64,000 nucleotides of DNA from assembly GCF_000260985.4 (NCBI RefSeq), contig NC_017857.3:2660924-2724923 (forward strand), written 5' to 3'. Every line of letters begins with the position of its first letter. Positions within the stretch are counted from its first letter, which is position 1. The position numbers and the translations under genes were made by a program. Positions 1 to 64,000 of this stretch are shown in pieces. The DNA is from Methylophaga nitratireducenticrescens (GTDB lineage: Bacteria; Pseudomonadota; Gammaproteobacteria; Nitrosococcales; Methylophagaceae). Under the pieces are notes generated by a model. That model saw only the letters and a list, made by a program, of their open reading frames with translations, was not told the origin of the DNA and ran no database searches.

Positions 1-392
<392 letters not shown>

Positions 393-393
393 T

Positions 394-825
394 TCAGGCT
401 CCGCTGGTTTTCTCAAGTCCAACCAGAGCAATCCTCATGTAACCGGCTGTTCCCAAAGCAGTGATGACCTGCATTAACTCTTCATATGTAAGACGTTTGT
501 CTGCCCTGAGAAAAATGCGGGTTTCGTGGTCGGGAACAAATCTCAATAGCTGCTGTTCCAGCGTATCCAATGTGAGTCTATCTTTGTCATTCACTGTCAG
601 CGTCATATCAGCTTTTACTGAAAGATAAATCGGCTTCTGCTCTACCGAAGGCGGCTGAACAGAAGTGGTCGGCAGATCAATCGGAATACTGGCGGTTGCC
701 AATGGCACTGCCACCATAAATATGATCAATAACACCAGCATTACATCAATAAAAGGGGTGACATTTATGTCGTGATTTTCCGGCAGCTCTTGCTCACCCG
801 TATGGTCTGAAAATCCGCCTATCAC
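394..825 (-). CDS. exbD: ExbD biopolymer transport protein
   Basis: Proton-channel partner of ExbB in the TonB-energising inner-membrane complex. The 143-residue product has a short cytoplasmic N-terminus, one membrane helix at about 27-45, and a periplasmic C-terminal domain with the usual ExbD end (LTYEELMQVITALGTAGY). Asp27 in the helix (NVTPFIDVMLVLLIIFMV) matches the proton-carrying Asp of ExbD/TolR. The start is GTG and overlaps the exbB stop (GTGA), so the two are translationally coupled. ExbD rather than TolR is supported by the neighbouring TonB and heme genes and by the absence of TolA/TolB. Confidence 0.95.
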   Translation of the reverse strand: MIGGFSDHTGEQELPENHDINVTPFIDVMLVLLIIFMVAVPLATASIPIDLPTTSVQPPSVEQKPIYLSVKADMTLTVNDKDRLTLDTLEQQLLRFVPDHETRIFLRADKRLTYEELMQVITALGTAGYMRIALVGLEKTSGA

Positions 826-1781
826 GCACTCACCTCCGCTGCTTTTTTGATTTTCGGAAAGTCTACTTTGTTGGTCACTGAAAAGAGGCTCTGCCGATCC
901 AGATCGCGACTGACCAGAATCAGTAGATTAGTTGAGATATCACCCAGCAGGGAACGATAAGCGGTAATTTTACGAGAGAAATGATTATAGATAACCACCG
1001 CTGGAATCGCTGCGATCAGTCCCATGGCGGTCGCCAACAACGCTTCGGCAATACCTGGCGCCACTACCGCCAGATTGGTAGTCTGCGATCGGGCAATTCC
1101 GATAAAGGCATTCATAATGCCCCAAACGGTACCAAATAAACCAACAAAAGGCGCTACGGCCCCAACCGTTGCCAAGATGCCCATTCCAATGCCCATGGCT
1201 CCGGCCTCAGCAATTTGAATACGCTCCAATCTCGCTCCCATCCGTTGCTTGATGCCCTCATCCACCCAGGCATTTTCCTGTCTGGATAGCGTCAACTCCT
1301 GTTCGGTGGCATTAATTAATGTCTGTCCAGCACTGACCCCCAATTGCAAGTCGTGCACTGCGTCAAATCGATGTAATGTCGTCACCTGACCTAGCAGTTT
1401 TTTTACTTGTTTTCTGGCACTTGCTAACTGCAGCCATTTTGCCAGCCAGATAGCCCATGTCAGCATGGATGCGGCCAGCAACACTATCATCACTAACTTC
1501 ACCACCCAGTCAGCTGCCTGATACATTCCTAATGGGGAGAGAGCGTGAGCCACATCTCCCATCACTGGTTTTTCAAGAAGCTCTTTTGGTTCTAGATCTA
1601 GTGCAGCATTGCTTTCCACCTTAAGTTGCACGTTTTGACTGGCTGAACCATCAACCTGTTCAGTATCAGTAATCTCGGCGTTATCCGCGGTCACAGCTGG
1701 AGTCAACGCCTCCTCCGCCATAACCGAAACTGCCATGGTTAGGCCCAAATACAACGGAATTATATGTTTCAGTAATTTCAT
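822..1781 (-). CDS. exbB: ExbB proton-channel protein, long form with signal peptide
   Basis: Main subunit of the ExbBD motor that powers TonB. The 319-residue protein begins with a signal peptide (about 1-22, ending VSVMA), then an acidic low-complexity periplasmic segment (about 23-85), then three membrane helices: about 90-115, a second with GAVAPFVGLFGTVWGIMNAF, and a third with IAEALLATAMGLIAAIPAV. This N-terminally extended type-1 ExbB is common in environmental Proteobacteria and longer than the roughly 244-residue E. coli protein. It overlaps exbD by 4 bp and begins just after the DUF454 gene, so it belongs to the heme operon. Confidence 0.95.
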   Translation of the reverse strand: MKLLKHIIPLYLGLTMAVSVMAEEALTPAVTADNAEITDTEQVDGSASQNVQLKVESNAALDLEPKELLEKPVMGDVAHALSPLGMYQAADWVVKLVMIVLLAASMLTWAIWLAKWLQLASARKQVKKLLGQVTTLHRFDAVHDLQLGVSAGQTLINATEQELTLSRQENAWVDEGIKQRMGARLERIQIAEAGAMGIGMGILATVGAVAPFVGLFGTVWGIMNAFIGIARSQTTNLAVVAPGIAEALLATAMGLIAAIPAVVIYNHFSRKITAYRSLLGDISTNLLILVSRDLDRQSLFSVTNKVDFPKIKKAAEVSA

Positions 1782-1784
1782 TAA

Positions 1785-2171
1785 TTATTTCTCGTTTTCA
1801 CAGCTTAGCATTGGTATTTCAGGCCGTCGGGCCAACCAAAACATCACTAATGCCATCATGACTGGTAATGAGCATTTCACCCATAACGGTGCATTAGAGA
1901 AAATCAACAGCAAGGTGCTTACTAACATGCTTAAGCCCGCAACCCATTTGGCTCGACGTGGAATAGCTCGATGAGTTTGCCATTGCTTAATCAGCGGGCC
2001 AAATCGTGGATGAGCTAATAACCAATCATGTAATTTAGGCCAGCCATTGGCCGAAGCCCATACCGCTAACAACACAATCTCTGTGGTAGGAATACCGGGA
2101 AGAATGCTCCCAATAAAAGCCAAGGCAACAAAAAATAATGCCAGCAGTCGCCACAGTGCTATTTTTATCAT
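1785..2171 (-). CDS. DUF454 (YbaN-like) inner-membrane protein
   Basis: A 128-residue membrane protein of the DUF454/YbaN family. It opens with a hydrophobic helix followed by the family's GSILPGIPTTEIVLLAVWAS segment, then a charged stretch containing HPRFGPLIKQWQTHRAIPRRAKW and two closely spaced C-terminal helices. The start ATG overlaps the hemO stop (TAATG), so translation is coupled. DUF454 genes often sit beside heme oxygenase and iron-uptake genes in Proteobacteria, but the molecular function is not established. Its place between hemO and exbB suggests a membrane role in heme or iron handling (inference). Confidence 0.85.
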   Translation of the reverse strand: MIKIALWRLLALFFVALAFIGSILPGIPTTEIVLLAVWASANGWPKLHDWLLAHPRFGPLIKQWQTHRAIPRRAKWVAGLSMLVSTLLLIFSNAPLWVKCSLPVMMALVMFWLARRPEIPMLSCENEK

Positions 2172-2806
2172 TAGCCAGCCACTTCTTTTTTACCAATGAC
2201 CATAATTTCATCAACGGTTTCAGTTACAAAATAAAAAGCCTGTTTGGCTGCATCCAGCGCTTGTTTCCTTTGCAAATCATTAAGCGTCAAACTATCCAGT
2301 ATGGCTTTAAATTCACGCCAATGGGTGGCTCTGCCATCACTATGCGCGGCCATATGTCTGGCGCCATAAGCCTCGGACAGACCCAATGAATTTTTAACAT
2401 GTTTCAGTAGCATCGCTGCACCCAGTGTTGAACCTTCAATGGTGTATAACCAGCCCAGACCGGCGTAAGGATCTGCAATTTTAAAAAGCTTTCCTACCTG
2501 CTGATCATGTTGCTGCAGCTCAACTGGAATCGCTAAATCCACACAGTCTTGTAGCACGGCATACAGTCTGCTGCGCTGCTCTATCTCAGGCATAAGATTA
2601 TTTATCTGTTGATTGTGATAAACCTGCTCACCAGCAGTGTGCAAGCGAAGTTGCATCCGTAAAAAACCCTGATAATGAGCTTTATCAGCAAAAGGATTAA
2701 GCTGCATAACCCTTTGATCTAATTCATCATGTATTGTTTGTGTGCCTTCTTTCAGATATACCGAAAATGCTTGTGGATCTGCTGCTTGTTTCATTTTTAT
2801 ATCCAT
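2171..2806 (-). CDS. hemO: Heme oxygenase, bacterial HemO/PigA/BphO type
   Basis: Opens the heme ring to biliverdin, CO and iron in the cytoplasm, freeing iron from imported heme. The 211-residue length fits the family. His26 (EGTQTIHDELDQRVM) is at the position of the proximal heme ligand of PigA-type enzymes, and residues 118-130 (GWLYTIEGSTLGA) form the distal-helix signature with the flexible Gly-Ser region. Two nearby ATGs (codons 1 and 5) are possible starts; neither has a clear ribosome site. It follows the TPR gene by 73 bp and overlaps the DUF454 gene, completing the receptor-to-degradation route. Confidence 0.92.
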   Translation of the reverse strand: MDIKMKQAADPQAFSVYLKEGTQTIHDELDQRVMQLNPFADKAHYQGFLRMQLRLHTAGEQVYHNQQINNLMPEIEQRSRLYAVLQDCVDLAIPVELQQHDQQVGKLFKIADPYAGLGWLYTIEGSTLGAAMLLKHVKNSLGLSEAYGARHMAAHSDGRATHWREFKAILDSLTLNDLQRKQALDAAKQAFYFVTETVDEIMVIGKKEVAG

Positions 2807-2879
2807 TAAATGATAGGGGTTATCTCTTATACCGAACGAGATGATGATTTCCGTAAAAATAAATGCGTAAGATTCATAT

Positions 2880-4199
2880 TTATTTATTTTTCAATTCTCT
2901 GGCTCGTCTGGAATACGCTGTGGCTTTGCCCGGTTTTCCCCATGATTTATACAATGCGACAAGGTTATCCAGAGCAATCAACAGACTGTCTTTATCAGCA
3001 GATGCACTGCTATCCAGCAGTTCCAGTGCTTGCAAAAATAACGGTTCAGCTTTCGCATATTGTCGTTGGTTGTAATAGATCGTTGCGCTGTAGGTGGCGA
3101 TTTTTGATGCTTCCTGAGGACGTTGATCGAACCTGTTATGTAGCTGTAAGCTTTGCTCAAATAAAGACAAAGCTGTTTGAGTATCTTTTTCTAGTAACTT
3201 GAGACTGGCCCAATTTCCCAAAATCAATGCCTGCTCAATGGAATCACTTTTATTCAACTCTGCCAGCAGGGTTAGTGCCTGTTGGTAAAATTTGTCAGCC
3301 TGCTCATAGTTTTCATCACGTTGCTGACGCAATGCCAGTTCGTTAAGGTGCATCACACTGGCCAGGCTCGGCGTGGTTTGTTGCTGCCGTAACAGTAATG
3401 CCTGCTCACGTATTGGTGTAGATTTGGCTTGCTGGTGGGTATCTTCATAGGCTTTTGCCAGTAACTCCAACACCAGTAGCAGACGTTCATTCTCCGGCGA
3501 TGACTGTTGCTGCAATAACTGTCTGACTTGCTCAAGTAATTCAATTGCCTGTTTATTCTGCTGCTGTGCTATTTGAATCTGTGCCAGTAACACACTCAAA
3601 TCCACCCTGTCTAAGATTGCTGTTGGCTGGAGATTAAACTGGCTGTTTTGCGGAAAACCTGCCAGTGCGTTTTTAATCAAACTCTCAGCCTCATTAAACT
3701 GTTCTGCTTCTGTCAGGATATGTGCCTGTACTAGTACCGACTGCCACAACTTAGCATCACCGGTACTGTTTAAAGTGATATAACTGTCCATTGCTTGTTG
3801 ATAAGCGTGTTTAGCCTGCTCGGGTTTATTTGCTTGTTCTAATAATTGCCCCTGATTGAATAACAACTGACTCAGTTGTTCATGGGGTTCTCCAAAAGCT
3901 TGTCGGCTCAGCTTCACAGCCTGATTTATCGCTTGCAGTGCCTGATCGTCCTGTCCTTGTGCTGAATAAATATAGGCCAACATATTTAAACTGCTAGCTT
4001 TATAGGCAGCTCCATTGTCTGCCTTTTCAGCAACACGGATGGCTTGCTGAATTGTGTGTTCCGCCAGCAGATAGTTTCCATCCTGATAGGCTTGTGTCGC
4101 CTGTGACTGAAACTGCTGCCAATCGGCTGTTTCGGCAAGGGATGGCAGGCTAAAAGCTAATAAGCCTAGAATCAGTAAAAAAGTATGAAAAGAGCGCAT
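2880..4199 (-). CDS. Exported TPR-repeat protein of the heme/Slam locus
   Basis: A 439-residue protein with an N-terminal signal peptide (about 1-22, ending SLPSLAETA) and tetratricopeptide repeats through almost its whole length, many with the A-x-x-x-Y-x-x-A pattern (for example NYEQADKFYQQALTLLAELN and QYAKAEPLFLQALELL). It is rich in Gln and Leu. It lies 28 bp after the Slam gene stop and before hemO. A TPR protein also occurs beside slam and hemO in the Acinetobacter hemophilin cluster. The likely place is the periplasm and the likely role is a scaffold or chaperone for Slam or its substrate; this is inference. Confidence 0.75.
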   Translation of the reverse strand: MRSFHTFLLILGLLAFSLPSLAETADWQQFQSQATQAYQDGNYLLAEHTIQQAIRVAEKADNGAAYKASSLNMLAYIYSAQGQDDQALQAINQAVKLSRQAFGEPHEQLSQLLFNQGQLLEQANKPEQAKHAYQQAMDSYITLNSTGDAKLWQSVLVQAHILTEAEQFNEAESLIKNALAGFPQNSQFNLQPTAILDRVDLSVLLAQIQIAQQQNKQAIELLEQVRQLLQQQSSPENERLLLVLELLAKAYEDTHQQAKSTPIREQALLLRQQQTTPSLASVMHLNELALRQQRDENYEQADKFYQQALTLLAELNKSDSIEQALILGNWASLKLLEKDTQTALSLFEQSLQLHNRFDQRPQEASKIATYSATIYYNQRQYAKAEPLFLQALELLDSSASADKDSLLIALDNLVALYKSWGKPGKATAYSRRARELKNK

Positions 4200-4227
4200 A
4201 ACATTCTCGATTTAGGGGTTCAATTGA

Positions 4228-5736
4228 TTAGAAACGTTTTTCCAGTTTCAGGCTGACACTGTTGCGGTCATAGGAATACAGCCAGTCCACATTGCTGTGC
4301 ACTTTGCGGTGCTTAAAAGTCAGATTGGGCTCCAAGCCGTAAACAGCGAGGGTCGGAAAACGCAGAATAACGGTATAGTTTTGTTCGAAATCCTTACGCT
4401 GCTCATCCAATAACGCATTAAATGCATCATGTTCACGTTCCCGTAATGAAGCGAACAGTACCGCATTAATATGCGCATTAAAGGTTTTGGCGACACCTGC
4501 TCTGACGCCGATTTGCTCATACGCATTTTGATCGACTTCGGCGGTTTTGCGGGTCCAGTCCAGACCACCAAATACAGTCCAGTTATTTGGCAGGCCATAC
4601 CAGGCTGTTGCATAAGTAGACCAGATACCACCGTCGTACTGGTCGGCAATAAGTTCTTTCCGGTATTGCTGATTTTTATAATCTGCTTCCAGCTTGAACA
4701 TCGCTTTGTCGCTCAGATAATGCAGCCATTCACCATGCAGACCCGAAGCCCCGTATAGTGAATCATTACCATAACGAACAAACTCAAATGAAGGTGCTAA
4801 AGAATACTGATTACGCATATTGTGGTAGCTGTAGCCGAACTGGGTGCTAAGCTGACTTTCGTTGTAGAGCGAATGATCTTTATAACTTTGCCCAAACCAT
4901 AACGAACGAAAAAACAAACCATGATGACCGGACAAAGCAAAACGTTTATTTAACGTTATTTCATAATCCATACCATGGGATTTAACCGCTTCAGGGGTAG
5001 CACGTTCAAACAGGCATACCGAACCGTAATAAAACAGACAGCTGTAACTTTCAGATGTCTGGTTTAGATTATCCGACCAGGTTGGGCCTAATGCGATAGA
5101 TCCTTGCCATGCCTGACGTTTATCAACCGCTTGCAGAAAGCTATCAACGGTAGTGAGCACACCCTGCTGCCTGGCATCAGCCGGATTAAGCGACTGAGCG
5201 ATTTGCTGAAACATCGCCTCCGATTCGGCATCTTTACGATTTTCAAACAATACTCGGGCCAGTTCCAACTGACCGAGCATAAAATCCGGTTTGATATCAA
5301 GCAGGGTTTTAAATTCTGCTTCGGCCTTTTCCATATTACCCTGAAGTCTGGCTAGGGCTCCCTGAGCATAAGCAATCAACATTGGATCCGCATTGGAAAA
5401 GGTCAGATATTCATCCAAAAAATACCCTACCGCAGACCATTGTTTCTGTTGAATCGACATATATAACGCACGGCCTACATCGTTCACATTGTGTTTGATT
5501 GTGTAAGTCTTACCATCAATCGTTAAGGTCGGACGCTCCCCTTTCAGGTAATCTTCATCTTTGAGGATTTGTCGTTCTTGCTCATTCGATTGCAGATCAA
5601 TACTTTGATTCAGCCGCAGAGAAGTATCCTTATCGTCCGCCCAACTGTTCACGCTGGTCAGTAGTGTGATAAACAATGCAGTAGAGATCACCAATTTCCG
5701 TGAAGAAACAAAAGATAGTTGTAATTCAGGCAACAT
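4228..5736 (-). CDS. Slam-family outer-membrane secretion protein (DUF560 barrel)
   Basis: Slam proteins move surface lipoproteins or hemophilins across the outer membrane. From the ATG at 5736 the product is 502 residues: signal peptide (LVISTALFITLLTSVNSWA), a periplasmic helical region of TPR character (about 75-195, GALARLQGNMEKAEAEFKTL), then a beta barrel from about residue 210 (QGSIALGPTWSDNLNQT) to a C-terminal Phe (SVSLKLEKRF), typical of outer-membrane barrels. The frame stays open to 5871, but that extension runs back through the terminator and the hphA-like stop and has no signal-peptide logic. The adjacent substrate gene supports Slam (HsmA-like). No strong ribosome site is visible. 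Confidence 0.85.
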   Translation of the reverse strand: MLPELQLSFVSSRKLVISTALFITLLTSVNSWADDKDTSLRLNQSIDLQSNEQERQILKDEDYLKGERPTLTIDGKTYTIKHNVNDVGRALYMSIQQKQWSAVGYFLDEYLTFSNADPMLIAYAQGALARLQGNMEKAEAEFKTLLDIKPDFMLGQLELARVLFENRKDAESEAMFQQIAQSLNPADARQQGVLTTVDSFLQAVDKRQAWQGSIALGPTWSDNLNQTSESYSCLFYYGSVCLFERATPEAVKSHGMDYEITLNKRFALSGHHGLFFRSLWFGQSYKDHSLYNESQLSTQFGYSYHNMRNQYSLAPSFEFVRYGNDSLYGASGLHGEWLHYLSDKAMFKLEADYKNQQYRKELIADQYDGGIWSTYATAWYGLPNNWTVFGGLDWTRKTAEVDQNAYEQIGVRAGVAKTFNAHINAVLFASLREREHDAFNALLDEQRKDFEQNYTVILRFPTLAVYGLEPNLTFKHRKVHSNVDWLYSYDRNSVSLKLEKRF

Positions 5737-5750
5737 AATTCGGCTTTGGT

Positions 5751-5788
5751 AATAAAAAGAAAAAGCCAGATGCCCAAAGGCATCTGGC
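5751..5788 (-). terminator. Intrinsic terminator/attenuator between hemophilin and Slam genes
   Basis: A perfect 10-bp stem (GCCAGATGCC / GGCATCTGGC, 5765-5788) with a 4-base loop is followed on the minus strand by TTTTTCTTTTT. It lies 28 bp after the hemophilin stop and only 15 bp before the chosen Slam start, so most transcripts should end here and the rest read through into slam and downstream genes. Confidence 0.85.
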
Positions 5789-5815
5789 CATATTTCATCC
5801 ATGAAACAGCAATGA

Positions 5816-6556
5816 TTACTGGGCACCACCAAAAGCGGTATCCAGATCACGGTTGCTGGTGAACTTGGCAATCCCTGCTAACGCAGCAGCATTGGCACCG
5901 AAGAAATGACCTTCAGCGGTTCCACCCACACTACCATTTGCTAATGCACCACCAGAAAAGCTAGCATTCGAACTGTTAATAGCTGCATTAATAGCAATAG
6001 TAAGACCCGTTCTACTCATAGAACCAGACAGGTTTCCTGTACCGAAATTTGCATTCAACGTGCCTGTCAGCAGGTTACTACCGTTATAGTTATTAATACC
6101 ATTGATGTTATATGACGCTAAGCCTGTTGTTGGCATCGTGGTATTTTGCGATTCACCTGCATAGTAAACGACTCTGGTAGGATCGTTGGTTGTGCCATTT
6201 TGTGACCATTCACCAAAATAGACTTCATTGCCCGAAATTTTGGCAAAGTCAAAATAACCAAGAGCGGCATGAGATGGTGGCATCATTGCTGGTGTAATGG
6301 TATTGATGCCATTAGAGTCATCAGCGACCATACTATCCAAACCGGTAAAACTCACCATCGCTCCAGAATAAAAGTCATTGACACCAACGCCTGGAGCGCC
6401 TTCTGTACCTGGATGGTCAATGCTTGTATCAGTTGTTCCACCCACGGTGATATCCCCGAGGTAACTCTGACCAGACACTGTTGTTGGATCAGCTTGAGCT
6501 ACACTAACCAGACCTAACATTAACGCTAAAATAGAAAGTTTATTTGTGATTTTCAT
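5816..6556 (-). CDS. Secreted Slam-dependent hemophilin-like heme-binding protein (HphA-like)
   Basis: Probable extracellular hemophore that captures heme and hands it to the adjacent receptor. With the start at 6556 (AAGGA 8 bases upstream; the frame is open to 6613) the product is 246 residues: a signal peptide ending VSVAQA and a mature protein starting DPTT with no lipobox Cys, so soluble rather than lipidated. The last 80 or so residues show the Slam-substrate barrel pattern: GNLSGSMSRTGLTIAINAAI, then AEGHFFGANAAALAGIAKF and DTAFGGAQ. The N-terminal region is Gly/Asn/Thr rich and would be the ligand-binding part. Sequence identity to HphA was not tested; the call rests on the barrel motif and locus. 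Confidence 0.8.
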   Translation of the reverse strand: MKITNKLSILALMLGLVSVAQADPTTVSGQSYLGDITVGGTTDTSIDHPGTEGAPGVGVNDFYSGAMVSFTGLDSMVADDSNGINTITPAMMPPSHAALGYFDFAKISGNEVYFGEWSQNGTTNDPTRVVYYAGESQNTTMPTTGLASYNINGINNYNGSNLLTGTLNANFGTGNLSGSMSRTGLTIAINAAINSSNASFSGGALANGSVGGTAEGHFFGANAAALAGIAKFTSNRDLDTAFGGAQ

Positions 6557-6643
6557 TTGCATATTCCTTTTCATTGAAAATAAATTTAGTTCTCGCTTTG
6601 TTTGCTTAAACATAGTTTTTTTCTAGATCTCACCTCCTTTTGT

Positions 6644-9600
6644 TCAGAATTTAGCCGTCAGACTGAGCTTTACAGTCCTACCCGGTGCAGGAATAGCCGA
6701 TCGACTCATCGGATCGAGGTAATATTCGTTAGTTAAATTTGTACCGGTAAGTTCAATATTCAGATCGTCGTTTAACTGATAGCTGGCATAAGCATCAAAT
6801 AATAGAATCGTGTCCCAGGACAATGGCGTATTGGCGAAATAGGTAATTTCGCTGGGATCACGATAATTACTATCGAATTTATCTTCGTGTTTGTAGTAGT
6901 AGGTCACTCGACTGCCCACCTCCAGTTTACGTTTGAGGAAACGCCCGCCTAATGTCCAACTGGCGGTGTATTCAGGCATGGCCATACTGACGAGATAACC
7001 ACCCACAAAACCGTCATCAACACAATCACTTGTAGAGAGGTAATCCAGCATCACAGCGGAGTGCTCATCGCAAACCTCATTTCTAAAGTTATAAGCCAGA
7101 CTGAGGTTGGTAAAAAACCGTCCTGTGTCATATCGCCCCTGAAATTCGACGCCCTCAATCGTTTGTTTTTCCAGATTGCTGAAGTTCATATTAGGATCAC
7201 GTTCAATGACATTTTCGGTGCGATTGTAGAAATAACTGAGTTTTAGATCGGCGTACTCAGCAGCAACCCATCGGGTCAGGTTTTGCACATAACCCAACTC
7301 ATAGCTATAAATATGCTCGGGTTTCAGTTGAAAATCTGGACTGGGTAGTGATGCTGAAAAACTGATGGTATTTTCAAATAGACTTGGAAAACGATATGCC
7401 TGACTATGGCGGGCATAAACACGGCTATCATTTGGCAAGTCAAGCGCTGCAGAAAAAATGGGAGCCCAACCATCCCCTTTAAGATGTTTGACTTTTTGTA
7501 CAGTCTGCACATCACCTGTTTGCCGTATACCATTATGGCAAGCTGTTATCTCTACCTCTGCATTTAGGCAGGGGTGATTTTCTCGGCTATATTTTCCATT
7601 ACTGTTTTTTTCCCAAACAGCACTTTCAGACATTGTGGTAGTGCTACCAACTTTGTCCAATTCGGCTTGAATCAGCGCATCAACATCAGCGCCGAACATT
7701 TCATAAAAGGCGCGATTGGCTTCAAAATTATCTATAGCGGGCTGAACATCATCCTGAGTGAGAGTGTAGTCATAATCATAATGAATCGTTTGTCCAGTAA
7801 TTGGAGTATATCTAGTGAAATTGGTATCACCTGCATCCAGCCTACTTTTACGGAAATCATCAAAGGTCCAAAATGACGAATAGCGCATACCCGCATCAAT
7901 GTTGATAACGCTGGTAGGCTTCCAAGCAAAGTTAAAATTAAAGTCTTTTTCCTGCCGACGGCCTTCTTTAGGAACCATACGGAAAAATCGTTGTAAATTC
8001 GGATCGTCATAGTCATCATCGCTACGCAATTGTTCATGCTGATAGCGTCCACCCAGTGTCAAGTCGAGGTTATTCGAAAGTGAGAAAGTATTGCTTAATG
8101 TCAGACCATTGCGTTTCTCTATTGCATTTCGCAATCCGGTATTAATGAGCCGATGGTCACCAGAGGTTTCTCTATCATAAGGTTCATTAGGGTAACCACC
8201 AGCGGTATAAGTGTTGCTTACTGTGTCGGTTCTCCAGACACTGGCATACAGGTCGACCCATTGGTTATTTTCAGGATTGAATTGATATTCGACGTTATAA
8301 GCTTTGCTATCGACCGTGCTTAACGGCCACTGTGGCACGCCGTCATCAACAGCTTTGTCCCAAAGAATACGTGAAGGAAAAATTTCGCCGTATGTAGTAT
8401 CAGTTTCACGATAACCAAATTTTAGATTGTGATTATCACTGAACTTAACTGTTGCCTTAGCTAGCCAGGACTCCATTTCACTGGAGGTGTTAGGTAGTTC
8501 ATCACCTGGCTTATAGACATTGGCTAAATTAGGGACAAGGTTTTCTTGAATATTTTCTGAGCCCTGTGAGTAAAAACCATCTTCATGTTTACCAGAAAAA
8601 TGATTGCCTTTTTTACGGTAAGCATAAGCCCCCATCAGATCGAAAAAATCCTGGCGTGTGCTTATAGCAAGCCGATAAGCGTAATCATCCCAATAACTTT
8701 GGCCACCACTATGAGGCTCAACTAATAATGTCGGATCGTAGATATCGCCAGAAGCTGTAAATCCCGGTATGTCGGTATAAGGAGTTCCAGTTGATAAACG
8801 AGGAACATCTGCAGTAACGGCGTTGTTACTTCCCTCAACTTTAAGTTCACCACCAAACACTTCGCCAGGTTTTAGAACATCATCAACTGTCAACGTAGAG
8901 GCTACAACTGCCCCACCTATTCCACTGTGAACATCTCGTTCCAGATTAGGTCCTTTTAAAACCTGAACACTACCAATCAAATTTGGATCAATATAGCTAC
9001 GATTATTTGCACCGTTATAACCACGCCATATAGTGATGGCCTGTTCTGTTCCGTCAATGGTGACTGGCACACGGCCTGGTCCTTGTATGCCACGAATATT
9101 GGGGTCAAGTCCTCCACTGTTACGTGCGTCTGAACTGTAAACATTGAGCATGCCACTCAGCATGTCTGCTGGAGAGGAACCTTTAAATCGTTCAAGCTCC
9201 TTTTTACCTGCAAAAGTGTTTGAAATATTTTTGTCGAATACATCGTTATAACCTTGCTCATCACGTGTAAACGCAAAGCTTTTACCCGTCACATCAATTG
9301 CATCAAGTTGCACGGATCCAGCGAGATTATTGTCTTGATAAATATCATCGGGTGAGCCAATACGGTAAGCCCCATCGGCTTGCTGGATAGCAGTCAATCC
9401 TGTGCCTTGAAGCAATGTGCGTAACCCCTCCAACGCACTGTATTGGCCATTCAAACCATGACTGGTTTGTCCTTGTATCAAGGAGCCATCGAGATAGAGT
9501 TCTAACCCGGCTTCCAAGCCAAAATGATTTAACACCTGATCCAGATTTCCTGCTGGAATGTTGAACTGCTGAACCTCGGACAAAACCGTTTCAGCAACAA

Positions 9601-9685
9601 CAGGCAATGCATAGAATGGCACTATGCCTGCCAAGGACAGGCTAATTACGATGGGTTTTAGTCGTGAAAACGGTCGCGACGACAT
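6644..9685 (-). CDS. TonB-dependent heme/hemophore receptor with STN signalling domain
   Basis: Outer-membrane gated receptor for heme or heme-loaded hemophore. The 1013-residue precursor has a signal peptide ending PVVAET, an STN domain (about 38-110, FNIPAGNLDQVLNHFG) as in signal-transducing receptors that talk to FecR, a plug (about 150-300, with LDPNIRGIQGPGRVPVTIDG and VQVLKGPN), and a long barrel ending in Phe (KLSLTAKF). The start has AAGGAA 6 bases upstream. Several Cys pairs in the extracellular-loop region (CLNAEVEITACHNG) may form disulfides. It stands between fecR and the hemophilin gene, matching HphR of the Acinetobacter cluster. The exact ligand is inferred from neighbours. 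Confidence 0.88.
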   Translation of the reverse strand: MSSRPFSRLKPIVISLSLAGIVPFYALPVVAETVLSEVQQFNIPAGNLDQVLNHFGLEAGLELYLDGSLIQGQTSHGLNGQYSALEGLRTLLQGTGLTAIQQADGAYRIGSPDDIYQDNNLAGSVQLDAIDVTGKSFAFTRDEQGYNDVFDKNISNTFAGKKELERFKGSSPADMLSGMLNVYSSDARNSGGLDPNIRGIQGPGRVPVTIDGTEQAITIWRGYNGANNRSYIDPNLIGSVQVLKGPNLERDVHSGIGGAVVASTLTVDDVLKPGEVFGGELKVEGSNNAVTADVPRLSTGTPYTDIPGFTASGDIYDPTLLVEPHSGGQSYWDDYAYRLAISTRQDFFDLMGAYAYRKKGNHFSGKHEDGFYSQGSENIQENLVPNLANVYKPGDELPNTSSEMESWLAKATVKFSDNHNLKFGYRETDTTYGEIFPSRILWDKAVDDGVPQWPLSTVDSKAYNVEYQFNPENNQWVDLYASVWRTDTVSNTYTAGGYPNEPYDRETSGDHRLINTGLRNAIEKRNGLTLSNTFSLSNNLDLTLGGRYQHEQLRSDDDYDDPNLQRFFRMVPKEGRRQEKDFNFNFAWKPTSVINIDAGMRYSSFWTFDDFRKSRLDAGDTNFTRYTPITGQTIHYDYDYTLTQDDVQPAIDNFEANRAFYEMFGADVDALIQAELDKVGSTTTMSESAVWEKNSNGKYSRENHPCLNAEVEITACHNGIRQTGDVQTVQKVKHLKGDGWAPIFSAALDLPNDSRVYARHSQAYRFPSLFENTISFSASLPSPDFQLKPEHIYSYELGYVQNLTRWVAAEYADLKLSYFYNRTENVIERDPNMNFSNLEKQTIEGVEFQGRYDTGRFFTNLSLAYNFRNEVCDEHSAVMLDYLSTSDCVDDGFVGGYLVSMAMPEYTASWTLGGRFLKRKLEVGSRVTYYYKHEDKFDSNYRDPSEITYFANTPLSWDTILLFDAYASYQLNDDLNIELTGTNLTNEYYLDPMSRSAIPAPGRTVKLSLTAKF

Positions 9686-9771
9686 ACGGATTCCTTACAT
9701 TTCTCATCAAGTTGTAATCTGTATACCGAATGAGAACGTTAAACCCGTAAGAAAAAGCTAAATGATTTGTA

Positions 9772-9791
9772 TTTACATATAGGAATGTAAA
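9772..9791. promoter_or_regulatory. Inverted repeat in the receptor upstream region
   Basis: TTTACAT (9772-9778) and ATGTAAA (9785-9791) form a 7-bp inverted repeat with a 6-bp spacer. It sits in the 141-bp gap between fecR and the receptor gene, about 90 bp upstream of the receptor start. It is operator-like in size; I cannot assign a protein to it and no T-run suggests a terminator. Confidence 0.4.
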
Positions 9792-9826
9792 GTGAAGGGT
9801 ATGGGGTTCGCTGTTTGAAAATCAAA

Positions 9827-10783
9827 TTAAACCGGAAGTATGTTAACCCAATAGGAAGTATACGTTTGCAATCTGACGGGAAGAACCTCTGTTAATTGTT
9901 TGAGAATACGGTCAGTGTCATACAAGGAAAACACACCAGTGACGGTCAATGAAGTCAGTTCAGGGCTGGCCCGCAGTACCCCTGGGCGATAACGAGATAA
10001 TTCTTCAACAAATTTGTTTAATGGCATATTGGCAACAGCCAGTTTGTGAGCAGTCCAAGCTATATCAGAGGCATCTGCTGCAAAGTCTTTTATAAAACCA
10101 AACCGATTAAAGTCAGCCCCCAACCCCGAGTCAATAACATTCGTGCTGCTAGATTGCGCTGGTTGGATCTGTACCCTTCCCTGGTATACGGCCAATTGAA
10201 CTTGTTCACTCATAACTCTGACGGTAAAACGCGTTCCTAATGGACGTAGCACTCCCTCTCGTGAAACTACAGTCAAAGGCAAAGGATTTGGAGAAGTTTC
10301 AATATAAACCTCTCCCTCATGCAATAGAATTTCACGTTTGTTCTGGTCATAATTAATATCCAGCCGTGTAGTGGTATTTAGGAACAGTCGCGTTCCATCT
10401 GCCAAAGCTAAATTCTGTATTTCACCAGTATGGGTGGCGTAGTCCGTAGAATTAATAGCCATTGAAGTGAAATAACCGGTGCCAAGCACGCCGAGACCAA
10501 TGCCAAGACCTCCATAGGAAATGAACTGGCGGCGCGAAACTGATTTATGTTGCCTTAATAATTTGCTGCCAACTTCTGGATCTGGCACAACTTGAAAACG
10601 TTGTTGTAACTGCTGTACTTTCAGCCAAGCCTGTTCATTTTCTGTTGCTGCAGCACGCCATTCCTGACAGGCTAAATGATCTTTTTCTGTTGCGTCATCA
10701 GCCCATAACCGTGCCATCCATTCACAGGCTTGTTTAATGGATTGTTTCGACGTTGGTTGCTCGCCCAAGTTTTTTTCAAACAT
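9827..10783 (-). CDS. fecR: FecR-family anti-sigma/signal-relay protein
   Basis: Inner-membrane relay that receives the ligand signal from the receptor STN domain and controls an ECF sigma factor. The 318-residue protein has an N-terminal cytoplasmic DUF4880-type helical region (about 14-65, WMARLWADDATEKDHLACQEW), a membrane anchor preceded by RRQF (about 89-112), a periplasmic FecR beta domain (about 118-215, DGTRLFLNTTTRLDINYD), and a C-terminal part of STN-like fold. It precedes the receptor gene by 141 bp. No sigma gene lies upstream: the next gene is fusA. The partner sigma must be elsewhere or lost. Confidence 0.9.
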   Translation of the reverse strand: MFEKNLGEQPTSKQSIKQACEWMARLWADDATEKDHLACQEWRAAATENEQAWLKVQQLQQRFQVVPDPEVGSKLLRQHKSVSRRQFISYGGLGIGLGVLGTGYFTSMAINSTDYATHTGEIQNLALADGTRLFLNTTTRLDINYDQNKREILLHEGEVYIETSPNPLPLTVVSREGVLRPLGTRFTVRVMSEQVQLAVYQGRVQIQPAQSSSTNVIDSGLGADFNRFGFIKDFAADASDIAWTAHKLAVANMPLNKFVEELSRYRPGVLRASPELTSLTVTGVFSLYDTDRILKQLTEVLPVRLQTYTSYWVNILPV

Positions 10784-10842
10784 TATTTATTTCTCGGTTT
10801 TGCTAAATACCTTGTGGCATTTTCGCTAAACCCGCCAACAAA

Positions 10843-10864
10843 AACAAATAATTATCATTTAGAT
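10843..10864 (-). promoter_or_regulatory. Fur-box-like sequence upstream of fecR
   Basis: On the minus strand the sequence AAATGATAATTATTTGT lies about 60-80 bp upstream of the fecR start. Its core AATGATAAT is identical to the middle of the 19-bp Fur consensus and most of the rest of the right half also agrees. Position and the iron/heme content of the operon support iron repression by Fur, but this is a single-site pattern match. Confidence 0.55.
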
Positions 10865-10956
10865 TTGTCAGCCAGCTCACTGGTTCCGTTGAATGACTCT
10901 TCAATAAAACAGTTAAATCTGGTGTCTTATAAGCTTTCGATAATAAATTACAGCCA

Positions 10957-10985
10957 CAAAAAAAAGGGGCGATAAACGCCCCTTT
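10957..10985 (-). terminator. Intrinsic terminator of the EF-G gene
   Basis: Stem AAAGGGGCG / CGCCCCTTT (10963-10985) with loop ATAAA, followed on the minus strand by a run of about eight T. It begins 25 bp after the fusA stop and separates fusA from the fecR promoter region. Confidence 0.9.
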
Positions 10986-11009
10986 CTCAATCGAACTTTT
11001 AGTAACTGC

Positions 11010-13106
11010 TTATTTTTTCGCAGCAGCTTCGCGCTCTTTAACTTCTTTAATAACTTCTTCTGCCACATTTCGTGGGCATGGCAGGTAGTGCAGGAACTCC
11101 ATTGAGAACTGACCTCGACCGGATGTCATGGTACGCAGAGTACCGATGTAACCGAACATTTCGCTCAGTGGGACTTCAGCTTTGATACGCACGCCTGTTG
11201 CGCCCGCATCCTGCGATTTGATCATGCCACGACGACGGTTCAAGTCACCGATAACATCACCGACGTTATCATCCGGGCAGAACACGTCTACTTTCATGAT
11301 AGGTTCCAGCAATTGTGGACCGGCTTTCGGAATGGTTTGACGGAAAGCGCCCATTGCAGCAATTTCAAAGGCCATTGCTGATGAATCCACGGCATGGAAT
11401 GCACCATCGAACAGGTTAATTTTAACATCAAGTAATGGGAAGCCTGCTAACACACCACGACCCATCATTTTCTTGAAGCCGGCTTCAACAGCTGGCCAGT
11501 ATTCACGAGGAACACTACCACCGGTTACAGTTGATTCAAAATTGAAACCGCTGCCTGGCTCACCTGGTTCAATGATGTAGTCGATACGACCGAATTGACC
11601 AGAACCACCCGATTGTTTCTTGTGGGTGTAACTGTCTTCGATTTTTTGCGTAATAGTTTCACGGTAAGCAACCTGCGGCTCACCAACAATTACATCAACG
11701 TTATGGGTACGCTTCAGGATATCGACTTTGATATCCAAGTGTAATTCACCCATACCTTTCATAATGGTTTCACCGCTATCGTCGTCGGTTTCAACACGGA
11801 AAGAAGGATCTTCTTTAATCATTTTGCCCAGTGCGACACCGAGTTTTTCAGCGGCAGCTTTATCTTTAGGCGCAATAGCGATTGAGATAACTGGATCCGG
11901 GAATACCATTGGTTCCAATGTCGCCGGGTTTTTCGGGTCACATAAGGTGTGACCGGTCTGAACATCTTTCATACCGACGATGGCTATGATATCACCAGCA
12001 TGTGCGTAATCCAGTTCGTTACGGTCATTGGCATGCATTTCCACCATACGGCCAACACGCTCTGTTTTGCCGGTGAAAGTATTAAGGATGGTATCGCCTT
12101 TTTTCAATTCGCCTGAGTAGACACGAACGAAGGTCAATGCGCCGAAACGGTCATCCATAATTTTGAATGCTAAGGCACGTAATGGGCCTTTGATATCAAC
12201 GATAGCGTGTTTACCAGTTTCGTTACCTTCCAAATCAACTTCTGGTTGTGGATCAACTTCAGTTGGATCAGGCAAGTAATCAACAACAGCATCCAGCACT
12301 AACTGCATACCTTTGTTTTTGAATGAGCTACCGCAGTAAGTCGGGAAGAAATCCAATTGCAAGGTACCTTTACGGATACATCTTTTCAGATCTTCGATAG
12401 AAGGTTCTTCGCCATCTAGGTACTTACCCATCAAATCATCATCAAGCTCTACAGCCGTTTCGATCAGTTTTTCACGCCATTCTTCGATAGCATCAGCCAT
12501 ATCAGCTGGTGGCTCTCCAATGGTGTAATCTTCAGCATTTTTGTCATCTTTCCAGATCCATGCTTTGCGGGTCAGCAAGTCAACAACACCGGTAAATTCA
12601 TCTTCGACACCGATTGGCAGAACCATAACCAGCGGGGTTGCCGCCAGAACGTCTTCAACCTGTTTTACAACACGATAGAAGTCAGCACCAATACGATCTA
12701 ATTTGTTGACATAGATCAGGCGGGAAACTTCAGAGTCATTCGCATAACGCCAGTTGGTTTCTGATTGTGGTTCAACACCACCACTACCACAGAAAACACC
12801 GATACCGCCGTCAAGTACTTTCAGTGAACGGTAAACTTCGATAGTAAAGTCAACGTGGCCTGGAGTATCGATAACGTTCAGTCGGTGACCTTTCCACTCA
12901 CAGGTAGTCGCCGCTGATTGGATAGTAATTCCGCGTTCGGCTTCCTGATCCATAAAGTCCATTGTGGATTCACCGTCATGGGTTTCACCAGACTTATGGA
13001 TTTTGCCGGTCAGTTTAAGGATACGTTCGGTTGTGGTGGTTTTGCCCGCGTCAACGTGAGCGAAAATACCAATATTTCTGTACTTGGATAAATCGGAAGA
13101 AGCCAT
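11010..13106 (-). CDS. fusA: Translation elongation factor G, second-copy (FusA2/FusB-like) type
   Basis: GTPase that moves tRNA and mRNA on the ribosome or helps recycling. The 698-residue protein has all five EF-G domains. GTPase motifs are [15 protein letters not shown] near residue 17, the switch [17 protein letters not shown] and NKLDRIGAD. Domain IV/V shows [14 protein letters not shown] and [15 protein letters not shown]. The opening [18 protein letters not shown] and the shortened region after RGITIQ resemble the stand-alone EF-G of Vibrio and Pseudomonas rather than the str-operon protein. No rpsL, rpsG or tuf is adjacent, supporting a second copy. It is a single-gene unit with its own terminator. 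Confidence 0.93.
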
Positions 13107-13185
13107 AATCCTGTCTCTTTTGTGTGAAAAACCGATGTTGTTACATCATCAGGGAGTTAAACCCGCAAATTCTAAACTACAATGC

Positions 13186-13203
13186 TTCGGGATGCATCCC
13201 GAA
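13186..13203. promoter_or_regulatory. Perfect 18-bp palindrome upstream of EF-G gene
   Basis: TTCGGGATGCATCCCGAA is an uninterrupted perfect palindrome 80 bp upstream of the fusA start, in the 188-bp gap between fusA and the DUF2818 gene. The rest of that gap shows nothing clear. No T-run follows on either side, so it looks more like an operator than a terminator; no regulator can be named. Confidence 0.45.
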
Positions 13204-13294
13204 TTGATATCAAAGCCTCTAAGTGCCCTGATAGCAGTCTTTTGAAATTTCGGATTGAATTACTACGCACTTAACGGGCGCATTTTTGCGATTT

Positions 13295-13600
13295 TTAGCG
13301 TAGTTTTTTCTGTAATGGCAACCATTGATGCCGATACACCACGCCCGGTGTGGCAAACACCAGAAACAAACTCAAGGTAGTGACAAAAAACTCCCACTGC
13401 TGGGGATAAATATTACCTGCATATTGCTGCTCAAAAGCGATGGAGACCAGTAGAGCTACAAAATAATATACCACTACTTCAAACAGTCTCAACCAGGCAT
13501 TTTTACCATTTTTTAACGGGATAAACAGAAATAATCGTGAGTTTACCCAAGGTAAATTTGCCAGCACAAACATAATCAACAGCAGTAACCAAATCGACAT
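13295..13600 (-). CDS. DUF2818 membrane protein at the end of the nuo operon
   Basis: A 101-residue protein with three predicted membrane helices (about 2-16, 40-58, 70-88) and the DUF2818 pattern (MFVLANLPWVNSRLFLF near the start, ATPGVVYRHQWLPLQKK near the end). It follows nuoN by 8 bp on the same strand. Genes of this family are commonly found directly downstream of nuoN in beta- and some gammaproteobacteria, so it may be an accessory of complex I; no function is proven. Confidence 0.85.
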   Translation of the reverse strand: MSIWLLLLIMFVLANLPWVNSRLFLFIPLKNGKNAWLRLFEVVVYYFVALLVSIAFEQQYAGNIYPQQWEFFVTTLSLFLVFATPGVVYRHQWLPLQKKLR

Positions 13601-13608
13601 TTTTAAAC

Positions 13609-15042
13609 CTAACTAAATATTCTGGCGCAAAGCGCAAATAAACTTCCTGGAAACAGACCGAGTAACAGTACTGCTAATACGTTGCCACTCAGCAGGTACT
13701 GCATTGAGGTTGTGGCTGCAATATGGGGCTTTTCGGTGGCTGTGTCGAAGAACATCACTTTGACCACCCGCAAATAATAATACGCACCAATAACCGACAT
13801 CACGACGGCAACAATTGCAACGGCGAGTAAATTAACATCGACGACTGATTTAATCACGCCTAATTTCGCATAGAAACCGGCCAGTGGTGGAATACCTGCC
13901 ATGGAAAACATCAGTAACAGCATCATCAACGCATGCCAGGGATGACGTTGTCCAAGACCTTTAAAGTCTTCTATCTCTTCAGCTTCAAAGCCTTCACGAC
14001 TCAGCAGCAGAATCATACCGAAACTGCCTAACGTCATCAGTGCGTAAACCAGCGTATAAAACAATGCTGCAGCATAGCCTGCCTGGGTTCCGGCCAAAAC
14101 ACCCAATAACAAAAAGCCAACGTGAGAAATGGTGGAATACGCCAGCATCCGTTTTAAATTGCTTTGTGCAATTGCCAGCACATTACCCAGGATGATCGAT
14201 AACGCCGCCAGCATGATCAGCATATCGCGCCACACACTGAGCATATCGCCCATACCTTCCGTCAATATGCGTATCAATAACGCAAAAGCCGCTATTTTGG
14301 GTGCACTGGCCACAAATAAAGTAATGGCTGTGGGCGCCCCCTGATAGACATCCGGTAACCACATATGAAACGGTACCGCACCAAATTTAAAACCGATACC
14401 AATCACCAGAAACACAATGCCCAGACTCAGCACTGTCTGATTCAAGTCTTCAGTGTCTAAGGCTACTGCAATGGCCTGGATACCTAATTCACCAGTGACC
14501 CCGTAGATAATCGACATGCCGTAAAGCAACATGCCCGAGGCCAATGCGCCCAGGATAAAGTACTTCATTCCGGCTTCGGTAGCGGCAAATGAATCACGTT
14601 GCATTGCTACCATGGCGTACAGACAAAGCGACATCAGTTCCAAACCTAAATACAGCGTCAAAAAGTGATGTGCCGAAACCATTACCAGCATGCCCAGGGT
14701 GGCAAACAACGCCAGTACATAAAACTCGCCTTGCAATAAATTTCGGGCCTGCAAATAACTGTAGGAATAACTCAACACCAGCATATTCACCAGACAGATC
14801 GCTAGTTTAAGCACATCGCTTAGCGGGTCTTTGATATAGGTTTCCGAAAAAGTCAGGCCACCCTCGCCCATCATCCAGAAAACCGTCAAAAAGGTTACTA
14901 ACAGACTCAATTGGCTTAATGCATGTACTAAATTGATTCGACGATTAACGGTAAATGCCACCACCAGCAGCACAATGCAGCACATAGCCAGCATCAGCAT
15001 CTCTGGCAGGGCAAACAGCATATTTGGAACCTCAAACGCCAT
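13609..15042 (-). CDS. nuoN: NADH-quinone oxidoreductase subunit N
   Basis: Antiporter-like proton-pumping subunit in the membrane arm of complex I. The 477-residue product is hydrophobic throughout, with about 14 helices, and carries the family signature GFKFGAVPFHMWLPDVYQGA (the Lys and Pro-Phe-His-x-Trp-Leu-Pro loop) followed by SAPKIAAFALLIR and NLKRMLAYSTISHVGF. It is the last nuo gene, 12 bp after nuoM. Confidence 0.97.
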   Translation of the reverse strand: MAFEVPNMLFALPEMLMLAMCCIVLLVVAFTVNRRINLVHALSQLSLLVTFLTVFWMMGEGGLTFSETYIKDPLSDVLKLAICLVNMLVLSYSYSYLQARNLLQGEFYVLALFATLGMLVMVSAHHFLTLYLGLELMSLCLYAMVAMQRDSFAATEAGMKYFILGALASGMLLYGMSIIYGVTGELGIQAIAVALDTEDLNQTVLSLGIVFLVIGIGFKFGAVPFHMWLPDVYQGAPTAITLFVASAPKIAAFALLIRILTEGMGDMLSVWRDMLIMLAALSIILGNVLAIAQSNLKRMLAYSTISHVGFLLLGVLAGTQAGYAAALFYTLVYALMTLGSFGMILLLSREGFEAEEIEDFKGLGQRHPWHALMMLLLMFSMAGIPPLAGFYAKLGVIKSVVDVNLLAVAIVAVVMSVIGAYYYLRVVKVMFFDTATEKPHIAATTSMQYLLSGNVLAVLLLGLFPGSLFALCARIFS

Positions 15043-15054
15043 CTGGTGTGTCCT

Positions 15055-16575
15055 TTAAAGCTTTGACTGAGTGATTTGCAGCAGCAGATTATCTACTGAC
15101 GCATGCATCACATTTAGTAACGGATCTGGCCAAACACCAATCACTAATACAATAACCGCCAGACTTGCCAATAGCAGCATTTCTCGTGAATTAATATCCT
15201 GTAATTTGGCGACTTCATCATTGGCGATCTCGCCAAAAAATACCCGTTTGACCATCCACAAGGTATATGCCGCCCCCAGAATTAATGTCGTGGCCGCCAG
15301 AAAGGCATACCAGAAGTTAGCCTGGAACGCTGCCAGGATCACCATAAACTCGCCGACAAACCCCGAAGTACCGGGCAATCCGGCATTAGCCATCGCAAAG
15401 AACACGGCCAGTGCGGTAAATTTCGGCATGCTGTTGGCAACACCACCATAGGCACTGATTTCACGGGTATGCATTCGGTCGTATAACACACCGACACTGA
15501 GAAACATCGCTGCGGCAATAAAGCCATGCGAAATCATCTGTACCATCGCACCTTCGATAGCCAGCACCTGACCATTACCGATGCCGATAGTGATTGCCTC
15601 ATTGGCGGTAATCCGAAAGATTATAAACAAGCCCAGGGTGACAAAGCCCATATGGGCAATACTTGAATAGGCAATCAGTTTTTTCAGATCCGATTGGGCC
15701 AGCGCGACAAAACCGATATAAACAATGGCGATCAACGATAAGCCAATGACCAGCCAGTCCAGTGTCATACTGGCATCCGGGGTAATCGGCAGAGCAAAAC
15801 GTAGTAGACCATAACCACCGATTTTCAGCGTGATCGCCGCCAGAATCACCGAGCCACCGGTAGGCGCTTCAACGTGTGCATCAGGTAACCAGGTATGTAC
15901 TGGCCACATTGGTATTTTTACAGCAAAGGCAATTAAAAATGCCAAGAAAATCCATATTTGCTGGGTTAACGTCAAACTGACAGTGTGAAAATCCAGGATG
16001 GTAAAACTGCCAGCCTGAAATTGCAGGTATAACAGTGCAATCAGCAAAAAAACAGATCCAAAGAAAGTATAGAGGAAAAACTTGATAGTGGCATAGACCC
16101 GGTTTGGTCCACCCCAGATACCAATCACCAGAAACAATGGAATCAGCATTGCTTCAAAAAACAGATAGAACAGAATGGCATCCAGTGATGCAAACACGCC
16201 CAGCATCAAGCCTTCCATAATCAAAAAAGCAGCCATGTATTGCGCTGCCCGATCCTGAATGACCTGCCAACCGGCGATTACAACCAGAACTGTAGAAACC
16301 GTGGTCAGGATTATCAGTGGCATAGAAAAGCCATCTATGCCCAGATAATACTCGATATTAAATGTGGCAATCCATGACAAACGTTCAACAAACTGCATTT
16401 CATGACTGGTGACATCAAAGCCGATGTACAGCAAAAACGACAGCAGCATGGTCGTTAAACTGATAACTAAAGCCAGTTGGCGGGCCAAAACATGATTTTG
16501 TTTACAGAACAAAAGCAAACCGCCGCCGATAATTGGCAGCAAAATCAATATACTGAGCAGCGGGAAGTCCATCAT
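15055..16575 (-). CDS. nuoM: NADH-quinone oxidoreductase subunit M
   Basis: Antiporter-like membrane subunit of complex I, 506 residues. Visible motifs include the Glu-containing helix YLFFEAMLIPLFLVIGIWGG, the half-channel segment FAVKIPMWPVHTWLPDAHVE, and DLKKLIAYSSIAHMGFV. It lies between nuoL and nuoN with gaps of 15 and 12 bp, in the usual order. Confidence 0.97.
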   Translation of the reverse strand: MMDFPLLSILILLPIIGGGLLLFCKQNHVLARQLALVISLTTMLLSFLLYIGFDVTSHEMQFVERLSWIATFNIEYYLGIDGFSMPLIILTTVSTVLVVIAGWQVIQDRAAQYMAAFLIMEGLMLGVFASLDAILFYLFFEAMLIPLFLVIGIWGGPNRVYATIKFFLYTFFGSVFLLIALLYLQFQAGSFTILDFHTVSLTLTQQIWIFLAFLIAFAVKIPMWPVHTWLPDAHVEAPTGGSVILAAITLKIGGYGLLRFALPITPDASMTLDWLVIGLSLIAIVYIGFVALAQSDLKKLIAYSSIAHMGFVTLGLFIIFRITANEAITIGIGNGQVLAIEGAMVQMISHGFIAAAMFLSVGVLYDRMHTREISAYGGVANSMPKFTALAVFFAMANAGLPGTSGFVGEFMVILAAFQANFWYAFLAATTLILGAAYTLWMVKRVFFGEIANDEVAKLQDINSREMLLLASLAVIVLVIGVWPDPLLNVMHASVDNLLLQITQSKL

Positions 16576-16590
16576 TTAATCAGCTTGCTC

Positions 16591-18528
16591 CTAAACCACA
16601 AACCAGGTGAGCAACAGCCACACCCCGATAATCATTACAAAGGCGTAATGGTACAAATAACCGCTCTGCATTTTGCGCCCTACTCTCGAGATTAAGCCCA
16701 CTGTTCGTGCTGCACCATTAACCACTAAACCATCAATTAACATTCGATCACCAACGCGAGAGAACAGCCAACCCAGACCTCGTGAACCACCGGCAAAAAC
16801 TCTGTCATTGAATGCATCAAAGCCGTATTTGTTTTCCAGAATTTGCCATAGCCACATCAGTCGATGCTGAATTTTGGCTGGCAGATCCGGACGTTTGAGA
16901 TACAAATACCAGGCGGTTACTAAACCGGCCATCGCCAGCCAGAATGGTGCTGTCATCAACCCATGAGTAATAAACCCAGCCAAACCATGATAGTTTGCTG
17001 CTGCCAGCACATCATGTTGAGGCATAACGGTTATCGCATCGTTGAAGAAATTGTCATACACTAAAGTGCCAATCAAATAGCCCGCCAATACCGATGGAAT
17101 CGCTAGTAGAATCAACGGCCAGGTAACTACACTGGGGGATTCATGCGGCGGATGGCCGTGTGCATCAAAACGTTCTTTACCATGGAACACCAGAAACAAA
17201 AGCCGGAAGCTGTACAGACTGGTGACAAACACCCCAATCATCACTGCCCATAAGGCAAAACTACTACCGGGAATGGTGGACTCATGTACCGCCATAATAA
17301 TGGCATCCTTAGAGAAAAACCCCGCCAACCCAGGAAAACCAATTAACGCCAGCGTACCAATCAGACTGGTCCAATAGGTGATTGGCAGATATTTTTTCAG
17401 CCCGCCCATCTGCCGAATATCCTGCTGATGATGCAAGGCCAGAATGACCGAACCGGCCGCTAGAAACAGCAATGCTTTAAAAAATGCATGGGTGAATAAA
17501 TGGAAAATTGCCGCAGAATAAGCCGACACACCAAGTGCCACTGTCATATAGCCGAGCTGTGAGAGTGTCGAATAAGCGATAACTCGTTTGATATCGTTCT
17601 GAATTAAACCCAAAAAGCCCATAAACAAAGCGGTAAACGCACCAATCACCAGAATAAATGCCAATGCGGTTTCAGAGTATTCGTATAAAGGTGACATTCT
17701 TGCCACCATAAAAATACCCGCCGTGACCATTGTCGCAGCATGGATCAATGCGGATATCGGCGTTGGGCCTTCCATCGAATCCGGTAACCAGACATGCAGT
17801 GGCACCTGCGCTGATTTACCCATTGCACCGATAAATAGCAGAATGCCAATCACTGTCATTAATGACCAGGCATGATTGCCAAACAAGGTAATCGTCTGAC
17901 CGGCCATAACCGGTGCCTGATTAAACACTTCCAGATAATCCAGGCTGCCGGAATACATTAATACGGCAGCAATACCCAACAGAAAGCCGAAATCCCCCAC
18001 ACGATTGACCAGAAATGCCTTGAGATTTGCGTAAATTGCTGTGGGCTTTTTGTACCAGAAGCCGATTAGCAGATATGACACCACCCCAACCGCTTCCCAG
18101 CCGAAAAACAGCTGCATAAAATTATTGGCCATGACCAGCATCAGCATCGAGAAGGTAAACAGCGAGATATAACTAAAAAAACGGCTGTAGCCGTCATCGT
18201 CATGCATGTAACCAATGGTATAGATATGCACCATAAGCGAAACAAAAGTCACAACTGCCATCATCATAGCGGTTAATGAATCCACCATAAAGCCGACTTC
18301 AATACTGAGACTTCCGACCTGCAACCATTGATATACCGCCTGGTTATAGGTCGCGCCATACATGACCACCAGCTTCAACACCCAGAGCGATAAAAAGAAC
18401 GCAATACTGACACCGGCAATTGCAACACGATGTGACCAGTTACGGCCAATCTTCCTACCCAACAATCCAGCAATAATGCTACCGATTAATGGTGCTAAAA
18501 CGATGGTCAGTAACAGTGACTGGGTCAT
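16591..18528 (-). CDS. nuoL: NADH-quinone oxidoreductase subunit L
   Basis: Distal antiporter-like pump subunit of complex I, 645 residues. The core has FGWEAVGVVSYLLIGFWY and GKSAQVPLHVWLPDSMEGPT, with the conserved Lys-x-x-x-x-Pro and Trp-Leu-Pro loop, then NDIKRVIAYSTLSQLGYM. The C-terminal 100 residues supply the lateral helix and end in a last membrane span (YAFVMIIGVWLLLTW). It follows nuoK by 4 bp. Confidence 0.97.
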   Translation of the reverse strand: MTQSLLLTIVLAPLIGSIIAGLLGRKIGRNWSHRVAIAGVSIAFFLSLWVLKLVVMYGATYNQAVYQWLQVGSLSIEVGFMVDSLTAMMMAVVTFVSLMVHIYTIGYMHDDDGYSRFFSYISLFTFSMLMLVMANNFMQLFFGWEAVGVVSYLLIGFWYKKPTAIYANLKAFLVNRVGDFGFLLGIAAVLMYSGSLDYLEVFNQAPVMAGQTITLFGNHAWSLMTVIGILLFIGAMGKSAQVPLHVWLPDSMEGPTPISALIHAATMVTAGIFMVARMSPLYEYSETALAFILVIGAFTALFMGFLGLIQNDIKRVIAYSTLSQLGYMTVALGVSAYSAAIFHLFTHAFFKALLFLAAGSVILALHHQQDIRQMGGLKKYLPITYWTSLIGTLALIGFPGLAGFFSKDAIIMAVHESTIPGSSFALWAVMIGVFVTSLYSFRLLFLVFHGKERFDAHGHPPHESPSVVTWPLILLAIPSVLAGYLIGTLVYDNFFNDAITVMPQHDVLAAANYHGLAGFITHGLMTAPFWLAMAGLVTAWYLYLKRPDLPAKIQHRLMWLWQILENKYGFDAFNDRVFAGGSRGLGWLFSRVGDRMLIDGLVVNGAARTVGLISRVGRKMQSGYLYHYAFVMIIGVWLLLTWFVV

Positions 18529-18532
18529 GCCA

Positions 18533-18838
18533 TTAACCCTTTAACCGGTTGAGAACATCAACATTGATGGTGCTGAGATTGCGGAATAATACGACCAGAA
18601 TTGCCAAACCTATTGCTGCTTCGGCTGCAGCGACGGTTAGAATAAAAAATACAAACACCTGACCAGCTGCATCACCTGCGAAATACGAAAAGGCAATAAA
18701 GTTAAGATTCACCGCCAACAACATCAACTCAATGCACATCAGCAGGATAATGATGTTTTTGCGATTGAGAAAAATACCGGCAACAGACAGACTGAATAAA
18801 ATAGCAGCAACAATTAGAAAGTCAGATAAAGCAATCAT
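18533..18838 (-). CDS. nuoK: NADH-quinone oxidoreductase subunit K
   Basis: Small three-helix membrane subunit of complex I. I chose the ATG at 18838 (101 residues, starting [10 protein letters not shown]), which overlaps the nuoJ stop by 4 bp as expected in this operon and matches the usual length; the frame is open 8 codons further upstream. The conserved Glu in [18 protein letters not shown] and the second Glu in [14 protein letters not shown] are in place. Confidence 0.95.
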
Positions 18839-19443
18839 GGTTTTTGTTTCCCATCCTGGCATTTTTCCGAGGCCATTTTGACCAGACGTACGCGGTCTTT
18901 ACTACGAACTTTGACCTGCTCAGCTGGATCCTGGGTTTTCCGTTTGTTGGGTCTTAAGGTCAGCGTAATGGCTGCGACGATGGCCACTGTCAGAATCACC
19001 GAAGCGATTTCGAATGGATAAACATAAACCGTATACAACAGTCGGCCCAACGTTTTGGTATTACTTTCATCAGAACCTTCAGGAACTGGCACTTGATCCA
19101 AACCAAAATTTGCGGCCCCCAAGACTGCAATTAATTCCAGCACAATCAACACCGCGACTAACAAACCCAACGGCAGATAACGGGTAAAGCCCTCTTTAAG
19201 CACGCTGGTATCTATGTCCAGCATCATGACCACAAACAGGAACAGCACCAGCACCGCACCGACATATACCAATACCAGACTGATCGCCAGAAATTCGGCT
19301 TCCAGCATCAACCAGATGGCTGCACTGGTAAAAAAGGCCAGCACCAGAAACAATGCTGCACGCACCGGATTTCGTACCGTAATCACCATGGTGGCGGCAA
19401 ACAGTAATATGCCAGCAAAAAAATAAAACAGTATTTTTTCCAT
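18835..19443 (-). CDS. nuoJ: NADH-quinone oxidoreductase subunit J
   Basis: Five-helix membrane subunit of complex I, 202 residues. It shows the typical N-terminal helix with [36 protein letters not shown], and the [16 protein letters not shown] loop. A polar Lys/Arg-rich tail of about 35 residues follows the last helix. It is 11 bp after nuoI and overlaps nuoK by 4 bp. Confidence 0.96.
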
Positions 19444-19454
19444 AATTATCCGGC

Positions 19455-19946
19455 CTATCGATAAGGCGCATCAGCCTCCCGGTCAGCAGCGATTTCCGGC
19501 TCGTATTTATCGCCAATCGCAAGCAACTGCTGTTTATCCATAATATTTTCACCACGATTTTCAAAGTGATAGGCAAATACCCGGGTTTCTACTATCGAAT
19601 CGACGGGACAGGATTCTTCACAAAATCCGCAGTAAATACATTTGAATAAATCGATATCATAGCGCGTGGTTCGGCGGGTGCCGTCTTCACGGGGTTCGGT
19701 ATCAATGGTAATCGCCAATGCCGGGCATACTGCTTCACACAACTTGCAGCCGATACAGCGTTCTTCACCATTGGGATAACGGCGTAATGCATGCAAACCA
19801 CGGAAACGTGGCGATTGCGGCGTTTGTTCTTCGGGATATTGCACCGTGACCTTACGGGAGAACAAATGTCGACCGGTCAAGCGTAATCCTTGAACCAATT
19901 CCCATAAAAAATAGCTTTTAAAAAAGTGACGTACGGATTGCATCAT
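19455..19946 (-). CDS. nuoI: NADH-quinone oxidoreductase subunit I (8Fe ferredoxin)
   Basis: Carries the two [4Fe-4S] clusters N6a and N6b in the connecting part of complex I. The 163-residue protein has both Cys motifs: [12 protein letters not shown] and [12 protein letters not shown], plus the membrane-associated N-terminus. It overlaps nuoH by 4 bp. Confidence 0.97.
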
Positions 19947-20995
19947 GAGGTAGTCACCTCGACAACGTCGTTAAACCAAGGTCCAATATCGAACACCTGC
20001 ATAGTCGATATGATCACCAGCCAAACCAATGTCACTGGAATAAACACCTTCCAGCCAAGACGCATCACTTGATCATACCGATAACGAGGGAATGTGGCAC
20101 GGATCCATAGGTAGATAAACAGGAAAAAACTTGTTTTCAATAGTAACCAGACCAATCCCGGCACCCAGGAGAACATTGACTCCAGCACAGGAATACCCTG
20201 AAAGGGCGATAACCAGCCGCCCATGAATAAGGTGGCGGCCAAAATCGAAATCAAAATCATATCGGCGTATTCAGCGAGGAAAAATATCGCAAACGCCATA
20301 CCGGAATATTCCACGTGGAAACCGGCAACAATTTCGGATTCGCCTTCAGCAATATCAAATGGCGCTCGATTGGTTTCGGCCACGCCAGAAATAAAATACA
20401 CGACAAACAAAGGTAACAAAGGTAACCAGTACCAGTAAAAAATGCCACCTTGCTGAGCCATCACAATTTCACTCAGATTCAAACTACCAGCAGCAATCAA
20501 TACTCCTACCAGAGCAAAGCCCATGGCTATTTCATACGAAACGACTTGAGCAGCACTACGCATCGCACCTAAAAAAGCATAACGTGAATTAGAAGCCCAA
20601 CCCGCAATTACAATGCCGTAAACCCCCATTGAGGTGATGGCCAATACATATAATAATCCAGCATTGATATCAGCTAACACCATGCCCGCATCAAACGGAA
20701 TAACGGCCCAGGCGGCGAGCGCTGGCCCTATTGCCAGAACCGGCGCTAATACAAACAGATATAGATTGGATCGACTGGGCACAATAACTTCTTTAAGTAA
20801 CAGCTTGAGACCGTCGGCAATCGGTTGCAATAAGCCACGTGGCCCAACACGGTTCGGTCCAATACGCATCTGAATATAACCAATTATTTTTCGTTCGGCT
20901 AATGTCAGATAGGCAACCGCCAACATCAAAATCGCTATGATCAGTAGAATCTTTCCGATATTGGGTAACAAGTGCTGAGTAAGCAAATCAAGCAT
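19943..20995 (-). CDS. nuoH: NADH-quinone oxidoreductase subunit H
   Basis: Membrane subunit forming the quinone chamber of complex I, 350 residues and about eight helices. Signature segments are [20 protein letters not shown] near residue 35 and [20 protein letters not shown] near residue 215, with the conserved charged residues of the quinone site. It overlaps both nuoG and nuoI by a few bases. Confidence 0.97.
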
Positions 20996-23351
20996 TTGCC
21001 ATCTCCGTGACAGCAGACAATTGTACTTGACCGAATGCCATACCCAGTTTTGCCGCGAGAGGCGAAGCAGCAGAAAGATAAACCATACCTTCCGCTACCT
21101 GCTCATCAATCAATACTGTCGTCGTGACGGTGAAATCACCTTGTTGAATCAACACTGGATCACCTTGGTTCACCCCAGATTTTTTTGCCTGATCCGGATG
21201 AATGCGCACAATGTCCAGGAATTGATTTTCCGGAGTTAACTGCAGGGCTTTGCTATGCCTGACCAGGCTATCCGTTCGATAAATCGGTACTTCTGAAATC
21301 AGTTGTACGGCTTTAGATGGCAAAATTTCGGTGGGAAGATACAGACTATTTTTGGCGGAAGAATGTCGATTCAACTGATCTTCTAACTCCTGACGTACCC
21401 CTTCTGATGACACAAAATCAAAACCAGAAAATTTCGAAATATTACCGAGAACACGCAAAATCTTCCAGCCAGGACGGCTTTCTCCTGGTGGAGAAACCGC
21501 ACCCGTAAAAGACTGCCATTGATGGTCCATCCCGACAAAAGTACCCGAGGTTTCGGCAAATGCCGCCAAAGGCAGTAATACATCGGCATACTCATGCAAG
21601 CTGTTGCAATGAAAACTATTTATCGCTACCACAAAACCTGCTCGTTGTAAGGCAAGTTGAGCAGCAGATGGATTGGAACAGTCAAATTCCGGTTCAATAT
21701 TAAATAACACATACGCACGTAACTGCTCGTCCCAGACTGTTTTAGCATCCAGCCCCGGCTTTGAGCCTGTCATCATTTCGCTGTACGGAATGGCACCGGC
21801 CAAGTGCAAAGCCTGACTATTCGCCTCAGGAAGGATCAATAGTTGTGCACCCGTTAGTTTACTGATAAGTGCTGCCATGGCGCGGATTACTGAAGCTTGG
21901 GGATGTTGATTCGCTATGGCGCCAACTACAATCAATGGCTGATTGGCATTCGCCAATTGCATTGCAATATTCTGTTCGGTCGCCGAGGCCGCTTTTTCCG
22001 ATACCAGATGCTCCCATTCTTTTGCTAACGTAGCATCTAGATGTAATAACGCTTTAGCGACGCCCCTTAATAATGAAAATAACTGTGTAGAATTAACAAC
22101 AACCTGCCGCTCCACAGGCATCAACAAATCTGTTTTGAAAAAATTAATATCCGTTATCAATCCGCCAGCACAGGCAGATTGCCGAATCCGATGAGCCAAC
22201 AAAGGAGCTTCACCGCGAACATTACACCCCAGTAAAACAATCGCATCACTTTGTTCAACCTGTGCCAGAGACACTGGACTAAATTGTTCGTGACCGATAT
22301 CGTTAAAATCCTGTTGGCGTAAACGATGATCAATATTATGGCTACCAAAATTCCGAAGCCATTTCTGGAACAGATAAGCTTCTTCAAGCGTAGCCATGGG
22401 GGAAATCAAGCCAGCAATTTGGTCAGCACCATTTTTGATCTTAACGTGTTTGAGCCCTTCTACTGCAAACTCAAGTGCCGTCTGCCAATCTGTGGTTTGC
22501 CATTCACCGTTTTGTTTAATCATGGGATGTAGCAAACGGTCTGGATGCTTTAAGCCAAGATAACTGAAGCGATCCCGATCTGAGATCCAACTTTGATTGA
22601 TGGATTCATTATCTCTGGGCACCACGCGCATAACTTCATTTTGCCGAGTATGAATTTCAACATTTGTTCCCAGGGCGTCATGTATTGCTATTGAAGGGTG
22701 TGAAGTCATCTCCCAAGCCCTGGCTTTATAGCGGAAAGGCTTGGAAGTGAGTGCACCTACTGGACACAAGTCAATGATGTTGCCGGATAATTCTGATGCC
22801 AGGCTATGTTCAACATAGGTGCCAATTTCCATATGTTCACCACGCCCAGTGGCCCCCAACTCTTTGATACCAGCAATTTCCTGACCGAAGCGAACACAGC
22901 GGGTGCAGTGAATACAGCGTGTCATATCGGTTTGAACCAGCGGGCCGATATCTTTATCCTTAACTACACGTTTTTTCTCACTAAAACGACTGATGCCGCT
23001 ACCATAGCCCAGCGACAAATCCTGCAATTCACATTCGCCGCCCTGATCACAAATCGGGCAATCAAGTGGATGATTGATCAACAGAAACTCCATTACACCG
23101 CGTTGTGCGGCAAGTGCCATTTCTGATTGAGTAAACACTTTCATGCCTTCCGCCACCGGTGTGGCACAGGCAGGCAAAGCTTTACGGGCTTTATCAACTT
23201 CCACCAGACACATCCGACAGTTGGCGACTATTGACAGGTTTTTGTGATAACAAAAACGCGGAATATCAATACCCGCCTCATCAGCAGCCTGAATAATCAT
23301 TTTGGCTGAATCCACTTTAAGTGGAATGCCATCAATTTCGATATTAACCAT
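20988..23351 (-). CDS. nuoG: NADH-quinone oxidoreductase subunit G
   Basis: Large iron-sulfur subunit of the electron-input arm, 787 residues. The N-terminal [2Fe-2S] domain has [15 protein letters not shown] with a further Cys at ALPAC; the next module has the His/Cys ligands of N5 ([18 protein letters not shown]), then [13 protein letters not shown] for N4. The rest is a molybdopterin-oxidoreductase-like domain without a visible N7 cluster set (N7 Cys not seen). It overlaps nuoF and nuoH by 8 bp. Confidence 0.96.
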
Positions 23352-24645
23352 AGTTCAACTTCAATTCTGGTTCATCAACCAGGCAACGGTGGTGATCGAT
23401 GTGATACTGAAATTCATCGCGGAAATGCTTGATAAAGCTGATAACCGGCGCGGCTGCGGCATCGCCCAGAGCACAAATCGTATTACCGTTAATGTTGTTC
23501 GCCACATCCACCAGACGATCCAGATCTTCCTGACGGCCTTCGCCATTTTCAATACGTTTAATGACGCGGTATAGCCAGCCGGTGCCCTCACGACATGGCG
23601 TGCACTGACCACAGGATTCTTCGTAATAAAAATACGCAATACGCTCCAGTGCTTTGACCATACAGGTGGTTTCGTCCATAACAATTACTGACCCTGCACC
23701 CAGCATCGATCCAGCTTTGCCGATGCCATCATAACTCATTGCGGTTTGCATCATGGCTTCTGCAGGCACCACAGGTGTCGAACTTCCACCAGGAATAACG
23801 GCTTTGAGTTTATTGCCATTGCGAACACCACCAGCAAGTTCCAATAACTCAGCAAAGGGTATGCCCAGTGGCACTTCATAATTTCCCGGCTTATTGACGT
23901 GGCCAGTCATACAAAAGATTTTCTGTCCCCCATTATTTGGAGTACCCAGCTCATGAAACCAGTCCGCACCATGCTGCAAGATGACTGGCACCGATGCCAG
24001 TGTTTCGGTATTGTTGATCGTAGTGGGCCGACCATATAATCCATAGCCTGCAGGAAAAGGTGGCTTGTAACGCGGTTGACCTTTTTTACCTTCAAGGGAT
24101 TCCAGTAATGCTGTTTCTTCTCCGCATATATAAGCTCCAGCACCAGGATGAGCATGAAGTTCAAAATTAAAGCCGCTACCCAGAATATTTTTGCCTAGAT
24201 AACCTGCTTGGCGTGCTTCGGCTAACGCTTGTTCAAATCGTTCCATCGGCTCAAAAAATTCGCCACGGATATAGTTGTAGCCACGTTGTGCACCAATGGT
24301 GTATCCGGCAATGATCATACCTTCAATCAACTGATGCGGGTTATATCGCAGAATATCGCGATCCTTGCAGGTGCCAGGCTCTCCCTCGTCCGAGTTACAG
24401 ACAATATATTTATCGCCCGGCATCCGCCGAGGCATAAAACTCCATTTCAGTCCAGTAGGAAACCCCGCTCCACCGCGACCACGCAGTGCCGAATTTTTTA
24501 TGGTTTCAATAATACTTTCCTGGCGGGTCTTTTCATGCAGAATTTTCTCCAATACCTCATATCCACCGATACTGCGATAGGCTTCCATAGACCAGGGCTT
24601 ATCAAGATGCATAGTACGAAAACAAACCTGATTTTGTTGCATCAT
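23344..24645 (-). CDS. nuoF: NADH-quinone oxidoreductase subunit F (NADH/FMN binding)
   Basis: Binds NADH and FMN and carries cluster N3; 433 residues. The NADH/FMN site is visible as [17 protein letters not shown] near residue 55 and [19 protein letters not shown] ([10 protein letters not shown] core), the second Gly-rich stretch as [19 protein letters not shown], and the cluster as [11 protein letters not shown] with a distal Cys in [14 protein letters not shown]. It starts inside the nuoE stop (ATGA). Confidence 0.97.
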
Positions 24646-25154
24646 TTCACCCCGTCTAGAAGCGCATCAATTTTTTCTTCGGTCAGATGCTCATGATAAT
24701 CATGATCCAGCAATAACATTGGTGCTCCGACACAGGCTCCCAAACATTCGACTTCTTTTAATGTGAATTTGCCGTCAGCAGTGGTTTGACCGAAACCAAT
24801 ACCCAGCTTTTTTTGTATCCGTCTGGCGATATCTTGCGAACCACATAATTGGCAGGAAATATTGGTACAAAGGCTGATTTTGTGTTGCCCCACTGGTTTG
24901 AGTTCGAACATCGTATAAAACGTCGCCACCTCAAACACACTGATCGCCGGGATTCCCAGATAATCCGCCAAGGCACGCATTAAGCCTTCACTAAGCCATC
25001 CTTCATGAACATTCTGCAGAATATGCAAGCAGGGTATTACCGCTGATTGTGGCTGTCCGGGTGGATATTTACTGATCCAATTATCCAATTGTTGCCGCAC
25101 AGTTTCATTAAATAACTGATCTTTGTGGCCAGTAAGTTGTAACATTTCGGTCAT
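24642..25154 (-). CDS. nuoE: NADH-quinone oxidoreductase subunit E ([2Fe-2S])
   Basis: Thioredoxin-like [2Fe-2S] subunit (cluster N1a), 170 residues. The four cluster Cys are seen in [10 protein letters not shown] (first and second ligands) and CLGACVGAP. The N-terminal half has [20 protein letters not shown] typical of the family. It overlaps nuoD and nuoF by 4 bp each. Confidence 0.97.
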
Positions 25155-26404
25155 CGGTCAATCTCCCCGAAAACAATATCCATTGTGCCAATGATAGCCA
25201 CCACATCAGCCAGTAAATGCCCTTTAGCCATTTCATTCATCGAAGCCAGATGGGGAAAACCCGGTGCACGTATTTTGACTCGATAAGGTTTATTGGCACC
25301 ATCAGAAACCATGTAAATACCAAATTCACCTTTAGGGTGTTCCACGGCACTGTAGACCTCACCTTCAGGAACACAATAACCTTCGGTAAAGAGCTTGAAA
25401 TGGTGAATCAAAGCCTCCATATCATCTTTCATATCTGCTCTGCTGGGAGGAGCAATTTTGGTATTGTCCAGAATTACTGGACCAGGATTGGCACGTAACC
25501 AATCAACGCATTGCTGCATAATTTTGTTTGACTGCCGCATTTCCTCGACCCGAACCAGGTATCGGTCGTAGCAATCGCCCTCTTTACCTACTGGAATATC
25601 AAAATCCAATCGGTCATACACTTCATAAGGTTGTTTGCGCCGCAGATCCCATTCCACACCGCTGCCACGTAACATCGGGCCAGTAAAGCCTAATTGGAGT
25701 GCCCGCTCTGGAGACACCACACCAATTCCCACCGTACGTTGTTTCCAGATTCGATTATCAGTCAGCAGCGTTTCATATTCATCGACACATTTGGGAAAGC
25801 GCTGACAAAAATCCTCAATAAAATCGAGCAGACTGCCTTCACGGTTTTGATTTAACTTTTTGACTTCGGCTTCAGAATGCCATTTGGATTTTTGATATTG
25901 CGGCATGCTGTTGGGTAAATCACGATACACGCCACCTGGACGATAATAGGTTGCATGTAACCGCGCACCGGAGACTGCTTCGTAACAGTCCATTAAATCT
26001 TCACGCTCACGGAAGCAGTAAAGAAATACGGTCATAGCACCAATATCCAGACCATGTGCACCAAGCCACATCAGGTGATTCAAAACCCGGGTCATTTCAT
26101 CAAACAATACCCGGATGTACTGTGCCCGGACTGGAGGTTCAATGCCCAACAGCTTTTCAATCGCCATCACATAGGCATGTTCGTTACACATCATCGACAC
26201 ATAATCCAGCCGATCCATATAACCAATACTCTGGTTATAGGGTTTGGACTCAGCCAACTTTTCGGTACCCCGGTGCAACAAACCAATATGTGGATCAGCG
26301 TGCACAATAACCTCGCCATCCATTTCCAAAATCAGGCGTAATACACCATGTGCTGCTGGATGCTGCGGGCCAAAATTCAGCGTGTAATTTTTAATTTCAG
26401 CCAT
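25151..26404 (-). CDS. nuoD: NADH-quinone oxidoreductase subunit D
   Basis: 49-kDa-type subunit that forms part of the quinone-reduction site; 417 residues, separate from NuoC. Signatures: [20 protein letters not shown] at the N-terminus, [14 protein letters not shown], and the C-terminal [18 protein letters not shown]. It abuts nuoC with a 1-bp overlap and nuoE with 4 bp. Confidence 0.97.
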
Positions 26405-27072
26405 TATTTCTTGGCCTCGCCATGCGGTTGCAGGTAACGGTTATCGTCACGAATCACCCGCGGGACCAGCGTTCTTGGTTCAATACTGACCGGCTGATAA
26501 ATCACCCGTTTCTGTTCGGGGTCATAAAGCATTTCCACATTGCCAATCAATGGAAAATCCTTGCGAAACGGATGGCCGACAAAACCATAATCCGTCAGAA
26601 TACGTCGCAGATCCTGATGGCCTTTAAAGAGAATTCCAAACAAATCAAAGGCTTCACGTTCGTACCAGTCCGCCGAATGCCAGATGCTGGTGACTGAATC
26701 AATAATAGGCGTTTCAGCAATCAGATCCACCTTCAGGCGCAGTCGATTATTGTGTTGCACTGATAGCAGATGATAAACCACGGCATAGCGAAAGCCTTCG
26801 TCCATTTCGTCGATTTGCGAAAACGGTTCACGCGCCCGGCTGAAACCATGTTCGGTGGCCTGTTTGGTTTCCCAGCCACTGTGGCCGTATGCAGAGTAAT
26901 CCACTCCACATAAATCAATTAATTGGGTAAAACTAAACTCATCGCGTAACGCTTTGCATACCGGGATAATCTGTTCCGCTTCAATATGGATCGTTAATTC
27001 GCCACGATTAAACTCACATTCCACCAGCTGATTGACAAAGTGTTGTTGTAATTTATCTTTGAGCGATTTCAT
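26404..27072 (-). CDS. nuoC: NADH-quinone oxidoreductase subunit C
   Basis: 30-kDa-type subunit of the connecting arm, 222 residues. The family signature [19 protein letters not shown] is present around residues 133-151, followed by [20 protein letters not shown]. It follows nuoB by 9 bp. Its presence as a separate gene rules out a nuoCD fusion. Confidence 0.96.
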
Positions 27073-27081
27073 GCAACGACC

Positions 27082-27570
27082 TTATTCTTGTGAGCTTTTA
27101 GCGATAGTATTAGTGCGCTGAATTTTTTTCTGTAATTGAATAATCCCGTAAAGCAAAGCCTCAGCGGTTGGTGGACAACCCGGGACATAAATATCCACTG
27201 GCACTATTCGATCACAACCTCGAACAACTGAATAAGAATAATGATAGTAGCCCCCGCCATTGGCACAGGACCCCATTGAGATGACCCAACGCGGCTCTGA
27301 CATCTGGTCATATACTTTACGCAGTGCCGGTGCCATTTTGTTGACCAAAGTACCGGCAACAATCATCACATCCGACTGACGTGGACTGGGCCGAAACACT
27401 ACGCCAAAACGATCCAGGTCATACCGTGAAGCGCCTGCTTGCATCATTTCAACAGCGCAACAGGCCAAACCAAAGGTCATCGGCCACAACGATCCGGTTC
27501 TGGCCCAATTAATTAATTTATCTGCTGAAGTTGTGACAATGCCTTCATGGAGAACGCCTTCTATTCCCAT
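27082..27570 (-). CDS. nuoB: NADH-quinone oxidoreductase subunit B
   Basis: Holds the terminal cluster N2 that reduces quinone. Cys ligands are in [23 protein letters not shown] and [12 protein letters not shown] chose the ATG at 27570 (162 residues, [10 protein letters not shown]) because AAGGAG sits 7 bases upstream; a start 7 codons earlier lacks such a site. The gene overlaps the nuoA stop by 10 bp. Confidence 0.96.
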
Positions 27571-27917
27571 TCCAAGGCTCCTTTTTTCCATTCATAGATA
27601 AATCCCACCACCAGAATTCCGAGAAACAGAAACATGGCCAGCAAACCAAATACACCGATTTCATCAAGCACGATGGCCCAAGGGAATAAAAAGGCTATTT
27701 CTAAATCAAAAATGATAAACAGGATGGCTACCAGATAATACCGCACATCAAATTTGCCATGAGTATCTTCAAAAGGTTCAAAACCACACTCATAGCTGGA
27801 GCGTTTTTCAGCGTCTGGGCGCTGTGGGCCAATAATAAAGCCTGCAATTAAAGGCATGACACCAAAGCCAATGCCAATAATGATAAACAACAAAATGGGG
27901 AGGTATCCCTCTAACAT
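27561..27917 (-). CDS. nuoA: NADH-quinone oxidoreductase subunit A (first gene of operon)
   Basis: Three-helix membrane subunit, 118 residues, with the conserved [20 protein letters not shown] loop and [16 protein letters not shown] in the second helix. It opens the fourteen-gene nuo operon, which runs unbroken on the minus strand to nuoN. The promoter must lie in the gap to its right. Confidence 0.96.
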
Positions 27918-28352
27918 GCCGCTCTTCCACTCTTCCGAGATTTAGTGTCTGTGTGACACCTGATAATTATTATTTTTAGTGATATCGTGCTTATTTAATC
28001 AACGCCTAATGGTACACATTAACGTGTCGTATTTGAAGCACGTAATGACAATAATCATAAGTACTAAAAATTAAGCTGTACTGATCCATATAATTACCAA
28101 CTTATAATTTATGGAAGATAAGATGTGTTTTACCCCGTGGGGCATATACTCTAAAACGATTATCTCCATGGATGATAGTATCATCGGCCCTATACGTTCT
28201 TAATCCATGATAATTAATTCTTCTGCTCGCTCCTGACCTGAATTTCAAAGAGTACATTGCAAACGGATTTTCAACTACAACTTGAAAGTCAAGCTACTAT
28301 CATGTCATGACATCAAGATTGTCGTTTTCACATTTTTACTGCTGAGATATTT
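27918..28352. other. 435-bp AT-rich gap between nuoA and the RarD-like gene
   Basis: No gene is visible here. The gap must hold the nuoA promoter (leftwards) and that of the transporter gene (rightwards). A 12-bp palindrome ATGTCATGACAT lies at 28302-28313, about 40 bp before the transporter start, and TTTCAA/TTGAAA arms flank 28270-28288. I looked for a copy of the tRNA-Leu 3' end that would mark the island's far border and did not find one. Confidence 0.6.
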
Positions 28353-29243
28353 ATGTATGGTCTAGTTTTTGCTGTTGCTGCGTATGTCATTTGGGGTAGT
28401 TTCCCGCTTTATTTCAGTTATTTGAATAGTGTTTCAGCGGTTGAAGTGCTCTCACATCGGATACTATGGTCTCTACTAGCTACTTTGCTGGTAGGCCTTT
28501 TTCTTGGTCGTGGCCGTAAATTAGTCAAAACGTTCGCAGATAGAAAACTGCTCTTCTGGTTGGCATTATCCTCTTTGCTGATTGCGATAAATTGGTTGAT
28601 ATTCATCTGGGCAGTTTCACAACATCGAGTACTGGAGGCCAGTCTAGGATATTTCATTACTCCGGTAATGAGTCTGCTATTGGCGAGATGGTTGCTTAAG
28701 GAACAGTTGCATCCATTACAGGCCTGGGCTGGGGTTCTGGCCACCGTTGCTGTTTTATGGGAATGGTTCAGTCTCGGCAAGCTGCCTTGGGTGGGATTAT
28801 CCCTCGCTCTGGCATTTGCCCTTTATGGCCTCATCAGAAAAAAACATCCCGTGGATGGGGTCAACGGGCTGACCATTGAAACTTTGTGGCTGGCACCCTT
28901 AGCTTTGTTCTGGATTCTCTGGCAAGCATCAAACAGTGATTATAATCTCGTCTTTGGTGATACAGCACAATTGACCTTGTTATTAATTGGATCAGGCCTA
29001 CTGACCGCCTTACCGTTGGTTTTGTTCGCCATGGCCGCCACCCGTGTCGATTTATCCGTGGTGGGTTTTATTATGTATATCAACCCGTCAATTCAGTTTG
29101 TGATTGGGGTATATGTACTTAAAGAAGCTTACCCCCCGGAACGGTTGATTACCTTTGGAATAATCTGGATGGCATTGATCTTGTTTGTAGCAGGCATGTG
29201 GAAAAAATATCAACAGCACCAGGTTTCGGCATTTAGTCAGTAA
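28353..29243 (+). CDS. rarD: RarD-like EamA/DMT-family transporter
   Basis: Inner-membrane permease of the drug/metabolite transporter superfamily, 296 residues with ten predicted helices in two EamA halves. RarD features include YVIWGSFPLYFSYL in helix 1, SHRILWSLLATLLVG, NWLIFIWAVSQHRVLEASLG, and a C-terminal VGFIMYINPSIQFVIGVYVLKE. The substrate is unknown. The stop codon directly abuts an IS3 remnant on the opposite strand, so the last few codons may have been replaced at the junction. It could be an old chromosomal gene or part of the insert. Confidence 0.85.
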   Translation: MYGLVFAVAAYVIWGSFPLYFSYLNSVSAVEVLSHRILWSLLATLLVGLFLGRGRKLVKTFADRKLLFWLALSSLLIAINWLIFIWAVSQHRVLEASLGYFITPVMSLLLARWLLKEQLHPLQAWAGVLATVAVLWEWFSLGKLPWVGLSLALAFALYGLIRKKHPVDGVNGLTIETLWLAPLALFWILWQASNSDYNLVFGDTAQLTLLLIGSGLLTALPLVLFAMAATRVDLSVVGFIMYINPSIQFVIGVYVLKEAYPPERLITFGIIWMALILFVAGMWKKYQQHQVSAFSQ

Positions 29244-29689
29244 GAACTCATGTTTGAGAATACCGTTCACACGTTCTGCTAACGCATTTTGATAACAGTC
29301 ATACCCATCGGTCATAGAAGGTTTGATGGCATTGGCGTTAAGGTGGTTTTGGTATTCCTGTGAACAATACTGCACCCCTCGGTCAGAGTGATGAAGCAAT
29401 GGCTGTGTGCTCAGGCGATTTCGTATCGCCTGTTTTAAGGCCCGGCTAATATCTTTCACGGTCATCGTGTGTGAGACATCATGCCCCATGATCTTCAGAC
29501 GACAGCTCGTCCGAGTTTAATTCCATAGGCGTCAAACTTGGGCTTGAGCAGATGATACAGCTTCCGTGTGCCAAGCCGGGGCATAAAGCGCCGGATGTCT
29601 TGAACCATTTCCATCACTGGCTGCAAGGCAACTGCACGCTCGCAGAAGCGACTTTCAGCCTGATATATGGCTTGGCGGGAAAGTCCCAT
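29244..29689 (-). pseudogene. IS3 transposase orfB, internally deleted and 3'-truncated
   Basis: Two pieces of one integrase-type transposase. The first (29495-29689) has the HTH_21-like start MGLSRQAIYQAESRFC and breaks off after DAYGIKLGR. The second (about 29246-29495) resumes at KIMGHDVSHTM and runs through HHSDRGVQYCSQEYQNHL and ALAERVNGILKHEF. The expected 75-90 residues between them, with the first catalytic Asp, are missing and the frame changes at the join. The C-terminal RPH region is gone. It cannot be active. Confidence 0.85.
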
Positions 29690-29712
29690 GATGCGACATA
29701 ACCGGGTTAAGG

Positions 29713-30090
29713 TTATTTGAGCTTGGCTCTGGAGTTTCCTAACCCCATAGTGACAAGCTTTTTTCGCAGCTGGGTTCCTTGTGTCGTATCAATGTAATCA
29801 ATCATCTCATTGAGCACGAGATTTCTCAGCTTTTCATCCTCAAGCTGGCGTTCAAGCGCTTTTATTTGCTGTTCAGGTGTGGGATTGGTGTGAGTCATAG
29901 GCATTAACCTCAATGGATGCCAGTCTTGACGGCCATGTTTTCGAAGCCAAACGAGGACAGTACTTCGTCCTTGGATCCCATAATGAGCTTGTGCTTGCTT
30001 ATACGTCAACTCGCCTTTTTCTACCTGGTCAACAATGGCTAATTTAAAGGCCAATGTATAATCTCGTTGCGTACGTTTATGTCTTGACTT
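29713..30090 (-). pseudogene. IS3 transposase orfA, start codon lost
   Basis: DNA-binding small protein of an IS3 element. The frame reads KSRHKRTQRDYTLAFKLA and continues with the helix-turn-helix AQAHYGIQGRSTVLVWLRKHG and a C-terminal coiled-coil region. The codon before the first Lys is TAA where an ATG would be expected, so the native start seems mutated; a TTG at 30054 remains. It sits upstream of the orfB fragments in the usual frameshift arrangement. Confidence 0.75.
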
Positions 30091-30152
30091 TTATGGCTTG
30101 TCCATAATTAAGTCTCCAGTGTGTCAACTTATTTCAGGAAGAATCACAGATA

Positions 30153-30185
30153 TAAAAAAGCCGACCACAATTACTTGTGACCGGC
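30153..30185 (-). terminator. Intrinsic terminator of the porin operon
   Basis: On the minus strand an 11-bp stem with two G-U pairs (GCCGGTCACAA / TTGTGGTCGGC) closes a GTAA tetraloop and is followed by TTTTTT. It lies about 70 bp after the TorF-like porin stop, between that gene and the IS3 remnant. Confidence 0.88.
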
Positions 30186-30252
30186 AAAAGGAGCAGTTGC
30201 CTGCCCCTAGCTGAAAACTTTATCTGACAAACATCCGTGTCTACAAATAAAG

Positions 30253-31128
30253 CTAAAACGATTTTGAAACAGAGATTACATAACGTTCATCAACAATCTG
30301 ATGATTGTTATCAAAGCCGTAAAAATCGTGTTTTCCTTTCTTTATATCGGTATCGTGGTAACGCAAATCGACATTAAAGCCAAACACATTACGACTGATA
30401 CCTATGTTCCAATGCGTCCAGTCCAACTCTTCTTTGCCGTTGCCATTGGCATCCAGATTAGGGCCACTGTTATCAAAAAATTGATAGCCCAGACTACCTG
30501 ACAAAGTAAAACCGTGCGGTAATGTGTAGCTAGGGTGGATGGCAATATTATGTGACTGCAAATCTTCAACTCCGAACCAGTCAGTCAATGTCGGTGAATA
30601 CTCAAGCTTGATATTTACTTTGCCGAATTGTTTATCGACGTAGTTAAACATTTCCAGATAATTTGAATCGCGGTCGCCCGGATACACATACTGGAAAAAC
30701 ATACCGTTGTAGTTAACTCCGGTGTCGGCGATATCCTGAGTCGAATAACCCACATAAGGACCCCAGATAGCGTTAATTTTTGGATTATTGCCCTCGGAAT
30801 CATTACCGGGAAACATATTATTGGCAAGGTAATAACCGAGGTAAACGCCAGTATTATGTGTCCAGGTAATAGCACCTTTTAACGAGGGAATATCACCATC
30901 GTTGGTCTCTGATTCACCACGAAAGACATAATCAGAAGCAAATTCCACCCAAGTGGAAAACTTGCCACCAAAGACTTCCTCACGGTCTAAATAATCTACA
31001 AAAGCCACAGACTCTTTGGCTGCTTTTGCAGGGCCAACTTCAGCTTGTCCAGAATCTGCAAAACTGGCCGAGCTGATGACGGTACCGGTCATCAATAAAA
31101 CCAGGTGATTTAATTTAAAAGTTTTCAT
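30253..31128 (-). CDS. TorF-family (Gcw_chp) putative porin
   Basis: A 291-residue outer-membrane beta-barrel protein. It has a signal peptide (about 1-24, ending SSASFA), an acidic linker, then alternating aromatic strands beginning STWVEFASDYVFRGESET, with GVYLGYYLANNMF, NIKLEYSPTLTDWFG, GFTLSGSLGYQFFD and a C-terminal Phe (YVISVSKSF). The YVFRG-x-S/T motif near the barrel start is typical of the TorF/Gcw_chp group. It overlaps the end of the preceding secreted-protein gene by 4 bp, so the two are co-translated. The substrate is unknown. Confidence 0.85.
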   Translation of the reverse strand: MKTFKLNHLVLLMTGTVISSASFADSGQAEVGPAKAAKESVAFVDYLDREEVFGGKFSTWVEFASDYVFRGESETNDGDIPSLKGAITWTHNTGVYLGYYLANNMFPGNDSEGNNPKINAIWGPYVGYSTQDIADTGVNYNGMFFQYVYPGDRDSNYLEMFNYVDKQFGKVNIKLEYSPTLTDWFGVEDLQSHNIAIHPSYTLPHGFTLSGSLGYQFFDNSGPNLDANGNGKEELDWTHWNIGISRNVFGFNVDLRYHDTDIKKGKHDFYGFDNNHQIVDERYVISVSKSF

Positions 31129-32669
31129 TTAACATTTACCTCGTCAACGAGTGAGGCCTGAATAACCGGCCGGCAGGTAGAGAATTCTCCAGGCACCATG
31201 CCCTGAACGACTTCTGATACAGCGGGTTTTACAAAACTAACCGGCGGCTCTGCTGTTGGATAAGTCACGGTAATTTCCGCAGGCAGATCCTGGCTTTCGC
31301 TATTTTTAATGCCGCGTGAAGTGTTATAGGGATCGGTAAAAACACCGTAATGACCGGGCTGCATTTTGTAGGTCACTGTTTCAGTTCCCATACCTGCGTT
31401 AGCCAGATATTTATTTGGATCAGTCCAGTCACGGCCATCAAGGTTTGAATAAAACTTGATATCTACCAACAAGGCATCACAAAGTGGTGTGACTTCCTCA
31501 TAAGTTGTTGGCCACGATGAGCCACCCGAGGTGTCTGGATATCTTCCCCAGTCGCCACCTTTTAACGGGCAGGCACCACCAGAATCATACGAAGCCCGAT
31601 CCGGATGGTGAACGCCGTAGAGCGGCAGGCCGATTGCCTGACCAATATCGCCATTCTCTAAATGAAAACGCGGGGTTTTAGTAACAGTGCTTTTGAGCTC
31701 GGCACCCTTTCCACCCAGCGATTCAAAATAAGGCCCTGCCGGACGAATATACTGATGGTCCGTGTTATCCGGGTTGTCATACACCGCGGTCAGAAAAATA
31801 TACGGTTTATTAAAGAAAGTTCTTTCAACCAGATAAAACTCGCCTTTCGTTTTATCAGCATCAACCGCTTGCCAGTTAACATGCAATGCATCTTTGCCGG
31901 GTTGGCCAACATTTACCCACGAACGGGCATCGGGTAAATGATTCAACCGCAGGACTTTGGCGTAGTTTTCTTTTACATCTAGACCCGCCCGTTTCCCCAA
32001 TGGTCCAATCTGATTGGCGCCCGGCTGACTGAAAGCAAAATCCAGTGCCATTTTGGCGTAGGGATAATCATTGCCAGACATGGTGCAATAATAATTAGCC
32101 AAATCAATCGGCTCATGATCTGCATATTGCTGATCAAAAATCGGATGATTAATCGGCAAATCTACGAAATTTAATTTGCCCTCTTCATTAAACTTTTGAT
32201 CAGGATATTTATAGCCTGACCAACTTTCCTCTGGCAGGTAGTAGCTGTAGTTGTCTTCAATGTGCTGCTGATTTTCAACCGCCAGAATATCGGCAGCTTT
32301 ATCCAGACCCTGGCCATCTCTTTTCAGATAAAAGCGGACCGTGCCATTTTCCTGGATACGCCACAGGCCATGCTTACCCTCACCTATCATGGTGAACACC
32401 TGCTCAACCACGTTGACAAAACGGTAGGTGGAGTTGGTGCTCATATAACCGTAATAAACCGGCAGATGCGGGATCTGTGAATGGGTTTTATCCGGACGAC
32501 CAACGCCCAACAGCGATTTTTGTTTATTGTCCTCAGTGACCATTTGGTCAAAGGTATAAAAAAATGGATCGCCACCTGTCAGATCAATTATGTCTGCTGC
32601 ATGAATACTACCAACAGCAGTGATCGACAGGCTTAATGAAAGTATCTTGCTGAGTTTGATTTTGTTCAT
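31125..32669 (-). CDS. Secreted protein of unknown family (514 residues)
   Basis: I do not recognise this family. The start at 32669 has AAGGAG 7 bases upstream and gives MNKIKLSKILSLSLSITAVG, a clear signal peptide ending SIHAA; the frame is open 27 codons further but without a signal. The mature part is soluble-looking, rich in Tyr, Pro, Asp and Gly, with four Cys (CTMSGNDYPY, GGACPLKGGDW, TPLCDALL, STCRPVI) that could form disulfides. It has no lipobox or membrane span. It lies between a cupin gene (93 bp) and a porin gene (4-bp overlap), so it probably acts in the periplasm or outside with them. Confidence 0.7.
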   Translation of the reverse strand: MNKIKLSKILSLSLSITAVGSIHAADIIDLTGGDPFFYTFDQMVTEDNKQKSLLGVGRPDKTHSQIPHLPVYYGYMSTNSTYRFVNVVEQVFTMIGEGKHGLWRIQENGTVRFYLKRDGQGLDKAADILAVENQQHIEDNYSYYLPEESWSGYKYPDQKFNEEGKLNFVDLPINHPIFDQQYADHEPIDLANYYCTMSGNDYPYAKMALDFAFSQPGANQIGPLGKRAGLDVKENYAKVLRLNHLPDARSWVNVGQPGKDALHVNWQAVDADKTKGEFYLVERTFFNKPYIFLTAVYDNPDNTDHQYIRPAGPYFESLGGKGAELKSTVTKTPRFHLENGDIGQAIGLPLYGVHHPDRASYDSGGACPLKGGDWGRYPDTSGGSSWPTTYEEVTPLCDALLVDIKFYSNLDGRDWTDPNKYLANAGMGTETVTYKMQPGHYGVFTDPYNTSRGIKNSESQDLPAEITVTYPTAEPPVSFVKPAVSEVVQGMVPGEFSTCRPVIQASLVDEVNVK

Positions 32670-32762
32670 TTCTCTCTCCTTCAAAAAATAAGGATGTCTG
32701 CCAGCATTGTTATTATTATTTGCTGTTTTATTACTCAAACATCCCGGCAAATGGTTGTTGGA

Positions 32763-33203
32763 CTAGAACACTGTTCGCTGGCCACAAGCGAATGCCAGCC
32801 CTGAGCTATCAGTCGAAAAAGTGATGGTTGAACCATTCGGGAAGAACAAAACATCACCCGGCTTGGCTGATACTTCTTGTTTGCCATCGGAAAAAGTAAT
32901 ATTGCCTTCAAGCATGACTTTGATGTCATCGTAATCGTAGGTATAAACCAGAGGATTGCCCGCTTCGATTCTGAACAAACCGCATGAAATCGGTGACTGC
33001 GGATGACCGGAACCGACAATATCTTCAAAAAACGCTGCAACGCCCGGCTCTTCCATTGAAGAAAGCTCCATTTGCTGGGCATCGGGGAAAAACTTCAGGT
33101 TTTTACTGACCCCATCATGCTCAACCACACCATGTGCCAGGGCCATTGCACTAACTGTTAAACCTATAGCGGCAGCACCAATCATCGGTAATCTGATATT
33201 CAT
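32763..33203 (-). CDS. Exported cupin-fold protein (EutQ-like domain)
   Basis: A 146-residue protein with a signal peptide (about 1-23, ending SAMALA) and one cupin beta-barrel at about 75-140: YDYDDIKVMLEGNITFSDGK, then VSAKPGDVLFFPNGSTITFS. The motif resembles the EutQ-like cupin group but lacks the usual His-rich metal site, so metal binding is doubtful. It is the first gene of a three-gene leftward operon, with a good promoter upstream. A periplasmic ligand-binding role is inferred. Confidence 0.75.
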   Translation of the reverse strand: MNIRLPMIGAAAIGLTVSAMALAHGVVEHDGVSKNLKFFPDAQQMELSSMEEPGVAAFFEDIVGSGHPQSPISCGLFRIEAGNPLVYTYDYDDIKVMLEGNITFSDGKQEVSAKPGDVLFFPNGSTITFSTDSSGLAFACGQRTVF

Positions 33204-33307
33204 TTCTGTATCTCCAAAAATATTTAACTAAATGCATTCAATGATTTAGCAGATTTCATAGCTTCTGCTCTGTCACGTTCAGGAAAAAAGTCCTGCATGC
33301 GTTTTTA

Positions 33308-33337
33308 GTTATATTCCCGTCAAATATTACCTGTCAA
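33308..33337 (-). promoter_or_regulatory. Sigma-70-like promoter of the cupin operon
   Basis: On the minus strand TTGACA (33337-33332) and TATAAC (33313-33308) are separated by 18 bp, about 105 bp upstream of the cupin start. The -35 hexamer overlaps the first operator-like repeat at 33336, so a bound regulator would block it. Confidence 0.65.
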
Positions 33338-33367
33338 GTAATTTATTACTCATTAAGTAATTTACTC
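33336..33367. promoter_or_regulatory. Paired operator-like repeats between divergent promoters
   Basis: AAGTAATTTATTACTC (33336-33351) and AAGTAATTTACTC (33355-33367) form a direct repeat; AGTAATTTATTACT is itself an inverted repeat, and TTACT/AGTAA arms link the two. The block overlaps the cupin -35 and lies just before a TATAAT at 33370-33375 on the plus strand, which would serve the HTH-PAS gene. It is the natural binding site for that regulator (inference). Confidence 0.6.
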
Positions 33368-33369
33368 GC

Positions 33370-33375
33370 TATAAT
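33370..33375 (+). promoter_or_regulatory. Probable -10 element of the HTH-PAS gene
   Basis: A perfect TATAAT lies 83 bp upstream of the regulator start. The matching -35 region falls inside the repeat block and is poor (TTACTC), as in promoters under autoregulation. Confidence 0.5.
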
Positions 33376-33457
33376 AAAGACCTGAAATGTTCGTGCTAAC
33401 ATGCTTTGCGGCAGTTAGCTGATCACTGGAAATGGCCACAGGAGTTTTTGCAAAGCG

Positions 33458-34828
33458 ATGAAAAAAAACGGATTTGGCGAACGCCTGAAGGTATTGCTCA
33501 AACAAAAATCGTTGACCCAGGCACAGGTTGCCAAAGCGATTGGCACCTCTATTCCGTCCGTCAACAGATGGACCAAAGGTGGCGAGATTGAGTATGAAAA
33601 CCTGCGTTCTTTGGCTGATTTTCTGGAAATAAACTGGGTTTGGCTCAGATATGGTGATGAAGCCATCGAGAGCCTGCAATCGGATGCGCCTGATAATGGC
33701 CCGATGAAAGATCTTCGCCGCGAATATCTGAATCAGATCCTCGAAAACGAAGCCCGGATGAAAGCGGCCCTGGAAATGGCTCAAATAATTAATTGGGAAT
33801 GGAATGTGCTCACCGGTACCGTGACCTGCTCAGAAAACGCCACACAGCTTTTTGGCGTCACAGCAGATCATTTACCGAATTGCATGATGCCTTTCACACA
33901 ACTGCCACTGGAAGAATTAGTAACCACTTTTGGCAGCGGCCAGCCGCATGACTGGGATTTCGAAGTCATTGATGATACCGGGCAGACAAAATGGTTCTCA
34001 TCTCGTGCTGAGCTTATTTATGATGCAGCAAACCGGCCGATCAAAGTCATTGGTGTCAGCAGCGACATTACCGATCGTAAACAGGTCGAAATGGCGCTGG
34101 CACAAAGTGAATATATTCAAAAAAGAATTATCGACATTATTCCAGTCGGCCTTTGGGTAGCTGATGAAACCGGCAAAATCTGTCTGGCCAATCCAGAAGT
34201 AAAACGGATCTGGGGCGGCGCCAAATATGTTGGCCTAGAACATTATGGTGTGTACAAAGGTTGGTGGGAAAAAAACGGCAAAGAATTGGGCGCTGAAGGC
34301 TGGACATTGGCCCGCGCCGTTAAACATGGTGAAACCAGTGAACCGGAAGTCGTTAATATCGAAACTTTTGATGGGCACCAGCGCACAATTATTATGCACG
34401 CTACCCCGCTTAAAAATGCGGCGGGAGAAATTATCGGCGCGATTGAAGTTAATCAGGACATTACCGATCTAAAAAACACTGAGCGCACATTGATGACTGC
34501 ACTGGAGCAATGGCAAGCGGTGTTTGATCAGAATGAATTTGCGGTCATACAACTTGATGACAATCTGCAAATTAAAAAAGTCAGTGAAAAACTCAAACAA
34601 TCATTAAAAACTACTGCCAAATCAAAACAACTGACTGATTTGCTTGATACCGTTATCGCTGAAAAAATAATGCATCAGTTGGCTAATGCGCCAAGGCAGA
34701 CGCTCAGCAGTTTTCGTATTGATAATGCGATCTTAGCTGGCACGTGGCATCAACCCCCCATTTTTGTGCTCCATGATGAACGTCAGAATATAAAACCAAT
34801 GACCCTGATTTTTTTTCTTGAATGCTGA
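33458..34828 (+). CDS. XRE-type HTH regulator with PAS sensor domains
   Basis: A 456-residue cytoplasmic regulator. Residues about 5-62 form an XRE helix-turn-helix (LTQAQVAKAIGTSIPSVNRW). Then come a PAS domain (about 95-212, ending VIGVSSDITDRKQVE, the PAC signature), a second PAS domain (about 218-338, with DIIPVGLWVADETGKI and ending GAIEVNQDITDLKNTE) and a weaker PAS-like segment (about 345-450). No kinase or cyclase domain is present, so it should bind DNA directly in response to a small ligand or redox signal. It is divergent from the cupin/secreted protein/porin operon. A run of eight T lies near the 3' end; a slip there would change only the last few residues. Confidence 0.85.
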   Translation: MKKNGFGERLKVLLKQKSLTQAQVAKAIGTSIPSVNRWTKGGEIEYENLRSLADFLEINWVWLRYGDEAIESLQSDAPDNGPMKDLRREYLNQILENEARMKAALEMAQIINWEWNVLTGTVTCSENATQLFGVTADHLPNCMMPFTQLPLEELVTTFGSGQPHDWDFEVIDDTGQTKWFSSRAELIYDAANRPIKVIGVSSDITDRKQVEMALAQSEYIQKRIIDIIPVGLWVADETGKICLANPEVKRIWGGAKYVGLEHYGVYKGWWEKNGKELGAEGWTLARAVKHGETSEPEVVNIETFDGHQRTIIMHATPLKNAAGEIIGAIEVNQDITDLKNTERTLMTALEQWQAVFDQNEFAVIQLDDNLQIKKVSEKLKQSLKTTAKSKQLTDLLDTVIAEKIMHQLANAPRQTLSSFRIDNAILAGTWHQPPIFVLHDERQNIKPMTLIFFLEC

Positions 34829-34855
34829 TAATAAATAAGTGCTTTGAATCTGAGC

Positions 34856-34895
34856 ATACTAGAGATAGTAGCTGAGAACGCCTCTAGTATTTTTT
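34856..34895 (+). terminator. Intrinsic terminator of the HTH-PAS gene
   Basis: Stem ATACTAGAG / CTCTAGTAT (34856-34864 and 34882-34890) with a 17-base loop, followed by a run of T, 27 bp after the stop codon. Confidence 0.8.
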
Positions 34896-35213
34896 GTATC
34901 TGTTACGTTCTACAAGGCAATAGTTGTTGAAGTGCTGAAAGGAAATTCCGTAGAAGCTCATCCGATTTAAGATTGATGTAGATTAAGTTGTAGAATAAAA
35001 GATGGTAGACCTAAGGCCACCGATAAAAATTCAGGAAAATGAATCTGGCAAGTCTAGATTTTTTCAATCCACAGAAAGTAAAACTAAAAGCAACATTAAC
35101 CAATGAAATTGTTTGGTCAACGGTAGTACGAAGCACTGCATGCCATTGACCATACTAAGCTATCTCATTGGCTTCTCCTGTAGCACGTTTAACTAATCAG
35201 GAGATTCTCAAAA
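34896..35213. other. Non-coding stretch upstream of the ardA-like fragment
   Basis: No open frame here looks like a gene. The right part carries a nested inverted repeat (listed separately), and CAGGAG at about 35200 is the likely ribosome site of the following fragment. The left part shows nothing I can name. Confidence 0.5.
35100..35171. promoter_or_regulatory. Nested inverted repeat upstream of the ardA-like gene
   Basis: Outer arms CCAATGA (35100-35106) and TCATTGG (35165-35171) enclose inner arms TGGTCAA (35114-35120) and TTGACCA (35146-35152), all perfect. As single-stranded DNA or RNA this would fold into a long interrupted hairpin about 45 bp before the start codon. Plasmid ardA genes are known to use folded single-strand promoters, so this is a possible relic of one. 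Confidence 0.45.
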
Positions 35214-35456
35214 ATGATAACTATATGCGCAGTCTCTTATGACACTTCAGCAGCAGCCTTTTACTTTAGTACAATCGCTGAATATAACGAAAAATATACT
35301 AAACGTTTACCTGTCGAAGAATATGAAATCCAATTCATTGACGGCGACAACCCAAAACTCTTCAGTGAAGCCGTCATCTGTCAAAGCAATCTTGAATTTT
35401 GGTTCGATTCACTTGCAGACCTTGATGACAACTCCGATGCTGGAATGAATGTTTGA
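35214..35456 (+). pseudogene. ardA: ArdA-like antirestriction protein, N-terminal fragment
   Basis: An 80-codon frame whose product (AAFYFSTIAEYNEKYTKRL, then EEYEIQFIDGDNPKLFSEAV) resembles the N-terminal half of ArdA-type antirestriction proteins, small acidic DNA mimics that inhibit type I restriction enzymes. It is acidic as expected. The natural sequence stops at about codon 75, where an IS3 transposase remnant begins in another frame; the last residues come from the insert. A matching C-terminal piece lies downstream. The family call is by pattern memory and needs a search. Confidence 0.55.
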
Positions 35457-35623
35457 ATCAACACTGGTTTAGAACACTGGACGAAGCCAAATATGAAATT
35501 GACTTGTGGCGGGAGCATTACAACCACATCCGACCGCATAGCTCATTGAATTACATGCCACCAGTTGAATACGCAAAACATGCCGCATAAAGTAACCAAA
35601 TATCATCTAAGGATTGGTACTAA
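35440..35623 (+). mobile_element. IS3-family remnant (transposase C-terminus) inside ardA
   Basis: A frame ending at TAA 35588-35590 reads NECLNQHWFRTLDEAKYEI, then WREHYNHIRPHSSLNYMPPV, the C-terminal end of an IS3-family integrase-type transposase including the RPHSSL motif. About 30 non-coding bases follow, probably the right end of the element. The rest of the element is missing. It differs from the remnant at 29.2-30.1 kb, whose RPH end is lost and whose orientation is opposite. Confidence 0.8.
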
Positions 35624-35743
35624 TTCAAGGGAAAGGTCACGAGCTACATCGACTATGACGCTATGGCGCACGACATGAAAATAAACGGTAAAATATACGA
35701 ATTCAGTTTCGAAACCATCATCACAAATGCTCAGGATTTCTGA
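35624..35743 (+). pseudogene. ardA: ArdA-like antirestriction protein, C-terminal fragment
   Basis: After the IS remnant a short open frame reads VTSYIDYDAMAHDMKINGK, then IYEFSFETIITNAQDF and a TGA. The YIDYDAMAxDM element resembles the C-terminal end of ArdA proteins. Its frame differs from that of the N-terminal fragment, as expected from an insertion plus deletion. Together the two pieces give a broken gene that lacks its middle third. Confidence 0.55.
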
Positions 35744-35855
35744 GCATTAGCCATACTGGCATATCCATTAAATATAGGGGTTTCAGGCAGGTTTAATGAT
35801 GTCGGAACCTTATTTACGATTTGAAGGCACCTTTCGGAGGTAAATATTATTGGCT

Positions 35856-37061
35856 TTATCCAGCTTGAATAAATGGTAGTACCGCTGCTCCAGCCGTTAG
35901 TCCATCTAGATAATTTGCCCACGATTGCATCATCCTTTTACGTTCGGACAAATACTCAGCATAGTTATAAGCTGCCCTAACCCCATCACGCTCACTGTGG
36001 GCTAGTTGCCTTTCGATTGCATCACGGTTCCAGCCTTGCTCGTTCAAAATGGTAGAGGCCATACTTCGGAAGCCATGCCCCACCATTTCATCACCCGTAT
36101 AACCAAGCCGTCTTAGAGCGCCGTTTACGGTGTTTTCGCTCATTGGTCTTGTGATGGTGCGTATTGAGGGGAAAAGATACTTTCCTGAGCCTGTGAGGGG
36201 CTTTAATGTTTCGATAACGGCGATTGCTTGTTTAGATAGCGGGACGATATGAACTGAGGCCATTTTCATTTTTTCGGCAGGTATACGCCATTCGGCTTTT
36301 TCTAAATCAAACTCAGTCCATTCGGCATGTCTTAATTCACCTGGACGTACAAAAACTAGCGGGGCTAGTCGTAGCGCACAAAGAGTCACAAAAGAGCCTG
36401 AATAGCCATTTATGGCCCTTAAAAGTCCGCCGATCTGCTTTGGTTCAATTATTGACGCATGATGCTTGACCTTTACAGGCGGTAATGCACCTTTCAAGTC
36501 AGTGGAGGGATCGCGCTCTGCTCTGCCAGTTGCAACGGCATAACGGAAAATCTGTCCACATTTCTGATGAACTCTGTGGGCTGTTTCTAAAATACCTCGG
36601 CTTTCCATTCTTCTCAGCACCGCCAACAATTCTGGTGCTTTAATATCGTTAATATTTTTTGAGCCAATGAAGGGAAACACTTCTCTTTCAAGACGGCTGA
36701 TCGTATTGAGCGCGTATTTTTCTGACCAACGATGCCGAAATTTTTGATGCCATTCACGGGCAACAAACTCAAAGCTTAACTGACCAGCATTTAACTGCTT
36801 TTCAGCCTTGCGAATATCGGAAGGATCGACACCATTGGCAATCTGCTTTCTTAATTCATCCCGTTGCTCTCTTGCCTGCTTAAGACCAACATCAGGATAG
36901 GTGCCAACAGATAATCTTTTTTGCTTTCCATCAAAACGGAATTTGAATCGCCACCATTTTCCGCCGGTAGTAGACACCTCTATGTACAAGCCCTTTTCAT
37001 CCGATACGGCGTAAAGCTTATCCTTTGGTTTTAGTGCTTTTATCTTCACATCGGTCAGCAT
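35856..37061 (-). CDS. Tyrosine-recombinase integrase (P4-type, DUF4102 N-terminus)
   Basis: Site-specific recombinase of the kind that inserts islands into tRNA genes; 401 residues. The N-terminal DUF4102 arm-binding domain covers about 3-85 (LYIEVSTTGGKWWRFKFRFD), a SAM-like core-binding domain about 98-180, and the catalytic domain follows with all key residues: Arg239 (VRPGELR), His329 and Arg332 (HGFRS), His355 (AHSERDG) and Tyr365 (AAYNYAEYL). It appears intact. Its start lies 165 bp from the 3' end of tRNA-Leu and it reads away from it, the usual layout for an element integrated at that tRNA. Confidence 0.92.
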   Translation of the reverse strand: MLTDVKIKALKPKDKLYAVSDEKGLYIEVSTTGGKWWRFKFRFDGKQKRLSVGTYPDVGLKQAREQRDELRKQIANGVDPSDIRKAEKQLNAGQLSFEFVAREWHQKFRHRWSEKYALNTISRLEREVFPFIGSKNINDIKAPELLAVLRRMESRGILETAHRVHQKCGQIFRYAVATGRAERDPSTDLKGALPPVKVKHHASIIEPKQIGGLLRAINGYSGSFVTLCALRLAPLVFVRPGELRHAEWTEFDLEKAEWRIPAEKMKMASVHIVPLSKQAIAVIETLKPLTGSGKYLFPSIRTITRPMSENTVNGALRRLGYTGDEMVGHGFRSMASTILNEQGWNRDAIERQLAHSERDGVRAAYNYAEYLSERKRMMQSWANYLDGLTAGAAVLPFIQAG

Positions 37062-37063
37062 GT

Positions 37064-37111
37064 GGTGCCAACTCCTTTACACTTAAGTCTGATGGCACCA
37101 TAGTTGGCACC
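37064..37111. repeat. Inverted repeats just upstream of the integrase start
   Basis: GGTGCCAACT (37064-37073) and AGTTGGCACC (37102-37111) are perfect 10-bp inverted arms, with a further TGGCACCA at 37093-37100 between them. They sit immediately before the integrase ATG, where arm-type binding sites or an autorepression site would be expected. Confidence 0.6.
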
Positions 37112-37163
37112 AATAAATGGTACATGTCAAGGGATGTGATGGGACGTTATGATATGACAGACA

Positions 37164-37190
37164 CAAAAAAACCCGTTATAAAACGGGCTT
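37164..37190 (-). terminator. Intrinsic terminator downstream of tRNA-Leu
   Basis: On the minus strand the stem CCCGT/ACGGG with a short A/T loop (37172-37187) is followed by seven T. It lies about 40 bp beyond the tRNA 3' end and would end the secG-leuU transcript before the integrase gene. Confidence 0.75.
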
Positions 37191-37225
37191 TTAGGTACTA
37201 CTTGCGACATTATGAAATGTCTAAT

Positions 37226-37310
37226 TGGTGCCGTCGGCCGGAGTCGAACCGGCACACCCTAAGGCACTACCCCCTCAAGATAGCGTGTCTACCAATTTCA
37301 CCACGACGGC
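37226..37310 (-). tRNA. leuU: tRNA-Leu (GAG anticodon)
   Basis: An 85-base long-variable-arm tRNA with encoded CCA. Acceptor arms GCCGTCG/CGACGGC pair fully; the D-arm region GGTGAAATTGGTAGACAC, the anticodon loop CTTGAGG with GAG, and the T-loop GGTTCGACTCC are all standard for tRNA-Leu. It follows secG by 19 bp on the same strand, the conserved secG-leuU order, and is the apparent integration target of the adjacent integrase. Confidence 0.96.
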
Positions 37311-37329
37311 AATTTGATTGAGGCATATT

Positions 37330-37656
37330 TTACGGAAATTCTGGCAGATCTGCAGGAGTTTCTTCAGCGGGCTGCTCAATGACAACTGAGTCAGTGACAC
37401 TTTGCACCCTGTCAGCATTCCCTGCAAGATAAGCTAATGTCAGACTGGTAATAAAAAATACCGTGGCCAGAATTGCACTACTACGACTCAGAAAAGATGC
37501 TGAGCCCTGACTGCCGAATAAACTGGCAGAAGCTCCACCACCACCGCCACCACCAAAAGCAGCACCGGCATCAGCCCCTTTACCGTGTTGGATTAAAATC
37601 AAACCTACTAACAATAGTGAGATCACAATGTGAACCACCAGAATCAACGCATCCAT
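37330..37656 (-). CDS. secG: Preprotein translocase subunit SecG
   Basis: Small inner-membrane partner of SecYE that assists protein export; 108 residues. Two helices (about 1-20 and 60-80) flank the conserved loop IQHGKGADAGAAFGGGGGGG and SLFGSQGSASFLSRSSA. The acidic Pro/Glu tail is usual. It is 8 bp after tpiA and just upstream of leuU. Confidence 0.96.
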   Translation of the reverse strand: MDALILVVHIVISLLLVGLILIQHGKGADAGAAFGGGGGGGASASLFGSQGSASFLSRSSAILATVFFITSLTLAYLAGNADRVQSVTDSVVIEQPAEETPADLPEFP

Positions 37657-37664
37657 TTAATTTC

Positions 37665-38444
37665 CTAATTTTGAACTGCAGCCTGACAGATTTGGACAAA
37701 CTCATCGGCATCACGAGAACCTCCACCGATTAATCCACCATCAATATCTGGCTTGGCAAATAATGGGGCAGCATTATTACCTTTTACGCTGCCGCCGTAA
37801 AGTATTCTGAGTGATGCAGCAATATTTGCATCATGTTTTGCCACCCGCTGACGCATAAAAGAATGCACATCCTGCGCCCATTCCGGGCTGGCGGTTTTTC
37901 CTGTACCGATTGCCCAAACCGGTTCATATGCTAATACAACTTTTGACAACATTTCGACACCCTGTTGCGCAATAACGATGTCCATAAGTCGTGCTACCAT
38001 CTCTTCGGTACGCCCCATGGAATGTTCTTCTGGACTTTCACCGATACAGATAATAGGTGTAATGCCATGTTTGACAGACATTTCATATTTTTCAGCGATG
38101 ATGTGATCCAGAAAGACCTGATCCAGGTTTAATTCCGCGTACAAACAACGTCGCTCTGAATGCCCGATCAAAACATACTGACAACTGAAATCACGCAACA
38201 TGGCCGCTGATATTTCACCTGTATAGGCACCGGAGTCAAATTGCGATACATTCTGAGTGCCCCAATGCATTCCTGTTCCCGTTAAAGCAGACTGAACCTG
38301 TTGTATATAAAGTGCGGGAGGAAATAGAGCGACATCCACTGACGCAAACGAGTCTCTTTGCGCCAGTATCGCATCAAGCAACAATTTGTTACTTGCGCTA
38401 GAGCCGTTCATTTTCCAGTTACCAGCGACCAGCGGTTTGCGCAC
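37665..38444 (-). CDS. tpiA: Triosephosphate isomerase
   Basis: Interconverts dihydroxyacetone phosphate and glyceraldehyde 3-phosphate. The 259-residue TIM barrel has Asn/Lys of GNWKMNG at the start, catalytic His in IGHSERR and catalytic Glu in the signature AYEPVWAIGTGKTA, plus the phosphate loop YGGSVKGNN and GLIGGGS. It lies 103 bp downstream of glmM. Confidence 0.97.
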   Translation of the reverse strand: MRKPLVAGNWKMNGSSASNKLLLDAILAQRDSFASVDVALFPPALYIQQVQSALTGTGMHWGTQNVSQFDSGAYTGEISAAMLRDFSCQYVLIGHSERRCLYAELNLDQVFLDHIIAEKYEMSVKHGITPIICIGESPEEHSMGRTEEMVARLMDIVIAQQGVEMLSKVVLAYEPVWAIGTGKTASPEWAQDVHSFMRQRVAKHDANIAASLRILYGGSVKGNNAAPLFAKPDIDGGLIGGGSRDADEFVQICQAAVQN

Positions 38445-38547
38445 AGATACCTACTCTTAATAAAAATGAATCATAAAGGTTACCGACAGACAGTAGATAA
38501 AGCAATGTCATTACCGTTTACGCTGTTACTATAATAAAACTACCGGA

Positions 38548-39897
38548 TTAACGCTGTAATATTGTCTCAATTTGTTCAGCCAGAGACTTGGCTAGATGGT
38601 TAGTGCGGGTTGCATCGTGCCCCTCAACCATAACCCTTATAACAGGCTCTGTTCCGGAAGCTCTCAGCAGCACTCGCCCTTCCTGACCAAGTGTATTTTC
38701 CACAGCTTCTACTGCTGTCTGAATTTCTGGATAGTCTCGTAAATTAACCAGTTTATTAATACGTACATTAATAAGTCGTTGTGGATATTTTATGATAGCA
38801 GAGCACAATTCATGCAGACTGCTACCTGTTTGCTGAATTTCAGCCAATACCTGCAATGCGGCGACAATGCCATCCCCTGTACTGGTTTTATCCAGGCAGA
38901 TGATATGACCTGATGCCTCACCTCCTATCAGTCCGTCAACCTGTTGCAGCTTCTCCATCACATAACGATCACCGACATTTGCCCGGTGCAGAATAATATC
39001 GTGTTTTTCCAATGCATGCTGCAATCCCAGATTCGACATCTGTGTACCGACAACATGACCTCGATCCAAGCCAGCACGTTGTCTACCACGAGCTATGATG
39101 AACAGAATATCATCCCCGTCCACAAGCTCGCCCTGATGATCCACCATGATAAGCCGATCCCCATCGCCATCCAGGGCAATGCCCAAATCAGCTTTATGCT
39201 CGAGCACGCTGGCTTGGAGTAATCGCGGTTCAGTCGAGCCACAATTCTGATTGATATTCAGACCATCCGGCTCGGCCCCCATCAAAATGACTTCGGCACC
39301 CAGCTCACGGAATACATTTGGTGCAATGTGATAAGTGGCGCCATGAGCGCAATCCACCACAATTTTCAGATTGGATAAATCTACGCCAGTAGAAATTGTG
39401 CTTTTACAAAATTCAATATAACGTCCTGCAGCATCAGCAATACGATGGGCCTTGCCTAAATAGGCAGAATCAACCGTTTTAATTGGCTGGTCCAGCATAG
39501 CTTCAATTGCCAGCTCAACAGCATCGGGTAACTTGGTTCCCTTATCAGAGAAGAATTTAATGCCATTATCGTGATAGGGATTATGCGAGGCACTGATTAC
39601 AATGCCTGCCTGGGCATGAAATGTTCTGGTTAGATAAGCTACTGCGGGGGTTGGCATCGGCCCCATTAAATAAACATCTACACCAGCGGCTGAAAGGCCT
39701 GCCTGTAATGCGGATTCAAACATATAACCGGATATTCGGGTATCTTTACCGATCAAAACCTTGCTGTTACGTTCCTTCGCCAGCACACGTCCAATCGCCC
39801 AACCGAGTTTTAATACAAAGTCAGGTGTAATGGCGCCATCGCCTACTCTTCCTCTGATGCCATCAGTACCAAAATAACGTCGTTTTTGTTCAGTCAA
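38548..39897 (-). CDS. glmM: Phosphoglucosamine mutase
   Basis: Converts glucosamine 6-phosphate to the 1-phosphate for UDP-GlcNAc, feeding peptidoglycan and lipopolysaccharide. The 449-residue protein starts [14 protein letters not shown] and carries the phosphoserine loop [17 protein letters not shown], the metal loop [12 protein letters not shown], the sugar loop [10 protein letters not shown] and the phosphate loop [15 protein letters not shown]. It overlaps the folP end by 8 bp. Confidence 0.97.
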
Positions 39898-40729
39898 AAT
39901 CGTTAACCTGCATTACATGTTCACACAATCGAACTGCCTGTACGGTTTCCCGTACATCATGACTGCGTATGATTTTTGCGCCTTGCCAGATCGCTATCGA
40001 TGCCAGAGCCAGGCTTCCCGCCAATCTTTCTTCAACAGATACATTTAACATCGCACCGATAATGGATTTTCGTGAAACCCCGACCAGAACAGGCAGATCC
40101 GATTCCGTTATCACCGATAAATGTTTCATTAATCGTAGATTATGACGGGCATTTTTACCAAAGCCAAATCCCGGGTCCAGAATAATCTTTGATCGCGAGA
40201 TTCCCGCTGCTTCACAGGCAGCGACCCGCTCAGACAGAAATTCAGTTACTTCACTGACCACATCGGCATATTGGGGCTGTTGTTGCATGGTTTGAGGTGA
40301 GCCCTGCATATGCATCAGGCAAACCGGCACGCCCAGTTCTGCAGCTGTCTGTAATGCCCCATCACCACGCAATGCATTTACATCGTTTATCAGGCTCGCT
40401 CCAGCAGTGACTGCAGCACGCATGACCTCAGCCTTCATGGTATCAATTGAGATAACTACATCAAGTTCAGAACGAATTGCTTCGATTGATGGAACAACAC
40501 GGCGAATTTCTTCTTCAACGCCTACAGGATCAGAACCGGGACGAGTCGATTCGCCACCAATATCAATAATAGTAGCACCATCAGCAACCAGTTTTCGAGC
40601 TTGTTCGAGGGCTTTATCAGCCGAAAAAAAACGCCCACCATCCGAAAAGGAGTCGGGCGTTACATTGACGATGCCCATAACGTGCGGAGCGGACAAATCC
40701 AGAGATTTGTCCGCAAAATCCATCATCAT
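39890..40729 (-). CDS. folP: Dihydropteroate synthase
   Basis: Joins p-aminobenzoate to the pterin pyrophosphate in folate synthesis; target of sulfonamides. The 279-residue TIM barrel has both signatures: [16 protein letters not shown] and [14 protein letters not shown], and the later [14 protein letters not shown]. It lies between ftsH and glmM, the usual order. Confidence 0.97.
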
Positions 40730-40742
40730 GATTTAACTTTTC

Positions 40743-42653
40743 TCAGTTTAATTGATCAGCAGGCTTGCCTGTAGGTTCAGGGCCATTTTCATCTGCTTTA
40801 GCGGATGGTGGTGGAGTCGATGATTTATCATCCCAGCCCTTAGGTGCACCTGGTTCACGACCTTCCATAATGGCATCAATCTGATCACTGTCGATAGTTT
40901 CATACGTAATCAACAGTTTTGCCATGGTATGCAATTTATCAAGATTTTCGGTGAGGATATTTTTGGCACGATCATAGTTACGAGTAATCAATGCGCGAAC
41001 ATCTTCATCAATCTGTTTAGCCGTTAAATCGGATACCGCTTTGTGTTGTGTCACGCTACGACCAAGGAATACTTCGCCTTCATCTTCACCATAAGACAAT
41101 GGTCCCATGTTGTCAGACAAACCCCATTTGGTCACCATATTATGTGCCAGCTCGGTTGCCCGTTGAATATCATTCGACGCACCCGTGGTAACCGCTTCAG
41201 AACCAAAGATCATTTCCTCAGCCAACCGACCGCCGTAAAGACTGGAAATCTGACTTTCCAGTTGCTGTTTGGTATAGCTGTAACGGTCTTCCGTTGGCAA
41301 GAACATGGTGACACCAAGTGCACGACCACGCGGAATAATACTGACTTTATAGACCGGATCATGGCCCGGTACACTACGACCGACAATCGCATGGCCAGCC
41401 TCATGGTAAGCCGTCAGCTCTTTCTCTTTATCACTCATGACCATGGAGCGCCGCTCGGCACCCATCATGATTTTATCTTTTGCCAGTTCCAAATCATTCA
41501 TTGAAACCAAACGTTTGTTGGTGCGCGCTGCAAATAAGGCTGCTTCGTTCACCAGGTTGGCCAGATCAGCACCTGAAAAGCCTGGAGTTCCGCGTGCAAT
41601 AACACTTGGATTAACATCTTCATCAGCGGGGACTTTACCCATATGAACTTTCAGAATCTGCTCACGTCCACGAATATCCGGTAATGGCACCACAACCTGT
41701 CTGTCGAAACGACCCGGACGCAATAAAGCGGGATCAAGTACGTCAGGACGGTTGGTGGCGGCAATAATAATGACACCTTCATTACCTTCAAAACCATCCA
41801 TCTCAACCAGCAACTGGTTCAGTGTCTGCTCACGTTCGTCATTACCACCGCCCAGACCTGCACCACGGTGACGACCGACCGCATCAATCTCATCAATAAA
41901 GATAATACATGGCGCATGTTTTTTGGCTTGTTCAAACATGTCACGAACCCGTGAGGCACCGACACCAACAAACATTTCCACGAAATCAGAACCTGAAATA
42001 GTAAAGAAAGGTACTTTCGCTTCACCGGCTATCGCTTTGGCCAACAAGGTTTTACCAGTACCCGGCGAACCTACCATCAGAATACCGCGTGGAATGCGCC
42101 CACCCAGCTTCTGGAATTTACCTGGGTCACGCAGGAAGTCTACTAACTCATGAACTTCTTCTTTAGCTTCTTCGACACCAGCGACATCTTTGAAAGTCAC
42201 TTTAACCTGATCTTCATTCAGCATACGGGCTTTGCTTTTACCGAATGACATAGGATTTTTGCCACCGCCACCCTGCATCTGACGCATGAAGAAAATCCAC
42301 ACACCAATCAGTAACAACATTGGGAACCATGAGATAAATATCTGCATCAGCAGACCGGTTTTTTCTGCTGGTTCAGCTTTGATAGCCACGCCGTTATCCA
42401 GCAAATCACCAATCAAACCTGGATCGTAATCTGGGCTGTAGGTTGTGAAGTTACTGCCATCCGATAATTCGCCGGTGATCGTCCGGCCCTGAATATCCAC
42501 ACTGGAGACCCCGCCATTTTTCACACTGCTGATAAAGGTCGAGTAATCCATTTCGCTCTGCTTGCTTTGCTGCGGACCGAAATTGTTAAATACCGACATC
42601 AATACCATCGCGATGACGACCCATAAAACAATATTTTTCATCATGTCACTCAA
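40743..42653 (-). CDS. ftsH: ATP-dependent membrane zinc protease FtsH
   Basis: Membrane-anchored AAA+ protease that removes misassembled membrane proteins and regulators such as LpxC. The 636-residue protein has two helices (about 6-24 and 100-120) around a periplasmic domain, Walker [14 protein letters not shown], Walker [13 protein letters not shown], the SRH arginines ([19 protein letters not shown]) and the zinc site HEAGH. The C-terminal tail is acidic and Pro-rich. It follows rlmE by 36 bp. Confidence 0.97.
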
Positions 42654-42689
42654 TGTTTGTTACCCCTAGTAACGTTAGTCTTTTTACTG

Positions 42690-43307
42690 TCATTTCAGTC
42701 CACGTCCGAGTAGATATACCTCACGGCTGCGAGCGCGTGAAGCATCTGGTTTACGGGTTATCACTTTATTAAAATGTGCCCGCATGAACTTCAAGAATTC
42801 ATCAAATCCTTCACCTTGAAAAACTTTGACCAGAAAATCACCCTGTTTACTCAAGTTATTAATAGCAAAATCCAATGCCAGTTCTACCAGATACATACTG
42901 CCCGGCTGATCGATTGCGCCTACACCTGTCATATTGGGGGCCATATCCGATAATACAAGGTCTATTGATTGTCCGGCCAATACTTCATTCAGTTGTTCGA
43001 GTACATGATCCTCACGAAAATCACCTTCGATGAAATGTACTCCAGTCAAAGGCGTCATCGGCAAAATGTCCAATGCAATAACTTTACCTTTGTCACCGAC
43101 CCGATGCAAAGCATAATCAGACCATCCCCCAGGCGCCGAACCAAGATCGACCACCGACATGCCGTTGCGAATTAATTTATCTTTCTGATCGATTTCTTCC
43201 AGTTTGAAGGTTGCTCTGGAACGGTAACCCTTTTGCTGTGCTTTTTTGACATAAGGATCGTCAAAATGTTCTTTAAGCCAATTTGTGCTGGATTTACTGC
43301 GCGCCAT
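42690..43307 (-). CDS. rlmE: 23S rRNA 2'-O-ribose methyltransferase RlmE (FtsJ)
   Basis: Methylates U2552 of 23S rRNA late in 50S assembly. The 205-residue protein shows the catalytic Lys region [14 protein letters not shown], the SAM site [16 protein letters not shown], the Asp motif [11 protein letters not shown] and the Lys/Glu end [11 protein letters not shown]. The rlmE-ftsH pair is conserved. Confidence 0.96.
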
Positions 43308-43308
43308 T

Positions 43309-43773
43309 TCAGCTCTTCTCTGCCACGTGGCTCTTGTCGGTACTCAGTACTAACAATAAACCGGCAATGCTCAACATCAGATACAAATTCTGACTCAGCA
43401 TATGTAACCATTCAAAGCGCTCGGCGAGATTGGTCTCTAAACGCCAGTTATCGACAGTTTTTATATTGGCTATTTCCGGCTGGACATACATGCTAAAAAT
43501 CAGAGTAATTAACAGCATGGCAATCAATAGCCAGAATCGCCAGGAATACATTGCCCTACCACGCTGAATAATTATTTTGCCGAGAAGGATTAACGTACCA
43601 CTGATTATGCCAATAACATTCACTGCAAAAAACAGTTTGGCCGCATATTCTGCGGCCACCAATGCCTCAAGGCTGATAAAAGCCAATGGTACAGCGAGAT
43701 AACCAATTGACCATAAAGCGCCTACCCACAGTGTCAGTAATAAGCGTTCGCCAATGGTTTCAGAACGATTCAA
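43309..43773 (-). CDS. DUF4149 membrane protein
   Basis: A 154-residue protein with four predicted helices (about 8-33, 45-65, 78-98, 125-145). The start [20 protein letters not shown] and the Asn-rich middle [15 protein letters not shown] fit the DUF4149 group found between greA and rlmE in many gammaproteobacteria. Function is unknown. It ends 1 bp before rlmE and starts 3 bp after greA, so it is within the operon. Confidence 0.8.
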
Positions 43774-43776
43774 CAG

Positions 43777-44253
43777 TTAGTCCAGATAATGAATGCCGGT
43801 AATTTCATATTCGATTGCACCACCCGGCGCCTGAACAGTTGCTACATCGTCAATTTCCTTGCCGATCAATGCACGGGCAATGGGTGAAGAAATGGAAATA
43901 CGGTTCAATTTAATATCTGATTCATAATCGCCCACGATCTGATACTGCTTTTCTTCATCAGTATCGATATTCAGCAAATCAACCGTTACACCAAATACCA
44001 CGCGGCCATCTTTAGGTAAAGACGTAGGATCAATCACTTGGCAATCCGCCAAAGTCGATTCAAGTTCCTGAATACGGCCTTCTGTGAAGCTTTGCTGCTC
44101 GCGCGCGGCATGGTATTCGGCATTTTCTTTTAAATCACCATGGGCGCGCGCTTCAGAAATCGCATTAACGATAGCTGGACGTCTGACGGTTTTCAGTTCG
44201 TGTAACTCATCTTTCAGTGCTTGGGCACCGCGGGCGGTAATAGGAACGGCCAT
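43777..44253 (-). CDS. greA: Transcription elongation factor GreA
   Basis: Rescues backtracked RNA polymerase by stimulating transcript cleavage. The 158-residue protein has the N-terminal coiled coil (about 1-75) with the acidic tip [18 protein letters not shown] and the C-terminal FKBP-like domain ([20 protein letters not shown]). It overlaps carB by 3 bp at TAATG. Confidence 0.97.
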
Positions 44254-47200
44254 TAATTTAATTCTCCATGCAATGACTGTAAACGATTCACCGACACACT
44301 ATCTTCGCAATGCAAGGCCAGAATGGTGGCACGAGCAGCGGCCAATGTTGTGGTGTAGTTCACCTGATGTTGTAAAGCTGCACGGCGGATCTCTCTTGAA
44401 TCCACAACGGCTTGTCGACCTTCAGTTGTATTTACAATCAGAGCAATTTCATCGTTTTTAATCATATCTACAATATGCGGCTGACCTTCGGCGACTTTTT
44501 TCACCCGTTCACAAGGCACATCCGCTTCAATCAACGTTTGTTGTGTGCCACGGGTGGCCAACAACGAGAATCCCAAGCCTAACAAATCTTTGGCAATCTT
44601 GATAACCGATTGTTTGTCGGCATCCCGCACTGAAATAAAGGCTTTACCACCCACCGGCAGACTAACAGAGGCTGCTAACTGGGATTTGGCAAATGCCTCG
44701 CCGAAAGTGCGACCAACACCCATCACTTCACCGGTAGACTTCATTTCTGGTCCAAGAATTGGATCCACACCCTGGAACTTAATGAATGGGAACACAGCTT
44801 CTTTAACCGAGAAATAAGATGGAATCACTTCTTCGGTAACACCCTGCTCTGCCAGGCTCATACCGGCCATACAGCGTGCAGCAACTTTGGCCAATGGTAC
44901 ACCGATGGATTTGGATACATACGGCACCGTACGTGAAGCACGTGGGTTCACTTCTAAAATAAAAATACGTTCTCCCTGAATAGCAAACTGGGTATTCATC
45001 AATCCCACCACACCCAGCTCAAGCGCCATCTGTTTCACCTGAACCCGTAACTTATCCATAATTTCATGACTAAGGCTGTAAGGTGGTAAAGCACAAGCCG
45101 AGTCACCTGAGTGAACACCAGCCTGTTCGATATGTTCCATAATACCGCCGATAAGGACTTCCTTACCGTCACAAATTGCATCCACATCGACTTCAATGGC
45201 GTCATCCAGGAAACGATCCAGCAAGACCGGTGAATCATTGGAAACCGATACTGCTGTCAACATATAACGCTGTAACTCTTCTTCGTTATAAACGATTTCC
45301 ATTGCACGGCCACCCAATACATAAGATGGACGCACCACTAATGGATAACCGATTTCGGCAGCCAGTGACACAGCGGTATCAACTGAATGTGCTAAACGAT
45401 TAGGCGGTTGCAGCAAACCAAGTTTCTCAACCATTTGCTGGAACCGTTCACGATCTTCTGCATGGTCAATCGCATCCGGCGAAGTACCAATAATCGGTAC
45501 ACCGGCAGCTTCTAGTGCACGCGCCAGTTTCAATGGTGTCTGACCACCGAACTGGACGATCACGCCTTTAGGTTTTTCCAGCGCGACAATTTCCAGTACA
45601 TCTTCCAGCGTCAGTGACTCAAAATACAGTCGGTCGGAGGTATCGTAATCGGTGGAAACGGTTTCAGGATTACAGTTAACCATAATGGTTTCGTAACCAT
45701 CTTCGCGTAACGCCAACGCGGCGTGAACACAACAGTAATCAAACTCAATACCCTGACCGATACGGTTGGGGCCACCACCTAAAATCATAATCTTGTCACG
45801 ATCGGTCGGGTTGGCTTCACATTCTTCATCATAGGTTGAGTACATATAGGCAGTTGAGGTTGAAAATTCAGCTGCACAGGTATCAACCCGTTTATACACC
45901 GGACGTACACCCAATGCATGACGATGGCTGCGGAATTGCTTTTCCGTCTTGTGTAACAGTTTTGCCAGACGTGAATCAGCGAAACCTTTGCGCTTCAATG
46001 CGCGCATTTCAGCTTCATCAATATCGTTTAAAGAACGCTCTTTAAGCTGATGTTCAATTTCCACCAGCTCCTGGATCTGAATCAGGAACCACGGATCAAT
46101 ATGTGTCAGTTGCTGAACTTCGTCAAAGCTCATTCCATAACGGAAAGCATCGCCGACATACCAAAGTCGGTCTGATCCCGGCAAACTTAGTTCACGACGT
46201 AATACTTCAGCGGTATTTTCAGCTTTCAGATCCAGGATTTCGTTAAAACCATCCCGATCTGTTTCCAGTCCACGTAATGCTTTCTGTAAAGATTCCTGGA
46301 AATTACGACCAATGGCCATCACTTCACCAACAGACTTCATCTGAGTGCTCAGGCGATTATCCGCCAACGGGAATTTTTCAAAGGTAAAACGGGGAATTTT
46401 GGTAACGACATAATCGATTGTCGGTTCAAATGACGTCGGTGTGGCATTACCGGTAATTTCGTTCTGTAATTCATCCAGTGTATAACCCACCGCCAATTTG
46501 GCAGCGACTTTGGCAATTGGGAAACCGGTTGCTTTAGAAGCCAAAGCAGACGAGCGTGACACCCGCGGGTTCATTTCGATAATGATCAAACGACCAGTTT
46601 CCGGGTTCACCGCAAACTGCACGTTCGAACCACCGGTTTCTACACCAATCTCACGCAAAACTGCCAGCGAGGCGTTACGCATGATTTGGTATTCTTTGTC
46701 GGTCAACGTCTGAGCCGGTGCAACAGTGATTGAATCACCGGTATGCACACCCATTGCATCAAAGTTTTCAATGGAACAGATAATGATGGCGTTGTCTTTT
46801 TTGTCACGCACCACTTCCATTTCATATTCTTTCCAGCCGATGATTGATTCTTCAATCAGCAACTCGGAGGTCGGGCTCAGATACAAACCGCGCTGGCAGA
46901 TATCGACAAAGTCTTCACGGTTGTAGGCGATACCACCACCACTACCGCCCATGGTAAACGACGGACGGATAATCACTGGGAAACCAAATTTCTGTTGAAC
47001 TTCCAGAGCTTCTTCCAGCGAGTGAGCGATATCCGATTGCGGCATATCGAGACCGATTTTGCGCATTGCCGCACGGAACAAATCGCGATCTTCGGCCTTA
47101 TTGATGGCTTCACTGTCAGCACCGATCATCTCGACACCATATTTTTCCAGTACGCCATGTTTTTCCAGGTCTAACGCACAGTTCAACGCGGTTTGGCCAC

Positions 47201-47471
47201 CCATGGTCGGCAGAATTGCATCGGGACGCTCAACTTCAATAACCTTGCTGACCGCTTCCCAGGTAACCGGCTCAATATAAGTTGCATCGGCCATATTTGG
47301 GTCAGTCATGATGGTGGCCGGGTTGGAATTGACCAGAATGACGCGATAACCTTCTTCCCGCAGAGCTTTACAAGCCTGTGCGCCAGAATAATCAAATTCG
47401 CAGGCCTGACCGATAACAATCGGACCAGCACCGAGAATCAGAATGCTTTGAATATCAGTACGTTTAGCCAT
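44253..47471 (-). CDS. carB: Carbamoyl phosphate synthase large subunit
   Basis: Makes carbamoyl phosphate for arginine and pyrimidine synthesis from bicarbonate, ATP and CarA-derived ammonia. The 1072-residue protein has the two homologous ATP-grasp halves ([18 protein letters not shown] and [18 protein letters not shown]), the oligomerisation region between them and the C-terminal MGS allosteric domain ([20 protein letters not shown]). It follows carA by 6 bp. Confidence 0.98.
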
Positions 47472-47477
47472 TGTGTG

Positions 47478-48608
47478 TTATTTACCTGTCGCTTGTTCGA
47501 GTAGGTCGATAAAGTGATCGAATAGAGGTGCAGCATCCTGCGGACCGGGACTTGCCTCAGGATGCCCCTGAAAGCTGAAAGCCGGTTTGGTTTTATGATG
47601 TATGCCCTGCAATGTGCCATCAAATAAAGAACGATGGGTGGTTTCTACCGTGTCTGGCAAGGTGGCTTCATCTACAGCAAAACTATGATTTTGGCTGGTA
47701 ATCATCACCAGCCCTGCCAGCAATTCCTGAACCGGATGATTCGCCCCATGATGACCGAATTTCATTTTTTCGGTTTTGGCGCCACAAGCCAATGCCAGTA
47801 ATTGATGTCCCAGACAGATACCAAAAATTGGCATCTCTTTATCAAGGAAATACTGAATCGCCTTGATTGCATAATCACAAGGCTCCGGGTCACCCGGGCC
47901 ATTGGCCAGAAAGATACCATCAGGATTAAGTTTCATGACTTCTTCAGCTGGCATTTGAGCAGGTACTACCGTTAATTTACAGCCACGTTCGGTCAGCATA
48001 CGCATGATGTTTTTCTTGATGCCATAATCATAGGCAACCACATGAAAACGGGGCTCGGCTTTACGGGACTGGTTGTCGATGTGCCAGACACCATCGGTCC
48101 ACTCATAAGCCTGTTTGGTGGAAACTTCTTTGGCCAAGTCCATGCCTTTCAAACCAGCAAAGGCTTTGGCCGCAGCAATTGCCGCATCAACATCAATATT
48201 ATCGCCAGCAACGATGCAGCCTTTTTGCGCACCTTTTTCGCGCAACAAACGTGTGAGACGACGGGTATCAATACCGGCCAGTCCCACAACATTCTGGCGC
48301 TCAAGATATTTATCCAAAGCTTCTTCACCACGCCAGCTGGACATGACGGGTGAAAGTTCGCGAATGATTAAACCACTGGCATAAATCTGGTCAGATTCTT
48401 CATCGTCTTTGTTAACGCCAACGTTACCGATATGCGGATAAGTCAGAGTGACGATTTGGCGGCAATACGACGGGTCGGTAATAATTTCCTGATAACCTGT
48501 CATCGCGGTGTTGAAGACCACTTCACCAACTGACTGGCCCACAGCACCGATTGATTCGCCGTGAAAGACCGTGCCATCTTCAAGAGCAAGTAGCGCAGTT
48601 GTACGCAA
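47478..48608 (-). CDS. carA: Carbamoyl phosphate synthase small (glutaminase) subunit
   Basis: Supplies ammonia from glutamine to CarB. The N-terminal domain starts [20 protein letters not shown]; the class I amidotransferase triad is visible as Cys in [14 protein letters not shown] and His in [14 protein letters not shown] chose TTG at 48608 (376 residues) because GGAGG lies 6 bases upstream and the protein then matches E. coli CarA; the frame is open 18 codons further. Confidence 0.95.
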
Positions 48609-48626
48609 GGGGAACCTCCACCAGAT

Positions 48627-48656
48627 AAAAAAGGAACAGGGGACGACGTTCTCCCC
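48627..48656 (-). promoter_or_regulatory. Possible attenuator hairpin in the carA leader
   Basis: On the minus strand GGGGA and TCCCC (48656-48652 and 48643-48639) can pair around an 8-base loop; six bases later comes TTTTTT, then the carA ribosome site. The 6-base gap weakens it as a terminator. Pyrimidine genes are often controlled at such leader sites, so it is worth noting only. Confidence 0.3.
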
Positions 48657-48739
48657 AGACAAAATCTTTGCAATTTTAGCCTATCTGCAGCCTATGCGTC
48701 CACGCTAAAAACGATGACAAGTTACCTTGCCAGCGGTAG

Positions 48740-49783
<1,044 letters not shown>

Positions 49784-49785
49784 AC

Positions 49786-50607
49786 ATGACAGATAAATAC
49801 GCCGTAATCGGTAACCCGATACATCATAGTAAATCCCCTTTGATTCATGCCGAGTTTGCCAGACAAACCGGTGAGGATATTGAATATTCAGCGATTGAAG
49901 TTCCGTTGGACGGGCTGCAGAACAGTCTTCAACAGCTTCGCGACGTGCTTAAACTAAAAGGCATCAATGTAACAGTGCCATTCAAGGAGCAGGTCTGGAA
50001 GATAACCCAGCAAAAATCTGCCCGGGCCGAGTTGGCTGGAGCAGTTAATACCGTGGTATTCAATAATGATGGTAGCTTGTTTGGAGACAATACTGATGGC
50101 ATTGGTCTTTGCCGTGATTTAGTAATCAATCATCAGGTGGAGCTTGCTGGCAAACGAATTTTATTACTGGGAGCCGGTGGCGCTTCACGTGGCGTGATCG
50201 CGCCTTTACTTGAATACCAACCGCTCGGAATATTTATTGCCAATCGAACAGCATCCAAGTCCAGTCATCTAGCAGAGCTGTTCGCCCATCTGGGCAATGT
50301 TCATGGCGGTGGATTTCATGACATTGCCGGTGAATTTGATGTGGTGATTAATGCCACCGCAGCCAGTTTACAGGGCGAAGTGCCTCCTTTGCCTGATAAG
50401 GTACTGGCAAGTGGCGCCTGTTGTTATGACATGATGTACAGCGACACTGATACGGCATTTATTCAATGGGCTAAAGCCCAAAAAGCCGAAAAAACCATTG
50501 ATGGGCTGGGCATGCTGGTTGAGCAGGCCGCAGAAGCCTTTTATCTCTGGCGTGGTGTGCGTCCGCAAACAGCTTCAGTAATATCACTGCTTCACAATAA
50601 AACCTGA
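49786..50607 (+). CDS. aroE: Shikimate dehydrogenase
   Basis: NADPH-dependent reduction of 3-dehydroshikimate in aromatic amino-acid synthesis. The 273-residue protein has NPIHHSKSPLIHAEFARQTG, the catalytic Lys in GINVTVPFKEQVW, GAVNTVVF, the Asp in DNTDGIGLCRD, and the nucleotide fold LLLGAGGASRGVIAPLL. It is cotranscribed with hemB. Confidence 0.96.
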   Translation: MTDKYAVIGNPIHHSKSPLIHAEFARQTGEDIEYSAIEVPLDGLQNSLQQLRDVLKLKGINVTVPFKEQVWKITQQKSARAELAGAVNTVVFNNDGSLFGDNTDGIGLCRDLVINHQVELAGKRILLLGAGGASRGVIAPLLEYQPLGIFIANRTASKSSHLAELFAHLGNVHGGGFHDIAGEFDVVINATAASLQGEVPPLPDKVLASGACCYDMMYSDTDTAFIQWAKAQKAEKTIDGLGMLVEQAAEAFYLWRGVRPQTASVISLLHNKT

Positions 50608-50616
50608 TCAACGCCC

Positions 50617-50655
50617 ATAAAAAACCTCATCCTGCACTCATTGTCAGGATGAGGT
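50617..50655. terminator. Shared terminator between aroE and the Spy-like gene
   Basis: A perfect 10-bp stem (CCTCATCCTG 50625-50634 / CAGGATGAGG 50645-50654). On the minus strand it is followed by TTTTTTATGG, giving a strong terminator for the Spy-like gene; on the plus strand the T-run is weak, but the hairpin may also help to end hemB-aroE. Confidence 0.85.
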
Positions 50656-50667
50656 AAGTCATTTTAT

Positions 50668-51129
50668 TCAAGGCTTGTTACGGTTTTCAGAGTCGGCCAT
50701 TTTCTGCTGCAGCTGCTGTTTTTGTTCTGCTGTTAGCACATTGAAAACCGCATTATTCAATTTAGCTTTTTTAGCTAACCTGTCGGCATGAGATTCTGTG
50801 GCTTCATTGATTATGGCTTCTAGCTTGTTTTGATCCAGACGATCATTAAAAGCCAATTGGTTTAATTGCTTGTGCAACTCCCAGTGCGACTTCATATCGT
50901 TTCTTTTGTCTGTCTGCTGGGGTTCAACTAATTCTTTTATTTCTGATTTCTGCGCTTCGGTTAAATCAACGCCCTGCAACACGCGTGGAATGCCATCATT
51001 ATCTTTATGTTTTTTCTTCATCTCGCCATATTTTTCTCCTTCACCACAACTTTTATGTTTATCGGCCATGGCAGGTACTGCTAAAAATAAAGCCGGAATC
51101 AAACTGAGCGCCATTAATTTGCTACGCAT
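50668..51129 (-). CDS. Spy/CpxP-family periplasmic stress protein
   Basis: A 153-residue periplasmic protein with a signal peptide (about 1-22, ending LAVPAMA) and two LTxxQ motifs (DLTEAQKSEIKEL and VLTAEQKQQLQQKM) of the Spy/CpxP fold. Such proteins act as ATP-independent chaperones and CpxP dampens CpxA. AGGAG lies 7 bases before the start. It is divergent from cpxR with a CpxR box between, the same arrangement as cpxP-cpxRA in E. coli, so CpxP-like feedback is likely. A His/Lys-rich stretch after the signal peptide (DKHKSCGEGEKYGEMKKKHK) may bind metal. Confidence 0.85.
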   Translation of the reverse strand: MRSKLMALSLIPALFLAVPAMADKHKSCGEGEKYGEMKKKHKDNDGIPRVLQGVDLTEAQKSEIKELVEPQQTDKRNDMKSHWELHKQLNQLAFNDRLDQNKLEAIINEATESHADRLAKKAKLNNAVFNVLTAEQKQQLQQKMADSENRNKP

Positions 51130-51227
51130 AGGTGTTCTCCTAAGAAGGTTATTTTTTAACGAAATACTGTCGATCGACAGGTTGCAGACAGTATTGACGG
51201 ATTAACTGTTAATGACTGTTTTGATAT

Positions 51228-51242
51228 GTAAATTCAGGTAAA
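51228..51242 (+). promoter_or_regulatory. CpxR box (GTAAA-N5-GTAAA)
   Basis: GTAAATTCAGGTAAA is an exact match to the E. coli CpxR recognition pattern of two GTAAA units 5 bp apart. It lies about 70 bp before cpxR and 100 bp before the divergent Spy-like gene and so could serve both. An inverted TTTAC follows at 51250-51254. Confidence 0.85.
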
Positions 51243-51313
51243 ACACGGATTTACAATTAGCTGATTAATATTTGGGGACGTATCATTACTTTACAAAATA
51301 ACAGGACATCTCT

Positions 51314-52000
51314 GTGAGCAAAGTATTAATTATTGATGATGATGTGATTCTTTCTGGTCTATTTCAAGACTATCTGGAGGAAGAGAAGTTTCAGGTTCGC
51401 ACTGCAGATACAGCAACAGAAGGCCTGCAGCTTGCCTTGCAGGGAGAGTTCGATATTGTCATTCTGGATGTAATGTTGCCTGATATGAGTGGCACTGAGG
51501 TACTAAAAGCTATCCGTCAGCAAAGCCATGTGCCCATTTTAATGTTTACCGCAAAGGGTGACGATGTTGATCGCATCATGGGACTGGAATCTGGCGCTGA
51601 TGACTATGTACCCAAGCCCTGTACCCCTCGCGAACTGATTGCTCGCATTAAAGCCATTTTGCGTCGTAGTGAAATCACCCGACAGCAGCAACAGGATGAA
51701 ACAGTTATACAAACCGGTCCGTTGCAACTCTGGCCTCAACAACGTAAAGCCATATGGTTTGATACTGCGCTGGAACTGACCAGTACCGAATTCAGCCTAT
51801 TGGAATCGCTGGCAAGAAATGCCGGACAGATCGTCAGTAAAAATGCATTATCAGAAGCAGCACTGGGTCGTCCGCTGGCACGCTTTGATCGCAGTATTGA
51901 TGTGCATATGAGCAGTATTCGGCATAAGCTGGGACAACAGCAGGACGGTCATTCTTATATCCAGACAGTCCGCGGTAAAGGTTATCAGTTGATTAAATAA
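51314..52000 (+). CDS. cpxR: CpxR-type envelope-stress response regulator
   Basis: OmpR-family response regulator, 228 residues. The receiver domain has the acidic pair at IIDDDVIL, the phosphorylated Asp in DIVILDVMLPDMSG, Thr in LMFTAKGDD and Lys in YVPKPCTPRELI; the C-terminal winged helix includes LTSTEFSLLESLARNAGQIV and RGKGYQLIK. The start is GTG with AGGA 7 bases upstream. It abuts cpxA (TAATG). Confidence 0.93.
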   Translation: MSKVLIIDDDVILSGLFQDYLEEEKFQVRTADTATEGLQLALQGEFDIVILDVMLPDMSGTEVLKAIRQQSHVPILMFTAKGDDVDRIMGLESGADDYVPKPCTPRELIARIKAILRRSEITRQQQQDETVIQTGPLQLWPQQRKAIWFDTALELTSTEFSLLESLARNAGQIVSKNALSEAALGRPLARFDRSIDVHMSSIRHKLGQQQDGHSYIQTVRGKGYQLIK

Positions 52001-53340
52001 TGCGAAGTTTATTCTGGAAATTCTTTTTCGCTTTTTTGCTGGCCTTATTACTGACCAGTATTGGTGTCGCCAGTGGTATGTGGTTACGCCATAATGCAGA
52101 GCGTCAGGCCTTCGAAACAATTCCGGTACAAATGGGCTGGAAAGCGGCAGATCTTGTCGACAGTGCCGCTGATATAGCGCGTTATGCCGGTATCGAGCCG
52201 TTAAAAAAATATCTGCTTGAACAACAACGCAATGAGATTAAGCTTTTTGCCGTTAATCAGGATAATCAGGATATTCTGCAACGGAATGTTGATCCGCAGT
52301 TGCTGGCAACGACGCGACAATTATTATTTGAAAATCAAAGAATACGCTCCGTTCGACAAGTGATCTCGGAAGATGGCAGAGCCCTGCTGTTATTTATCCC
52401 CTCCCCTGAAAAACTCGGTCAGAAGCTGGATCGGCCCAAACCTCCCAAACCACCATTATTATTACTACTGGGTATGTGGTTGATTTCGGGATTGTTATTC
52501 AGTGGCTTGCTGGCTTGGTGGTTTACTAAGCCCATCCGTATTCTGAAAAAAGCCTTTAATGATGTTGCAGATGGCAAACTGGATACCCGAATCCGTCCGG
52601 CAATGGGAAAACGTCGTGATGAATTGGCTGAACTGGGGCAAAACTTCGATTATATGACCGTTCGCATAAGCCAGTTGCTGAATGCACAGAAAAGATTACT
52701 CCACGACGTTTCTCATGAGTTACGTTCACCTTTGGCACGGATGCAGGCTGCGATTGGTTTGGCACAGCAAAGCCCGGATAAAACCGCCAAAATGCTGGAT
52801 CGGGTTGAACGTGAGTCCGAGCGTATTGATCATCTTATCGGTGAGTTACTAAATTTATCTCGTCTGGAAAATCCGACAACTGAAAATGATGACAGACAAC
52901 TTTTCGATTTAACAGAAATGCTGCTGGATATTATTGAGGACGCTCGTTTTGAAGCCCAGAATAAACATATTCAGATAACGCACAATGCTTTTGATCAAAT
53001 CAATGTGTTTGCCCGCCCTGAGCTTATTCATAGTGCTATTGAAAATGTTTTGCGTAATGCGATTAAGTATTCACCTGAGAATGGGGTGATTCAACTAACT
53101 ACTGAAAAATTATCCCGTCATTGGCAAATCACTATAGAAGATCAGGGGCCGGGAATTGCTGAACAGGATTTACAGCAGGTTTTTCAACCGTTCTTTCGTA
53201 GTCGTGACAATCACCAGCAGAACGGTATCGGTCTGGGGCTGACGATTGCCCATCGTGCTATTGAAATTCACGGCGGTGAGATTATTGCAACAAACAGACC
53301 GGAAGGCGGACTTAATATTTCAATCCTGCTTCCGGTCTGA
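52000..53340 (+). CDS. cpxA: CpxA-type envelope-stress sensor histidine kinase
   Basis: Inner-membrane sensor paired with CpxR; 446 residues. Two membrane helices (about 7-29 and 148-172) flank a periplasmic domain of about 120 residues, followed by HAMP, the phosphorylated His in HDVSHELRSPLARMQ, and ATPase boxes ENVLRNAIKYSPE, DQGPGIAEQ and GIGLGLTIA. The linker before the second helix is Pro-rich (RPKPPKPP). It is translationally coupled to cpxR. Confidence 0.92.
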   Translation: MRSLFWKFFFAFLLALLLTSIGVASGMWLRHNAERQAFETIPVQMGWKAADLVDSAADIARYAGIEPLKKYLLEQQRNEIKLFAVNQDNQDILQRNVDPQLLATTRQLLFENQRIRSVRQVISEDGRALLLFIPSPEKLGQKLDRPKPPKPPLLLLLGMWLISGLLFSGLLAWWFTKPIRILKKAFNDVADGKLDTRIRPAMGKRRDELAELGQNFDYMTVRISQLLNAQKRLLHDVSHELRSPLARMQAAIGLAQQSPDKTAKMLDRVERESERIDHLIGELLNLSRLENPTTENDDRQLFDLTEMLLDIIEDARFEAQNKHIQITHNAFDQINVFARPELIHSAIENVLRNAIKYSPENGVIQLTTEKLSRHWQITIEDQGPGIAEQDLQQVFQPFFRSRDNHQQNGIGLGLTIAHRAIEIHGGEIIATNRPEGGLNISILLPV

Positions 53341-53366
53341 TTACTAATTTCTATAGTTGACGGAGA

Positions 53367-53879
53367 TTAATCGGTTACACCGCAGGCGACTCGGGCACCA
53401 CCGCCACCTAAGGGTTTAGGGTGATCAGAGTGATTGTCACCACCAGCATGAATCATTAACGAACGCCCTTGTAAATCTTTAAGCGTCAAGCGTGGTGCAA
53501 GCACTGGATGAGTTGCTGTTCCATCATCGGCTACATACAATGGTGGCAAGTCACCAGCATGTCCACTGCCCCAGGGGGTGTCGTGCTTACCGGTATTGTA
53601 GGGATCATAATGGCCGCCAGCGGCCAATGCAGGCACCATTTCACCGTCTTTTTCAGCAGCATCACAGCTTGGATTCTGATGCACATGAAAGCCATGCAAA
53701 CCGGGTGTTAGCGATTTCAAATCTGGGGTAAAAACCAGACCAAATGCTGATTGATGTACTGCTACGCTTCCCAGACTTTTGCCGGTTCCCTGTTTATCCA
53801 CTTCATAAAGCTCGATCTGTGTATCAGCAAATGCTACCGAAGATGTCAGCGCAATCATTATGCACGTCAATAGTTTCAT
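53367..53879 (-). CDS. sodC: Periplasmic Cu/Zn superoxide dismutase
   Basis: Dismutates superoxide in the periplasm. From the ATG at 53879 (GGAGG 4 bases upstream) the product is 170 residues with a signal peptide ending SSVAFA. Metal ligands are visible in [30 protein letters not shown] and the Asp/His region [20 protein letters not shown]; two Cys (PSCDA and VACGV) form the conserved disulfide. It converges on cpxA and follows the RND genes' direction but is a separate unit. Confidence 0.95.
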
Positions 53880-53965
53880 AATCCCTCCAAAAATAGTGTG
53901 ACTCTTAATCGGACTCGGTTGAAACCATGGAGTTTCAATGATCAAACCAGCTAAGTCTGCTGAAC

Positions 53966-56900
53966 TTAATGCACTTCATCAGCGGTTTGTTGCAGCTCAT
54001 GTTTATCTCTTAATGAAGCCAGCCAGCGACAGAAAACATAAAAGACCGGGGTAAATATCAGTCCGAAGAAGGTCACACCAAGCATACCAAAAAATACTGC
54101 CGTTCCTAAGGCCTGACGCATTTCGGCGCCAGCACCAGAGGCCAGTACCAATGGTACCACGCCTAGAATAAAGGCAAAGGACGTCATCAGAATAGGACGC
54201 AGACGAGTACGTGCTGCTTCAACCGCAGCATCCAGGCGACTCAGACCACGATCTTCAGCTTGCTTGGCAAACTCAACAATCAATATCGCATTTTTTGACG
54301 CCAAACCAATCAACACCACAAAACCAATCTGCACCAGAATGTTGTTATCCATACCGCGCAAACTCACCCCAAGTATCGCGGCCAGTAAACACATCGGTAC
54401 AATCAATACTACTGCAAGGGGCAATAACCAGCTTTCATATAATGCTGCCAGCAGCAGAAATACAAACACAACCGCTAGTGAAAAGCTGAGAAATGCTGTG
54501 TCGCCGGCTAACTTCTCCTGCAAGGCCAGCTCAGTCCATTCAAAACTGATTCCTTCAGGCAAAGTATCGCTCAATAGTTCTTCCACAATCGCAAGCGATT
54601 CACCACTGGAATAACCCGGTGCGGTATTGCCCTGTACTTCAATCGCAGGGTACAGATTGTAGTGCGGCAGACGTATTGGCCCCGTGATATTTTCAAACGT
54701 AGCTATAGTCCCGATGGGCACCATCGCACCATTATCAGAGCGGGTGCGTAATTTACCGATATCTTCAATCTCATCACGGTAAGAACCATCTGCCTGCGCC
54801 ACCACTCGATAAGTCCGATTCAAGAAGTTAAAATCGTTGACGTAACGTGAGCCAAGATAGATTTCCAAGGTATCGATAACATTACCAACCGGAACATTAA
54901 GCATTTCCGCACGTGTTCGATCGATATCAGCGTAAATTCTGGGAGTTCCAGAGTTAAAGAAGGTAAATACTGCTGATAAACCATCGGTTTGATTCGCTGC
55001 GCCAATCACCTCATTGGTGACAGCCTGTAACCTTTCCAAACCAAGCCCACCGCGATCCTGAACATACAGTTTCCAACCGCCGGAGTTTCCCATCCCACGC
55101 ACCGGAGGTGGCCTGATAGCAAAAGCCATCGCCGCATCTACCTGCGACAAGGCCTGTTGTGACCCTGCCACAATATCGTCGATGGTAATGCCTGCGGCAA
55201 TGCGGTCTTCAAACGAATCCAACGGTGTAAAGATAACCGCTGAGTTAGACGCATTGGTAAAAGTAGGTCCATCCAGACCGACAAACAAAACAGCATGCGC
55301 AACACCGGGAACATCTCTTAAACGTGCCGAAGCTTCGCGTGCTGCAGCATCCGTTCTTTCCAGCGTGGCGCCAGGGGGTAACTGCAGGACATTGATCAAA
55401 TAACCTTGATCCTGTTCAGGAATAAACCCTGTTGGTACTTTATTGAACTGATAGCCAGTCAACATGATTAAGCCGACGTAAATCAGCAGCATAACCGCCA
55501 TCATGCGTAACAACTTGCGTGTCATTGCCGAGTAACGATCACCCATCCACTCAAAGGCACGATTAAAGCCATTACCAAAGGCACGAAATGGATAACTGAT
55601 CTTGCCCCAAATACCACTGGGCTCATGGCCTTCCATATGTGGCTTTAATAACAACGCTGATAAAGCTGGAGATAACGTTAAAGAAACAATCAGCGAAATA
55701 ATGGTTGCTGTGGCAATGGTCAAGGCAAACTGCTGATAAAACGCTCCGGAAATACCTGTGATAAAGGCCGTCGGAATAAATACGGCAGTCAATACGATGG
55801 CAATAGCCACCAAGGCTCCACCGACCTCATCCATGGTTTTATGTGCCGCTTCACGAGGGCTGAATCCATCTCGTATATAACGTTCTACGTTTTCAACCAC
55901 AACAATGGCGTCATCCACCACAATACCAATGGCCAGCACCAAACCAAACAACGACAAGTTATTTAATGACACTCCGAGCATTGACATGACGGCAAACGTA
56001 CCAATCAGTGACACTGGAATAGCCAAAATAGGAATAATCGAAGCTCGCCAGCTTTGCAGGAACAACATCACTACCAAAATAACCAGAAGGATGGCTTCTA
56101 AAATGGTGTGATAAATCTTCTCGATGGATTTGGCGATAAATTCGGTTGGATCGTAAATGATCTGGTATTCGACGCCATAAGGCATACTTTGAGCAATATC
56201 TTTCATCTCTGCTCGTAACGCCTGAGCAGTCTCCAAGGCATTGGAACCCGGGCGTTGGAAGATAACGACCGGCAAAGCCAGATTGTCATCCAGATAACCG
56301 ATATTATTGTAGTCCTGAGCTGCCAGCTCGACTCTGGCTAAATCCCGTAACCTGACGGTCCGGCCATCAGTGCCACGTTTTACAATGATATTGCCGAATT
56401 CTTCTTCTTCCAGCAGTCGGCCCTGCGTTTCCACACTCAACTCAAAACCGCCTTTGGTTTCAATCGGTTCCCTGTTGATAGTACCGGCAGCAATCTGGGT
56501 GTTGTTCTCACGTAAAGCGGCTACCACTTCATTCGCTGTTAAACCAAACGCCTGAGCACGTTCCGGATCAATCCAGATCCGCATTGCATAAGCCCGCTCT
56601 GCAACAATCCGCGCCTCACCTACTCCGTCTATACGTGCCAATCGGTCGACTACCTGGGTTCTGGCATAATTTGAAACATAGAGGTTATCGCGACTGCCAT
56701 CTGAAGACAGAATATGGATAACCATCATCAAATCAGGTGAGTTTTTACGAATATCGATACCTTGTCGAGTCACTTCCTCTGGAAGTAAAGGTTCGGCAAT
56801 GGCAATGCGGTTTTGCACCAGCACCTGCGCTGTATCCAAATCGGTACCCGGCTTGAACGTAATATTCAGTGAGGTGCGGCCATCTGAGGTATTTTCAGAT

Positions 56901-57142
56901 TTCATGTAGAGCATGTTCTCTACACCATTGATCTGCTGTTCCAATACTGTCGCTACAGTATTACCAGCGGTTTCGGCTGTTGCACCGGGATAGGTAGCAG
57001 TGACCGCGATACTGGGCGGCGCAATTTCAGGGTACTGTGCAACAGGCAAATTGCTGTAGGCAATAGTGCCCACGAGGACAATCAGGACCGAAATAACGGT
57101 CGCGAAAATAGGTCTTTCAACAAAGAAATGGGTGAACTTCAT
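53966..57142 (-). CDS. RND efflux permease, HAE1 (AcrB/MexB) family
   Basis: Inner-membrane proton-driven drug pump, 1058 residues, with twelve helices and two large periplasmic loops. It starts [20 protein letters not shown] and has the proton-relay Asp-Asp of helix 4 ([17 protein letters not shown]), [20 protein letters not shown] and the second-half signature [20 protein letters not shown]. It overlaps the adaptor gene by 4 bp. No outer-membrane channel gene is adjacent, so it presumably uses a TolC encoded elsewhere. Confidence 0.95.
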
Positions 57143-58314
57143 GAGTCTTGTCCGTCATCATTAGCCTGTTCATCAGCTTGATATGAAACAGCATTCACTT
57201 TGGTACCCGGACGAGCTCTCAGCAAGCCTTCAACAATAATTCGATCTGATACAGTTAATCCACTTCTGATTACCCGCATATCTCCCTGCAATGTGCCAAG
57301 CTCAACAGGTTTAGGAATGACTTTTCCTTCGTCATCCACCGTCATCACCACTTTGGCAGCCTGATCAGTAACAATCGCTTTATCCGGAATCAGCATCGCT
57401 TCTGCATTTTGACTGGTCGGCAAACGCAAGCGGGCAAAAAGTCCCGGACGTAAAACACCATCGGCATTGTCTACTACCACACGCATTCTCAGGGTACCGG
57501 TATTTTCGTCCAGCCGGTTATCAACGAAATCGATGCGACCTTCACGCGTCCAGTCCTTTTCATCAATTAATTTGAGTTCTGTTGGCATGGTTCTGCCATT
57601 AATCAGTTGCTCCTGCCCCTCAGGTAAGCGAATCAACTCCAGGTATTCTGTTTCTGATACATCAAACACAAAATGTAGTGGATCTAAAGAGACAATTGTT
57701 GTCAAAACCTGACCGGTATCACCACTACCGATTAAATTACCAACATCAACACGGCGATTTGAAATCCGTCCACTTACCGGAGCAGTAATTTTGGCGTACT
57801 CTAAATCCAGCCTGGCTGTTTTCAGGGCAGCAGCAGCGGATGCCACATTGGCATTAGCTTCCTGAAAACGTGCACGACGCGTATCAACCTCTTCCTGAGA
57901 AATCGCACTCTGGGTTAATAAACGTTCACCCCGTTTGGTATCCAGTTCAGCCAATTTCAGTTGACTGTCCATTCGTGACAACTCCGCTTCAGCTCTGGCC
58001 ACCGCCGCTTCATAAGGTCTAGGATCAATTTCAAATAATAAGTCGCCCTTTTCTACCATCTGACCATCGTCGAAATGCACTTTATCCAGATAGCCTGTAA
58101 CTCTGGCGCGCAATTCAACCATCTCAACGGCTTCAAAACGGCCGGTAAATTCTTTCCACTCTGTCAACGTGCGGACTTCAGGTTCCACCACCTGAACCCT
58201 GGGAAGGTTTTGTTCAGCGCTGACGGAATGAGACAGAAGGCTTAACGAGAAAAAAGCGGTGATTGCCAAAGCCCGCAGATAGCCGGGTTTCGCATCAAAT
58301 GAGTTATCGCGCAT
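57139..58314 (-). CDS. RND efflux periplasmic adaptor (membrane fusion protein)
   Basis: Links the permease to an outer-membrane channel. From the ATG at 58314 (AAAGGA 6 bases upstream) the product is 391 residues with a signal peptide ending SHSVSA and no lipobox Cys, unlike AcrA. It shows the lipoyl half-motif VEKGDLLFEIDPRPYEAAV, a coiled-coil hairpin (about 95-165), the second half ITAPVSGRISNRRVDVGNL, and the barrel/proximal domain to the end. It is the first gene of the pump operon, divergent from a MarR gene. Confidence 0.94.
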   Translation of the reverse strand: MRDNSFDAKPGYLRALAITAFFSLSLLSHSVSAEQNLPRVQVVEPEVRTLTEWKEFTGRFEAVEMVELRARVTGYLDKVHFDDGQMVEKGDLLFEIDPRPYEAAVARAEAELSRMDSQLKLAELDTKRGERLLTQSAISQEEVDTRRARFQEANANVASAAAALKTARLDLEYAKITAPVSGRISNRRVDVGNLIGSGDTGQVLTTIVSLDPLHFVFDVSETEYLELIRLPEGQEQLINGRTMPTELKLIDEKDWTREGRIDFVDNRLDENTGTLRMRVVVDNADGVLRPGLFARLRLPTSQNAEAMLIPDKAIVTDQAAKVVMTVDDEGKVIPKPVELGTLQGDMRVIRSGLTVSDRIIVEGLLRARPGTKVNAVSYQADEQANDDGQDS

Positions 58315-58358
58315 GACAGGTCCTTTGTTAATCGCTGATAAAAGCGAGTGGAATAGAC

Positions 58359-58389
58359 TATAATTCTTTCTAGAAAGGTTTCCAGAAAG
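58359..58389. promoter_or_regulatory. MarR-type operator repeats at the pump promoter
   Basis: CTTTCTAGAAAG (58366-58377) is a perfect palindrome, and its right part recurs as TTTCCAGAAAG (58379-58389), giving two tandem 11-bp copies. They sit beside TATAAT (58359-58364, plus) and TATAGT on the minus strand, in the gap between marR and the adaptor gene. Binding of the MarR protein here would block both promoters. Confidence 0.65.
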
Positions 58390-58460
58390 ATTAATGCAAG
58401 ATTCTTTTACGTGCAAGTTAATTTTTTTGTCATAATTCTGTCATCTCGGGAGGACATCAC

Positions 58461-58958
58461 TTGGCAGATCGAATATTAAATATTGAAGAAATACTAGAGC
58501 AGATGCGTTGTTGCTGGAAAGGGGATATTGCCGCAGCTGAAACAGTCAAACGTCTGTTTCGTGCCCGCGAATTGTTCTTTTCTGATGCAAAAATTGTGAT
58601 GGAGCAATTTAATCTGAGTGTCGGTGAGTTCGATGCTCTGGCATCACTACGCCTGCAAGGCGCTCCTTACGAGCAAACACCATCTAATATCTGTCAGGCC
58701 AATATGGTGAGCTCAGGCGGGTTAACCAAAGTGCTCAACAGTCTGGAAAAAAACGGCTTAATCAATCGTCGCCAATGTGCGGATGATCAGCGTAGCCGCT
58801 TGGTGAAACTGACCGATAAAGGGAAAAAGCTGATTGATGAAGCGTTAGAGATTGTTCTCACAAGGCATGAAAAGCAGCTCAGTGATGCATTAAGCAGCGA
58901 CGAACGTGAGACGCTCAATAAACTGTTAATGAAATTGAATCAGGCAGGAATTCGTTAA
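58461..58958 (+). CDS. MarR-family transcriptional repressor
   Basis: A 165-residue winged-helix regulator, probably repressing the divergent RND pump and itself. The DNA-binding region is at about 65-125 (TPSNICQANMVSSGGLTKVL, then GLINRRQCADDQRSRLVKLT, the wing), flanked by dimerisation helices. It starts with TTG, with GGGAGG 7 bases upstream. The product converges on the 6S RNA gene. The inducer is unknown. Confidence 0.9.
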   Translation: MADRILNIEEILEQMRCCWKGDIAAAETVKRLFRARELFFSDAKIVMEQFNLSVGEFDALASLRLQGAPYEQTPSNICQANMVSSGGLTKVLNSLEKNGLINRRQCADDQRSRLVKLTDKGKKLIDEALEIVLTRHEKQLSDALSSDERETLNKLLMKLNQAGIR

Positions 58959-58987
58959 TTCAGGAAGATTTCATAAAATTAAAATAA

Positions 58988-59170
58988 AGGCCCCACGGTG
59001 GCGTTACGAACGGGGTTCTTGAACCTGTTGGTTCAAGTGGGAAACCGCATGGGGATGGCAAACTTCCCGTCGGAGCGGGCTTGTTTTTCAACCCCGTAAA
59101 TTTGGTTTCCTAAAGCATTTGCTTATCGGCTCAAGACAACACATGTCGCTATCGCTCACCGCAGGGTTAG
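58988..59170 (-). ncRNA. ssrS: 6S RNA
   Basis: Regulatory RNA that mimics an open promoter and binds sigma-70 RNA polymerase. On the minus strand the sequence begins near CCCTGCGGTGAGCG and ends near CACCGTGGGGCC; these ends pair as the closing stem. Conserved 6S parts are visible: TTGAGCCGATA near the 5' third, and the 3' hairpin ACTTGAACC-aaca-GGTTCAAG. Length (about 183) and position 40 bp after zapA match the gammaproteobacterial zapA-ssrS arrangement. Ends are approximate to a few bases. Confidence 0.9.
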
Positions 59171-59210
59171 TTAAATGATACGCAACTTTAACCGTCAAGT
59201 CGTCAGAAAT

Positions 59211-59516
59211 TTATAATTCCAACTGCCTATCTTCGTTAATAAATGCACTAACCCGCTCTTTAAGCAGAGAAATTTTTTCATTCACTTTTTTGATGTCCTG
59301 GCTTTCATCCTGTTGCAGGGTGAGCAATTCATGCGCAATATTTAAAGCCGCCATTACTGCAATCCGATCAACACCCACTACCTTACCGGTGTTACGGATT
59401 TTTTCCATGTTCTGATGCACCATGCGCGCAGAGGCAATTAGCGCATCCTGTTGATCTTCTGGACAGGCAACTTGATAATCTTTACCAAGGATTGTGACGT
59501 GAACAGGTACGGTCAT
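59211..59516 (-). CDS. zapA: Cell-division protein ZapA
   Basis: Stabilises FtsZ polymers at the division ring. The 101-residue protein has VHVTILGKDYQVACPEDQQD at the N-terminus, the conserved RIAVMAALNIAHELLTLQ helix, and a C-terminal coiled coil. It overlaps the upstream small coiled-coil gene by 4 bp and precedes the 6S RNA. Confidence 0.95.
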   Translation of the reverse strand: MTVPVHVTILGKDYQVACPEDQQDALIASARMVHQNMEKIRNTGKVVGVDRIAVMAALNIAHELLTLQQDESQDIKKVNEKISLLKERVSAFINEDRQLEL

Positions 59517-59722
59517 AGTTCTTCATCCAGCTGCTTCAGACGGTTAACCATATTCTCGATGCGGGTACGGGCAATTTCAGTTTTTTCAACCAATTGCGCG
59601 CGCTCACTAAGCCAGGCTGCCTGCTGAGAACGAAGTAACATATTTTCTTCACGCAAGCGTCTGCTGGCCCGTAGCAGCTCATCCAGCTGCTGTTCCAATT
59701 GTTGAATCGGGTTTTTATCCAT
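59513..59722 (-). CDS. Small coiled-coil protein, TIGR02449/ZapB-like
   Basis: A 69-residue all-helical protein with heptad repeats throughout (IQQLEQQLDELLRASRRLRE), matching the TIGR02449 group that sits before zapA in many gammaproteobacteria. Its 4-bp overlap with zapA suggests a joint role in division; ZapB-like function is inferred from shape and place. Confidence 0.85.
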   Translation of the reverse strand: MDKNPIQQLEQQLDELLRASRRLREENMLLRSQQAAWLSERAQLVEKTEIARTRIENMVNRLKQLDEEL

Positions 59723-59827
59723 TAATATGCGTCTTGGCTATGCGAGAATAATGGCTAACTATAGACGTGCCCTGTTGACCCGGTCAACAATTGCATGATG
59801 TGTTTTTTAATTTCAGGTTGTATCTCT

Positions 59828-60376
59828 ATGTCTCAATTATATTTTCCATCCCTGTCACCGGAAAACGTGACCGCTGATGGTCCTGCCAGCACAGCCGAGT
59901 TGCAGGGCGCATTATGCGGTTTGTTGTGTATGAATTCTCAGGCCAATCGTAATACCTGGTATAGCGATTTATTTGAGGACTACCACCCTGGCGAAGAAGA
60001 AAAACAAAACCTGCTGGGTCTGTTTGACGAAACGATGCAGTCCCTTAACAGCCTTGATTTCGATTTTCAGTTGGAACTGCCGGATGATGACGCGCCGTTG
60101 GGCTCACGGCTTGCTGCTTTAAGCGATTGGTCTCAGGGTCTGGTTTACGGGTTGGGTGTTTCTGGTCTGACCAACGAAACTGAACTGCCGGCAGATTGTC
60201 AGGAATATCTGACAGATGTGTTACAAATCAGTCAGGTTGATGATATTGAATTGCAGCCCAGTGACGATGACGATAATAACTACGAAGAATTAGTGGAATA
60301 TCTCCGAATGGGCCTGTTCCTGCTTTATGGTGAGTTAAATCCGACGACTCCCGAAGACAAGATAATTGAGCATTAA
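59828..60376 (+). CDS. ygfB: UPF0149 (YgfB-family) protein
   Basis: A 182-residue acidic helical protein of the YgfB/YecA family. Typical parts are TADGPASTAELQGALCGLLC near the start and WSQGLVYGLGVSGLTNETEL in the middle, then an Asp-rich stretch before EYLRMGLFLLYGEL. I chose the ATG at 59828; the frame opens 11 codons earlier without a better ribosome site. Start overlaps: its stop abuts pepP (TAATG). In Pseudomonas YgfB modulates a regulator of amidase expression; the role here is unknown. Confidence 0.9.
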   Translation: MSQLYFPSLSPENVTADGPASTAELQGALCGLLCMNSQANRNTWYSDLFEDYHPGEEEKQNLLGLFDETMQSLNSLDFDFQLELPDDDAPLGSRLAALSDWSQGLVYGLGVSGLTNETELPADCQEYLTDVLQISQVDDIELQPSDDDDNNYEELVEYLRMGLFLLYGELNPTTPEDKIIEH

Positions 60377-61686
60377 TGACTAAAAAAGAATTCGCCAAAC
60401 GGCGCCAGAGATTGATGGAAATCATGGGTCCGGACAGTATTGCCGTGTTACCGAACGCCGTGGTTCATCCACGTAACCGCGATGTCGATTTTCCATTTCG
60501 CAGTGACAGTAATTTTCATTACCTGTGTGGTTTTGATGAGCCAGAGTCAGTCTTGGTATTGATCCCGGGACGGGAACACGGCGAATTCATCCTGTTCTGC
60601 CGGGAACGCGATCTCGATAAGGAAATCTGGGATGGTTATCGTGCCGGTCAGGAAGGTGCCATTGCGTTATATGACGCAGATGATTCTTACCCTATCGCCG
60701 ATCTGGATGATATTTTGCCGGGCTTGATGGAAGACAAGGAAAAAGTCTATTACACCATGGGCAACCAGCCTGCATTTGATCAGCATATGGTCGGCTGGCT
60801 AAATCATCTTCGTCAGGCCTCCCGCTCCGGCAAACACTCACCTACTGAAATCATCGAACTGGAACATTGCCTCAATGAGTTACGACTGTTTAAGAGCAGC
60901 CAGGAAGTCAAGAACATGCGCTATGCGGCCGAGGCGTCAACCAAAGCGCATATCCGGGCGATGCAGTTCACTGAACCGGGTAAGTTCGAATATGAAGTCG
61001 AAGCGGAACTGATTCATGAATTTATGAAACATGGCTGCCGCAGTCCGGCCTACCCTTCTATTGTCGGTGGCGGTGAAAATGCCTGCATTCTGCATTACAT
61101 CGAAAACAACAGTAAATTGAAAAACAATGATCTGTTGTTAATTGATGCCGGTGCCGAATACCAATGTTATGCCGCAGATATCACTCGGACCTTCCCGGTG
61201 AATGGCAAATTTACGCCGGCCCAGCGGGAGTTGTATCAAATCGTGCTGGATGCGCAATATGCCGCTATTGAGGCAGTCAAACCCGGAAACCACTGGAATC
61301 AACCGCACGAAGTGGCTGTGCAGGTTCTCACGGAAGGCCTGGTCAAACTTGGTTTGCTGCAGGGAAATGTTGATCAGTTAATTGAGGATCAGGCTTATCG
61401 TGAATTCTATATGCACCGTACCGGCCACTGGCTGGGAATGGATGTGCATGATGTCGGCGATTATAAAATTGGTGATACTTGGCGCTTATTGGAGCCCGGC
61501 ATGGTGCTGACCGTCGAGCCTGGTTTGTATATTCGCGATCCGGAGCATATTGATAAAAAATGGCATTTCACTGGGATTCGTATTGAAGATGATGTGCTGG
61601 TGACCAAAGAGGGTCACGAAGTATTATCTGCTGGCGCGCCGAAAGAAATTAACGATATTGAAGCCCTGATGGCTGGAGGTCACTAA
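60376..61686 (+). CDS. pepP: Xaa-Pro aminopeptidase
   Basis: Dinuclear-metal (Mn) peptidase that removes an N-terminal residue next to proline. The 436-residue protein has an N-terminal domain (about 1-170) and a pita-bread domain with ligands in LLIDAGAEYQCYAADITRTF (two Asp), HRTGHWLGMDVHDVG (His), LTVEPGLYI (Glu) and GIRIEDDVLVT (Glu). The ygfB-pepP-ubiH-ubiI order is conserved. Confidence 0.96.
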   Translation: MTKKEFAKRRQRLMEIMGPDSIAVLPNAVVHPRNRDVDFPFRSDSNFHYLCGFDEPESVLVLIPGREHGEFILFCRERDLDKEIWDGYRAGQEGAIALYDADDSYPIADLDDILPGLMEDKEKVYYTMGNQPAFDQHMVGWLNHLRQASRSGKHSPTEIIELEHCLNELRLFKSSQEVKNMRYAAEASTKAHIRAMQFTEPGKFEYEVEAELIHEFMKHGCRSPAYPSIVGGGENACILHYIENNSKLKNNDLLLIDAGAEYQCYAADITRTFPVNGKFTPAQRELYQIVLDAQYAAIEAVKPGNHWNQPHEVAVQVLTEGLVKLGLLQGNVDQLIEDQAYREFYMHRTGHWLGMDVHDVGDYKIGDTWRLLEPGMVLTVEPGLYIRDPEHIDKKWHFTGIRIEDDVLVTKEGHEVLSAGAPKEINDIEALMAGGH

Positions 61687-61690
61687 TATC

Positions 61691-62893
61691 GTGAAAACCG
61701 ATTTTGATTTACTGATAGTTGGCGCGGGCATGGTAGGCTCGAGCTTGGCCCTTGCACTACAAAATATCGGTTTACGCATTGCTTTGGTAGAAGCTCAGGA
61801 TCTGCTGGAGCATCATCAACCCGGTTTTGATGATCGCGGTATTGCCTTGTCTTATGGCTCCCAACGCATTTTTGAAACCATGCAACTTTGGTCTCAACTG
61901 GCTGATAAAGCCACGCCGATTCACGGCATTCATATTTCAGATCGGGGGCATTTTGGCGTAACACGTCTTAATGCCCAAACAGAAAAAGTGCCGGCATTAG
62001 GTCAGGTGATGACTGCAAAACATCTGGGTATTCAATTAAATCAGGCATTACAGCAACACCCAACGCTAAGCATTCTGACACCGATTCACGTTAACAGCCT
62101 GGAGCAAAACGCGACATCGGTCAGTGTAAATTTATCTGATGGCCAGCAACTCACAACCAGATTACTGGTCGGTGCCGATGGCCAATTTTCCACCATTCGC
62201 AACCTGTTGGGTTTAACCAGTTGGCAGCGTGAATATCAACAAACCGCCATCACTGCAAATGTAATACCTGAACGAGCCCATCAAAACTGGGCTTACGAAC
62301 GATTTACTGAACATGGCCCGTTAGCCTTATTGCCGATGTCCGAGGGTCGTTGCAGTTTGGTATGGACGGTGAAAACAGGTGAAGAACAGGCCCTGTTATT
62401 AAGTAACGAACAGCAATTTGCTGAACAGCTGCAAAAAGCCTTTGGCTACCGGCTCGGACATTTTGAAAAAATCGGTCAGCGAAGCAGCTACCCATTAGGA
62501 TTAATGCAAACCAATCAGCCTGTCCAAAATCGAGTCGTGTTAATTGGCAATGCAGCTCACAGTCTGCACCCCATTGCCGGGCAGGGCTTTAATCTTGGAT
62601 TACGTGATGCAGCGGTCCTGGCAGAGTTGATCGCCGCCCGTCCTGAAGACTGTGGTCATGCCAGTCTGTTACAGGATTATTCCAACTGGCAGCAACAGGA
62701 TCAGGATAAAGTGGTCAATGCTACGGATTTCCTTGTGAATACCTTCAGCAATAACCATTTTCTGCTTGGACATGGTCGTTCGCTCAGTCTTGCGTTACTT
62801 AATGGACTGCCGAGATTAAAAAATCAGCTGGCTAAAACAAGCATGGGACTTAGCGGAAAACAGTCCAGACTTAGTCGGGGACTGCCATTATGA
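61691..62893 (+). CDS. ubiH: 2-octaprenyl-6-methoxyphenol hydroxylase UbiH
   Basis: FAD monooxygenase of ubiquinone synthesis; 400 residues. It shows the FAD fold LIVGAGMVGSSLALAL, the DG motif VGADGQFSTIRNLLG and the C-terminal VLIGNAAHSLHPIAGQGFNL; Asn in place of Asp in GNAAH is the UbiH-type form. GTG start; the ribosome site (GGAGG) is 11 bases upstream, rather distant. It overlaps the next gene by 4 bp. Confidence 0.95.
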   Translation: MKTDFDLLIVGAGMVGSSLALALQNIGLRIALVEAQDLLEHHQPGFDDRGIALSYGSQRIFETMQLWSQLADKATPIHGIHISDRGHFGVTRLNAQTEKVPALGQVMTAKHLGIQLNQALQQHPTLSILTPIHVNSLEQNATSVSVNLSDGQQLTTRLLVGADGQFSTIRNLLGLTSWQREYQQTAITANVIPERAHQNWAYERFTEHGPLALLPMSEGRCSLVWTVKTGEEQALLLSNEQQFAEQLQKAFGYRLGHFEKIGQRSSYPLGLMQTNQPVQNRVVLIGNAAHSLHPIAGQGFNLGLRDAAVLAELIAARPEDCGHASLLQDYSNWQQQDQDKVVNATDFLVNTFSNNHFLLGHGRSLSLALLNGLPRLKNQLAKTSMGLSGKQSRLSRGLPL

Positions 62894-64000
62894 AAAACCA
62901 CTATGAGGTAATTATTGTCGGTGGTGGCATGGTCGGCGCCACCTTTGCCCTGTTACTGGCAAAGCAAACTGATTTAAAGATTGCCTTAGTTGAAGCGCAT
63001 CAAACAGAACAACTGGCGGTTGATGATGCTCCATCGCAACGTGTCAGTGCGATTAACCCTTCAAGCCAGCGAATCCTGACAGAGATAAATGTTTGGCAAA
63101 ATCTGTATACCTCTCGACTGGGTCCCTTTGAAAAAATGCAGGTTTGGGAGACAGCCGATAGTGTTCTGCAATTCTCGGCAGCTGAAATCGGCATCGACTA
63201 TCTTGGCCATATTGTTGAAAATCAGCTTATTCAGCATCAGGCAATCGCTTTAGCCGCCAACCATCAGCAAATTGATTTAATCTGTCCCGAAAATCCACAA
63301 CATTATCAGACTGGTCAAATCACTCTGAAAAATGGCAAAGTTTTAACCGCTGACCTCATTGTAGCTGCCGATGGATCACATTCCTTATTACGCGAGCAAG
63401 CCGGTATTAACAGCCGGGGCTGGGCTTACCACCAACATGGCCTGGTCGCGACAATACATACTGAACAGCCGCATCAGAAAACCGCCTGGCAGCGTTTTTT
63501 ACCCGGTGGCCCACTCGCCTTTTTACCATTAAATGATACACATTTGTGCTCGATCGTCTGGTCCTTACCAACTGAGCAGGCAGAACAACTTAAAGCGCTC
63601 AACAAAAACAGTTTTGAATTGAGACTGGCTGAAGCATTTGATCATCAACTGGGCAAAGTTGAGCTGGTTTCTGAACGAGCCAGCTTCCCGCTGGCATTAG
63701 CGCATGCCCGAGAATATGTGAAACCCGGGTTTGCCTTACTGGGTGATGCGGCGCACACCATTCACCCATTAGCCGGACAAGGTGTGAATATAGGTCTGCA
63801 GGATGCCAGGGCGTTGGCAGAAACCCTTGCCTGGGCAGTACAGCATCAACGTCAGATTGGCAGTTTGCATACGTTAAAAAAATATCAACGCCGTCGTTTA
63901 GCGGAAAATCTGCTGATGCAGTTCAGTATGGATGGTTTTCATCGACTGTTTACCCAGTCTGCTACACCTGTCAGCTGGTTGAGAACAGCCGGAATGAAGC
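62890..64000 (+). CDS. ubiI: Ubiquinone-synthesis FAD hydroxylase, UbiI/VisC type (cut by window end)
   Basis: Second FAD monooxygenase of the pathway; 370 residues are visible and the C-terminus is outside. Motifs: VIIVGGGMVGATFALLLAKQ, AADGSHSLLREQAGI and LLGDAAHTIHPLAGQGVNIG (GDAAH form). Position directly after ubiH favours UbiI (C5 hydroxylase) over UbiF, but the two families are close. Confidence 0.85.
   Translation, partial: MKNHYEVIIVGGGMVGATFALLLAKQTDLKIALVEAHQTEQLAVDDAPSQRVSAINPSSQRILTEINVWQNLYTSRLGPFEKMQVWETADSVLQFSAAEIGIDYLGHIVENQLIQHQAIALAANHQQIDLICPENPQHYQTGQITLKNGKVLTADLIVAADGSHSLLREQAGINSRGWAYHQHGLVATIHTEQPHQKTAWQRFLPGGPLAFLPLNDTHLCSIVWSLPTEQAEQLKALNKNSFELRLAEAFDHQLGKVELVSERASFPLALAHAREYVKPGFALLGDAAHTIHPLAGQGVNIGLQDARALAETLAWAVQHQRQIGSLHTLKKYQRRRLAENLLMQFSMDGFHRLFTQSATPVSWLRTAGMK

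What the first reader, a model, noticed from the sequence alone, without database searches (positions are those of the whole stretch)
30253..34828. Candidate new system: three exported proteins under a divergent HTH-PAS switch
A leftward operon encodes a periplasmic cupin, an unrecognised 514-residue secreted protein with four Cys, and a TorF-type porin (4-bp overlap between the last two). A rightward gene encodes an XRE-HTH protein with two or three PAS domains and no enzymatic output. Good divergent promoter elements flank a paired repeat that overlaps the operon -35. The design suggests that a small ligand or redox signal read by PAS controls an envelope uptake or processing device. I know no described system with this composition.
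Basis: partly seen in the sequence, partly recalled or inferred. Interest (0 to 1): 0.75.

Follow-up and report, generated by a model that had tools for sequence, protein, structure and literature searches.

The report
Secreted one-carbon module, unknown core protein
Some methanol-eating and marine bacteria share a switchable set of exported proteins, built around a large protein unlike any known one, that in several lineages sits beside genes for breaking down methylated amines and formaldehyde and may carry out an undescribed step of one-carbon metabolism outside the cytoplasm.

Summary
A leftward operon (33203-30253) encodes an exported EutQ-like cupin, an exported 514-aa protein ('S514') and a TorF-type porin. 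A divergent XRE-HTH/PAS gene lies beside it, and an operator overlaps the operon's -35. S514 matches nothing in Pfam, NCBIfam, PHROGs or the PDB, by sequence, profile or fold of two middling models.

The set is conserved but rare: 9 of 63 genomes of the order, and 46 loci elsewhere. Within the order, cupin orthologues occur in exactly those 9 genomes and the HTH-PAS gene only among them. The operator is in 13 of 13 HTH-PAS loci and 0 of 32 others tested; 12 of those have a LuxR-type regulator instead.

Function gains a direction. In some lineages S514 adjoins trimethylamine dehydrogenase, sarcosine-oxidase-type, DmmD/Tdm-like or formaldehyde-oxidation genes. The cupin's shorter paralogue sits in Methylophaga dimethylamine-monooxygenase clusters, and a 2015 paper proposed a methylated-amine role for EutQ cupins.

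Best reading: an inducible envelope module that demethylates a small methylated compound or handles its formaldehyde. Reaction and substrate are inferred; 34 of 42 carriers have no GCV_T neighbour, and the window's own genome lacks the amine pathways tested.

The parts
32763..33203 (-). Exported EutQ-like cupin (146 aa), first gene of the operon
   Evidence: Pfam EutQ 39.5 bits. In 29 aligned cupins the two Cys (74, 140) are invariant and no conserved His metal ligands were seen. Orthologues in exactly the 9 S514 genomes of 62.
31125..32669 (-). S514: exported 514-aa protein of unknown family, the core of the module
   Evidence: No family, PDB sequence or fold match; 46 relatives at 48-87% identity in best segment.
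30253..31128 (-). TorF-family outer-membrane porin (291 aa), overlaps S514 by 4 bases
   Evidence: TIGR02001 143 bits over cut-off; next to S514 in 8 of 8 relatives from the order that were fetched.
33458..34828 (+). XRE-HTH regulator with two PAS domains (456 aa), divergent
   Evidence: HTH_3 plus PAS_4/PAS_9; 7 of 62 order genomes, all 7 being S514 carriers.
33327..33349 (-). Operator GTAATNNATTACTTGACNNGTAA
   Evidence: 13 of 13 HTH-PAS loci with 0-3 mismatches; best 5-8 mismatches in 32 loci without it; single copy in the genome.
33332..33337 (-). -35 hexamer TTGACA of the operon promoter, inside the operator
   Evidence: Sequence; aligned in 13 regions.
33308..33313 (-). -10 hexamer TATAAC of the operon promoter (18-base spacer)
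   Evidence: Sequence; conserved TATA in the alignment.
33370..33375 (+). Possible -10 hexamer TATAAT of the regulator gene (weak -35)
   Evidence: Sequence only; not well conserved.
30160..30185 (-). Terminator-like hairpin with T-run after the porin gene
   Evidence: 11 pairs, 6 G-C, loop 4.

Best explanation
This is an inducible envelope module of one-carbon metabolism. The TorF-type porin lets a small methylated compound (most likely a methylated amine) into the periplasm. S514, with the periplasmic cupin as companion, takes a methyl group off it and releases formaldehyde, or holds and processes the formaldehyde, which the cell then assimilates or oxidises. The HTH-PAS protein sits on the operator over the operon's -35 and represses it until its PAS domains sense the substrate or a product. 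Shown: gene order, co-inheritance, regulator-operator pairing, absence of detectable known relatives, and, in several lineages, neighbourhood with methylated-amine and formaldehyde genes. Export is read from the N-terminal sequences. Inferred: that S514 is an enzyme, its reaction, the substrate, the direction of regulation and the role of the porin.
For: (1) Neighbours of S514. In Methylophaga sp. OBS4 (L020) a trimethylamine dehydrogenase gene lies 2.0 kb beyond the porin, on the other strand (1122 bits over 2-735 to solved TMADH 1djn, next best molecule histamine dehydrogenase 526). Sarcosine oxidase soxB and soxA over cut-off in L059, the same cluster in L062; soxBDAG-like genes below the cut-offs in L040 (scanned) and L042 (same clusters), which I read as mgd-type because mgs-like genes stand beyond S514. 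Stand-alone H4F-binding GcvT-like genes in L049, L052, L055 and L057; L052 and L055 match the C-terminal part of TMAO demethylase better than GcvT (300 v 219, 277 v 199 bits), L049 matches both equally (259 v 261) and is nearest to Methylophaga DmmD among the seven compared (268 bits). frmA-frmB-S514 in one direction in L050 (over cut-off). A GCV_T gene lies within 5 kb of S514 in at least 8 of 42 carriers where 0.88 is expected; collapsed by eye to 24 lineages, 5 against 0.50, Poisson P 2e-4. (2) The cupin. A second, shorter class (38-45% identity) occurs in 13 of 62 order genomes. In all 13 stretches it lies with the same three regulator-type genes, with dmmD in 12 and dmmD plus the three other dmm genes in 11 (L077 is cut by contig ends, L074 has dmmD alone plus a TMADH) (DmmA family over cut-off). 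(3) Print: DmmD binds H4F and is thought to capture formaldehyde (PMC5520151, Discussion read); small EutQ cupins near Mao, Tmo and Tmd genes were proposed to act in methylated-amine oxidation (PMC5023230, passages). (4) Carriers include many methylotroph genera. (5) In nine loci S514 is followed by a MauG/MbnH-like protein (L040 scanned, below NCBIfam cut-offs, just over the Pfam one; two CXXCH in all nine).
Against: The window's own genome has no NMG synthase match at 1e-50, no methylamine dehydrogenase light chain, no FrmA, one weak GCV_T gene and no dmm-type cupin, so an amine substrate would not link up with a known amine pathway there. NMG synthase C matched in 24 of 42 carriers, five of these 24 only at 39-44% identity; mauA in 8 of 40. 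FrmA is in none of the 9 carriers of the order. 34 of 42 carriers show no GCV_T gene within 5 kb, and by eye I recognised no C1 gene in the flanks of L019, L022, L024, L025, L031, L017 or L018. The two lines of evidence come mostly from different loci: of the 9 loci without the cupin, six have the GCV_T neighbour and one frmAB, while of the 38 with it only L040 and L042 have GCV_T and L020 has TMADH. The GCV_T neighbours come from few lineages. No catalytic motif, cofactor site or fold of S514 was identified. That the regulator represses rests on operator position alone.
Confidence: 0.43

Rival explanations
1. Formaldehyde defence at the envelope: S514 and the cupin bind or oxidise formaldehyde that is made in or diffuses into the periplasm (methanol dehydrogenase, demethylases), and make none themselves; the regulator senses formaldehyde or its stress.
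For: Fits the FrmA-FrmB neighbour in Algicola, the YqhD-like aldehyde-type reductase (PRK15138, 451 bits, below its cut-off of 645) convergent with S514 in Enterovibrio norvegicus, occurrence in Vibrionaceae, and the lack of the tested amine pathways in the window's own genome.
Against: Does not need a porin; formaldehyde crosses membranes freely (general knowledge). A general defence would be expected in more methylotrophs than 9 of 63 order genomes.
Confidence: 0.24
2. Periplasmic catabolism of a methylated compound that is not an amine (ester, sulfur compound, formamide), feeding C1 units; the amine neighbours are shared only because both yield formaldehyde.
For: Formamidase and an amide transporter lie about 6 kb from S514 on the Paracoccus plasmid; a MauG-like partner recalls the SCO1/MauG partner of methanethiol oxidase (PMC6548844 passages).
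Against: The cupin, GcvT-like and TMADH links are to amine genes specifically.
Confidence: 0.16
3. An envelope or surface protein without a C1 role, spread by horizontal transfer and placed by chance beside C1 genes in methylotrophs.
For: Patchy spread; in the window the module lies between IS3 remnants and a P4-type integrase at tRNA-Leu; S514 of the window and of Methylophaga sp. UBA3192 groups with Vibrionaceae apart from the other Methylophaga (96/92 support); most carriers have no GCV_T neighbour.
Against: Excess of GCV_T neighbours over expectation and the independent cupin-dmm linkage.
Confidence: 0.15

Closest known systems
Dimethylamine monooxygenase cluster dmmDABC with its EutQ-like cupin (Methylophaga; dmm in Ruegeria pomeroyi, PMC5520151)
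   Same: Same cupin family (38-45% identity) and, in some S514 loci, a DmmD/Tdm-C-like H4F-binding gene.
   Different: S514 is exported and unrelated in sequence to the Dmm subunits; no DmmA-family, reductase or 348-aa dmm match in the 47 S514 loci at 1e-10.
EutQ-like cupins near Mao, Tmo and Tmd genes of Arthrobacter and Mycobacterium (PMC5023230)
   Same: Small EutQ-like cupin beside methylated-amine oxidation genes.
   Different: Here the cupin carries a signal sequence and two invariant Cys and is tied to S514. The sequences of that paper were not compared.
TorF/Gcw_chp porins (TIGR02001)
   Same: The third gene is a member over the curated cut-off.
   Different: Role with S514 undescribed in the searches made.
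Methanethiol oxidase with SCO1/MauG maturation partner (Methylophaga thiooxydans, PMC6548844 passages)
   Same: Exported C1 protein followed by a MauG-like gene, as S514 is in nine loci.
   Different: S514 has no Pfam match to that family; the MauG-like partner is absent in the window.

Membership tests
EutQ-like cupins of methylated-amine clusters | EutQ-type cupin domain | tested here: met
   Pfam EutQ over gathering score; NCBIfam EutQ equivalog cut-off not reached.
EutQ-like cupins of methylated-amine clusters | Gene beside a methylated-amine oxidation gene | tested here: inconclusive
   Not met in the window; met in L020 (TMADH), probably in L040 and L042, and for the paralogue.
TorF family putative porin (TIGR02001) | Profile score over curated cut-off, exported beta-barrel | tested here: met
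   143 against 47 bits; barrel itself not modelled.
XRE repressor with local operator | HTH_3 domain and a repeat operator that co-occurs with the gene | tested here: met
   The pattern was drawn from the window and 12 of the 13 loci, so the controls are L061 (not used; 2 mismatches), the 0 of 32 others and the single genomic site.
XRE repressor with local operator | Binding and repression | not testable with these tools
   Needs a gel shift and a reporter assay.
Dimethylamine monooxygenase (Dmm) or TMAO demethylase (Tdm) | DmmABC homologues, or DUF1989 plus GcvT domain, in the module | tested here: not met
   No dmmABC match in S514 loci; no Pfam match to such domains in S514.
N-methylglutamate pathway | mgsABC, gmaS, mgdABCD in the genome | tested here: not met
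   Own genome has no MgsC match at 1e-50; gmaS itself not searched.
Methylamine dehydrogenase (mau) | MauA light chain in the genome | tested here: not met
   PF02975: none in own genome, 8 of 40 genomes searched.
MbnP/MopE-type substrates of MauG-like enzymes | Sequence or fold match, MauG-like partner | tested here: not met
   No PDB or fold match; partner in 9 of 47 loci only, not in the window.

The most novel reading that the evidence does not exclude
S514 founds a new enzyme family with a fold not yet in the PDB that oxidatively demethylates small methylated amines outside the cytoplasm. In some lineages it would carry a protein-derived cofactor installed by the MauG-like di-haem partner. 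It would be a periplasmic entry route to methylotrophy, parallel to the cytoplasmic Tmm, Tdm, Dmm and NMG steps.
Probability: 0.15. Interest if true: 0.88.

Novelty: new variant of a known kind. Interest (0 to 1): 0.6.

Why it matters
Methylated amines and formaldehyde are central to marine carbon, nitrogen and aerosol chemistry. Their known demethylating steps are, apart from the periplasmic methylamine dehydrogenase, cytoplasmic (general knowledge). A conserved, regulated, exported protein family with no detectable known relative, carried by methylotrophs and marine bacteria and in several lineages sitting beside methylated-amine or formaldehyde genes, would point to an unrecognised extracytoplasmic step. 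It also offers a way to test the open role of EutQ-like cupins in methylated-amine oxidation, since the cupin here is exported and set apart from the cytoplasmic enzymes.

Tried and rejected
S514 as a known enzyme family: rejected after Pfam (a 13.9-bit hit to Prok-E2_E, cut-off 25; of 38 members scanned, three families each hit by one member at E 0.02-0.08), NCBIfam, PHROGs, PDB phmmer and profile search.

S514 by fold: two AlphaFold models from different members (pLDDT 70.7 and 71.0, pTM 0.76 and 0.77) gave no Foldseek hit at E 0.001 (best 0.078 and 0.34) and no VIA-align Z of 2 or more among 999 chains each. Weak START/Bet v1-like rows were not taken as a relationship. Model accuracy is middling, and most of the conserved Gly-rich stretch 363-389 has pLDDT under 50.

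Phage origin: none of 10 pattern matches in viral contigs encodes a relative.

Methylamine (NMG or mau) as the fixed partner: rejected for the window genome. FrmA as a co-inherited partner in the order: not seen.

Excision repeats around the integrase: no exact direct repeat of 13 bases or more of the stretch 37150-37314 in the window.

Literature: ten searches, several aimed at neighbouring topics, listed no paper that I recognised as describing S514 or the cupin-S514-porin set; an unnamed protein is hard to find by words. Most papers were seen as listings. The M. thiooxydans DMS/methanol proteome paper was seen as passages only, and its supplementary tables of hypothetical proteins could not be opened, so expression data for S514 may exist in print.

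Count caveats: antisense ORFs in GC-rich loci hid S514 in 4 of 47 loci (L010, L043, L045, L064) and some cupins in the clustering (33 of 47); a recount by tblastn gives cupin 38, porin 13 (plus L058 by family) and HTH-PAS 13 of 47. The LuxR-type (12) and MauG-like (9) counts rest on the clustering and are lower bounds. Neighbour genes were read by eye where no profile is named; the print was cut, so parts of L038 and neighbours were not read. The 42-genome tests left out L053, L054, L060 and L061 (partial or at contig ends); the mau search also left out L044, L055 and L063. The list was capped; the distances behind the 8 of 42 count were read by eye and typed into.


Full report
The sequence. 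The window lies in a 3.135-Mb single-contig genome. Four genes form the feature: leftward cupin (32763-33203), S514 (31125-32669) and TorF-type porin (30253-31128, 4-base overlap), and rightward HTH-PAS (33458-34828). A hairpin with a T-run closes the operon.

The switch. The operon promoter is TTGACA-18-TATAAC. Its -35 lies inside GTAATNNATTACTTGACNNGTAA, alternating TTAC/GTAA half-sites. Alignment of 13 intergenic regions, window included, shows this as the best conserved block. The pattern is present in 13 of 13 fetched HTH-PAS loci, with 0-3 mismatches (one of them, L061, was not used to draw it), in the window itself, and in none of 12 LuxR-regulator loci or 20 loci where neither regulator was found (best 5-8 mismatches; L054 and L060 not tested). 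It occurs once in the genome at up to 3 mismatches. The HTH-PAS gene occurs in 7 of 62 order genomes, all of them among the 9 S514 carriers (Fisher P 7e-8, relatedness not corrected). A site over the -35 suggests repression; that is inference. Where the HTH-PAS gene is missing, 12 loci have a LuxR/GerE-type gene, mostly of about 260 aa, so the sensor has been exchanged while the exported set stayed. On the S514 tree, where 11 inner branches are poorly supported, the three regulator states need 8 changes, the two named regulators alone 2.

The core protein. S514 relatives were found in 9 of 63 genomes of the order, in 1 of 398 genomes sampled from the phylum, the window's own, and at 46 loci in the GTDB-based collection (a pattern-based scan, so a lower bound), plus a Paracoccus plasmid where it is annotated 'hypothetical protein'. 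Identity to the window protein is 50-87% across very different hosts. Three Cys (195, 367, 397), two His (100, 355) and three Trp (103, 251, 415) are invariant in 38 of 38 sequences. No sequence, profile or fold relative was found. The two models are of middling confidence, so 'new fold' is possible but not shown.

Composition across lineages. Of 47 loci (46 plus the plasmid), the cupin is near S514 in 38, the porin in 13 plus one by family (L058), HTH-PAS in 13, LuxR-type in 12 and a MauG/MbnH-like di-haem gene in 9. In the order, all 8 relatives fetched besides the window have cupin, S514 and porin together, and 6 of the 8 also have HTH-PAS. Cupin orthologues (51% identity or more) occur in exactly the 9 S514 genomes of 62.

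What it is near. In Methylophaga sp. OBS4 (L020) a trimethylamine dehydrogenase gene (1122 bits to solved TMADH) lies 2.0 kb beyond the porin on the other strand, with two other genes between. L059 has soxB and soxA over the sarcosine-oxidase cut-offs just downstream of S514, and L062 the same cluster. In L040 and L042 the cupin-S514-MauG-like set lies between soxBDAG-like genes (below cut-offs in L040) and an ammonium-transporter-like gene followed by mgs-like genes; mgd and mgs are my reading. L049, L052, L055 and L057 have a stand-alone GcvT-like gene adjacent, and L050 has frmA-frmB-S514 in one direction. Counting GCV_T genes in whole genomes, at least 8 of 42 carriers have one within 5 kb of S514 where 0.88 is expected, or 5 of 24 lineages where 0.50 is expected. 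Against this, 34 of 42 have none there, the other Methylophaga-family flanks that I read show no C1 gene by eye, the GCV_T neighbours are mostly in loci without the cupin, and the window's own genome lacks NMG synthase, mauA, FrmA, the dmm-type cupin and all but one weak GCV_T gene.

The cupin gives an independent clue. A shorter class of the same cupin, without a signal sequence in the one checked (L067), is found in 13 of 62 order genomes. All 13 stretches were fetched: the cupin sits with a PAS protein and NarX/NarL-like genes in all, with dmmD in 12 and dmmD plus the DmmA-family, reductase and 348-aa genes in 11; one stretch is cut by contig ends and one has dmmD alone, with a TMADH gene nearby. 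DmmD is an H4F-binding protein thought to capture formaldehyde from DMA demethylation (PMC5520151, Discussion). A 2015 comparative study noted small EutQ cupins of unknown function beside Mao, Tmo and Tmd genes and proposed a role in methylated-amine oxidation (PMC5023230, passages). Thus the companion protein and the recurring neighbours of S514 point to methylated-amine and formaldehyde chemistry by two routes.

Explanation. The reading I prefer is an inducible envelope module in which S514 and its cupin act on a small methylated compound, or on the formaldehyde it yields, with a porin for entry in many of the proteobacterial methylotrophs and a MauG-like partner in the sponge-symbiont type. 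Operon structure, operator pairing, co-inheritance and neighbourhood are shown; export is read from N-terminal sequences. Enzyme activity, substrate, repression and the porin's role are inferred. I give 0.43 to this reading, 0.24 to formaldehyde defence alone, 0.16 to a methylated non-amine substrate, and 0.15 to no C1 role.

Comparison. As a system it resembles other substrate-induced porin-plus-periplasmic-protein operons, and by its cupin it joins the proposed methylated-amine companions; hence 'new variant of a known kind'. The core protein itself has no known kind. It fails membership in Dmm, Tdm, NMG and mau systems where tested.

Noticed in passing
window 29088-30054 (-) and 35453-35590 (+): IS3-type remnants flank the module on both sides: OrfA plus OrfB in two broken pieces on the left (the larger piece matched the IS3 transposase profile; the others by eye), a transposase tail fragment on the right by eye.
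   Followed up: partly
window 35856-37061 (-), 37226-37310 (-): P4-type tyrosine integrase next to tRNA-Leu(gag); no exact direct repeat of 13 bases or more of the tRNA region elsewhere in the window, so island ends are not defined.
   Followed up: partly
window about 33390-33402 and matching places in most HTH-PAS loci: A second conserved element, AT-N-TTAGCACGAA read towards the operon, lies on the regulator side of the intergenic region; its role is unknown.
   Followed up: no
L067-L079: In Methylophaga a short EutQ-like cupin, a PAS protein and a NarX/NarL-like pair are regularly found with dmm genes; I saw no description of this cupin there (one search for dimethylamine monooxygenase plus cupin).
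   Followed up: partly
L039-L042, L044-L047, L063: MauG/MbnH-like di-haem protein (about 560 aa, two CXXCH) directly downstream of S514 in sponge-symbiont and other gammaproteobacterial MAGs; in L049 a vanadium-haloperoxidase-like gene takes that place.
   Followed up: partly
L021:10010-13993 and L039:30-1211: A membrane-type protein without an NCBIfam match (50% identical between the two loci) lies near S514; in L021 it stands with a ferredoxin-reductase, a globin-like (by eye) and a MetX-like gene, which suggests a monooxygenase operon.
   Followed up: no
L055: Contig filed under a Bifidobacterium breve MAG carries an S514 93% identical to one from a Thermoleophilia MAG; the bin label looks wrong.
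   Followed up: no
L059:6899-8330: S514 is split into two reading frames here, possibly a frameshift or an assembly error.
   Followed up: no
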